DNA of 38,205 nucleotides, from assembly GCA_021774875.1 (NCBI GenBank), contig JAJFIP010000090.1, positions 1 to 38,205 on the forward strand, given 5' to 3'. Position numbers and translations under genes: made by a program. Under the pieces are notes generated by a model, which ran no database searches, was not told where the DNA came from, and saw only the letters and a program-made list of their open reading frames with translations. Positions 1 to 38,205 of this stretch are shown here, in pieces. Origin of the DNA: Emcibacter sp. (GTDB taxonomy: Bacteria; Pseudomonadota; Alphaproteobacteria; Sphingomonadales; Emcibacteraceae). The first letter of the stretch is position 1, and each line of letters opens with the position of its first letter.

Positions 1-1
1 A

Positions 2-634
2 TTTCTGGCCAACCCCAACAACCCCACCGGCACCTATATTTCAGCGGCAGAAGTTGAACGCCTGTGGCAGAATATTCCTGACAAAGTCCTGCTGGTACTT
101 GACAGTGCCTACGCCGAATTTGTCGAGGAAACCGATTATCAAGCCGGGATCGAATTGGTTCACAAGGCCCGAAATGTGCTGATGACCCGCACATTTTCCA
201 AACTGTACGGTCTGGCAGCACTAAGGCTCGGCTGGGGCTATGCCTGTCCTGAGATCTCTACTATTCTGGATAGCATCCGCGACCCGTTCAATGTTCCCTC
301 AGTCACACAAGTGGCCGGGGTTGCCGCGCTGGCAGATGTAGATTTTGAACAAAAGGCCAAGACCCATAACATAAAATGGCTGGACTATTTAAAGACCGAA
401 CTTACGGCTATGGGACTGGAGCCCATTCCCAGCGTCACCAATTTTATCCTGATCCGCTTTGCAGATGACAGGGGGAAATCAGCACAGGCGGCCAATGATT
501 TTTTGTTAAAGCGGGGATATATTTTACGCTGGCTGCCTAATCACGGCCTGGATGACTGTCTGCGTCTGACCATTGGCACCGAGCATCAGAATAAGGAAGT
601 AATCCGCCTGCTGAAAGAATTTATGGGACAATAG
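2..634 (+). CDS. hisC: Histidinol-phosphate aminotransferase, 5'-truncated
   Basis: This is the C-terminal part of a fold-type I PLP aminotransferase that converts imidazole acetol-phosphate plus glutamate to histidinol-phosphate. In alphaproteobacteria this subtype often also transaminates aromatic substrates. The frame is open from base 2, so the start lies outside the window. The visible part begins with the NPNNPTG motif. It continues with an LVLDSAYAEF segment holding the cofactor-binding Asp and Tyr, then TFSKLYGLAALRLGW, where the Lys is the Schiff-base residue and the following Arg-containing stretch binds phosphate. A late Arg in the DCLRLTIG segment is the usual carboxylate-binding position. 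The stop lies two bases before the tyrA start, so the two genes are co-transcribed. That pairing supports a shared role in aromatic amino acid synthesis. Confidence 0.93.
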   Translation, partial: FLANPNNPTGTYISAAEVERLWQNIPDKVLLVLDSAYAEFVEETDYQAGIELVHKARNVLMTRTFSKLYGLAALRLGWGYACPEISTILDSIRDPFNVPSVTQVAGVAALADVDFEQKAKTHNIKWLDYLKTELTAMGLEPIPSVTNFILIRFADDRGKSAQAANDFLLKRGYILRWLPNHGLDDCLRLTIGTEHQNKEVIRLLKEFMGQ

Positions 635-636
635 AT

Positions 637-1557
637 ATGGCTGTGTTTGAACAAGTTACCATCATCGGCATGGGCCTTATTGGCTCCTCCATCGCCCGCG
701 CCATCAGGGCCAACAAAGCGGCTAAACGTCTGTTCGGATATGATAGCAACGAAGATCATAGCACCACGGCATTGCGGCAGAAACTTGTTGATGATATGGA
801 TTATGATCCTGCAAAGGCCGTTAAAAACTCTGACCTTGTCATACTGGCTACTCCGGTAGGAACTTATGGTGATCTGGCAAAAATCATCTGCCCGGAAATG
901 AAAGCTGGTGCGACCTTAACCGATGTGGGATCGGTAAAATCCAGCGTGGTCAAGGCCTTGTCACCCCATATTCGCGAAGATTGCCACTTGATCCCCGGAC
1001 ATCCAGTTGCCGGAACCGAGCAATCCGGACCGGAGGCGGGTTTTGCAACTTTGTTCACGGGCCGCTGGTGTATCCTGACGCCACCGGAAAACACAAACCC
1101 GGAAGCGATCAGAAACCTTGAAAACTTCTGGCAAGCTCTGGGCAGCAAAGTAGAATGTATGACGCCGGAGCATCATGACATGGTTCTGGCAATCACCAGC
1201 CACCTGCCCCATCTGATTGCCTATAATATTGTCGGCACAGCCCGCCATCTGGAAGAGGTTACCAAGTCAGAGGTTATCAAATATTCTGCCGGGGGTTTTA
1301 GAGATTTTACCCGTATTGCTGCCTCGAACCCGACCATGTGGCGTGATGTTTTTTTGAACAACAAGGAAGCCGTTCTGGAAATGCTGGGCCGTTTCAGCGA
1401 AGACCTGACCGCCCTGCAACGGTCGATCCGCTATGATGAGGGTGACAAGTTGTTTGAGCTTTTTGACCGCACCCGCCGTATCCGCAAACAAATCATTGAT
1501 GCGGGACAAGAAGAAGATGTAGCAGACTTTGGCCGCCATCTGGATGATGACAAATAG
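637..1557 (+). CDS. tyrA: Prephenate / cyclohexadienyl dehydrogenase
   Basis: A 306-residue cytosolic NAD(P)-dependent dehydrogenase that oxidatively decarboxylates prephenate (or arogenate) on the route to tyrosine. The N-terminal Rossmann fold shows GMGLIGSS at residues 11-18, with an Asp at the end of beta-2 (YDSN) that favours NAD. The family motif HPVAGTEQSGPEA and the helical-domain motif TSHLPHLIAY are both present. Length matches monofunctional TyrA/TyrC enzymes; there is no chorismate mutase or ACT domain. The ATG follows the hisC stop by two bases, with a GGGA Shine-Dalgarno-like stretch inside hisC. Which substrate, prephenate or arogenate, is preferred cannot be read from the sequence. 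It ends three bases from the convergent DUF2125 gene. Confidence 0.93.
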   Translation: MAVFEQVTIIGMGLIGSSIARAIRANKAAKRLFGYDSNEDHSTTALRQKLVDDMDYDPAKAVKNSDLVILATPVGTYGDLAKIICPEMKAGATLTDVGSVKSSVVKALSPHIREDCHLIPGHPVAGTEQSGPEAGFATLFTGRWCILTPPENTNPEAIRNLENFWQALGSKVECMTPEHHDMVLAITSHLPHLIAYNIVGTARHLEEVTKSEVIKYSAGGFRDFTRIAASNPTMWRDVFLNNKEAVLEMLGRFSEDLTALQRSIRYDEGDKLFELFDRTRRIRKQIIDAGQEEDVADFGRHLDDDK

Positions 1558-1560
1558 ACG

Positions 1561-2595
1561 CTATTCCACCACAGATTCAAGCTCGTAAACAGGAATAGGG
1601 CCGAGGAATAGTAGTCCTCCTTGTAGACTGATGGATAGATCAAGGGCTTTTTTGCCGCCCTTTTTATCAAGCTGGTTCATGCGCTCCAGTTCCTGCAAAA
1701 TCATATTGCCCGGCTCGGTCTGGAATTCAGAATAGGCGGACAGGATAGTGACCATATGATCAATGCCATGAATTGTGGTTGAAAAAGCACCAAGTGGCTT
1801 CATATCCTGATCCAGTGTCACCTCACCCTCCAGCTCAATATCCATTTCGCCTGAAGTCACTTCAAGATTCTTTACCGCCATTGTGCCGCCATTGTCCCGC
1901 CATGATATAAGGCTGTTTTTTGCATAGTTCGGCAACTCTGTCCCATGAAGCTGAAGATCAATTTTAACCAGATCAGCTTTCTTGCCGAAAACACCGACCG
2001 GGATTTCCCGGGCGATGACGTTCCTGGCTTCGAGATACAGCTTCATCTGTATGGGGAGTTCCATATTCCCCGTGTCCCCGGACGGTGCGGGACGCATAAT
2101 ATGAAGCTTCACTTGCCGCGCCTCAGAGGGATTGGTTTCCTCCGATGTCCATGATAGTTTTTCAATGACCATCGAAGCTCTTTGAAATTTCTGGCTGGCT
2201 AAATTGATGATCACAGATGCGCGGGTTTTGCCAAAAGCCATATTCGATACAGGTCGTCGGCGACTGCCAATGCGCAAATCACCACCATCACTTATGATCA
2301 CGCCATGGTTTATTTTCCATGGAAAAGCCACCAGCGTAATATGGGGTGAAGTAAACAGGAGAGGTATTTTATGCCGACCCGATTTGACTATCCGCAGTTT
2401 TTTTAATGTGAGTTCCATTCGGTAGGGAAAGCCGGCAATGTCCAGATCCTGATAGCTGATGCTCAGGCCCTGGGATTTCTGGTCACTGACCCAGACTTCT
2501 ATCCTGTCCTCCAGTTCGCCGGCCATATAATACCAGAAAAAACTGTAGCCAAGGATTATAAACAAAAAGCTGGATACCAGAATTTTTAAACGCAT
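1561..2595 (-). CDS. DUF2125 family membrane-anchored protein
   Basis: A 344-residue protein with one N-terminal membrane segment (about residues 5-25) and a long periplasm-facing part. The stretch after the anchor (AGFPYRMELTLKKLRI) is the typical opening of the DUF2125 family, which is widespread in alphaproteobacteria and often found beside tyrA. The rest consists of alternating beta-strand-like segments, such as the GGTMAVKNLEVTSGEMDIELEG region, suggesting an elongated beta fold like envelope or lipid-associated proteins. No catalytic motif is visible and the family has no established function. The ATG overlaps the end of the upstream acyltransferase gene by ten bases, so the two are translationally linked. 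A role at the envelope is only an inference from the anchor and neighbours. Confidence 0.85.
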   Translation of the reverse strand: MRLKILVSSFLFIILGYSFFWYYMAGELEDRIEVWVSDQKSQGLSISYQDLDIAGFPYRMELTLKKLRIVKSGRHKIPLLFTSPHITLVAFPWKINHGVIISDGGDLRIGSRRRPVSNMAFGKTRASVIINLASQKFQRASMVIEKLSWTSEETNPSEARQVKLHIMRPAPSGDTGNMELPIQMKLYLEARNVIAREIPVGVFGKKADLVKIDLQLHGTELPNYAKNSLISWRDNGGTMAVKNLEVTSGEMDIELEGEVTLDQDMKPLGAFSTTIHGIDHMVTILSAYSEFQTEPGNMILQELERMNQLDKKGGKKALDLSISLQGGLLFLGPIPVYELESVVE

Positions 2596-3320
2596 ATGGT
2601 ATTTTCCTGCTTTACCATTAATTTATCACAAGCGGTCTCTATTGTCTTTTCAAGCTGGTCCATGAATTCTTGCTTTTGCAGACCGGGCATAATGGGCGGC
2701 AAAAATTCTATGACAAACGTACCCTGTCTCGTATGCCCCCCCTTGCGCCAGTAGATTCCCGTATTAACTGCAACCGGAATTACTGGCACTTTAAGATATT
2801 TATATATGCCAAAAATACCAGACAAATAAGGATGTTTTTCCCCCGGTCTGGCCCGCGAACCTTCCGGGAATATAATCACGGAGCGGCCACTATCCATTTC
2901 TTTACGGGACCGGATCAGCATTTTCTTCATGGATTTCATGCCCATATCGCGGTCAATGGGAATGTTGCCAACCTTGTCGCATACCCGCCCGTAGAGCGGA
3001 ATATTCAGAATCTCTTCCTTCATAATAAAAGCAGGGTCATCCAAAATAGAATGCATGATGAAGGTATCAAGCATGGACTGATGTTTCATGGCATAAATCA
3101 CCGGACTCCGGGAAATATGCTCCTGCCCGCGCACATCCATTTTCAGACCCTGAATCAGTTTGAGCCAAAAGCGCACACTTCGGGACCATCTGGTCTGAAA
3201 AGCCGCATGCCAGTGGCGTGGCACACCGGGAATATAAAGCAATGGGGACCAGATGAGACAGGACAGAGCCGTCCAGACATAGAAAAACCCTCGAAAAAAT
3301 GAAGAGCGCAGGTGTAACAA
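2586..3320 (-). CDS. plsC: 1-acyl-sn-glycerol-3-phosphate acyltransferase
   Basis: A 244-residue membrane-associated acyltransferase of the PlsC family, which transfers an acyl group to lysophosphatidic acid to make phosphatidic acid. The catalytic HX4D motif is at His80-Asp85 (KHQSMLD). The second family motif with the phosphate-binding Glu is FPEGSRARPGE, near residue 152. A hydrophobic N-terminal segment (about residues 12-31) is the membrane anchor. The start is a TTG with AAGGAA upstream; no in-frame ATG occurs before the catalytic core, so TTG is the best choice. It is the penultimate gene of the ftsE-ftsX-ydcF-plsC-DUF2125 run, 63 bases after the YdcF-like gene. Acyl acceptor specificity is inferred from the family. 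Confidence 0.9.
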   Translation of the reverse strand: MLHLRSSFFRGFFYVWTALSCLIWSPLLYIPGVPRHWHAAFQTRWSRSVRFWLKLIQGLKMDVRGQEHISRSPVIYAMKHQSMLDTFIMHSILDDPAFIMKEEILNIPLYGRVCDKVGNIPIDRDMGMKSMKKMLIRSRKEMDSGRSVIIFPEGSRARPGEKHPYLSGIFGIYKYLKVPVIPVAVNTGIYWRKGGHTRQGTFVIEFLPPIMPGLQKQEFMDQLEKTIETACDKLMVKQENTICV

Positions 3321-3383
3321 CTTTTTTCGTTCCTTGTGATTATATTGATATTGCTGTTGGGCTTTTATATGCGATTATTTTTT

Positions 3384-3938
3384 TCATATATCAAGTATTC
3401 CCGTGCGAAATAAACTTACCAGATATTTGCTATATTCACGGACCAGAGAGATTATGCGGATATTTTCGGGGCGCAACTGCCCCACGGGGTGAGCGATTAT
3501 CTTCATATCTGGCATAAACCGTCGTATCTCAATCAGGGCTCTGGGCATATGCTGCAGTGATGTCACAACCCTGATTGATGACATATGGCTTTTTTCCACC
3601 CATAACGAAATTTCTTCTGCATTGCCGATTGTGTTTTGGGCTTTTATACCACTTTCAATGCAGCAGTCGGCAAGCTTCTTTGAACTGCCAAGTACGGCAA
3701 GCAGTTCCTTTTGGGTTACCTGCTCGTTTACCCCGGAAATAAAAAGTTTTTCTGCCATACCCTTTTCCAACAACCGAACCGCTTCCTGAAGTCGACCATT
3801 ACCGCCGGTTAATACAACTATACCGTCGGTTTTTATATCTGTTGGCGTCTCGACATGAGACAGGTCATAGATAAAATAAAACAACCCCGCCAACCACATC
3901 AGCGCCAGCCCTAAACCCAAATACAATATATATTTCAT
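3384..3938 (-). CDS. YdcF/DUF218-family membrane protein
   Basis: A DUF218 (YdcF-like) protein of about 184 residues with one N-terminal transmembrane segment. The fold-defining start TDGIVVLTGGNGRLQEA and the following KLFISGV strand are the family hallmark; relatives include SanA and ElyC, linked to envelope integrity. The open frame extends to a TTG at 3965, but the ATG at 3938 is preferred because GGAGG lies six bases upstream of it and the hydrophobic anchor follows directly. The ftsX stop at 3966 lies 27 bases before this ATG, so it belongs to the ftsEX transcript. Only about 160 residues follow the anchor, which is short but within the family range. The biochemical activity is unknown. 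Confidence 0.82.
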   Translation of the reverse strand: MKYILYLGLGLALMWLAGLFYFIYDLSHVETPTDIKTDGIVVLTGGNGRLQEAVRLLEKGMAEKLFISGVNEQVTQKELLAVLGSSKKLADCCIESGIKAQNTIGNAEEISLWVEKSHMSSIRVVTSLQHMPRALIEIRRFMPDMKIIAHPVGQLRPENIRIISLVREYSKYLVSLFRTGILDI

Positions 3939-3965
3939 TTGATTGCCTCCAGGGTTTGTTGACAA

Positions 3966-4847
3966 TTATACCATTCGGCCCAAATCCCGCATTACGGTTA
4001 CCCGTGCTGTCAGCATGGCAATGACAGCCGCGAAGAAGGGGATAACCACCAAAACGGCCACTTGCATGACCGGGAAGCGCGGCACTTTAACCAGTCCTGC
4101 CGCCAGATCACGGGACAGATATATCAAGGTTATCAGGGTAATAAAAGCCAGCAGAAGCCCGATTATGCCCCCCCTCAAACCATATTTCATAAATCGATCC
4201 TGAAAGGCGCGGGCTATCATGCCATCCTGTGCCCCCAGATGATGCATGATGGCGATAGTTTTCCGATTTTCCGCCATGCCTGCCTTGGTGCCAAATATGA
4301 CGATGCAAATGGTTGCCATCACCACCAATAGCAGAATCCCCAAAGCGGTATATTCCACCGTATCCATCAAACGCAGAAACCGCCCCAGCCACTGCTGATG
4401 ATCATCCAGGTGAATATTTTCAGATACCTTGGCCAACATTCCGCGCAGGGCATCCAGATTAACTGTGAGGGTCCGGCTGACCGTAACATCAAGAATATCC
4501 GGCACCGGAAGGTCACTGGTCACATTGCCTTCCCCGAGCCATGGTTCCAGCAGTTTTTCTATTTCCACATCGTTTAATTTACGAACATAATCAATTCCCG
4601 GCGTATTTCTCAACAGCTGAGTGACTTGGGCAACCTGATCTTTCCGCCGGTCGGGGTCCGGGGAAGTGATCTGTACGGTCAGGCGGTTACTCAATGTTTC
4701 TGTCCATTCGCCAAACCCCTCATGAAGCATCATACTGCCCATGAGAGCCAGCGCACTCAAGTAAACCATAACTGCCATAACGTAGGGCAACAGCCGCGTC
4801 GCCTCATGGTTTTTCTCGTCTGGCAGGAAGTGAACAACATTTTTCAT
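3966..4847 (-). CDS. ftsX: Cell division protein FtsX (membrane subunit of FtsEX)
   Basis: A 293-residue integral inner-membrane protein. The N-terminal cytoplasmic stretch is followed by a first membrane segment (about residues 22-43). Next comes a periplasmic loop carrying the pattern LTVQITSPD...VTQLLRNTPGIDYV found in FtsX extracellular domains, then three C-terminal membrane segments typical of the FtsX/MacB permease fold. FtsX pairs with FtsE to form a complex that activates peptidoglycan amidases, directly or through EnvC-like partners, during septation. The ATG overlaps the ftsE stop by four bases (ATGA), with AAGGGA eight bases upstream inside ftsE. That tight coupling and the neighbouring ATPase make the assignment firm. 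Confidence 0.92.
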   Translation of the reverse strand: MKNVVHFLPDEKNHEATRLLPYVMAVMVYLSALALMGSMMLHEGFGEWTETLSNRLTVQITSPDPDRRKDQVAQVTQLLRNTPGIDYVRKLNDVEIEKLLEPWLGEGNVTSDLPVPDILDVTVSRTLTVNLDALRGMLAKVSENIHLDDHQQWLGRFLRLMDTVEYTALGILLLVVMATICIVIFGTKAGMAENRKTIAIMHHLGAQDGMIARAFQDRFMKYGLRGGIIGLLLAFITLITLIYLSRDLAAGLVKVPRFPVMQVAVLVVIPFFAAVIAMLTARVTVMRDLGRMV

Positions 4848-5629
4848 GCCCCGTTCCCTTCATCAACTTCATCATATCTTCTGGGGCCAAATTCTTTTTG
4901 ATCAAGGGTACGGGATTCATATTCCGCAGGATCAAAATCTTCTTCCTGAAATTCTTGCTCTCTATCTCCGGCCTGGATTATCTGCAACCGTCCATCATGT
5001 AAATGCATCCTGTTGGCCGTTGCCGCCCTAACCAGCCCCATATCATGGGTAGCAATAATTGTTGTCGTACCCAGCTTATTGAGTTCCACAAACAGATGCA
5101 TGATCCGTTTGGCAATGGCAGGGTCAACATTGCCGGTTGGCTCATCCGCCAGCAACAGGTCTGGTCGCCTGATGACCGCACGGGCGATGGCTACGCGTTG
5201 TTTTTCCCCGCCAGACAATGTTGGTGGCCGCGCATTCATCCTGCCTTCAAGGCCAACCCATGTCAGAAGTTCTTCCACATGTTGCTCAATTTCTGCACCT
5301 TTGCCCCCGGCTATCCACAGAGGCAGGGCAACATTCTCAATAGCCGTTAAATGATCCAGCAGTCTGAAATTCTGGAACACAACACCTATTCTGCGTCGAA
5401 AGCGTGGTAGGTCACTGCGCGATGCCACACCCACATCCTCACGAAACATCCTTATTTTTCCCCGTGACGGACGTTGGGCCAGATACATCAGTTTCAACAG
5501 GCTCGTCTTGCCAGCACCACTTGCTCCGGTCAGGAAATGCAATGACCCCGGTTTCAGATTGAAGGAAATATCTTTTAATACCTCCGATCCCATTCCATAT
5601 CGCATACCAACATTTTCAAAATGGATCAC
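4844..5629 (-). CDS. ftsE: Cell division ATP-binding protein FtsE
   Basis: A 261-residue ABC ATPase. It shows Walker A (GASGAGKTS, about residues 37-45), a Q-loop region (VFQNFRLLDH), the signature LSGGEKQR, Walker B (LLLADEPTGN) and the switch histidine (IIATHD). FtsE drives FtsX to control septal peptidoglycan hydrolysis. The core matches the usual length of about 220 residues; the extra 35-40 residues at the C-terminus are acidic (QEEDFDPAEYE and onward) and may bind a partner. The start is GTG, with AGAGG about nine bases upstream; no in-frame ATG precedes the core. This gene leads the leftward block. A TATAAT-like hexamer at 5649-5654 on this strand could be its -10 box, but no good -35 is visible. 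Confidence 0.93.
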   Translation of the reverse strand: MIHFENVGMRYGMGSEVLKDISFNLKPGSLHFLTGASGAGKTSLLKLMYLAQRPSRGKIRMFREDVGVASRSDLPRFRRRIGVVFQNFRLLDHLTAIENVALPLWIAGGKGAEIEQHVEELLTWVGLEGRMNARPPTLSGGEKQRVAIARAVIRRPDLLLADEPTGNVDPAIAKRIMHLFVELNKLGTTTIIATHDMGLVRAATANRMHLHDGRLQIIQAGDREQEFQEEDFDPAEYESRTLDQKEFGPRRYDEVDEGNGA

Positions 5630-5722
5630 TTAAAGTCTGCCTCTTTTTATTATATATGTTTTTTTCAAGTCTGCTGTCTAACCATAGCAACTCGCTTACA
5701 GACCGTAAACTGATAAATATCT

Positions 5723-5735
5723 GTCCTGTCAGGAC
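5723..5735. promoter_or_regulatory. Inverted repeat in the ftsE/zinc-ribbon divergent region
   Basis: GTCCTG-T-CAGGAC is a perfect 6+6 palindrome with a one-base centre. It lies three bases upstream of the candidate -35 of the rightward gene and between two divergent genes. Position and symmetry suggest a dimeric regulator site, but no known consensus was matched. Confidence 0.3.
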
Positions 5736-5737
5736 TC

Positions 5738-5766
5738 TTGCGTAAATCATTTCATCTCATTATAAC
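5738..5766 (+). promoter_or_regulatory. Candidate sigma-70 promoter for the zinc-ribbon gene
   Basis: TTGCGT, a 17-base spacer and TATAAC give a good housekeeping-type promoter. The predicted start would be near 5773, leaving about 42 bases of leader before the ATG at 5815. Confidence 0.5.
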
Positions 5767-5814
5767 CATATAAAACAATAAACCATTTAGATAACAAGAG
5801 TTACAGGCTTCTGA

Positions 5815-6651
5815 ATGATCCTGACCTGCCCCGAGTGTTCCGCACGTTACGTTGTTGATCCAAAGGCCCTGCTGCCAAATGGTCGTACGGTCCGGTGCGC
5901 TAAATGCAGACATAGCTGGAAAGAACCTGCCCCGGACGTGGATGTATCCGTGGTTGACGATGCCGAGGCTGAAAGCCCTGAGGTGACAGAGCAAACCACG
6001 GAGCAGCCGCCAACATCTGATAATGAGGCCCCTGAAAAGGGTGAGCAGGATACCACAGAAGATGAATTTGCCATCAGACGGGCGCGGCGCAAGAAACGCC
6101 CCCGACCCTTACCAAAAGGCTCGAACCTGCCGGCACTCCAGAACCATAAGCATGGCGGCGTTCTATGGGGATGGTATGGCCTTGGCGCATTCGTTGTCAT
6201 TTTCATCTCTAGTCTGTTGATCTTCCAGACTTCTATCAGTGAGGTCTGGCCACCATCCCTTAAATTATACCGGACTCTGGGTCTGGAAAATAAGGGAGAA
6301 GTGAAAAATAATGATCCCGGGCAGGAACAGCATGATCCTGTAGAAGCCAAAGCTGATATTCCCCATGAAAAACAATTTAAAATTGAAAATTTCGTCCCCA
6401 GCAAAGTGTTGAACGGCTCGATTGTGACATTGAAGGTCAAGGGTAATATTGCCAATCTTACTGACGAGACTCTGACGTTACCGCTGCTCAAAATTTCTCT
6501 TAAAGATGATCAGGGCAAGGTCATTCGGGAATGGACTTTTAAACCATCTGCGGCAACCATCTCTGAGGGTGAAAAAGTTACTTTTTCCACTTCCCTGCCT
6601 AACCCGCCGGAAGATGCCACCAGTATCAGCGTCACCTTCGCCCAGAAATAA
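5815..6651 (+). CDS. MJ0042 zinc-ribbon / DUF3426 membrane protein
   Basis: A 278-residue protein with three parts. An N-terminal zinc ribbon carries Cys5-x2-Cys8 and Cys28-x2-Cys31, matching the MJ0042 family. A charged, low-complexity linker follows (acidic to residue 80, then a basic stretch RRARRKKRPRP). Then one transmembrane segment (about residues 119-141) precedes a C-terminal domain of beta-rich DUF3426 type. Topology puts the zinc ribbon in the cytoplasm and the C-terminal domain in the periplasm. This architecture is common next to ftsE in alphaproteobacteria; the function is not established. AGG lies nine bases before the ATG. A link to division or envelope sensing is suggested only by position. 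Confidence 0.85.
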   Translation: MILTCPECSARYVVDPKALLPNGRTVRCAKCRHSWKEPAPDVDVSVVDDAEAESPEVTEQTTEQPPTSDNEAPEKGEQDTTEDEFAIRRARRKKRPRPLPKGSNLPALQNHKHGGVLWGWYGLGAFVVIFISSLLIFQTSISEVWPPSLKLYRTLGLENKGEVKNNDPGQEQHDPVEAKADIPHEKQFKIENFVPSKVLNGSIVTLKVKGNIANLTDETLTLPLLKISLKDDQGKVIREWTFKPSAATISEGEKVTFSTSLPNPPEDATSISVTFAQK

Positions 6652-6746
6652 ACTCTTGCCGCAAACCTGACATAAAGATATTGTAAAGTATTATGCTATA
6701 TACTTATTCTATATATTAGCTCCGAAATAATAATGGAATTTAATAA

Positions 6747-7121
6747 ATGGCACATATTCTAATTGCAGAAGATGAAATGGCCGTTCGCATGTTTATCAGC
6801 AGAGCCCTGGAATACCGGGGCCATAGCACTGTGGGAGTTGAGGATGGAGGTGCCGCCATTGACGCCTTGTCAGAAGAGAATTTTGACCTGTTGCTCACTG
6901 ATATTGTCATGCCAGTGATGGACGGGATTGCGCTGGCACTTAAAGTTTCTTCTGAAAACCCGGAAATGCCAATCCTGATGATGACAGGATACTCACACGA
7001 AAGCCAACGCGCCCACAACCTTGAATGTCTGATCCATGATGTGATCAGCAAGCCCTTCTCACTGGAAGAGTTATGCAATACTGTTGATGGCATCCTGCAA
7101 AATAAGAAAAAACTGCATTAG
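6747..7121 (+). CDS. cpdR: Single-domain response regulator, CpdR-like
   Basis: A 124-residue stand-alone receiver domain. The acidic pocket is Glu8-Asp9, the phosphoacceptor is Asp52 in LLLTDIVMPVMDG, the conserved Thr is in MMTGYSHE, and the conserved Lys is in ISKPFSLEEL. There is no output domain. The DIVMPVMDGI and SKPFSLEEL signatures resemble CpdR, the alphaproteobacterial receiver that, when unphosphorylated, delivers substrates to the ClpXP protease in cell-cycle control. The 95-base upstream gap is AT-rich and contains TTGTAA and TATTCT hexamers 18 bases apart, so it may have its own promoter. The stop overlaps the convergent DUF4175 stop. Receiver identity is certain; the CpdR assignment is moderate, since many single receivers look alike. 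Confidence 0.72.
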   Translation: MAHILIAEDEMAVRMFISRALEYRGHSTVGVEDGGAAIDALSEENFDLLLTDIVMPVMDGIALALKVSSENPEMPILMMTGYSHESQRAHNLECLIHDVISKPFSLEELCNTVDGILQNKKKLH

Positions 7122-9118
7122 GATGATGATCCAGGTTCGGGCCTATATTGCATTTTCAGGTCCATAATATTTTTCAATCTTTTCAGCAACGACAGTATTT
7201 CAATTTGATACTGGGCCGCCGCTTCCATATTCCCCGCTTCCATACCCTGCACCGCATCACGGACAAGATCTTTTACTTGCAATGTAATCTGGGTTGTATT
7301 AATGCCTGATTTTGACAGAATCCGGCCCAGATCACTGATATTTACCGCCAGTTTTTTCTGAATTGCCATCCATTTATTTACATCGCCACCAAATGACTTT
7401 TTTGGAAGGTCAGTTGTAATTTCAGCTTTTTCATCATGGTTTCTAATTTCCAGACTGGCAAGTTCCAGATTGACCGCATTTTTCAGGACAAAAGACATGG
7501 CCTGGCGCTGGGTCTTTCTGATAATATTCAGCGTATCCTGCGCTTGGCTGAGGATCTGAAAATGCTCGTAGCCCTGCCCCGATAATATGTCCCCGTCACG
7601 ATAGATAAATCCATGCTCAAGATATGATATCAATTCGATGGCCTGATCAAATCTCTTATAGTGGCCATGGGTTAGAATTTTGCCATATATACGGCGCAAT
7701 TCCTTAACATCAACATTTTTAAAGTCATATTTTCCCGGGAGAGAATCCTTCTGCCCACTCAAAAACAGGATAATGACTTTGTCAATCTCCTGAAGCTGTT
7801 TTCTTATCCGGTCCACTTCCTTGCCCTGAAAAATGGTAAGTTTCAGGGCCGCCAGCAAAGCCAGTATGTCACTGGTGAACTGACCCCCGTCTCCATCTTC
7901 CATCTGGGCAGCCAAATCCCAAAGAATATCCCGGGCGCTGTTTAATTCATCTTCATTTTCTGGTTTGTTCAGACGCCAGTAAGCCGATCGCAGGGCCATA
8001 TAATAAATGGATGGTGTCTGCCCGTCATCGGGCGCGAGTCCCAATGCCATAATCTCCCGCGCCAATTTCTTCCTTATCTCTGGCTCGGTCTTTACCCGGG
8101 AGCGGATTTCAATGATTTTTCTTGCAAACGGATTAGAAAATTCCTTCGCCGGCAGAGATATGCCGGCAAGAATCTTTTGCTGTTTTTGTCCCGCCTGATC
8201 TGTCACTTCAACAATGAGGTCAACCGTGCTGCCGGCAAAGTCAGACGATGCCAGATTTATATAGACCTCCCCGGAAAATTCCCCGAGGTCAGAAACATCA
8301 AGCCGTGTCCGTTCTAGCAAGACATCTGTATCGCTCCCGGGTGCCACCACCCCGAAGACTACTTCCTGAATACCGAAATCATCGGATAAATGAAGCGACA
8401 AGCCAAATAATCCGTCCCCGGTCAGCATCTGGCGAAAGTCTGCCCTTTCAATGTTCGGGGCATCATCAGCCATTATGACTATGGGCCATTCTGCAATCTT
8501 CAGGCTGCCTTGCCTGATCTGCCACACGGTTTGATCTTTCAGGGTAAAATGTGCCACAAAACCGCTGTCCTCACCGGATAAAAATTCTACTTTATTTTGG
8601 CCGGCAAAGAAGGTTGGGGCATGGGCTATATTATTCACCCGAATTAGAATTTCGCTACCTTCCGGAATGGGTTTCATTCTGGCAAATTGTTCCGCATCCC
8701 CAGTCAGCAGTTCTGTAAATTCTTGCCGCCCCATATAGGCGGGTGGCGTCACTCTCACAATAATCTCAGCTACAGGATAGTCAAATATCGCCCTCGGCTT
8801 TACCGCTACCTCAAGCAGTCTTCTGGCATCAGATCCTGCCAATATTCCAGCAACAGACAGCAATATCATGGCTAGAAATGCGCCCTTGAGGCTCGCCTGC
8901 AGGCTCAGGGCGTTTTTTGTCATCAGGCCACGTGCGATAACGATCATCATCAACAGAGCCAGCAACCCATATACGCCAGCCTGTATCATGGGCGACATAT
9001 ATCCCCACGGATCAAGCAGAGACAGGGAAAGATACAATATATACAGCATTGCACCATAAAGCAGCCCGGCGAACAGGCCGCGCCAATTATCAATATGCTT
9101 AGCTTTTATTGCAGCCAT
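7118..9118 (-). CDS. DUF4175 / TIGR02302-family membrane protein
   Basis: A 666-residue protein with three predicted membrane segments in the first 110 residues, followed by a large extracytoplasmic part. The segment after the last helix (RAIFDYPVAEIIVRVTPPAYMGRQE) is characteristic of the DUF4175 family, which normally lies directly downstream of lysA in alphaproteobacteria, as here. Family members are often over 800 residues with a glutamine/glycine/proline-rich C-terminus; this copy lacks that tail and ends in a helical, charged region. The ATG overlaps the end of lysA by 13 bases. No catalytic residues are recognised and the function is unknown; the envelope location is inferred from topology. 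Confidence 0.85.
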   Translation of the reverse strand: MAAIKAKHIDNWRGLFAGLLYGAMLYILYLSLSLLDPWGYMSPMIQAGVYGLLALLMMIVIARGLMTKNALSLQASLKGAFLAMILLSVAGILAGSDARRLLEVAVKPRAIFDYPVAEIIVRVTPPAYMGRQEFTELLTGDAEQFARMKPIPEGSEILIRVNNIAHAPTFFAGQNKVEFLSGEDSGFVAHFTLKDQTVWQIRQGSLKIAEWPIVIMADDAPNIERADFRQMLTGDGLFGLSLHLSDDFGIQEVVFGVVAPGSDTDVLLERTRLDVSDLGEFSGEVYINLASSDFAGSTVDLIVEVTDQAGQKQQKILAGISLPAKEFSNPFARKIIEIRSRVKTEPEIRKKLAREIMALGLAPDDGQTPSIYYMALRSAYWRLNKPENEDELNSARDILWDLAAQMEDGDGGQFTSDILALLAALKLTIFQGKEVDRIRKQLQEIDKVIILFLSGQKDSLPGKYDFKNVDVKELRRIYGKILTHGHYKRFDQAIELISYLEHGFIYRDGDILSGQGYEHFQILSQAQDTLNIIRKTQRQAMSFVLKNAVNLELASLEIRNHDEKAEITTDLPKKSFGGDVNKWMAIQKKLAVNISDLGRILSKSGINTTQITLQVKDLVRDAVQGMEAGNMEAAAQYQIEILSLLKRLKNIMDLKMQYRPEPGSSS

Positions 9119-10368
9119 TGAGGAATCTTATCCAATCCAATGATGTCTTCATAATCAGGTCGAGCGCGGGTGATAGCATAGTCTGCGCCCTTGACCAACA
9201 CTTCAGGGATAAGTCGGCGGGTGTTATAAGTCGATGACATCACCGCACCATATGCCCCAGCCGACCTGATCACCACCAGATCACCAGAATTCAGTTCCGG
9301 CAATTGCCGCCCGCGGGCGAATGTGTCCCCGGTTTCACAGACCGGCCCCACCACATCATAGGGCACTGTCGGGGTATCACTTTCTCTCACTGCAACAATC
9401 TCATGATAGGCATTATACATGCTTGGTCTTACCAAATCGTTCATGGCCGCATCAATAATCAGGAATTTACGATCTTCACCCTGTTTGACAAAAATCACTT
9501 TTGACACAAGTATTCCAGCGTTGCCCACCAGCAAACGGCCCGGTTCAATGATAATCCGGCACCCAAGATGACCAACAATGCTTTTTACCATTTCACCATA
9601 TTCCAGCGGCAGTGGTGGTTTAGTCTCCTCCCGATCATAAGGAATCCCAAGCCCGCCACCCAAATCAAGTACAGATATATCATGACCATCGGAACGCAAG
9701 TCCTCTACCAGTGTAACAATGCGCCTGAAAGCCTCGGCAAATGGCTCAAGATCTGTGAGCTGTGAGCCAATATGAAGGTCCACACCCTGCACACGGATAC
9801 CGGGCAGCTTTGCCGCATCAGCATATATTTCCCGGGCTCGGGTCCAGGGTATGCCGAATTTATTTTCCGACATGCCAGTGGAAATCTTGGCATGGGTTTT
9901 GGCGTCCACATCGGGATTGATACGAAAGGAAATAGCTGCGACCTTGCCCATATCTGTTGCCACCCGGCTTAACTGAATCAGTTCCGGCTCTGATTCCACA
10001 TTGAATTGAAAAATATCCTGCCCAAGGGCAAAGGCCATCTCTTTTTCCGTCTTGGCCACCCCGGAATAAACAATCTTCGATGCAGAAATCCCAGCCTCCA
10101 GCGCACGGCGTAACTCGCCTTCGGATACTACATCGGCACCAGAGCCCTGATCTGCCAGTGTTTTGATTATGGCCTGATTGCTATTGGCTTTCACCGCATA
10201 GCACAATAGAAAGTCATGGCCTGTAAAGGCCTGACAAAAGACATTATAATGACGAATCAGAGTTTCCGTGGAATAGCAGTAAAAAGGCGTGCCGACCTGC
10301 TCGGCAATTTCACCTACAGCCAAATCTTCTGCATATATTTCACCCTTTTTGAAGCCAAAATGGTCCAT
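9106..10368 (-). CDS. lysA: Diaminopimelate decarboxylase
   Basis: A 420-residue fold-type III PLP enzyme that decarboxylates meso-diaminopimelate to lysine, the last lysine-synthesis step. Motifs include the PLP-binding Lys in LLCYAVKANSN (near residue 60), HIGSQ, the glycine-rich phosphate loop LDLGGGLGIPY, the EPGR substrate motif, and CETGDTFA with the active-site Cys contributed across the dimer. A tyrosine-containing GAYGAVMSSTYN motif is near the C-terminus. Length is standard. It sits after argH and the short lptM gene, an order conserved in many proteobacteria. The ATG at 10368 has only a weak Shine-Dalgarno, so its translation may depend on coupling with lptM, whose stop lies 22 bases upstream. 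Confidence 0.95.
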   Translation of the reverse strand: MDHFGFKKGEIYAEDLAVGEIAEQVGTPFYCYSTETLIRHYNVFCQAFTGHDFLLCYAVKANSNQAIIKTLADQGSGADVVSEGELRRALEAGISASKIVYSGVAKTEKEMAFALGQDIFQFNVESEPELIQLSRVATDMGKVAAISFRINPDVDAKTHAKISTGMSENKFGIPWTRAREIYADAAKLPGIRVQGVDLHIGSQLTDLEPFAEAFRRIVTLVEDLRSDGHDISVLDLGGGLGIPYDREETKPPLPLEYGEMVKSIVGHLGCRIIIEPGRLLVGNAGILVSKVIFVKQGEDRKFLIIDAAMNDLVRPSMYNAYHEIVAVRESDTPTVPYDVVGPVCETGDTFARGRQLPELNSGDLVVIRSAGAYGAVMSSTYNTRRLIPEVLVKGADYAITRARPDYEDIIGLDKIPQWLQ

Positions 10369-10390
10369 AGGCTTAAACTTTCTGTTTTAC

Positions 10391-10495
10391 TTAAGAATTT
10401 TCATAACCGGGCGGCGGCAGCAAATCCCCGCGCTTACCGCAGGAGGTCAACCCCAGAATCAGTCCCAGATATAAAATAATAATTAATATCCGCAT
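10391..10495 (-). CDS. lptM: Small lipoprotein, LptM-type (34 residues)
   Basis: A 34-codon gene in the argH-lysA gap. The hydrophobic signal (MRILIIILYLGLILG) ends in a lipobox, LTSC, with Cys19 as the predicted lipidated residue, followed by GKRGDLLPPPGY. The CGxKGxLxxPP pattern after the lipidated Cys is the hallmark of the short lipoprotein family that includes E. coli YifL, renamed LptM, which assists assembly of the LptDE lipopolysaccharide translocon. The ATG lies six bases after the argH stop, with AAGGA about nine bases upstream inside the argH end. The position just before lysA is conserved. The presence of lptE elsewhere in the window is consistent with the proposed role. Functional equivalence to E. 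coli LptM is inferred from the motif. Confidence 0.82.
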   Translation of the reverse strand: MRILIIILYLGLILGLTSCGKRGDLLPPPGYENS

Positions 10496-10501
10496 TATTC
10501 T

Positions 10502-11935
10502 TTATCCTTGTGCATATCTCTCAATGCGTTCTTTGGCCGCTTTAGCCTGTGCCAACACCTGCTCAGGTGCCGTGCCGCCAAAGCTTGTCCGGCTCTTCAC
10601 AGAACTTTCCACACTGAGTACAGAAAAAACATCCCCGGTGATTTTTGGCTCCACTGTCTGCATTTCCTTGAGTGTCAGGCCCTCAAGGTCACAGCCCTTG
10701 CCCTCGGCCAGCGCCACAAGGGAACCGGTGACATGATGAGCATTGCGGAAGGGCATGTCCAGCACCCGCACCAGCCAATCGGCCAGATCCGTTGCCGTAA
10801 TAAAACCACTTTCTGTTGCCTTCTTGCATGCTGCCTCATTGACGGTCATATCCCCGATCATGCCCGTCATGGCAGCAATGATCAGGGAAAAGGCATTGGC
10901 CGCATCAAAGGTGGCCTCCTTGTCTTCCTGCATATCCTTGCTATAGGCCAGCGGCAGTCCTTTCATCACCACGAGCAGACTGGACAGTGCACCAATGATC
11001 CGCCCCGACTTGGCGCGGCAAAGTTCCGCCGCATCGGGATTACGTTTTTGCGGCATGATGGATGAGCCAGTGGTAAATTTATCGCTTAAGCCAATAAAGT
11101 TAAACTGGGCCGATGACCAGATAACAATTTCTTCGGCCAGCCTTGATACATGGGTGGCACTTATGGCGGCAACACTCAGAAATTCAAGGGCAAAATCCCG
11201 GTCAGACACACTGTCCAGACTATTGGCCGTTGGATCGCGAAATTTCAGGGCATCCGCCGTCTGAAACCGGTCAATGGGAAAAGATGTGCCGGCCAGAGCC
11301 GCCGCCCCGAGAGGACATTCATTAAGTCGCCCGCGCGCATCCCGCAGCCGGTCACGGTCACGGGTGAACATCTCGAAATAGGCCAGCAGATGATGGCCAA
11401 AGGTCACTGGCTGCGCCGATTGCAGATGGGTAAAGCCCGGCAATATCAATGCGGAATTTTGCTCTGCCTTGGCGACAAGAACCACTTGCAAGCCTTTAAG
11501 CGCCTGATCCATCAGATCCATGGCATCCCTGACCCACAGCTTGAAATCGGTGGCAACCTGATCATTTCGTGACCGGGCCGTATGCAGTCGCCCGGCGACA
11601 TCGCCGTTAATTTCAGTTAACCGCGCTTCCACATGCATATGAATATCTTCCAAGGCCGGGTCGTAAGTGAAATTTTCGGCTTCGATTTCTGATCTCACCT
11701 GATCAAGGCCCGCAAGAATTTTTTCCCCATCTGCCGATGAAATAATTTTCTGCACCACCAGCATTTGACAATGGGCTATGGAGCCGCGAATATCCTGGGC
11801 GTATAAAATCTTGTCAAAATCAATTGAAGCATTGATTTTTTCCATGATTTCCGCTGGACCTACCGCAAACCTGCCGCCCCACAGGCTATTCGCCTGACCC
11901 GATGATGTGTCTTTTTCTGATGCCATAACCTTCAC
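10502..11935 (-). CDS. argH: Argininosuccinate lyase
   Basis: A 477-residue member of the aspartase/fumarase superfamily that cleaves argininosuccinate to arginine and fumarate. It shows the N-terminal [10 protein letters not shown] motif, the HTARSRNDQ loop, THLQSAQP with the catalytic His region, and the superfamily signature [12 protein letters not shown] holding the catalytic Ser. Length is normal. The open frame starts with GTG at 11935; an in-frame ATG three codons later (11926) is an alternative, and neither has a convincing ribosome-binding site. It is the first gene of the argH-lptM-lysA-DUF4175 block and diverges from the TlpA-like gene across 158 bases. Confidence 0.95.
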
Positions 11936-12031
11936 TCATTTATTACAGACCCTAAGGCGGGAAATACGATAATCCGGTGTCTTAGGCAAGCTTTATAGAT
12001 TCTGATCACAAAAAACTGAACAGATAGCCTC

Positions 12032-12048
12032 TTGTGCATTTGGCACAA
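12032..12048. promoter_or_regulatory. 17-base inverted repeat between argH and tlpA-like gene
   Basis: TTGTGC-ATTTG-GCACAA is a perfect 6+6 inverted repeat with a 5-base centre. It lies 46 bases before the tlpA-like ATG and about 97 bases before argH. It fits the loose T-N11-A layout of LysR-type sites, but no specific regulator is identified. Confidence 0.4.
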
Positions 12049-12093
12049 CATCCCTAGTTTAGGTTCTGGTTTCAGAAAAATAAAGCAAAGAGT

Positions 12094-12699
12094 ATGAATA
12101 AAAATCTTTTAATGATCGTGGCTTTTGTAGTGCTTATACTCAGTGGAATATTCCTGCTTGGCCCCACTGATAATATTGATGACCCGCGTGATGTTGAACT
12201 GATTTCACTGGACAGCAGTATGCAGGGCGGCAAGGTATTGTTCAGAACGTACCCTGACCGGCCCGCCATTCCCAATATAAGAATAAGAGATGAAGCCGGA
12301 AATCCCATTACCCTGAATGATATTGTTCAGGAAAATCCCGGTCAAAGCCTGTTGGTCAATTTCTGGGCCACATGGTGCTTTCCCTGCCGGGAGGAAATGC
12401 CCGATCTGGATGCCTTGCAAACTAGGCGCGGTGGAGATAATTTCAGGGTGGTCCTTATTTCTGTTGACCGGGGCGGTGTGAAACCGTCGCGCATGTTCCT
12501 CGACAAAATCGGTGTCAAAAATCTTGATCTTTATTATGATGAAAAGGGCATTCTCGGTACCGCCATGAAAACCATTGGCTATCCAACTACTATCCTGATC
12601 AACAAGGATGGCAGACAAGTTGGACTCATGACCGGATCAGCCCACTGGAATTCCCAGAGCGCCCATGCCCTGATCGATCGCCTTCTTGCCGATGAATAA
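12094..12699 (+). CDS. TlpA-like membrane-anchored thiol:disulfide oxidoreductase
   Basis: A 201-residue protein with an uncleaved-looking N-terminal membrane segment (residues 5-23) and a periplasmic thioredoxin domain (about residues 55-200). The redox motif is Cys95-Phe-Pro-Cys98 within FWATWCFPCREEMP. The cis-proline loop is GYPTTILI, and the DxxG-type extra insertion of TlpA/ResA proteins is present. Such proteins reduce periplasmic disulfides in cytochrome c or cytochrome oxidase assembly. The gene begins 158 bases from divergent argH, an arrangement common in alphaproteobacteria, with a purine-rich AAAGAG before the ATG. It converges on the stress-protein gene with only six bases between stops. 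The redox partner is unknown. Confidence 0.87.
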   Translation: MNKNLLMIVAFVVLILSGIFLLGPTDNIDDPRDVELISLDSSMQGGKVLFRTYPDRPAIPNIRIRDEAGNPITLNDIVQENPGQSLLVNFWATWCFPCREEMPDLDALQTRRGGDNFRVVLISVDRGGVKPSRMFLDKIGVKNLDLYYDEKGILGTAMKTIGYPTTILINKDGRQVGLMTGSAHWNSQSAHALIDRLLADE

Positions 12700-12705
12700 C
12701 CTAGC

Positions 12706-13149
12706 CTAGGGTACTACCGTGACCGGAACAGTTGCCTTCTGCAAAATCCCGTAAGCCACGCTTCCCAAGCCTAGTCTGGCCAGCAAACCGCGACTTTTAT
12801 GACCGATGAAAATTTGATCAGCCTTATGTTCATCAGCCAATGAACAGATAATCTCTGCCGCATGACCCACCTGAACATGGGATTCTATGGTAACACCATC
12901 TGCTGCCAGCTTGTCGCGGGCGGGGGCCAGTATATCCTGCTCGGCAGTTTCCAGCTGTTCCATATGCTGACTGTGACGCATGGCCAGTTCTTCAACTGAC
13001 ATCACATCAAATTCGGACCAGTCCACAATATAAATCAGTAATAATGTGCCACCGCCACGCACTTTCAATTTCTCGATAGCAAGTGCCGCGGCCCGCATAC
13101 TAAGTTCACCGCCGTCATAGCCAACAATATATTTCACTTGATCTGACAT
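12706..13149 (-). CDS. Universal stress protein (UspA family), candidate Fnr target
   Basis: A 147-residue single Usp domain. It opens with KYIVGYDGGELSMRA, has the conserved Asp of the ATP-binding fold (IYIVDWSEFD), and ends with the nucleotide-binding motif IGHKSRGLLARLGLGSVAYGILQKA, a G-2x-G-9x-G(S) pattern, so ATP binding is likely. Such proteins are often induced under anaerobiosis or growth arrest. The upstream region carries a TATAAT hexamer (13181-13186) and a perfect Fnr-type palindrome centred 41.5 bases above the predicted start, and the adjacent divergent gene encodes an Fnr-type regulator. Induction under oxygen limitation is therefore a sequence-based inference. The ATG has a GGAGAT element in a normal position upstream. 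Confidence 0.88.
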   Translation of the reverse strand: MSDQVKYIVGYDGGELSMRAAALAIEKLKVRGGGTLLLIYIVDWSEFDVMSVEELAMRHSQHMEQLETAEQDILAPARDKLAADGVTIESHVQVGHAAEIICSLADEHKADQIFIGHKSRGLLARLGLGSVAYGILQKATVPVTVVP

Positions 13150-13180
13150 TTATATATCTCCTGCTTTATTTCACAACTTT

Positions 13181-13186
13181 ATTATA
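13181..13186 (-). promoter_or_regulatory. -10 box of the usp promoter
   Basis: The minus strand reads TATAAT, a perfect -10 hexamer. The predicted transcription start is near 13174, about 25 bases before the usp ATG. No sigma-70 -35 is needed, because the Fnr-type palindrome occupies the class II activator position. Confidence 0.6.
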
Positions 13187-13208
13187 CTTTAAAAGATTGA
13201 AATCAAAT

Positions 13209-13222
13209 TTGACCACTGTCAA
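13209..13222. promoter_or_regulatory. Fnr/FixK-type binding site
   Basis: TTGACCACTGTCAA is a perfect palindrome of half-sites TTGAC and GTCAA separated by four bases, fitting the Fnr/FixK/Anr consensus TTGAY-N4-RTCAA. Its centre (13215.5) lies exactly at -41.5 for the usp -10 box. It lies near -34.5 for a TATAAT at 13238-13243 facing the fnr gene, which would predict activation of usp and autorepression of fnr. Confidence 0.75.
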
Positions 13223-13357
13223 GTATCTATAGTAGAGTATAATAATTCATATGTTTTTTTATGTTAAATATGATATAAACTTTTAAAGTTATAAAAATAA
13301 TACGGGTTTAAGTTTAGCTGCTAATAAAAATATACGTTTTTTCAGGGACCAGGTAAA

Positions 13358-14125
13358 TTGAGCATATCACCATATAGTTATTCCGGCTCCAAGCCAAAAG
13401 CATCCATTCGGCTGGCAGCCAATAGTTGCCCTTTTAATACGGCCTGCGAAGGATGCTCATCCCGGCATATTTCATTATGCAACGTTCTGGACTCCAATGA
13501 TCTGAAAAGCTTTTCAAAACTTTCGACAGATTTTCAAAAAGCCGCCAAACAGATAATCTGTGCTGAAGATGAAAAGGCTGAACATATTTATAATATCAGA
13601 AGCGGGGCTGTACGGCTTTCTAAAATGCTGTCAGATGGCCGACGTCAGATAACCGGTTTCTTGTTTGCCGGAGATTTTTTTGGGCTGTCGTGCAAGGATA
13701 AATACAGCTTTACCGCCGAAGCCATTACCGAAGTTAAGATATGCCGCTTCAACCGGACAAAAATCATAGAATCCTTCCAGGATTATCCCAGATTAGGTGA
13801 GCGGGTCTTTGACATGACCCGTACCGAGCTGAATTCAACCCATGATCAAATGCTTCTTCTGGGACGAAAAACCGCCAAGGAAAAGCTCTGCTCCTTCCTG
13901 ATCATCATGAAGGAGAAATCAGGTCGCATCAACGTGCGGGACGAGAATGAAGTGGATATTCCCATGAGCCGGTCCGACATAGCTGATTATCTGGGGCTGA
14001 CAGTTGAAACCGTAAGCCGGCAATTCACAAATCTCCATAAACTGGGACTTATTGAGCTGGACGGTGCCCACAGGGTTTTCCTGAAAAACTCCAAGGCACT
14101 TTTGGCCTTGGCCGAAGGTGAATAA
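13358..14125 (+). CDS. fnr: Crp/Fnr-family oxygen-responsive regulator (FnrN-type)
   Basis: A 255-residue regulator. The N-terminal cluster Cys24, Cys30, Cys33, Cys41 (CEGCSSRHISLC) matches the alphaproteobacterial FnrN iron-sulphur site, and Cys129 (EVKICRF) aligns with the fourth ligand, Cys122 of E. coli FNR. A cyclic-nucleotide-type beta-roll (about residues 55-150) and dimer helix precede a winged helix-turn-helix whose recognition helix LTVETVSRQF has the Glu, Ser and Arg that read TTGA half-sites. The start is TTG with AGGGACCAGG upstream; no earlier ATG is in frame. It diverges from usp around a matching binding site. A FixK lacking the cluster is unlikely given the cysteines. Confidence 0.9.
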   Translation: MSISPYSYSGSKPKASIRLAANSCPFNTACEGCSSRHISLCNVLDSNDLKSFSKLSTDFQKAAKQIICAEDEKAEHIYNIRSGAVRLSKMLSDGRRQITGFLFAGDFFGLSCKDKYSFTAEAITEVKICRFNRTKIIESFQDYPRLGERVFDMTRTELNSTHDQMLLLGRKTAKEKLCSFLIIMKEKSGRINVRDENEVDIPMSRSDIADYLGLTVETVSRQFTNLHKLGLIELDGAHRVFLKNSKALLALAEGE

Positions 14126-14154
14126 ATTTTACCCCTAAAAACTATTAAATTCTC

Positions 14155-14182
14155 TTGACAGAAGGCGCGGGAACGCTATATT
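14155..14182 (+). promoter_or_regulatory. Strong sigma-70 promoter of rplU-rpmA
   Basis: TTGACA, a 16-base spacer and TATATT, followed by a GC-rich discriminator (TCGGCC), form a typical ribosomal-protein promoter. The start is predicted near 14189, giving a leader of about 120 bases. The GC-rich discriminator is typical of promoters inhibited during the stringent response. Confidence 0.75.
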
Positions 14183-14199
14183 TCGGCCACTTTGTTAAT

Positions 14200-14277
14200 C
14201 GGGATCAGAGTCCCGAAGAAAAAAGATGACAATCGTCATACCCCGGTCCTTAAATACTGACAGTAATCAGTTACCGG
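14200..14277 (+). promoter_or_regulatory. Structured leader of the rplU transcript
   Basis: Three hairpins can be drawn in the leader. CGGGA/TCCCG pair around a 6-base loop (14200-14215). ATGAC/GTCAT pair around AATC (14226-14239). A nested stem has CCGGT (14243-14247) with ACCGG (14273-14277), and inside it ACTGA with TCAGT. The set could be a site for autoregulation by a ribosomal protein, but it matches no known leader family that I recognise. Confidence 0.4.
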
Positions 14278-14308
14278 CTATGACCAGAAGAAAAATAAGG
14301 AAACAGTT

Positions 14309-14815
14309 ATGTTTGCAGTCGTCAAAACCGGTGCAAAGCAATATAAAGTTGCTGCTGGTGATGTAATTAAAGTTGAAAAGCTGGATGGTGATGCCGGTGC
14401 CAAAGTTACCCTGGACCATATATTGATGGTTGGTGATGATAACGGCGTCAAGGTCGGCACCCCGACAATTTCAGGCACCGTGGTAACTGCTGAAATTCTT
14501 GAACAGTCCCGCGCCGCGAAAATCATTGTTTTCAAGAAAAAACGTCGCCATAATTACCGGCGCAAAAAAGGCCATCGTCAGCAACAGACAGTATTGCGGA
14601 TTCTGGAAATCGGCAAACCTGTGGTAAAGAAAGCAGCTCCTAAAAAGGCGGCTCCTGCCAAGGTAGAAAAAGCAGCCGAAAAGCCGGTAGCAAAAAAGCC
14701 GGCAGCAAAAAAACCGGCCACGAAAAAAACAGCGGCTAAGAAACCAGCCGTAAAGAAAACAGCTACTAAAAAAACAGCGGCTAAGAAAACCACTAAGAAA
14801 CCTGAGGAGAAATAA
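14309..14815 (+). CDS. rplU: 50S ribosomal protein L21 with basic C-terminal extension
   Basis: L21 of the large ribosomal subunit, 168 residues. The first 103 or so residues are canonical: [13 protein letters not shown] at the start, then [11 protein letters not shown] and [17 protein letters not shown], which contacts 23S rRNA, ending at LRILEI. The remaining 60-65 residues are a lysine/alanine/proline repeat tail resembling histone H1-like or AlgP-like tails. Such tails are seen on L21 of many alphaproteobacteria; they probably bind nucleic acid non-specifically. AAGGA lies eight bases before the ATG. rpmA follows two bases after the stop, as is nearly universal. The promoter lies just upstream, with a structured leader. 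Confidence 0.96.
14627..14812 (+). repeat. Lysine/alanine-rich repeat tail of rplU
   Basis: The 3' part of rplU is built from short imperfect repeats of codons for KKAAP, KKPA and KKTAA. One unit coding KKTAAKK occurs several times with near-identical DNA, for example around 14726 and 14771. The A-rich, repeated DNA is prone to slippage, so tail length is expected to vary between strains. Confidence 0.7.
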
Positions 14816-14817
14816 CA

Positions 14818-15072
14818 ATGGCACATAAAAAAGCTGGCGGTAGTTCCAATAACGGTCGCGACTCAGCAGGTCGTCGCCTTGGTGTAAAGAAATATGCTGG
14901 TGAAGCGGTTATCCCCGGTAACATCATCGTCCGTCAACGGGGAACAAAATTCTACCCGGCAGACAATGTTGGCATGGGCAAGGATCACACCCTCTTTGCC
15001 CTCACAGAAGGAAAAGTACGTTTCTACAAAGGCAAACAAAAACGCAGCTTCGTCTGTGTTGACGAAGCCTGA
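14818..15072 (+). CDS. rpmA: 50S ribosomal protein L27
   Basis: An 84-residue L27 with the canonical N-terminus [16 protein letters not shown], which reaches the peptidyl-transferase centre, followed by [11 protein letters not shown] and the [12 protein letters not shown] motif. There is no N-terminal cleavage extension of the Firmicutes type, so the protein is used as synthesised. It begins two bases after rplU with GAGGAG upstream of its ATG, inside the end of the rplU tail. A strong intrinsic terminator follows 30 bases after its stop. Confidence 0.97.
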
Positions 15073-15102
15073 AACTTACATCTTCAAAGTGACAGATTCC
15101 AG

Positions 15103-15130
15103 AAGGGGAGTGATTTTCATTCCCCTTTTT
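15103..15130 (+). terminator. Intrinsic terminator after rpmA
   Basis: GGGGAGTGA pairs with TCATTCCCC (one G-T pair) around a three-base loop, and flanking A residues pair with the first T residues of a TTTTT run. This is a classic rho-independent terminator, placed only 24 bases before the obgE ATG. Confidence 0.85.
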
Positions 15131-15154
15131 CCTATTTATGGATAGACTGCTGAC

Positions 15155-16222
15155 ATGAAATTTCTCGACCAAAGCAAAATATATATAAAGTCAGGGGCAG
15201 GCGGTGACGGCTGCCTGAGCTTTCGTCGTGAGAAATGTGTCGAATTTGGTGGTCCGGACGGCGGCAATGGGGGCCGGGGCGGACATGTGCTGATCGAAGC
15301 CGTCAGCGGCTTAAACACCCTGATAGATTATCGCTACCGCCAACATTTTAAAGCTGGGCGCGGCGGTCATGGTATGGGCAAAAACCGCACCGGCGCCAAG
15401 GGCGCGGACAATTATCTTCAGGTTCCCGTCGGCACCCAGATTTTTGATGAGGATTACGGTGTTATGCTGGCCGACTTAACCCAGGAAGGCCAGATAGTGA
15501 TGATGCTCGAAGGCGGTCATCCTGGAACCGGCAATGCGGCTTTCAAGTCCTCGGTCAATCAGGCACCAAGACGCACCACCCCCGGTGGCCCGGCAGAAGA
15601 AATGTGGGTCTGGCTGCGCCTGAAGCTGATGGCGGATGCGGGGCTTGTCGGCCTGCCCAATGCGGGAAAATCTACTTTCCTGTCTGCAGTCTCCCGGGCA
15701 AAACCAAAGATTGCCGATTATCCCTTCACTACGCTAAAACCACAGCTGGGGGTCGTCTATGTGGATAATCGTGAATTTGTCATGGCCGATATTCCCGGAC
15801 TGATCGAGGGTGCCCATGAGGGCCATGGCCTCGGCGACAGATATCTGGGTCAAATCGAACGCTGTACCACAATATTGCATATGATTGATGGTACAGGCGA
15901 AGATGTGGTCACAGCATATAAAACCATCCGCCATGAACTGAGCTCATACGGCGGCGGGCTATCGGACAAGCCGGAAGTCATTGGTCTTAACAAATGCGAT
16001 GCTCTGGATAGTGAACTTATTCAAATGCTGTCAGAAGAACTTGGAAGCGTGACAAAGTCGCCAATTGTGCCCATCTCTGCGGTAACAAGCTTTGGGGTTG
16101 AGCCTATGCTCCGCGCCTTGCTGAAAAATATTGATCATGCCAGAGATATTGAAAAAGCCGAAGCCGAGCGACCTGCTTACACCGAATATGAACCAGAAGA
16201 AGAGGAATGGTCGCCCCTGTAA
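15155..16222 (+). CDS. obgE: Obg-family GTPase
   Basis: A 355-residue Obg GTPase (CgtA) acting in late 50S assembly and stress signalling. The N-terminal glycine-rich Obg domain is clear ([30 protein letters not shown], and the [10 protein letters not shown] segment). The G domain shows G1 (GLPNAGKST), G2 ([10 protein letters not shown]), G3 ([16 protein letters not shown]), G4 (NKCD) and G5 (SAVT). The C-terminus ends in an acidic stretch. The ATG has no strong Shine-Dalgarno. The rpmA terminator leaves only 24 bases upstream, so transcription must come from readthrough or a promoter inside rpmA. Confidence 0.96.
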
Positions 16223-16243
16223 CGCCTAAGCCAGAGCCACAAC

Positions 16244-17389
16244 ATGACTGAGAACACTGACAATTCCAAACTCATCACCCGCCACAGTGAAGGTTGGAAA
16301 CGTATCATCATCAAAATCGGCAGTGCCTTGTTAATTGATAAGGACAGCGGCCAGCTTCGGGTGGACTGGCTCGAAGGCATTGCCCGTGATGTGGCATTCC
16401 TGAGAGAGCGTGGCTATCAGGTGATACTGGTTTCATCCGGCGCCATCGGACTTGGCCGCAGGATACTGAATCTGCGCATGAGCAAAAGACTGGAAGAAAA
16501 TCAGGCCGCCGCCGCCGTTGGCCAGATCGAACTTGCCACTGCTTACCGGACTATATTGGGGAAATTCAACATTCCCATGGCCCAAATCCTGCTCACCTAC
16601 AGCGATACCGAAGAACGCAGGCGGTATCTTAATGCCCGCAATACTATTAATCGCCTGCTTGAGCTGAATGTGGTACCCATGATCAATGAAAATGATACCG
16701 TCGCCACCGATGAAGTTCGCTACGGCGATAATGACCGACTAGCCGCCCGCGTAGCCAGTATGTGTGAAGCCGACTGTCTGTTCCTGCTGTCAGATATAGA
16801 TGGACTTTACAGTGCAGACCCCAATCAGAACCAAGATGCGGAATTGATTGGTGAAGTTACGGAAATCACCGCCCATATTGAAGCTATGGCCGGAAATCCT
16901 GTTTCCACAGGCTTTGGCAGTGGCGGCATGGTAACCAAAATTGCCGCTGCAAAAATCGCCGTTGCCAGCGGCTGCAATATGGTGATTACAAACGGCACCG
17001 CCACTACCCCCATACAGAGATATTTTGATGGCGCCAAAGGAACATGGTTTCATGCTTCGGGCAATCCGCTGGCCACCAAGAAAAAATGGATTGGCGCCAG
17101 TCTGGACATTGCCGGGCAATTGATTATTGATGACGGAGCAGTGGCAGCCCTGAAATCGGGCAAGAGTCTGCTGCCAGCGGGAATCGTTCGGGTGGAAGGA
17201 ACATTTGACCGGGGCGATACCATCCGTATTATCAGTCTGGACGGCACGGTTATCGGTCAGGGATTAATCGCTTATAACGGGCAGGATACGAGCAGAATTA
17301 TTGGCCATAGAAGCCATGAGATCGAACAGATACTCGGCTACTCCGGGCGCGAGGAAATCATCCACCGCAATGATATGGTTATAAATTGA
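16244..17389 (+). CDS. proB: Glutamate 5-kinase
   Basis: A 381-residue amino-acid kinase with a C-terminal PUA domain, catalysing ATP-dependent phosphorylation of glutamate, the first proline-synthesis step. Kinase motifs are IIIKIGSALL near residue 20, VSSGAIGLGRR, and MINENDTVATDEVRYGDNDRLAARVA for substrate and nucleotide. The TGFGSGGMVTKI loop is also present. The PUA domain runs from about residue 285 to 375 (LPAGIVRVEGTFDRGD). Length is standard. It begins 21 bases after obgE and is followed by proA after 12 bases. The Shine-Dalgarno is weak, suggesting dependence on the upstream transcript. Confidence 0.96.
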   Translation: MTENTDNSKLITRHSEGWKRIIIKIGSALLIDKDSGQLRVDWLEGIARDVAFLRERGYQVILVSSGAIGLGRRILNLRMSKRLEENQAAAAVGQIELATAYRTILGKFNIPMAQILLTYSDTEERRRYLNARNTINRLLELNVVPMINENDTVATDEVRYGDNDRLAARVASMCEADCLFLLSDIDGLYSADPNQNQDAELIGEVTEITAHIEAMAGNPVSTGFGSGGMVTKIAAAKIAVASGCNMVITNGTATTPIQRYFDGAKGTWFHASGNPLATKKKWIGASLDIAGQLIIDDGAVAALKSGKSLLPAGIVRVEGTFDRGDTIRIISLDGTVIGQGLIAYNGQDTSRIIGHRSHEIEQILGYSGREEIIHRNDMVIN

Positions 17390-17401
17390 AAGCATGCACT
17401 A

Positions 17402-18670
17402 ATGACGACTGAACAAACCATAAAAGATATGATGCAGGATATGGGCAAGGCGGCAAAAGCGGCGGCAGAAACACTGGCTAATGCCCCGACCGAACAGAAA
17501 AACAGGGCACTTATCTTTGCGGCCCAAAATATACGTGGCCATAAAGATGAAATCATCGCTGCAAATGTCAAAGATATGGATATTGCCACTGCTCGGGGGC
17601 TTGCCAATGCCATGCTGGACCGTCTGGCACTGGATGAGGAAAGAATTGAAGCCATCGCAACTTCCCTGGAGGCCATTGCAGAATTACCTGATCCGGTGGG
17701 CGATGTCATGAAACAATGGGATCAGCCCAATGGTCTGAATATTTCGCGGGTCAGAGTCCCCTTGGGCGTGATCGGAATAATTTACGAATCCCGCCCCAAT
17801 GTAACTGCCGATGCCGGAGCCTTGTGTCTGAAGTCTGGCAATGCCACCATTTTACGCGGCGGCAGTGAAAGTGCGCTGTCAAACCGCGCCATCCATGACT
17901 GCCTGATAGCGGGCTTGAAAGAAGCTGGTCTCAGCCTTGACTGCATCCAGTTGATCCCGACACAGGACCGTTCTGCTGTTGGTGAGCTGCTGGGGCTGGT
18001 GGGTTATGTGGATATTATAGTGCCGCGCGGCGGCAAGTCCCTGATCGAGCGGGTACAGAATGATAGCCGGGTTCCGGTCATGGCCCATCTTGACGGCATC
18101 TGCCATGTCTATGTGGACAGGCAAGCCGATCTGGAAAAGGCTGTTGCCATCACGCTCAATGCCAAAATGCGCCGCACCGGTATATGCGGGGCCGCAGAAA
18201 CCCTCCTTATTGATCAGGCCGTAGTACATAGCCACCTGCCTGCCATAATGGATGCCCTGAAAATTGTCGGCTGTGAATTGCGCGGTGATGATGTTGTGTG
18301 TGAACTGGACCCCGCTGTCACGCCAGCCACAGAAGCAGACTGGAATAGGGAATATCTTGAGAGTATTCTGTCCATAAAAACCGTGAATGGAGTCGATGAA
18401 GCCATAGAACATATCGCTGCCCACGGCTCCCGGCATACTGACAGCATCATTACGGAGAATACTGAAACCGCAGAAAAATTTCTGGCCCTCGTGGACAGTG
18501 CCATTGTCATGCATAACACCTCCACCCAGTTTGCCGATGGTGGTGAATTTGGCATGGGGGCTGAAATTGGCATTTCCACGGGAAAAATGCATGCCCGTGG
18601 CCCCGTGGGGCTGGAACAGCTCACCAGTTATAAATATCAGGTAAGGAGCGATGGCCAGACCAGACCTTAA
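17402..18670 (+). CDS. proA: Gamma-glutamyl phosphate reductase
   Basis: A 422-residue NADPH-dependent reductase of the aldehyde dehydrogenase superfamily that makes glutamate-5-semialdehyde from glutamyl phosphate. Motifs include [39 protein letters not shown], and [15 protein letters not shown] with the catalytic Cys. [31 protein letters not shown] near the C-terminus is the ProA signature. It follows proB closely, and its 3' end overlaps the nadD start by 20 bases. Length is normal and no residue is missing. Confidence 0.96.
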
Positions 18671-19262
18671 TATATTCCCGCCGGGCAAGTGGGCAGGTAA
18701 AAAGGTTGGCTTGCTTGGCGGGTCATTTAATCCGGCCCATGACGCCCATCTTGAAATATCCCTTGCCGCACTGGAAAGATTACAGCTTGATGCCGTCTGG
18801 TGGCTAACGTCACCACAAAACCCCCTGAAATCGGAAGATGATATGGCGAGCCTTGAAATCCGTATGGAGAGCGCAAGAGCCGTGGCCCATGACAACAGAA
18901 TTTTTGTTTCTGATCTGGAAAGCTGTCTTGGCACATGTTATACGGTGGAAATGCTGGACAGGGTAATAAGCATGCTGCCTGATACCCGCTTTGTCTGGCT
19001 CATGGGGGCGGATAATCTGGCACAATTTTCACTGTGGAAAAACTGGAAAAGGATCGCCAGAATAGTAGCATTTGCGATTTTTGACCGTCCGGGCTATTCT
19101 GATACTGTTGAATCGAGTGAGGCCGCAGAGTTTTTCAGGGATTATCAAATTCCCGAAACGCAAGCTGCAGAACTCAGTTCCATGAAAACCCCGGCATGGA
19201 CGTTTATCCGGGAGACACAAAATCCGTTGTCATCAACTGAGATACGGCGGAAAAAACTTTAA
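18651..19262 (+). CDS. nadD: Nicotinate-nucleotide adenylyltransferase
   Basis: A 203-residue nucleotidyltransferase of the NAD pathway that adenylates nicotinate mononucleotide. The [12 protein letters not shown] motif is the HxGH-type ATP site with an Asp-Ala between the two His. [11 protein letters not shown] and [19 protein letters not shown] match NadD, and the end has the SSTEIRRK motif equivalent to ISSTxIR. The ATG at 18651 has AAGGAG just upstream within proA and lies before the proA stop, so translation is coupled. The order nadD-rsfS-rlmH is conserved in proteobacteria. Confidence 0.95.
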
Positions 19263-19284
19263 ACCCAAGAGGTTACATAAAAAA

Positions 19285-19701
19285 TTGCCTAATAATCATA
19301 TCTCGGAGGGCGAAACATCGTCTTCTATTGAACCGCACAGTACGGACACTCTTCTGGAAGTTATTATCAGCTCTCTGGAAGACGACAAAGCGGAAGAAAT
19401 CATCTCCATTAATCTTAAAGGAAAATCCAGCATTGCCGATTCGATGGTCATTGCATCGGGTCGTTCCACCAGACAGGTATCGGCAATTGCCGATCATCTG
19501 GTGACCAAAATCAAGAAAACCGGGTACGGTAATTCCAAAGTCGAAGGCCAGGAAAAGTCCGACTGGGTGTTGATTGATGCTGGTGATGCCATCATCCATA
19601 TATTCAGGCCTGAAGTCCGCAGCTTCTATAATCTGGAAAAAATGTGGGCCATGGATATTAGTCCTGATGATTTCACGCCGGACAAGCTGTTAAGCAGCTA
19701 G
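19285..19701 (+). CDS. rsfS: Ribosomal silencing factor RsfS
   Basis: A 138-residue RsfS/Iojap protein that binds L14 and blocks subunit joining under nutrient limitation. The core runs from about residue 25 to 125: TLLEVIISSLEDDKAEEIISINL, SIADSMVIASGRSTRQVSAIADHL, EGQEKSDWVLIDAGDAIIHIFRPEVRSFYNLEKMW. The start is uncertain. TTG at 19285 is the only standard start codon upstream of the core, with AGAGG about 13 bases before it; GGAGG at 19305-19309 lies in the coding frame. The tail after EKMW is slightly longer than usual. Confidence 0.92.
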   Translation: MPNNHISEGETSSSIEPHSTDTLLEVIISSLEDDKAEEIISINLKGKSSIADSMVIASGRSTRQVSAIADHLVTKIKKTGYGNSKVEGQEKSDWVLIDAGDAIIHIFRPEVRSFYNLEKMWAMDISPDDFTPDKLLSS

Positions 19702-19706
19702 TCTCT

Positions 19707-20180
19707 ATGCAACTTACCATCATTGCAGTTGGCCGCATGAAACAAGGGCCTGAGAGCCAGCAGATTGACACCTATCTCAAACGCTGTCCCTGGTCCGTCA
19801 AAATCATCGAAGTCGAGGAAAAAAGACCCCTCACCGGGCCCGAGCGTATGACACGGGAAGGTGATTTGATCTTGAAGTCGCTGCCTGATAATGCTTTTGT
19901 CATTGCCCTTGATGAGCGGGGAAAATCCATGCGCAGCGTCAAATTTGCCACAATGATCCGAGACCATCAGGATCGAGGAACAGCAAATCTGACCTTTCTG
20001 ATTGGGGGTGCCGATGGTTACGCACACCACGTCAAAGAACGGGCCAATATTCTGCTATCATTTGGAGATATGACCTGGCCTCATATGATGGCGCGGGTGA
20101 TGCTGACGGAACAATTATACCGGGCGTCCTGTATTTTATCGGGGCATCCCTATCACAAAGACCAGGGACAGAATTTTTAA
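19707..20180 (+). CDS. rlmH: 23S rRNA pseudouridine-1915 N3-methyltransferase
   Basis: A 157-residue SPOUT-class methyltransferase that methylates pseudouridine 1915 of helix 69 in 23S rRNA. FVIALDERGKSMRSVKFA and the knotted cofactor-binding region FLIGGADGYAHHVKERA are present, and the C-terminus LTEQLYRASCILSGHPYHKDQ is the family signature. Length matches the family. It starts five bases after the rsfS stop, so the two are co-translated or closely coupled. The following 182 bases are non-coding. Confidence 0.95.
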   Translation: MQLTIIAVGRMKQGPESQQIDTYLKRCPWSVKIIEVEEKRPLTGPERMTREGDLILKSLPDNAFVIALDERGKSMRSVKFATMIRDHQDRGTANLTFLIGGADGYAHHVKERANILLSFGDMTWPHMMARVMLTEQLYRASCILSGHPYHKDQGQNF

Positions 20181-20362
20181 TATCGCCCCTTATGCCCAGC
20201 TTGAGAAAGGTTATCCTGCATAGCCAGATCTGAGACGTCAAACAAGCAGGCAAGTGAATAAACACTTACCTTTCTTGCTTTCCTCGTATATATAGCTTTG
20301 CAGGTCAGCAGAATTGCACGTATTTAATAAATCCTGACCCAAATTCGGGAATTTATAAAGAA

Positions 20363-20794
20363 ATGCCACGCTTCACAACTGAAATAACCGTTCGCTTCAA
20401 CCATGTGGATCCTGCAGGGATCGTCTATTACCCCAGATATTATGAAATGATCAATCAGGCAAGCGAGATTTGGTTTGAAGAAGGGCTGGATTACCCCTAC
20501 CCGAAAATGTTTGCCGAAGGCTGGGCCGTACCCCTGGCCCATCTGGAAAGCAGTTTCAGGAATCCGAGCTTCCTTAATGACCGGCTGAGTTTTGCCATTG
20601 GCGTTACCAAAATAGGCCGCAGCCGTATTGATTTGTCTATCATCACATCCTGTAAGGAGCAGATCCGCTTCCTCACCCGCCAGAGCATTGTCTGGGTCAA
20701 TCACAAAAAAATCAAATCCGCCGCTATACCCCCAGACATCCGGAAAAAGATGGAAGGCTATCTGCTCACTGACGATGAAGATATTTCCTTTTGA
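20363..20794 (+). CDS. Hotdog-fold acyl-CoA thioesterase, 4HBT family
   Basis: A 143-residue hotdog protein of the 4-hydroxybenzoyl-CoA thioesterase/YbgC group. The active-site motif is FNHVDPAGIVYYPRYYEM, with catalytic Asp in the HVDPAG stretch (about residue 15), and the strand pattern PLAHLESSFRNPSFLND matches. It cleaves acyl- or aryl-CoA thioesters; the substrate is not clear from sequence. The ATG lies after a purine-rich AAAGAA. An AT-rich region upstream probably carries its own promoter. No neighbouring gene points to a particular pathway, so physiological specificity is unknown. Confidence 0.85.
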   Translation: MPRFTTEITVRFNHVDPAGIVYYPRYYEMINQASEIWFEEGLDYPYPKMFAEGWAVPLAHLESSFRNPSFLNDRLSFAIGVTKIGRSRIDLSIITSCKEQIRFLTRQSIVWVNHKKIKSAAIPPDIRKKMEGYLLTDDEDISF

Positions 20795-20931
20795 GACTGG
20801 TAAACTAAAATATTGCCTCTAAAAGACAGTTTTATGCAAGAATTTCTTGTTTGCTCAATCACAAAAGGATAAACAGCTATAAAGGCTGTAACTGCGCCAC
20901 AAATAAAATAGTAATCAGGAATGGAATATTC

Positions 20932-21405
20932 ATGACCGTGTATGAGAATAAAAAGAATATGACCGCAAAATCGGCAAAGGCAATGATTTTGGGAATAGCC
21001 CTGACCACGGGAGGATGCGGCATCTTTGGTGGTGGTGATGACTCAGTACAAAATATCGAGGCCGCTGAAGAAGTTTTCCAGATTGGCGTCAATGCCTATC
21101 TGTGGCGGGCAACTCTGGATACCCTGTCCTTCATGCCCTTGAATAAAGCAGACCACAGCGGTGGCGTTATCCTGACCGAATGGAAGGTTAATCCGGGTAA
21201 CAGCAACGAGCGGACAAAAGTGGATATCGTCGTTCTGGGCAGCAAGCTGACGGCAGATTCCATAAAGGTCGTGGTTCACCGCCAACTGAATAACGCAAGT
21301 GGGTGGTCGGACGAGCCACCACGTCCGGGGGCGGCGATAAATATCCGCAATGCAATATTGATGCAGGCGCGACTGCTTCGACGCGGTAATGCTCCGATCA
21401 AATAG
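20932..21405 (+). CDS. DUF3576 family putative lipoprotein
   Basis: A protein of about 157 residues that matches the DUF3576 family found before leuS in alphaproteobacteria. The N-terminus has a short hydrophobic run ending in TTGGC, a weak lipobox with Thr at -3, so lipidation is plausible but not certain. The core contains GVNAYLWRATLDTLSFMPL and VDIVVLGSKLTADSIKVVVHRQ, followed by an arginine-containing end (ARLLRR). The frame is open from a TTG at 20851, but the ATG at 20932 has better spacing from AGGA/GGA and starts closer to the signal; ATG at 20959 is another possibility. The function is unknown. Confidence 0.8.
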   Translation: MTVYENKKNMTAKSAKAMILGIALTTGGCGIFGGGDDSVQNIEAAEEVFQIGVNAYLWRATLDTLSFMPLNKADHSGGVILTEWKVNPGNSNERTKVDIVVLGSKLTADSIKVVVHRQLNNASGWSDEPPRPGAAINIRNAILMQARLLRRGNAPIK

Positions 21406-21463
21406 TTATTTTGCCCGCTTGCCATTGTGATGAATACGCAGCCCAAAACAATCAGGAAAAGAA

Positions 21464-24019
21464 ATGACACGCTATAACGCCGCTCTTACCGAGGCAAAAT
21501 GGCAGAAAATTTGGGCCGATAGTGAGACTTTCACCGCAAAGCTAGACCCCTCAAAGCCAAAATATTATGTGCTGGAAATGTTCCCCTATCCCTCTGGTAA
21601 AATTCACATGGGCCATGTGCGTAACTATACCCAGGGCGATGTGGTGGCACGTTACCGCCGGGCAAAGGGTTTTAATGTAATGCACCCTATGGGCTGGGAT
21701 GCCTTTGGTATGCCAGCGGAAAATGCCGCCATGGAGCATAATGTCCATCCGGCCAAATGGACCTATGAAAATATTGACCATATGCGCGGCCAGCTAAAAC
21801 AGATGGGCCTCAGTCTTGACTGGTCCAGAGAATTCGCCACCTGCGACCCTGAATATTACGGTCAGGAACAGAAAATGTTTCTGGATTTTCTTGAGGCAGG
21901 TCTGGTCTCCCGCAAAGAATCATGGGTCAACTGGGATCCGGTGGATAATACAGTTCTGGCCAATGAGCAGGTTATTGATGGCTGCGGCTGGCGGTCTGGC
22001 GCTCCAGTTGAACGGCGACTTCTCAGCCAATGGTTCCTGAAAATTACCGATTATGCCGATGAACTGAATGCCGCGTTGGATAATTTACCGCGCTGGCCGG
22101 AAAAAGTCAGAACCATGCAAAAAAACTGGATCGGGCGCTCCGAAGGACTGCGACTGTTTTTTGATATAGAAGACCATGATCCACTGGAAGTCTACACTAC
22201 CCGCCCCGACACTATCTTCGGGGCCTGTGGTATGGCCATTGCAGCCGATCATCCCCTGGCGGAAAAATTGGCACAGGACAATCCTGCCCTGCAAAAATTT
22301 ATCACTGAATGTCGCACGGGTGCCACCACCGAAGAAGCCATGGAAAAGATGGAAAAGAAGGGCTTCGATACCGGGATAGTCGCGCGAACTCCGTTTGAGG
22401 ATCGTGCCTTACCGGTCTTTGTCGCCAATTTTGTATTGATGGAATATGGCACCGGGGCAATCTTCATGTCGGCGGCCCATGATCAGCGCGATCTGGATTT
22501 TGCTCACAAATATAACCTTGATGTGCGCACCGTTATCCGGCCAGAGGGCGAGGACGACAGCTATGCTGTCAGCACAGAGGCCTATATTGGACCCGGCAAG
22601 CTGTTTAATTCCGAATTTTTAGATGGCATGACCATAAAAGATGCCAAAGCCGAGGTTGCCCGCCGGGCCGAAGACGGTGATTTTGGCAAAAAGACCATAA
22701 ATTTTCGTCTGCGTGACTGGGGCATTTCCCGTCAACGTTACTGGGGCTGCCCGATCCCGATCATTCATTGTGAGCACTGCGGCATTGTTCCGGTGCCAAA
22801 ATCTGATTTACCGGTAGTGCTGCCTGATGATGTCAGCTTTGACAAGCCGGGCAATCCGCTCACGCATCATGGCACCTGGCAGCATGTTGATTGCCCCTCC
22901 TGCACAAAACCCGCCCGGCGCGAGACCGATACCTTTGACACCTTCATTGATTCGTCCTGGTATTTTGCCCGGTTCTGCTCGCCAAAATCGGCAGACCCGG
23001 TGGATACAGATGCCACAGATTACTGGATGCCGGTGGATCAGTATGTGGGCGGTGTCGAACATGCCATCCTGCATCTGCTCTATTCCCGTTTTTACACCAG
23101 AGCCATGAAGGAAATAGGCCTGTCCTCAGTGGAGGAACCATTTGACGGCCTGTTCACCCAGGGCATGGTCTGTCATGAAACTTACGCGGACGCTAAAGGA
23201 AACTGGATACTCCCGGCAGACCTTACCCACAATGAAGATGGCAGTTTTACCGAGAAAAAAACTGGCGAGCCGGTCACCATTGGCCGGTCCGTCAAGATGT
23301 CTAAATCGCGCAAGAATGTGGTTGACCCCACGGAAATCATTGATCAGTACGGGGCGGATACCGCGCGCTGGTTCATGTTATCCGACAGCCCGCCCGAACG
23401 CGACCTTGAATGGACCGAAGAAGGCGTTGAAGGGGCATGGCGTTTTACCCAAAGACTGTGGCGTACCGTAACCGTCAGCATGGAAGGCTTGGGTAAAGTT
23501 GCTTCTGAGCCTGATAATTTCAGTAAAGCGGCGCAAGATTTGCGCCGCATGTGCCATGTGAGCATTGATGCCGTAGGCCGTGATATTGAAGACTTTCACT
23601 TTAACAATGCGGTAGCCCAGATATATAAATTCTCCAATGCCGTGGCGGCCATTAAATCGGACGGCTCAGATGGTGATGTCTTCGCCTTGGGTGAAGCCCT
23701 GACCGTTCTGGTTCAGTTGGTTGCCCCCATGATGCCCCATCTGGCCGAAGAAATGTGGCAGATGATGGGAAAGGAGGGTATAGTAACCGATATGCTCTGG
23801 CCCGAGGCCCAGGTCAAACTGATGCAGAAAAATACCGTGACCATCGCCATACAGGTCAAGGGCAAACTCAGAGATACCATCGAAGTGGCTAAAGACATGG
23901 ATAAGGCCGAAGTGGAAAAGCTGGCTCTGGCCTGTGAAAAAATACAGAAGGCTGTGGGAGAAAGTCCCATTCGCAAGGTTATCGTGGTTCCCAACCGAAT
24001 CGTCAATATTGTCATTTGA
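21464..24019 (+). CDS. leuS: Leucyl-tRNA synthetase
   Basis: An 851-residue class Ia synthetase charging tRNA-Leu. The catalytic HIGH-type motif is HMGH in [19 protein letters not shown]. The editing CP1 domain includes [20 protein letters not shown] and the [14 protein letters not shown] segment. The zinc-like region has C..C pairs ([16 protein letters not shown]), and the second catalytic motif is [12 protein letters not shown]. The C-terminal domain ends with [11 protein letters not shown]. Length is standard. The ATG follows AGGAAAAG, and lptE begins ten bases after the stop. The leuS-lptE-holA order is widely conserved. Confidence 0.97.
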
Positions 24020-24029
24020 GGTAAATATT

Positions 24030-24551
24030 ATGAAGCTCATTCTGGTTTTGATGGTTACAATTTTTTTATCAGCTTGCGGTTTCAAGCCCATGTATGGCCA
24101 GTTTTCAGATGGCAAAGGCGACTTGCGCGAGGTGATGGCCAATATCCGGGTAAGCGATATTACCGAACAGGGGCGGCCATCGCGCATTGGACAGGTAATC
24201 CGCAATAACCTGCTTGACCGCCTGACACCATTCGGAGAAACAAAGTCTGCCGAATATGTGCTGAAAGTCACTTTCCTGATCGAAGAACATGGTTACGGCA
24301 TCCGGGAGGATGAAAGTGTCACCCTGCAAAATCTGAAACTGGTGACATCCTACCAGCTGGAAGATGTGGCGACATCTAAGGTGGTTCTGGACTATGCTGC
24401 ACGCGCCTTGGTGACATATGATCTGGCCCAGTCCGACTATTCCAATATGATTGCCCGCAATGCCGCACTGAAACGCCTGTCAGAAGAAGTCGCCAACCAG
24501 ATGGCCGCCCGAATCGGGGCTTTTTTCAGTAAATCTGCTACGTCATCGTAA
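24030..24551 (+). CDS. lptE: LPS-assembly lipoprotein LptE
   Basis: A 173-residue outer-membrane lipoprotein that plugs LptD and helps insert lipopolysaccharide. A signal peptide (MKLILVLMVTIFLSACG) ends in the lipobox LSAC, so Cys16 is lipidated. The mature protein opens with GFKPMYG, the LptE signature. The open frame extends far upstream inside leuS, but the ATG at 24030 is chosen because GAGGT is well placed before it and the signal peptide starts there. The gene lies between leuS and holA, as in E. coli. The fold is predicted as two layers of strands and helices. Confidence 0.92.
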   Translation: MKLILVLMVTIFLSACGFKPMYGQFSDGKGDLREVMANIRVSDITEQGRPSRIGQVIRNNLLDRLTPFGETKSAEYVLKVTFLIEEHGYGIREDESVTLQNLKLVTSYQLEDVATSKVVLDYAARALVTYDLAQSDYSNMIARNAALKRLSEEVANQMAARIGAFFSKSATSS

Positions 24552-24559
24552 CCATTGAA

Positions 24560-25588
24560 ATGAAATTAAACAAAAACCATATCACGGCTCAAGTCAAAAA
24601 ACTAAATCCCCAATACCGGGCGGTGCTTATTTATGGCCGTGATGAGGGGCTGGTACGCGAGCGGGCCGATAAAATAGCGGGTCAGGTGGTCGCAGACCTG
24701 CGTGATGCTTTTCAGGTGGCAAATATTGAACCGGATAAGCTTAAAAAAGAACCTTTTCTTCTTGCTGATGAGGCGGCAGCCATTTCCATGATGGGCGGAC
24801 AGCGGGTTATTCGGGTTGACGGAGCCGGGGAGAATGTGACAGAAGCCGCAAAATCCTTTCTTGATAACCCCATCGGTGACGGGTTGGTGATCATAACTGC
24901 TGGTGGAATAAGGGCGACATCCCCGTTGGTCAAGCTATTTGAAAAAGCCAAAAATGCCGCGGCTTTGGCCTGTTATGAAGATAATCAGGGCGATCTGCAA
25001 AATCTTATCCATGAGGTGATGGGCCTGAATAATCTTAAAATTGCCCCTGATGCTGCGGCCTACTTACAGAGCAATTTGGGTGGCGACAGGCTGGTATCCC
25101 GCGGCGAACTTGAAAAACTGGTACTTTATAAGGGCAGCGGTGATGACAGTCAGACAGTATCTTTAAATGATGCCCGCGCCTGTGTCGGGGACAGTGGCAC
25201 CCTGACCCTTGATATGATTGCATCGGCGACCACTGGCGGCGATTTGAAAACACTCGATGATACATTGTTCAAGGCTTTCAATCGGGGTGAGAATTCCATT
25301 CCGATTCTGCGTAATCTGGCCCGAAGGCTGCAAAAACTGCATCTGGTGCGGGGCAGTATGGACAAGGGCGTGTCCGCAGAAAAGGCGGTTCTGGCCGTGG
25401 TCTATAGCCCCTATTCCCCGGAAAAAAAATCAATCATGGGCCAGCTTGGTAAATGGTCAACCGCCAAACTTGCAAATGCGTTGGAGATTGTCATGGAAGC
25501 CGAAGCCGATTGCAAAGTGACGGGATTACCAGCGCAGGCCATATGCGCCCGCGCCTGCCTGCGCATAGCTAATGCGGCCAGAGTTTAG
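24560..25588 (+). CDS. holA: DNA polymerase III subunit delta
   Basis: A 342-residue clamp-loader delta subunit that opens the beta sliding clamp. It starts with AVLIYGRDEGLVRERA, the N-terminal AAA-like motif, continues through LLADEAAAISMMGGQRVIRVDGAG, and includes the delta-specific GDRLVSRGELEKLVLYKG and AFNRGENSIPILRNLARRLQKLH. Walker motifs are degenerate, as expected since delta does not bind ATP. It begins eight bases after lptE and ends nine bases from the convergent crotonase-family gene. Confidence 0.94.
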   Translation: MKLNKNHITAQVKKLNPQYRAVLIYGRDEGLVRERADKIAGQVVADLRDAFQVANIEPDKLKKEPFLLADEAAAISMMGGQRVIRVDGAGENVTEAAKSFLDNPIGDGLVIITAGGIRATSPLVKLFEKAKNAAALACYEDNQGDLQNLIHEVMGLNNLKIAPDAAAYLQSNLGGDRLVSRGELEKLVLYKGSGDDSQTVSLNDARACVGDSGTLTLDMIASATTGGDLKTLDDTLFKAFNRGENSIPILRNLARRLQKLHLVRGSMDKGVSAEKAVLAVVYSPYSPEKKSIMGQLGKWSTAKLANALEIVMEAEADCKVTGLPAQAICARACLRIANAARV

Positions 25589-25597
25589 TGATAATAT

Positions 25598-26374
25598 TTA
25601 ATAATCCGGTTTTCGCTTATTGAGAAAAGCATCGATACCTTCCTTATGATCCACCCCGTCAAAAGCATCCATAAAAACTTGCTCTGAACTGTCATCATCA
25701 TCTCGGGCTCCTGCCTGTATGCGCTTGATGACTTTCTTGATTTCGCGCAGACTGTGAACACTGTTTTGGACAAGAAGTGCCACATAATCACGAACCTCCT
25801 GTTCCAGAGTTTCAACGGGGAAAATCTCATTAACCAGACCGATCTCACGGGCTTTTTCTGACCCGATAATACGGGCGGAAAAAAGAATATCGCGGGTCGC
25901 GGCCGGCCCGACCTGATCCAAAAGACGCCGGGTATCTGACAGGCCATAAACCAGCCCGAGCTTTGCTGGAGTAATGCCGTAACGAGAATTCACATCGCCA
26001 AAGCGCATATCACAACTCAGCGCCAATATGCAGCCGCCACCGATACAGGCCCCGGTGATCATGGCTATGGACGGCAGGCTAAAATTCTCAATTGCCGCAC
26101 AGGCCGCCCGGATAGCACGGCGGTTTTGATCGCGGGCGTCCCTGTCATTAATAAACAGATCAAATTCAGATATGTCAGCCCCGGCACAGAATATATCCGT
26201 CACCGATGAAGATAAAATAAGCACCTTAATATCCGGATCATTCTCTGCCTGAGCAACCAATTCCGGTATGGCCCGCCACATATCAATATTCATGGCATTT
26301 TTCCGATCCGGCCGATTGAGGGCGAGCCAGGCAATATGCCGATCTTTTTTCAGATATATAAGCTGTTCAGTCAT
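25598..26374 (-). CDS. Enoyl-CoA hydratase/isomerase family protein
   Basis: A 258-residue crotonase-fold enzyme. The CoA/oxyanion-hole motif FCAGADISEF and the second oxyanion segment GACIGGGCILALSCDMRFGD are clear. The hydratase acid/base position, usually PExxLG, reads TPAKLGLVYG here, so the usual first catalytic Glu is missing. That substitution is shared by a subgroup of crotonase relatives, so the true reaction may be isomerase, hydrolase or unknown rather than classical hydratase. The ATG lies 39 bases after the upstream ATPase gene, so the two could be one transcript. It is not obviously linked to chemotaxis. Confidence 0.82.
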   Translation of the reverse strand: MTEQLIYLKKDRHIAWLALNRPDRKNAMNIDMWRAIPELVAQAENDPDIKVLILSSSVTDIFCAGADISEFDLFINDRDARDQNRRAIRAACAAIENFSLPSIAMITGACIGGGCILALSCDMRFGDVNSRYGITPAKLGLVYGLSDTRRLLDQVGPAATRDILFSARIIGSEKAREIGLVNEIFPVETLEQEVRDYVALLVQNSVHSLREIKKVIKRIQAGARDDDDSSEQVFMDAFDGVDHKEGIDAFLNKRKPDY

Positions 26375-26413
26375 ATGGGATTTATAACAACTGACGACAA
26401 TAAAGCAAAAAGA

Positions 26414-27301
26414 TTAATCGGCAGCGAATTTCGTCACTGCCAGGACTTTATTGCCATTGCCCAGAAATTCCAGATAGTCGAAACTGGTGGCTCGGGCCAG
26501 TGCTATTCCGCGTCCATGATGGGTCTGATTGGCAGATAAATCCATATCCAGATAATCGGCGTGATTAAACCCGGACCCCTGATCCTCTATCTTGAATGAC
26601 ATCAGGTTGTTTTCCCTCTCTACGGTGATTTCCACATATCTGTCCTTATACTCGGGCTGCACTAAGCGGAGATTGATTTCATCCCGGTGAAAATCATTGG
26701 CCATCAGGCGCCATTTTTCTTCATAGCCAATTTCAAGATTGCCATGTTCAATACTATTGGCGAGCAGTTCAAACAAGCCAAAGGCAACCCGGTCCGGCTC
26801 CGGGCATGATAGCGAGAGCATGGTGGTCAGAGCTTCAGCCTGCTCAAAGGTTTTTATGCGGAATATCCCCCGCCTGATAGCCGCAATTACAGACTGGCAG
26901 GAATGGATCTCCTGTCTGAGCGCACAGCGCTGGATAAAATCATTCTCCGCGCTCTGGACCATTGAATGTAAGCTATTGGCAGTGAAGCTGTTCTGTAGCC
27001 ACTGATAAGAGGCCGTGTGTTTGAAGGGTTTGATGTTTTTCTGTTCTGTTTTCCCCAGACACAGGATGAGCGGAATATCTCTGAGTTGATCATTTTTGGC
27101 CAGTTTCTTCAGAAAATGCGCGTCTTCCTTCATAAGGCGGTAGCTAACAATGATGGCATAAATCTGTGCGGTCTTATCGGTAAGAAAGTCATAGCCATCT
27201 TTAAGTCCGATCGCCTCCACAAAGGGGAAATTTCTGTTTTTAAGGGTCAAAACAATATCTGATTTATGCTCGGGTTGATTGTGTATAACCAATATTAGCA
27301 T
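26414..27301 (-). CDS. Pseudo-receiver fused to RsbW/HATPase_c_2-type ATP-binding domain
   Basis: A protein of about 295 residues. The N-terminal 110 or so residues have a receiver-like alternation (LILVIHNQPE, IPLILCLGK), but the phosphoacceptor position is Ser (AIIVSYRLMKEDA). A helical middle precedes a GHKL ATPase with N-box ELLANSIEHGN (near residue 185), G1 EDQGSGF and G2 HHGRGIALA. It is closest to the anti-sigma/RsbW-like serine kinase group, not to histidine kinases, since no H-box is seen. ATG at 27301 is preferred, with AGGA ten bases upstream; ATG at 27319 is possible. It diverges from the che operon that encodes two STAS proteins and a PP2C, a partner-switch context. Confidence 0.75.
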   Translation of the reverse strand: MLILVIHNQPEHKSDIVLTLKNRNFPFVEAIGLKDGYDFLTDKTAQIYAIIVSYRLMKEDAHFLKKLAKNDQLRDIPLILCLGKTEQKNIKPFKHTASYQWLQNSFTANSLHSMVQSAENDFIQRCALRQEIHSCQSVIAAIRRGIFRIKTFEQAEALTTMLSLSCPEPDRVAFGLFELLANSIEHGNLEIGYEEKWRLMANDFHRDEINLRLVQPEYKDRYVEITVERENNLMSFKIEDQGSGFNHADYLDMDLSANQTHHGRGIALARATSFDYLEFLGNGNKVLAVTKFAAD

Positions 27302-27481
27302 GATCACTATATCCTGCATTTTTGATAATATAAAATATAGAATAAGTCGTCAATACTTTCTATTTTATTAACATATTGGCGCAAAAACCAATGCTAGCCA
27401 ATATAATATACTATATTCTTTAGGTTGTATATCTATATATAAGAATTTTCTTTATTATTATATTCGTATTTTATAATAATC

Positions 27482-27496
27482 TTAAACTTATGTTAA
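27482..27496. promoter_or_regulatory. CtrA-type box upstream of the che operon
   Basis: TTAA-ACTTATG-TTAA is a perfect TTAA-N7-TTAA element, the full CtrA site of alphaproteobacteria. It lies 73 bases before the first che gene, in an AT-rich 267-base divergent region (27302-27568). CtrA directly activates motility and chemotaxis genes in several relatives, so it is a likely activator here. In very AT-rich DNA a chance match is possible. Confidence 0.5.
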
Positions 27497-27568
27497 ACTT
27501 TAATACCTAAATTTTTATCCATATTCGCATGAGTCACCTGCGCCAATACAAAATTTACGGAGAATAAT

Positions 27569-27883
27569 ATGGGTATATTTACAGTGACTGATTCCAAAGA
27601 TGAAATTAGTCTGATCCTGAAGTCCGTCATGGATCTGACCGTAGCCGAAGACCTGCGTCTTGGCTTTCTTGACTGTCTGGCCAAGAACAAAACCATAAAT
27701 GTCATGGCCGGTGATGTTGAGCGGATCACAACCCCCTGCCTACAGGTATTATACGCCATGAAAAATAAAACTTCTGCGCAGCATATTGATTTCCACCTTC
27801 CCGAAATGTCCGAGGCTTTTAAGAAGGCCCTGAAAGATGTCGGGCTTGAGAGCCATTTTATTAATCAGGAGCCGGTCGTATGA
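27569..27883 (+). CDS. STAS-domain protein, first gene of che operon
   Basis: A 104-residue single STAS domain. The pattern FTVTDSKDEISLILKSVMDLTVAEDLRLGFLDCL matches the N-terminal half, with the usual phosphorylation loop at VERITTPCLQVLYAM. The canonical D-S-x-G-L is altered to T-T-P-C-L, so the modified residue would be Thr rather than Ser, if any. A single STAS gene at the head of a cheY-cheA operon is typical of alphaproteobacteria. GGAG sits seven bases before the ATG. The stop overlaps the cheY ATG (ATGA), showing translational coupling. It may set an interface with the partner-switch ATPase encoded upstream, or simply tune CheA. Confidence 0.82.
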   Translation: MGIFTVTDSKDEISLILKSVMDLTVAEDLRLGFLDCLAKNKTINVMAGDVERITTPCLQVLYAMKNKTSAQHIDFHLPEMSEAFKKALKDVGLESHFINQEPVV

Positions 27884-28245
27884 GCAGAACCGCACTGACA
27901 ATTGATGATTCAAAAACCATGAGAGATATGGTGGCTTTTACCCTTAAAAATGCCGGATTTGAAGTTACCGAAGCTGAAAACGGCCAGTTGGGTCTGGATC
28001 AGATCAACGGGTCTTCTTTTGATGTCATCATAACTGATATCAATATGCCGGTTATGGACGGCATTCAGTTTACCCGCGAGGCACGAAAGCGAACCGAGGC
28101 ACGAACGACACCAATACTAATTCTGACCACAGAAAGTGGTTCATCCTTGAAGAATGAAGGCCGCACTGCCGGAGCGACCGGCTGGATAGTCAAGCCGTTT
28201 AATCCCGAAAAACTGCTTCAGGTCGTTGAGAAGGTTTGCGGTTAG
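27880..28245 (+). CDS. cheY: Chemotaxis response regulator CheY
   Basis: A 121-residue receiver. Acid pocket Asp9-Asp10, phosphoacceptor Asp53 (IITDINMPVMDG), Thr in LILTTESGS, and Lys in WIVKPFNPEKL are all present, with no output domain. The sequence is CheY-like (switch or diverter protein in the CheA pathway). The ATG overlaps the STAS stop by four bases. cheA begins 30 bases downstream. Whether this CheY binds the flagellar motor or acts as a phosphate sink is not visible. Confidence 0.9.
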   Translation: MSRTALTIDDSKTMRDMVAFTLKNAGFEVTEAENGQLGLDQINGSSFDVIITDINMPVMDGIQFTREARKRTEARTTPILILTTESGSSLKNEGRTAGATGWIVKPFNPEKLLQVVEKVCG

Positions 28246-28275
28246 TCCTGCACAAAAAAAATAAAAGGAAATTTT

Positions 28276-30354
28276 ATGTCAGATCCAATGGAGCAGTTTA
28301 AAGTCGTCTTTTTTGAAGAATGTTCCGAACTTTTAGTCAGCCTTGAAGAAGGCCTGATGCAGTTGCAAAGCGGCGAAAGTGACTCTGAAACCATGAATGC
28401 GGTTTTCCGGGCTGTCCATTCCATTAAGGGTGGCGCGGGGGCTTTTGGCTTTGACGCCCTGGTTGCCTTTGCTCATATTCAGGAAACCCTGCTTGATGAA
28501 ATGCGCTCCGAAACCATTGAAATCAAGCCGGAATATATCGATGTCCTGCTCCAGGCCTATGACATCCTGAGTGAACTGGTGGGTGCCGCCCAGCGCAGAG
28601 AGGAGGTTGATGAGAATTATGGTACTGATGCGGCACTAGCCATGAAAAATATCATGGAAAGCAGTAATACTTCTGCGCCCGAGAAACTACAGGATAGCAC
28701 AGACGAAGAGCCGCAGAACATCAATGTCCGCATTTTCAGAATATCCTTTAAACCTTTTGAGGAACTGTACCAACGCGCCAATGAGCCAATTCTACTGATC
28801 AGGGAGCTTGCTGATCTTGGTGAGATGACATTGAAGCTGGATACTTCTCATACCCCTGATCTTGCGGAAATGGATGCGGAACTTGCTTATTTTGCATGGG
28901 AATTCCGGCTGGTGACAGAATTTGATCAAGATGCCGTTCTAGAAGTATTTGAATTCGTCGAAGGCGATTGTGAACTGGATATTATCCCGGAAGAATTGTC
29001 GGCGGCTACGGAAACTACTGTTGCTATTGATGCTATTGATCCCGCCCGCGACAATATTAATGTTCAAAACACGCCTGCTGCTAAAACCAATAGCGGAGAA
29101 ACCGTTGTCAGCCAGTCTATCCGGGTAGAACTGGATAAGGTGGACCGACTGGTCAACATGGTCGGTGAACTCGTCATAACCCAGGCCATGCTGCGCGAAC
29201 AGGGCAGCCAGCTTCTGGTAGAGCAATATCCAAATCTGGTACAGGGCATAGAAGAGCTTTCCCGCCATATCCGCGACCTGCAGGAAAGCGTCATGGCGAT
29301 CCGGGCGCAACCGGTTAAATCTGTCTTTTCCCGTATGCCACGTCTGGTACGTGAACTCACCGCCTCTCTCGGTAAAAAAGCCCGGCTGGTGATGACCGGC
29401 GAAGAAACTGAAGTTGATAAAACCGTGACCGAAAGAATTGGCGACCCCCTGATGCATATGATCCGCAACAGCGTTGATCACGGCCTAGAATCTCCTGAAA
29501 TTCGACTGGAATCTGGCAAAGATGAAGAAGGCACTATCCATCTCTCGGCCTTTCATAGAGGCGGGCGTATATTCATTGAAATCGAAGATGACGGGGCCGG
29601 CATCAATCAGGAAATCGTTCTGAAGAAAGCCATAGAAAACGGACTGGTTTCAAAGGATACCAGCCTCAGTGATGAAGAGATTAACAATCTGATTTTTATG
29701 CCTGGATTCTCAACCGCAGAAAGTGTCACCAACGTATCCGGTCGCGGCGTCGGCATGGATGTTGTCCGCAAAAATATTCAAAGCCTTGGCGGGCGTATAT
29801 CCATCAGTTCTAAAGCCGGACGGGGCAGCAAATTCACCATGTCCCTGCCCCTGACCCTGGCGGTCATGGATGGCATGGTGGTGGAAATTGGCGACGAAAA
29901 ATTTGTCCTGCCGCTGGTCAATATCATTCAGACACTCCGGCCAGCACAACAAGAAGTCAATAGCCTGCCCGATGGCCGTAATGTGATGATGTTCCGGGAC
30001 GAATATATTTTTCTGGTGCCGCTTTACGACATTTTCGACGTCAAGGACGCAATCCATGATCCCTGTCAGGGCCTGGTAGTGGTGGTCGAAGGCGACGGCG
30101 GCGTACTCATGGGGTTCATCGTCGATGAGCTGGTCAATCAACAGCAGGTGGTGATCAAAAGCCTGGAGACAAATTACGAACTGATTGAGGGCGTATCAGG
30201 GGCCACCATTCTAGGCAATGGTCGTGTATCCCTGATTATTGACATCGCCACCGTACAGGAAATGACGGCCAAGCAATATGCAAAGCCACAGGAATTCGTA
30301 CCCGATACAGAAAGATCTTTATCTCAGGAACAAATCAGCATGGAGGTCCATTAA
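28276..30354 (+). CDS. cheA: Chemotaxis histidine kinase CheA
   Basis: A 692-residue kinase that phosphorylates CheY and CheB. P1 (about residues 1-105) holds the phosphorylated His48 in AVHSIKGGAG. A P2-like ferredoxin-type segment lies near 150-235 (RIFRISFKPFEELYQ). P3 dimerisation starts near residue 278 (RVELDKVDRLVNMVGELVI). The P4 ATPase has N-box MHMIRNSVDHGLE, G1 EDDGAGI and G2 GRGVGMDVV. P5 (CheW-like) runs to about residue 675. AAGGA precedes the ATG. The stop overlaps the cheW start by one base (TAATG). It has no receiver fusion, so is a classical CheA. Confidence 0.96.
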   Translation: MSDPMEQFKVVFFEECSELLVSLEEGLMQLQSGESDSETMNAVFRAVHSIKGGAGAFGFDALVAFAHIQETLLDEMRSETIEIKPEYIDVLLQAYDILSELVGAAQRREEVDENYGTDAALAMKNIMESSNTSAPEKLQDSTDEEPQNINVRIFRISFKPFEELYQRANEPILLIRELADLGEMTLKLDTSHTPDLAEMDAELAYFAWEFRLVTEFDQDAVLEVFEFVEGDCELDIIPEELSAATETTVAIDAIDPARDNINVQNTPAAKTNSGETVVSQSIRVELDKVDRLVNMVGELVITQAMLREQGSQLLVEQYPNLVQGIEELSRHIRDLQESVMAIRAQPVKSVFSRMPRLVRELTASLGKKARLVMTGEETEVDKTVTERIGDPLMHMIRNSVDHGLESPEIRLESGKDEEGTIHLSAFHRGGRIFIEIEDDGAGINQEIVLKKAIENGLVSKDTSLSDEEINNLIFMPGFSTAESVTNVSGRGVGMDVVRKNIQSLGGRISISSKAGRGSKFTMSLPLTLAVMDGMVVEIGDEKFVLPLVNIIQTLRPAQQEVNSLPDGRNVMMFRDEYIFLVPLYDIFDVKDAIHDPCQGLVVVVEGDGGVLMGFIVDELVNQQQVVIKSLETNYELIEGVSGATILGNGRVSLIIDIATVQEMTAKQYAKPQEFVPDTERSLSQEQISMEVH

Positions 30355-30875
30355 TGACAACTATCGTAGCAAATGATGCCGGTAATGATGACCAGATCCG
30401 GGAAGCCGGAGACATCAACCAATATATTTCCTTCAATGTGGGCAAGGAACTCTACGCCGTGGAAATTACCACGGTGCGAGAGATCAAGGGCTGGATCCCG
30501 ACCACCAGCCTGCCCAATTCACCGGAATATATGCGCGGGGTGATTAATCTCCGCGGCGTGATCGTTCCGGTCTTTGACCTGCGCACCCGCTTTCACCGCG
30601 GCGAAACCGAGCCCGGCAAAACTCATGTAGTGATTATTGTCAAGCTGGATGAGCGAACTATCGGCATTCTGGTTGATGCGGTATCCGATATTCTGACCAT
30701 ATCGTCTGAGGAAATCCTCGATGTGCCGGATCAGGACGTCAACCCTGAGTATGCCTTCATGGAAGGGCTGGTAGCTGTTGAAGAAAAAATGGTTGCCATC
30801 ATCAAGCCAAAATTACTTTTTGATATGGACCTGATGCCGAACACAGAAATAGAACCCGTGGCGGAAGTCGCCTGA
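30354..30875 (+). CDS. cheW: Chemotaxis adaptor CheW
   Basis: A 173-residue adaptor coupling receptors to CheA. The CheW domain starts at QYISFNVGKELYAVEITTVREI, continues with LPNSPEYMRGVINLRGVIVPVFDLR, and ends at MVAIIKPKLLF. There is a short N-terminal extension of about 20 residues and a C-terminal tail. Translation is coupled to cheA by the shared A of TAATG, with GGAGG upstream. Only one cheW lies in this window. Confidence 0.95.
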   Translation: MTTIVANDAGNDDQIREAGDINQYISFNVGKELYAVEITTVREIKGWIPTTSLPNSPEYMRGVINLRGVIVPVFDLRTRFHRGETEPGKTHVVIIVKLDERTIGILVDAVSDILTISSEEILDVPDQDVNPEYAFMEGLVAVEEKMVAIIKPKLLFDMDLMPNTEIEPVAEVA

Positions 30876-30919
30876 TAACACAGATAACAACAAGATTTTG
30901 ACCGATAGGAGCCTATAAA

Positions 30920-33900
30920 ATGACCACCCCAACAACAACCTCTACCCTAAGCGGCATGAAAAGCAGCACATTTGGATTAATAATTTCAAGCCTTCTGGTT
31001 GCGGCTATTGCCATCTTCATCACCATCGGAATTCAAGCTCAAAGCATGATAGTCCCTCTGATTGGCATAGTGTTAACCGGGCTTGCGGCTATAATGGCAT
31101 GGTTTTCCCGAACCAAGCAGACCGCACAGATGGATGTCGTTCAATACGCGCTCAGCAGACTTGCCGAGGGTGAGACGGTGGCAGAGATGCCCGAGACAGA
31201 CAGTGACAATGATCTGGCCCTCATGTTTCGCACCATCAACAGGATCAGTGATGCTGCTAAGGAAAATAGCCTGTTTCGGGCTGATACCGCTGGTCAGATT
31301 AATGCCATCAGCAAGGCACAGGCCGTAATCGAATTTAATATGGACGGCACCATTATTTCTGCCAACGACCACTTCCTTAATGCGGTGGGTTATCGGCTGG
31401 ATGAAATAAAGGGACAGCATCACCGTATGTTTGTCGAACCCGGCTTCAGAGAAAGTGTTGAATATCACAGCTTCTGGGACAAGCTCAACCGCGGCGAATA
31501 TGAAGCGGCGGAATATAAACGCCTCGGCAAGGGCGGCAGGGAAGTGTGGATTCAGGCTTCCTACAACCCCATACTGGAATTGAATGGCAAACCGTTCAAA
31601 GTGGTGAAATATGCCACCGATGTCACCGCTCAAAAGCAACAGAATATCATCAATCAACACATTAAAACCGCCACCGATGGCGTCAGAACCAATATCATGA
31701 TGGTTGATATAGATTATACCGTAATTTATATGAACAAGACCATTCGGGATATGTTTAAGACCAAAGAAGCGCAACTGAGAGAAGATTTGCTCACTCTTGA
31801 TTTTAGTAATCCTGTGGGCTCGGGAATTGATGCCTTCCACAAGGATCCCGCCTGCCTGCGCAATATTCTGGATAATTCCGGTGCCACCAGTGAAAGCCAT
31901 ATTGAAGTGGCGGGTATAGAATTTCATCTGATAATCAGCCGGATTCAGGATGCAAGCGGCAAACCTGCAGGTGCTGTAATTGAATGGCAGGATGTCACCG
32001 AAAAACTTGCTAAACAACACGCAGATACCCGGCTTGCCAGTGAAAATCAGCGCATTAAGACCGCACTTGATAATGCCAAAACCAATGTCATGGTGGCCGA
32101 TGCGGACTATAACATCGTCTATATGAATCAAACCATGCTGGATATGATGCGGGCCAATGAAGTTCAATTGAAAACAGTATTGCCCCGTCTGAATGCCAAC
32201 AAACTTATCGGCACCAATATCGATACTTTCCACAAAAACCCGGCCCACCAGCGCGGCATACTGGGAAATCTCACCGCAACTATCGAGACCCATCTGGAAT
32301 TGGCGGGTATCGAATTTGATCTTGTGGTCAGTCCGATTACTGACACAAATGGTGACCGCACAGGAACCGTTGTTGAATGGGAAGATGTCACCGAAAAACT
32401 GGCAAGAGAAAGGTCAGACACCCGACTTGCCAACGATAATCAACGCATCAGGATTGCCCTTGATAATGCCAGCACAAATGTCATGGTGGCGGACAAAGAT
32501 CTGAATATTGTTTACATGAATGACATCCTGCGCAAAATGTTGCATGAGGCCGAGCCTGAATTGAGGAAAGCCCTGCCCAATTTTGATGCCAGCAAGCTCA
32601 TCGGCACCAATATTGATGTTTTCCATAAAAATCCGGCCCATCAGCGCGGCATGATGCAAAATCTGACCTCAACTATTGAATCCAATATCAAGGTCGGCAA
32701 GTTTGACTTCAACCTGATCGTCAATCCGGTTACTGGTGATGAGGGTGAACGGCTGGGTACGGTCGTGGAATGGAAAGACATGACTCAGGAACTGGCCATC
32801 GAAGCCGAGATCAACAATGTGGTCAATGCGGCGGCGGCAGGTGAATTTTCAAAACGGGTCTCCACCGAAGACAAGCAGGGTTTTATGCTTTCTCTGGCCA
32901 ATAATATGAACACAATCTGCGCTAATACCAAAGCTGCGACAGATGATCTGGCGCGGGTTCTGGCAGAGCTGGCACAGGGCAACCTGACCGAAAAAATCGA
33001 GGCCGAATATGAAGGCACCTTCGATCTGCTGAAAACCAGTGCCAACGAAACGGCAGAACAATTGACCAATACGGTTACTCAGGTCAATAGTTCAGCGGGC
33101 GAAGTAGCCTCTGCAGCGGCTGAACTTTCCTCGGGCAGTGACGATCTGTCGCGGCGCACAGAGGCTCAGGCCTCAGCATTGGAAGAAACCGCAGCATCCA
33201 TGGAAGAGCTGGCGGTCACCGTGAAACAAAATGCGGACAATGCGGATGATGCCAACAAACTGGCCAACAAATCCCGCGAAATGGCCGTCAACGGCGGCGA
33301 AGTTGCGAAAGAAGCTGTCGAAGCCATGGGTGTGATTGAGGAATCTTCACAAAAGGTTTCCGACATCATCGGCGTCATAGATGATCTGGCCTTCCAGACC
33401 AACCTTCTTGCCCTCAATGCGGCAGTGGAAGCGGCCCGTGCTGGTGAAGCCGGTAAAGGTTTTGCCGTTGTAGCTGAAGAGGTCCGCACTCTGGCCCAGC
33501 GTTCGGCCCAGGCTTCCAACGAGATCAAGTCACTGATCACAAGTTCCAATACCCAGGTCAAAAGCGGGGTAGAGCTGGTCAATAATGCCGGCGGGGCGCT
33601 CACCGAAATTATGGGCTCCATTTCCCAGGTGGCAGAAATTGTATCTGAAATTGCCAGTGCCAGCTCGGAACAGACCCAGGGCATTGATGAGGTCAATGTG
33701 GCCATTGCCGAAATGGATGACATGACCCAGCAAAACTCCTCTCTGGTGGAAGAAAGCACAGCGGCAGCCCGGGTTCTGGAACGTCAGGCTGCCGAAATGC
33801 AGCGTCTGATGTCCTTCTTCAAGGTGGGCGAAGGTGGCAGTGGTCAGGCAGGAATCTCTCCCGTCCTTGTGCAGCAACAGCAGGTGAAACGCTCCCTGGT

Positions 33901-33979
33901 AGTTCCAACCCCAGAACCACAAAAGCAAGCCGCCGCAGGTGGGCAGGCGGGCCGTGAATCTGACTGGGCTGAATTTTAG
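30920..33979 (+). CDS. Membrane-anchored multi-PAS methyl-accepting chemotaxis protein
   Basis: A 1019-residue receptor. Two membrane segments (about 14-36 and 41-62) form a hairpin with hardly any periplasmic loop, so sensing is cytoplasmic or within the membrane. A BdlA/Aer-like PAS follows at about 135-240 ([14 protein letters not shown]). Then come three tandem PAS modules at about 248-378, 379-509 and 510-640, each ending in an EW.D.T motif. Two HAMP-like units (about 630-670 and 675-715) and the MCP hairpin follow, with the tip near residue 825 ([20 protein letters not shown]). The last five residues, DWAEF, resemble the CheR/CheB-tethering NWETF. AGGAG precedes the ATG. Energy, redox or oxygen taxis is a reasonable guess. 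Confidence 0.92.
31661..32839 (+). repeat. Three tandem PAS-encoding repeats, 393-base period
   Basis: Units start at 31661, 32054 and 32447, exactly 393 bases (131 codons) apart. Each encodes IxxAxD.xxTNxMxxDxDYxxxYMN at its start, GtxIDxFHKxPAxxR in the middle, and EWxDxTEKLA at its end. The third unit runs straight into the first HAMP. The second and third units look closest to each other, suggesting stepwise internal duplication. Confidence 0.85.
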
Positions 33980-33990
33980 GAGTATCCCCC

Positions 33991-34848
33991 ATGTCAGAGG
34001 CTGCCGAAAGAGTCCGGGAATTTGAATGGCGAGATCAGGACTTCAAATTCCTGGCCAAGCTGCTTCATGAAAAAACCGGAATTGTGCTGACGGAAAAAAA
34101 GAAAGAAATGATGTATGGCCGTCTGGTGCGCAGACTGCGGGCGTTGAGTATCAAAAGCTTTGCCAAATATTGTGAATATCTGCAAGGCGCGTCCGGAGAC
34201 AAGGAGCTGGGCTTTACCCTCAATGCAATCACCACCAACACCACAGATTTCTTTCGGGAAATGCATCATTTTGAATATTTGCGCGACAGGTTATTGCCGC
34301 AGGTAAGTAAACAGGTAAGCTTGAATTCAGCCCATCACTTTCGCATCTGGTCAGCAGGATGCTCTTCGGGGCAGGAGCCTTACAGTATCGCCATGGTAAT
34401 GCGCAGTATCCTTGGTCCGGCAGCACGGAACTGCAAAATTCTGGCCACCGATCTGGACAGCAATATGCTGGCAACGGGCAAATTTGGTCAATATGACGCT
34501 GAAAAATGCCATGAGACTATCCCGCGAACTTACCTCGCTTCCTATACAAAAAAAGTCAAGGATTCAGATGGTGACATGGTGATGATGAAAGATGAAATTA
34601 AAAAACTCATTACCTACAAGCAACTGAATTTATTGCATGACTGGCCCATGAAGGGCAAATTTGATGTCATTTTCTGTCGTAATGTCATGATTTATTTTGA
34701 CAAGGAAACCCAGGATCGTCTGGTGCGCCGCTACGCCACTTATTTAAAACCGGATGGGATATTGTTCATTGGCCATTCTGAAAGTCTGCTCAGCGTCTCG
34801 GACGTCTATAAATGCGAGGGAAAAACAACTTACAGGCTATTGCCATGA
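33991..34848 (+). CDS. cheR: Chemotaxis protein methyltransferase CheR
   Basis: A 285-residue SAM-dependent methyltransferase that methylates glutamates of the receptor. The N-terminal helical domain (FKFLAKLLHEKTGIVL) contains the receptor-binding basic region. The catalytic domain has ITTNTTDFFRE, FRIWSAGCSSGQEPYSIAM (SAM site) and FDVIFCRNVMIYFD, ending with LFIGHSESL. It begins 11 bases after the receptor gene with GGAG upstream. Its stop overlaps the cheD start. The receptor's C-terminal DWAEF is a plausible docking site for the beta-subdomain. Confidence 0.95.
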   Translation: MSEAAERVREFEWRDQDFKFLAKLLHEKTGIVLTEKKKEMMYGRLVRRLRALSIKSFAKYCEYLQGASGDKELGFTLNAITTNTTDFFREMHHFEYLRDRLLPQVSKQVSLNSAHHFRIWSAGCSSGQEPYSIAMVMRSILGPAARNCKILATDLDSNMLATGKFGQYDAEKCHETIPRTYLASYTKKVKDSDGDMVMMKDEIKKLITYKQLNLLHDWPMKGKFDVIFCRNVMIYFDKETQDRLVRRYATYLKPDGILFIGHSESLLSVSDVYKCEGKTTYRLLP

Positions 34849-35507
34849 CGCCAGTTTCCGCCAGCAACAAAAACAAAGATAAAGCGACTTTTTCTGATCG
34901 CCGAAAACGGGACGTCATTGCTGATATTCCGGCGGGATCCAATTATTATGACCATAAATTCGATACCATGATTCATAAAATCAATGAAGGTGGTTTCTGT
35001 GTGCTGAGCCGATCAGAACATATCATCATGACAACCCTCGGGTCGTGTATTTCCGTCTGTATGTTTGACCCTGTGGTCAGGGTGGGTGGCATGAATCATT
35101 TCCTGTTGCCCGAAGAACGTAATGCAGACCGGAAAGACAGCTTCAGTATGAGATATGGCAATAACGCCATGGAAATTCTGCTTAATGAGATATTGAAGCG
35201 CGGCGGCATGAAAGCACGTCTGGTACTCAAGGCCTTTGGCGCGGGCAACGTCCTGTCCATCAATGCCGACATCGGGGCAAAAAACCAAAGCTTTCTGAAG
35301 CAATATATTGCCGATGAGGGCATGACATTGGAAATCTGCGATCTGGGTGGTGACTTTCCCCGCCGGGTGGCTTTTTACCCGTCAACCGGCAAAGCGTTGG
35401 TCAAACTTCTGCGCCGGGCCGGGGATCGCAAAATTGGCAATCAGGAAGAAAAATACCGCAGGAAAATCGAAAAACAACATAGCTCCGGCGATATTGAATT
35501 ATTTTAG
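34845..35507 (+). CDS. cheD: Chemoreceptor glutamine deamidase CheD
   Basis: A 220-residue CheD. The catalytic Cys is in TLGSCISVCMFDP, and the His is in GGMNHFLLPEE, with a Thr/Gly-containing FGAGNVL segment later. It deamidates receptor glutamines and in some species modulates CheC-type phosphatases. The frame extends upstream to 34812, but ATG at 34845 forms an ATGA overlap with the cheR stop and is preferred. It carries about 45 extra N-terminal residues before the first conserved strand and a charged tail. The order cheR-cheD-cheB is typical of alphaproteobacteria. Confidence 0.9.
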   Translation: MTPVSASNKNKDKATFSDRRKRDVIADIPAGSNYYDHKFDTMIHKINEGGFCVLSRSEHIIMTTLGSCISVCMFDPVVRVGGMNHFLLPEERNADRKDSFSMRYGNNAMEILLNEILKRGGMKARLVLKAFGAGNVLSINADIGAKNQSFLKQYIADEGMTLEICDLGGDFPRRVAFYPSTGKALVKLLRRAGDRKIGNQEEKYRRKIEKQHSSGDIELF

Positions 35508-35519
35508 GAACAATATGTG

Positions 35520-36584
35520 ATGATGAAAAAAATACGCTTGTTGATTATTGATGACAGTCTTCTGGTTCGTACCATGATCAGAACAATCATATCCACGGAT
35601 CCGTCCATTGATGTGGTAGGTGACGCAGCCGACCCCTTTGAGGCCCGCGACAAGATCAAGCAATTAAACCCGGATGTGGCGACACTGGATGTGGAAATGC
35701 CCAAAATGGACGGCCTGTCTTTTCTGGAAAAAATCATGTCCCTGCGTCCCATGCCGGTTGTGATGGTATCAACTCTGACCCAGAAAGGGGCTGATGTAAC
35801 CCTTCGGGCACTGGAGCTTGGCGCTGTTGATTACGTGGCCAAACCACTGGACCAGGATCTGATGGTCATGGCTCAGGAACTCATCCTGAAAATCAAGATT
35901 GCCAGCAATGCCCGCATCAGACAAAGCGGGCGGCAAAAACTTTCCGACAGGACTCACAAACCGATGGTCAGTCCGGGTTCCTATGCCCGGAAATTAATAG
36001 TCATCGGGTCATCAACGGGCGGGGTTGAGTCTTTACATGACATTATCTGCAATCTGCCCGTTGATTGTCCGCCGGTGGTAATTGCCCAGCATATCTCAAA
36101 AGGATTTTCCGAACGCTTTGCCCTCCGGGTAGACAAGACCTGTGCCATTAATGTGAAAGAAGCAGAGCACGGTGAAAAGCTTCTGGCAGGCACGGTTTAT
36201 ATTGGTCAGGGTGGCAAACATATTACGGTCAAAAAATCTGGATACGGTCTTGTCTGTCTAGTCACAGAAGATACGGATGGGGAAAGTTACCGGCCATCTG
36301 TCGACCGTCTTTTCTGTTCCGTGGCGGACGTGGTCGGGGCAGATGCCGTTGGCGTAATCCTGACAGGCATGGGTAAAGACGGCGCACTTGGGCTATTGAC
36401 AATGAGGAGTTCTGGGGCCGCAACTCTGGGTCAGGACGAAGCCAGCTCTATCGTTTATGGCATGCCTAAGGCCGCCATGATGGCCGGGGCCGTGGAAAAA
36501 CAAGTGCCCCTGTCCCATATGGCCCGGGAAATAATTCAAGTCTGTGCCAGATCCGCCACAATCAGGAAAGCTGCCGCCGTATGA
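35520..36584 (+). CDS. cheB: Protein-glutamate methylesterase CheB
   Basis: A protein of about 354 residues with a receiver domain (acidic pair in LLIIDDS, phospho-Asp in VATLDVEMPKMDG, Lys in YVAKPLD) joined to a C-terminal methylesterase with catalytic Ser in VIGSSTGGVE, His in IAQHISKGF and Asp in ILTGMGKDGA. It demethylates or deamidates receptors when phosphorylated by CheA. Three start codons occur in a row: GTG 35517, ATG 35520, ATG 35523. AGGA at 35506-35509 spaces best to the first two. The stop overlaps the next gene by four bases. Confidence 0.95.
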   Translation: MMKKIRLLIIDDSLLVRTMIRTIISTDPSIDVVGDAADPFEARDKIKQLNPDVATLDVEMPKMDGLSFLEKIMSLRPMPVVMVSTLTQKGADVTLRALELGAVDYVAKPLDQDLMVMAQELILKIKIASNARIRQSGRQKLSDRTHKPMVSPGSYARKLIVIGSSTGGVESLHDIICNLPVDCPPVVIAQHISKGFSERFALRVDKTCAINVKEAEHGEKLLAGTVYIGQGGKHITVKKSGYGLVCLVTEDTDGESYRPSVDRLFCSVADVVGADAVGVILTGMGKDGALGLLTMRSSGAATLGQDEASSIVYGMPKAAMMAGAVEKQVPLSHMAREIIQVCARSATIRKAAAV

Positions 36585-37207
36585 CAGGCGCAGCTCTCAC
36601 TAAACCTGCAAAAGATATTGCAGTCGCGATGTCTGCTGGCGACCTGAAAGATATTCGCCATTCCACGTTGGCCAATATTTCTCAGGAAATATTACAAATT
36701 TCTGATCTTGTGGAAAACAGCATAGTAGATCTGTCGGATGAATTCATGAAATTGGTAAAATATTCCAAACAACAAGTTGATGATATGACCATGGCCTGTG
36801 ATCTGTTGCAGGAGAAAAAGTCGGACAAAGGCGGCTCAACCATGGACAAGGTTCATGAAATGTTGTGCGAAAGTGCGGAGGTGTCCACCTACTTTCATCA
36901 GAACGTCAACCGGATGATATATACCATGCAATTTCAGGATCGGGCCCGGCAACTTATGCAGGCCATTTCCGTGACGCTCAATATCTTGATAAATCTTTCT
37001 GAATCCATAGAAGAATCTACTAATATAAAGGAAAAAGTAACCATTTCAGAAGATAATAAGAATATTCTAAATAAGCTGATCGAAGACGCAGCTCACCGGG
37101 AGCTGGATCAAAATTACATCCTGAAAATGTTTTTGGGTACTACCGATGAAAAAAGTGAACCCGGGCGCGATGAAGAAGAAGATTTTACCGATATTGAATT
37201 TTTTTAA
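36581..37207 (+). CDS. CheZ/CheT-like candidate CheY-P phosphatase (DxxxQ helix)
   Basis: A 208-residue, mostly helical cytoplasmic protein. A central helix carries MQFQDRARQLMQ, giving Asp120-x3-Gln124. This is the arrangement used by CheZ and by the CheT phosphatase of Sinorhizobium meliloti, which sits at the end of a che operon. An N-terminal amphipathic helix (about residues 28-65) and an acidic tail (GRDEEEDFTDIEFF) resemble the CheZ layout, where the C-terminal tail binds CheY. The overlap with cheB is ATGA. Function as a CheY phosphatase is inferred from motif and location; overall similarity to E. coli CheZ is low, so a structural or adaptor role remains possible. Confidence 0.6.
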   Translation: MTGAALTKPAKDIAVAMSAGDLKDIRHSTLANISQEILQISDLVENSIVDLSDEFMKLVKYSKQQVDDMTMACDLLQEKKSDKGGSTMDKVHEMLCESAEVSTYFHQNVNRMIYTMQFQDRARQLMQAISVTLNILINLSESIEESTNIKEKVTISEDNKNILNKLIEDAAHRELDQNYILKMFLGTTDEKSEPGRDEEEDFTDIEFF

Positions 37208-37221
37208 CTGAAGGATTATTG

Positions 37222-37530
37222 ATGGAATATCAGATCGACGTAACAGAAGAAATATTTGAAGCAAAATTGAGCGAAAAAATTACTTTTTCAGATCTCGATG
37301 GCTTTCGGCAAATGGTGCGAAGTATGGTGGATAGCTGCTCGATAAAAAATATAGTCGATTTATCTGATGTGGAATTCATTGATTCAGCGGGACTGGGCAT
37401 GCTGTTACTGGCCCGGGATGAAATTTCCAAAACATCATCCAATCTGACTTTAAAAGCACCACAAGGACAAGTCCTGCGCATGTTTAATGTTGCCCGCTTT
37501 GATCAGATGTTTGATATTGAAACCGATTAG
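37222..37530 (+). CDS. STAS-domain anti-sigma-factor antagonist-like protein
   Basis: A 102-residue STAS domain with the canonical phosphorylation loop VEFIDSAGLGMLLLA; Ser55 is the expected phosphorylated residue. Relatives (RsbV/SpoIIAA) are phosphorylated by RsbW-type kinases and dephosphorylated by PP2C phosphatases. The ATG at 37222 is preferred to TTG 37219 since AAGGA lies six bases upstream of it. The stop is a TAG, and the following phosphatase gene continues in the same frame with no frameshift. Together with the ATPase at 26414-27301 this supplies a kinase-substrate pair. Confidence 0.88.
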   Translation: MEYQIDVTEEIFEAKLSEKITFSDLDGFRQMVRSMVDSCSIKNIVDLSDVEFIDSAGLGMLLLARDEISKTSSNLTLKAPQGQVLRMFNVARFDQMFDIETD

Positions 37531-37605
37531 TTATCTGCGGTGACGCCTTCATCACTATATCATAATCAAAATATTTCAGAACCGGAGAATCTCGATCTCG
37601 GGACC

Positions 37606-38205
37606 ATGCCAGCGGATGTTCTTGAGAGCATCATTCTTATTGTCGATGATGATGAACTTCACTGTCATTTGATCGCAATTATTTTGTCCCAGGATGGATT
37701 TAAAAACCTGCATTTTGCCCGTGATGGCCGGGAAGCCTTGCACATGGCCCGCAAGATCACGCCAGATATGATTATTCTGGATATCTTGATGCCAAATATT
37801 GACGGGTTGGAGGTCTGTCGGGAACTCCGGGAAAAAAGACAATTCAGAAATACGCCTATTATCGCCCATACCATCAAAAACAATCCCGAAGACCGGGCCG
37901 AAATCTATGATGCCGGGGCCACGGATATTTTCCCCAAGCCGGTTTCCGAGCGGGAGGTCCAGAATCGGGTTTATATGCATTTGAAATATAGCCGTCTGAT
38001 GAAAGGCCTGAAACACTATCACAGGCGATTGACCCATGATCTTGATATGGCCCGCTCAATGCAGGAGGCTCTTCTGCCCAGACTGCCACGTCTTGCGGAA
38101 ATACTGGATAGCCACGGTCTGGATATAGATTTTCAATATGAATCTTCCGATGAATTGGGCGGGGATTTTTGGGGTGTCGAGGTGATTGATGAAGACCGTC
38201 TTTTT
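37606..38205 (+). CDS. Receiver-PP2C (RsbU-like) phosphatase, 3'-truncated
   Basis: The frame is open to the window end, so at least 200 residues are seen. A receiver domain comes first: IILIVDDDELH acidic pocket, phospho-Asp in MIILDILMPNIDG, conserved Thr in IIAHTIKN and Lys in DIFPKPVSE. A helical linker LTHDLDMARSMQEALLP follows, then GGDFWGVEV, where the Asp of GGDF is the first metal ligand of SpoIIE/PP2C phosphatases. Such proteins dephosphorylate STAS substrates when the receiver is phosphorylated. The start is ATG at 37606, but an in-frame GTG at 37540 could serve; neither has a clear Shine-Dalgarno. Partner of the STAS protein just upstream. Confidence 0.85.
   Translation, partial: MPADVLESIILIVDDDELHCHLIAIILSQDGFKNLHFARDGREALHMARKITPDMIILDILMPNIDGLEVCRELREKRQFRNTPIIAHTIKNNPEDRAEIYDAGATDIFPKPVSEREVQNRVYMHLKYSRLMKGLKHYHRRLTHDLDMARSMQEALLPRLPRLAEILDSHGLDIDFQYESSDELGGDFWGVEVIDEDRLF

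Follow-up and report, generated by a model that had tools for sequence, protein, structure and literature searches.

A partner-switch gene set beside F7 chemosensory operons of Emcibacter and other Proteobacteria, a candidate output for the class

A "stage-1" F7 chemosensory cluster has been described in Gammaproteobacteria (Ortega et al. 2020, PMC7184735), with the shared gene order STAS, cheY, cheA, cheW, aer2-like, cheR, cheD, cheB, mcpA-like, second STAS and serine phosphatase. The passages of that paper which set out the cluster name no kinase and do not discuss a switch, and the biological function of the ancient F7 system is said there to be still unknown. E. coli chemotaxis arose from this sensing class. 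Among partner switches with a receiver domain, HsbR, a receiver-PP2C-kinase protein, regulates HsbA and takes its input from a histidine phosphotransfer protein (PMC6482189), and SypE goes from kinase to phosphatase upon phosphorylation of its receiver (PMC10120452).

The chemosensory operon and its class

The window, i.e. the whole stretch of 38,205 nucleotides of Emcibacter sp. DNA that was analysed, contains an F7-class operon that runs from a STAS gene (STAS1) through the che genes to ORF208, followed by a second STAS gene (STAS2) and a receiver-PP2C gene. An RsbW-like kinase with a degenerate receiver is encoded divergently, upstream of the che operon. An earlier note had placed the che genes, the kinase, both STAS proteins and the receiver-PP2C in this region, and Pfam searches recovered all of them at the expected positions:

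26414..27319, minus strand: RsbW-like serine/threonine kinase with degenerate N-terminal receiver (HATPase_c_2, E 1.5e-7, Pfam); likely start at 27301
27569..27883, plus strand: STAS1, divergent STAS protein at the operon head (weak STAS_2, E 0.0018, below the curated cut-off)
27880..28245, plus strand: CheY (Response_reg, 4e-27)
28276..30354, plus strand: CheA (Hpt, H-kinase_dim, HATPase and CheW domains)
30354..30875, plus strand: CheW (CheW, 1.6e-33)
30920..33979, plus strand: Aer2-like chemoreceptor (2 TM, PAS repeats, HAMP, MCP)
33991..34848, plus strand: CheR (Pfam)
34812..35507, plus strand: CheD (C-terminus SGDIELF)
35517..36584, plus strand: CheB (Pfam)
36581..37207, plus strand: ORF208, eroded McpA-like soluble receptor (alignment to McpA-like proteins of relatives)
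37219..37530, plus strand: STAS2, canonical phosphorylatable STAS (STAS, 3e-13, over the cut-off; FIDSAGLG)
37540..38205 (window end), plus strand: receiver-PP2C phosphatase, N-terminal 222 aa (Response_reg, 6e-28)

The order cheY-cheA-cheW-aer2-like receptor-cheR-cheD-cheB is that of F7 clusters, and judging from this order and from its relatives CheA probably belongs to the F7 class; profile scores also set it and its relatives apart from the other CheAs of the genome, which is a within-genome comparison and not a class-wide CheABR tree. The P1 motif of CheA is HSIKGG. The receptor ends in DWAEF, a pentapeptide of the CheR-tether type, and scores 656 bits against the NCBIfam Aer2 model, below that model's cut-off of 1200. 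The head and tail of the operon also correspond to the stage-1 cluster (5' STAS, mcpA-like gene, second STAS, phosphatase), with a single cheW instead of two cheW-like genes. Most of the F7 gene content had been described before (Ortega et al. 2020); what is new is the kinase, the co-decay, the fusions and the repeated linkage.

The ninth gene of the che operon, ORF208, codes for 208 aa and matches no Pfam family over its cut-off. When aligned to the McpA-like proteins of relatives (390-400 aa), it has lost the hairpin tip and kept the FQDxxxQ motif and a DIEFF terminus, which marks it as an eroded McpA-like soluble receptor. Homology to CheZ was considered and rejected (hhalign E 0.27, probability 0.2%, alignment only around FQDxxxQ), and a sequence search of the PDB gave no support for CheZ. 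The structure model of ORF208 is poor (pLDDT 59).

STAS1 appears to be part of the CheY-CheA core rather than of a switch, judging from co-occurrence. Of the 24 alphaproteobacterial F7 loci of the survey that have no switch gene nearby, 21 retain STAS1 together with CheY-CheA, and so do the Emcibacter genomes from which the switch has gone. The role of second switch substrate, for which the earlier note had proposed it, is rejected on this pattern of co-occurrence. Phosphorylation of STAS1 is conceivable, its Thr/Ser being mostly conserved (50 of 58 aligned rows at the phosphosite position, one row being STAS2 as reference).

The kinase, STAS2 and the phosphatase

The other three proteins are built like the parts of a partner switch. 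The kinase carries HATPase_c_2 without a histidine dimerisation domain, no HisKA being reported by Pfam, and its N-box, DxGxG and GRG motifs are kept across the aligned relatives. The pseudo-receiver suggested earlier is borne out by the predicted structure, which shows a receiver fold at about residues 1-140 (mean pLDDT 82) besides the HATPase domain, the phosphoacceptor Asp being replaced (VSYR). Among solved structures, the receiver-Bergerat protein LvrC comes closest over the full length, by sequence as well as by fold. STAS2 scores over the cut-off of the anti-sigma antagonist superfamily model, and its phosphorylatable DS motif is kept in 90 of 94 relatives.

The contig end cuts the receiver-PP2C gene, whose missing 192 aa are encoded at the very start of a second contig of this genome (C381:3-581). 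This piece is the sole SpoIIE domain of the genome; the gene closes the operon there, the next one being an opposed AsnC-type gene. The motifs GGDFW, ADFSGHG and DDLT are present, and the metal ligands, read across both contig pieces, are intact (GGD, D of DFSGHG, SD and DD). In the receiver, the full phosphoacceptor set (DD, D, T/S, K) is found in all 58 of the che-linked alphaproteobacterial copies, including the 9 tandem copies with an apparently dead phosphatase; in one receiver from outside Alphaproteobacteria, Asn takes the place of the phosphoacceptor.

The kinase, STAS2 and the PP2C behave as one unit in their gene neighborhoods. They are adjacent in many Alphaproteobacteria although gene order differs, with the kinase divergent at the head, after the PP2C, opposed at the tail, or between STAS2 and PP2C. 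Fusions occur in relatives, either as receiver-PP2C-kinase (L109 of Thalassospira, and the F7 loci L226, L228, L230, L238 and L239 outside Alphaproteobacteria) or as kinase-receiver-PP2C (L203 and L205), i.e. HsbR-like or SypE-like in order, and the fused genes sit beside a STAS2 gene or inside an F7 operon.

The trio has also decayed jointly in two Emcibacter lineages. In G006, G008 and G010 no kinase was found genome-wide and the PP2C has lost its receiver, with changes at metal-ligand Asp residues in G008 and G010 (GGD to AGN, DD to GD), while in G009 and G012 the kinase, STAS2 and PP2C are all lost and the che operon is kept. A strict rule of joint loss of kinase and PP2C was dropped, as G015 has a kinase and no PP2C at the expected site, and a possible kinase remnant in G008 (17 residues, E 0.32) is too weak to be claimed. 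Independent movement of parts, which the earlier note had named as an argument against a common circuit, is in general not seen within the trio in the neighborhoods of relatives. The trio can, however, stand apart from the che operon, as in G016 and G018, which carry it at the unchanged chromosomal position with no che genes. What stands of the proposed switch is the kinase, STAS2 and receiver-PP2C, repeatedly linked to F7 operons, without STAS1.

Linkage to F7 operons and possible phosphoryl flow

A PP2C gene lies nearby in 14 of 40 alphaproteobacterial F7 loci, accompanied by the kinase in 12 of these 14; the kinase is found in one of the 26 loci without PP2C, and 24 of the 40 have no switch gene near. 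Mapped on the PP2C tree, the che-linked state changed at least nine times by supported branches, gains and losses being counted together. The same gene block is found outside Alphaproteobacteria, where the F7 phosphatases examined also carry a kinase domain. In "stage-1" clusters, called gammaproteobacterial by their match to the published gene order, the gene published as a serine phosphatase likely carries a kinase domain as well. The co-location of switch and che parts is more than chance: it is seen again in many genera, and purifying selection acts on the genes, with dN/dS of about 0.08-0.17 for the kinase, STAS2 and PP2C.

We propose, with a probability of roughly 0.58, that the receptors act via CheA to set the phosphorylation of STAS2, so that the F7 array would have two phosphoryl outlets. 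CheA would phosphorylate CheY and CheB in the usual way and, plausibly, the PP2C receiver too. The phosphorylated PP2C would strip phosphate from STAS2 and the RsbW-like kinase would restore it, the phosphorylation state of STAS2 deciding whether its partner is the kinase or another protein. Receptor activity (PAS/Aer2-like input) would in this way set the state of a downstream protein. We infer CheA as donor and STAS2 as substrate, and likewise the target, which is not encoded in the locus and by analogy might be an anti-sigma factor, a sigma factor, a cyclase or a motility factor. The genes downstream of the switch in relatives were scanned for an effector and are mutually unrelated (efflux protein, DnaB, lipid kinase, metal ATPase), except for Hpt-domain proteins of one family.

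The latter, whose genes immediately follow that of the kinase in the F7 loci L162 and L171, would suit a working switch whose receiver takes phosphate from some other histidine kinase or from an Hpt protein, with the che operon next to it since both serve the same behavior (swimming or attachment). G016 and G018 have the trio without che, and in G018, which lacks F7 CheA, another donor must indeed serve; HsbR is fed by HptB and not by a CheA (PMC6482189). We nevertheless consider a separate donor rather unlikely, as neither the window nor C381 shows another histidine kinase gene next to the trio, linkage to F7 CheA is met again in many genera even as the kinase gene shifts position, and the receiver residues are invariant in the che-linked alphaproteobacterial copies. 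Signal flow could also be reversed, STAS2 in one phosphorylation state binding the McpA-like protein/ORF208 or the receptor and altering array output, with the receiver integrating another signal. For Campylobacterota a comparable proposal has been put forward without experiments (PMC9239204), and STAS2 lies directly 3' of the mcpA-like gene or ORF208 in most STAS2-bearing F7 loci, inside and outside Alphaproteobacteria. This direction is improbable, given that STAS2 persists where che is absent, and that G009, G012 and several alphaproteobacterial loci keep ORF208 or the McpA-like gene but have no STAS2.

The same G016 and G018 sites, where no che operon separates kinase and STAS2, together with the Emcibacter losses, which show that the che operon can do without the switch, could be read as historical hitch-hiking without functional link, the Emcibacter operon merely lying between the divergent kinase and STAS2 genes. 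The repeated linkage changes and the several kinase positions make chance adjacency unlikely, and the presence of the block outside Alphaproteobacteria also speaks against it; we regard hitch-hiking as very improbable.

Its recurrence next to F7 operons in many Proteobacteria makes the trio a good candidate for the output of the class. The comparison suggests a concrete F7 output, namely a STAS protein served by a dedicated kinase and by a phosphatase with an intact receiver. More tentatively, a complete partner switch may be the ancestral second output of the proteobacterial F7 class, chemoreceptors setting STAS phosphorylation via CheA, and this, not motor control alone, may have been the original function. 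If true, such a link would join two families usually kept apart, the chemotaxis-type histidine-aspartate arrays and the serine/threonine partner switches.

Comparison with known partner switches

A predicted partner switch has also been reported in the alphaproteobacterium Rhodobacter capsulatus (PMC3999984), where the abstract passage on it concerns gene transfer agent production and stationary-phase viability and mentions no che link. HsbR-HsbA and CrsR-CrsA (PMC6482189) share with the window a receiver, a PP2C and an RsbW-like kinase that act on one STAS protein. They rely on a single fused, phosphorelay-fed protein acting on FlgM, HsbD or RpoS, whereas the window kinase is a separate protein and the neighbor is a CheA operon. 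In SypE-SypA of Vibrio fischeri (PMC10120452), kinase, receiver and PP2C domains likewise set the phosphorylation of a STAS serine; the fused protein, in the kinase-receiver-PP2C order of L203 and L205, controls a biofilm polysaccharide locus with the sensor kinase RscS as donor. The single polypeptide of HsbR and SypE corresponds to separate genes in the window and to fused ones in its relatives. LvrC (PDB 9qih, PMC13269768) resembles the window kinase in joining a receiver to an RsbW-type Bergerat domain, but its receiver is active and phosphorylated by LvrB, whereas that of the window kinase is degenerate and the active receiver lies on the partner PP2C. Finally, compared with the stage-1 cluster as set out by Ortega et al., the window has its kinase as a separate divergent gene and its mcpA-like gene in eroded form.

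Locus layout and additional peptides

The draft genome comprises 398 contigs (3.9 Mb), of which the window is one (C387), and it contains all the che and partner-switch parts named in the earlier note. The features lie as follows:

26414-27319, RsbW-like kinase, divergent from the che operon
27569-37207, che operon: STAS1, CheY, CheA, CheW, receptor, CheR, CheD, CheB and ORF208, in this order
35490-35507, D[IV]E[LF]F terminus of CheD
36581-37207, ORF208 (208 aa)
37190-37207, D[IV]E[LF]F terminus of ORF208
directly after ORF208, STAS2 and then receiver-PP2C

The cheY-A-W-receptor-R-D-B order and the Aer2-like receptor fit chemosensory class F7. The receiver-PP2C gene is interrupted by the contig end; the start of another contig, C381, carries the sole SpoIIE domain retrieved by a genome search and continues the PP2C protein, from which we infer a C387-C381 junction within this gene. 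The next gene on C381, of the AsnC type, has the opposed orientation, and PP2C is therefore the last gene of the operon.

Sequence alignment identifies ORF208 as an McpA-like soluble receptor that has lost the hairpin tip. A motif resembling the catalytic motif of CheZ, FQDxxxQ, is present in 44/48 alphaproteobacterial McpA-like proteins and 13/16 ORF208, versus 1/81 Aer2-like receptors, and was not found in McpA-like proteins from outside the class; homology of ORF208 and McpA-like proteins to CheZ was not supported by profile comparison. The C-terminal peptide D[IV]E[LF]F, different from the DWxEF tether of the receptor, is common to McpA-like proteins (38/47), ORF208 (12/16) and CheD (19/66), also occurs outside the class, and may point to a shared docking partner.

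A probable three-gene switch

Kinase, STAS2 and PP2C form one unit, and their anatomy is, with high confidence, that of a partner switch. The kinase N-box, DxGxG and GRG motifs and the STAS2 serine are conserved among relatives. The pseudo-receiver previously proposed for the kinase is borne out by a confident structure model, with a receiver fold at residues ~1-140, and by substitution of the phosphoacceptor Asp; it is wholly missing from the kinases of G007 and G015.

Five Emcibacter genomes (G000, G004, G005, G011 and G013) have all three genes complete, as does G007 with a shorter kinase. No kinase was found genome-wide in G006, G008 and G010, whose PP2C lacks the receiver and, in G008 and G010, also has two altered metal-ligand aspartates. 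None of the three genes was found in G009 and G012, which keep the che operon with STAS1 and a shortened ORF208. These losses represent two separate lineages in a tree of Che proteins. In a third lineage, G015 and G001, PP2C was not found at the expected place; G015 retains the kinase, so loss of the trio is not strictly coupled. Some of these genomes are only 62 to 97% complete, and the absences are to be read within that limit. Of the four parts whose joint retention the earlier note proposed to check, those of the trio mostly stay together, this G015 kinase excepted; STAS1 persists in G009 and G012, and its assignment to the switch is unsupported.

Linkage to the che operon and putative phosphate donor

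Among 40 F7 loci surveyed class-wide, a few of which are truncated at contig ends and some of which come from related, non-independent genomes, STAS1 occurs in 36 and PP2C nearby in 14, 12 of these also with the kinase. Four placements of the kinase gene relative to the che operon are seen. The che-linked state requires 16 changes on the PP2C tree, at least nine forced by supported branches, gains and losses not being separable. In G016 and G018 the order is leuS-lptE-holA-(ech)-kinase(-)-STAS2-PP2C, and Emcibacter carries the entire che operon at exactly this che-less kinase/STAS2 spot; the PP2C copies of both cluster together. The che operon either inserted into a pre-existing switch locus or departed in the sisters. 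The sister-genus loci L208 and L221, with kinase-STAS2-PP2C at the leuS-lptE-holA site and no che operon in between, offer a natural empty-site comparison.

The PP2C receiver, put forward earlier as the putative entry point, is probably so; its DD, D, T/S and K residues are retained in 58/58 che-linked alphaproteobacterial copies. Besides CheY and CheB, it is the only linked part that could accept CheA phosphate, and CheA is, with moderate confidence, its putative donor. CheA would phosphorylate the receiver, favouring phosphatase over kinase, and CheA activity would leave STAS2 unphosphorylated, by analogy with HsbR and SypE, in which phosphorylated receivers are reported to shift this balance (PMC6482189, PMC10120452). 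A rival candidate donor is an Hpt-domain protein, encoded directly after the kinase gene in the F7 loci L162 and L171 (one PAS-GAF-Hpt, one hybrid histidine kinase). F7 CheA was not found in G018 at the threshold used, and the switch can therefore operate in its absence. The F7 system Che4 of A. brasilense governs swimming reversals (PMC6759762), so a switch there would add an outlet to the motor output rather than replace it.

In three loci (Rhodospirillales, Azospirillum), L118, L122 and L140, the F7 operon has tandem receiver-PP2C genes, the first with an intact receiver and no metal-ligand motifs, which suggests a pseudo-phosphatase.

Comparison with known systems

Much of this gene set, as the earlier note missed along with the split PP2C gene and ORF208, is already described for F7. 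The available part of the account by Ortega et al. (PMC7184735) describes gammaproteobacterial stage-1 clusters that open with a STAS gene and close with an mcpA-like gene, STAS and serine phosphatase, calls the function unknown, and does not mention a kinase domain in the phosphatase. We found this block in seven F7 loci of another class of the phylum (L226, L227, L228, L230, L238, L239 and L240), the mcpA-like gene being unrecognised in two. The phosphatase gene combines receiver, SpoIIE and HATPase_c_2 (Pfam) in 5/5 scanned loci, the last at or above the curated cut-off in 4/5, so the kinase is present there too, fused. The receiver-PP2C-kinase at L228:14422-16119 has Asn at the phosphoacceptor position.

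The kinase itself best matches, over its full length and by profile and fold searches alike, Leptospira LvrC (9qih), a receiver-Bergerat protein phosphorylated by a histidine kinase and proposed as an anti-sigma factor (PMC13269768). Fusions at L109 and in Thalassospira have the receiver-PP2C-kinase order of HsbR, and those at L203 and L205, within F7 che operons, the kinase-receiver-PP2C order of SypE.
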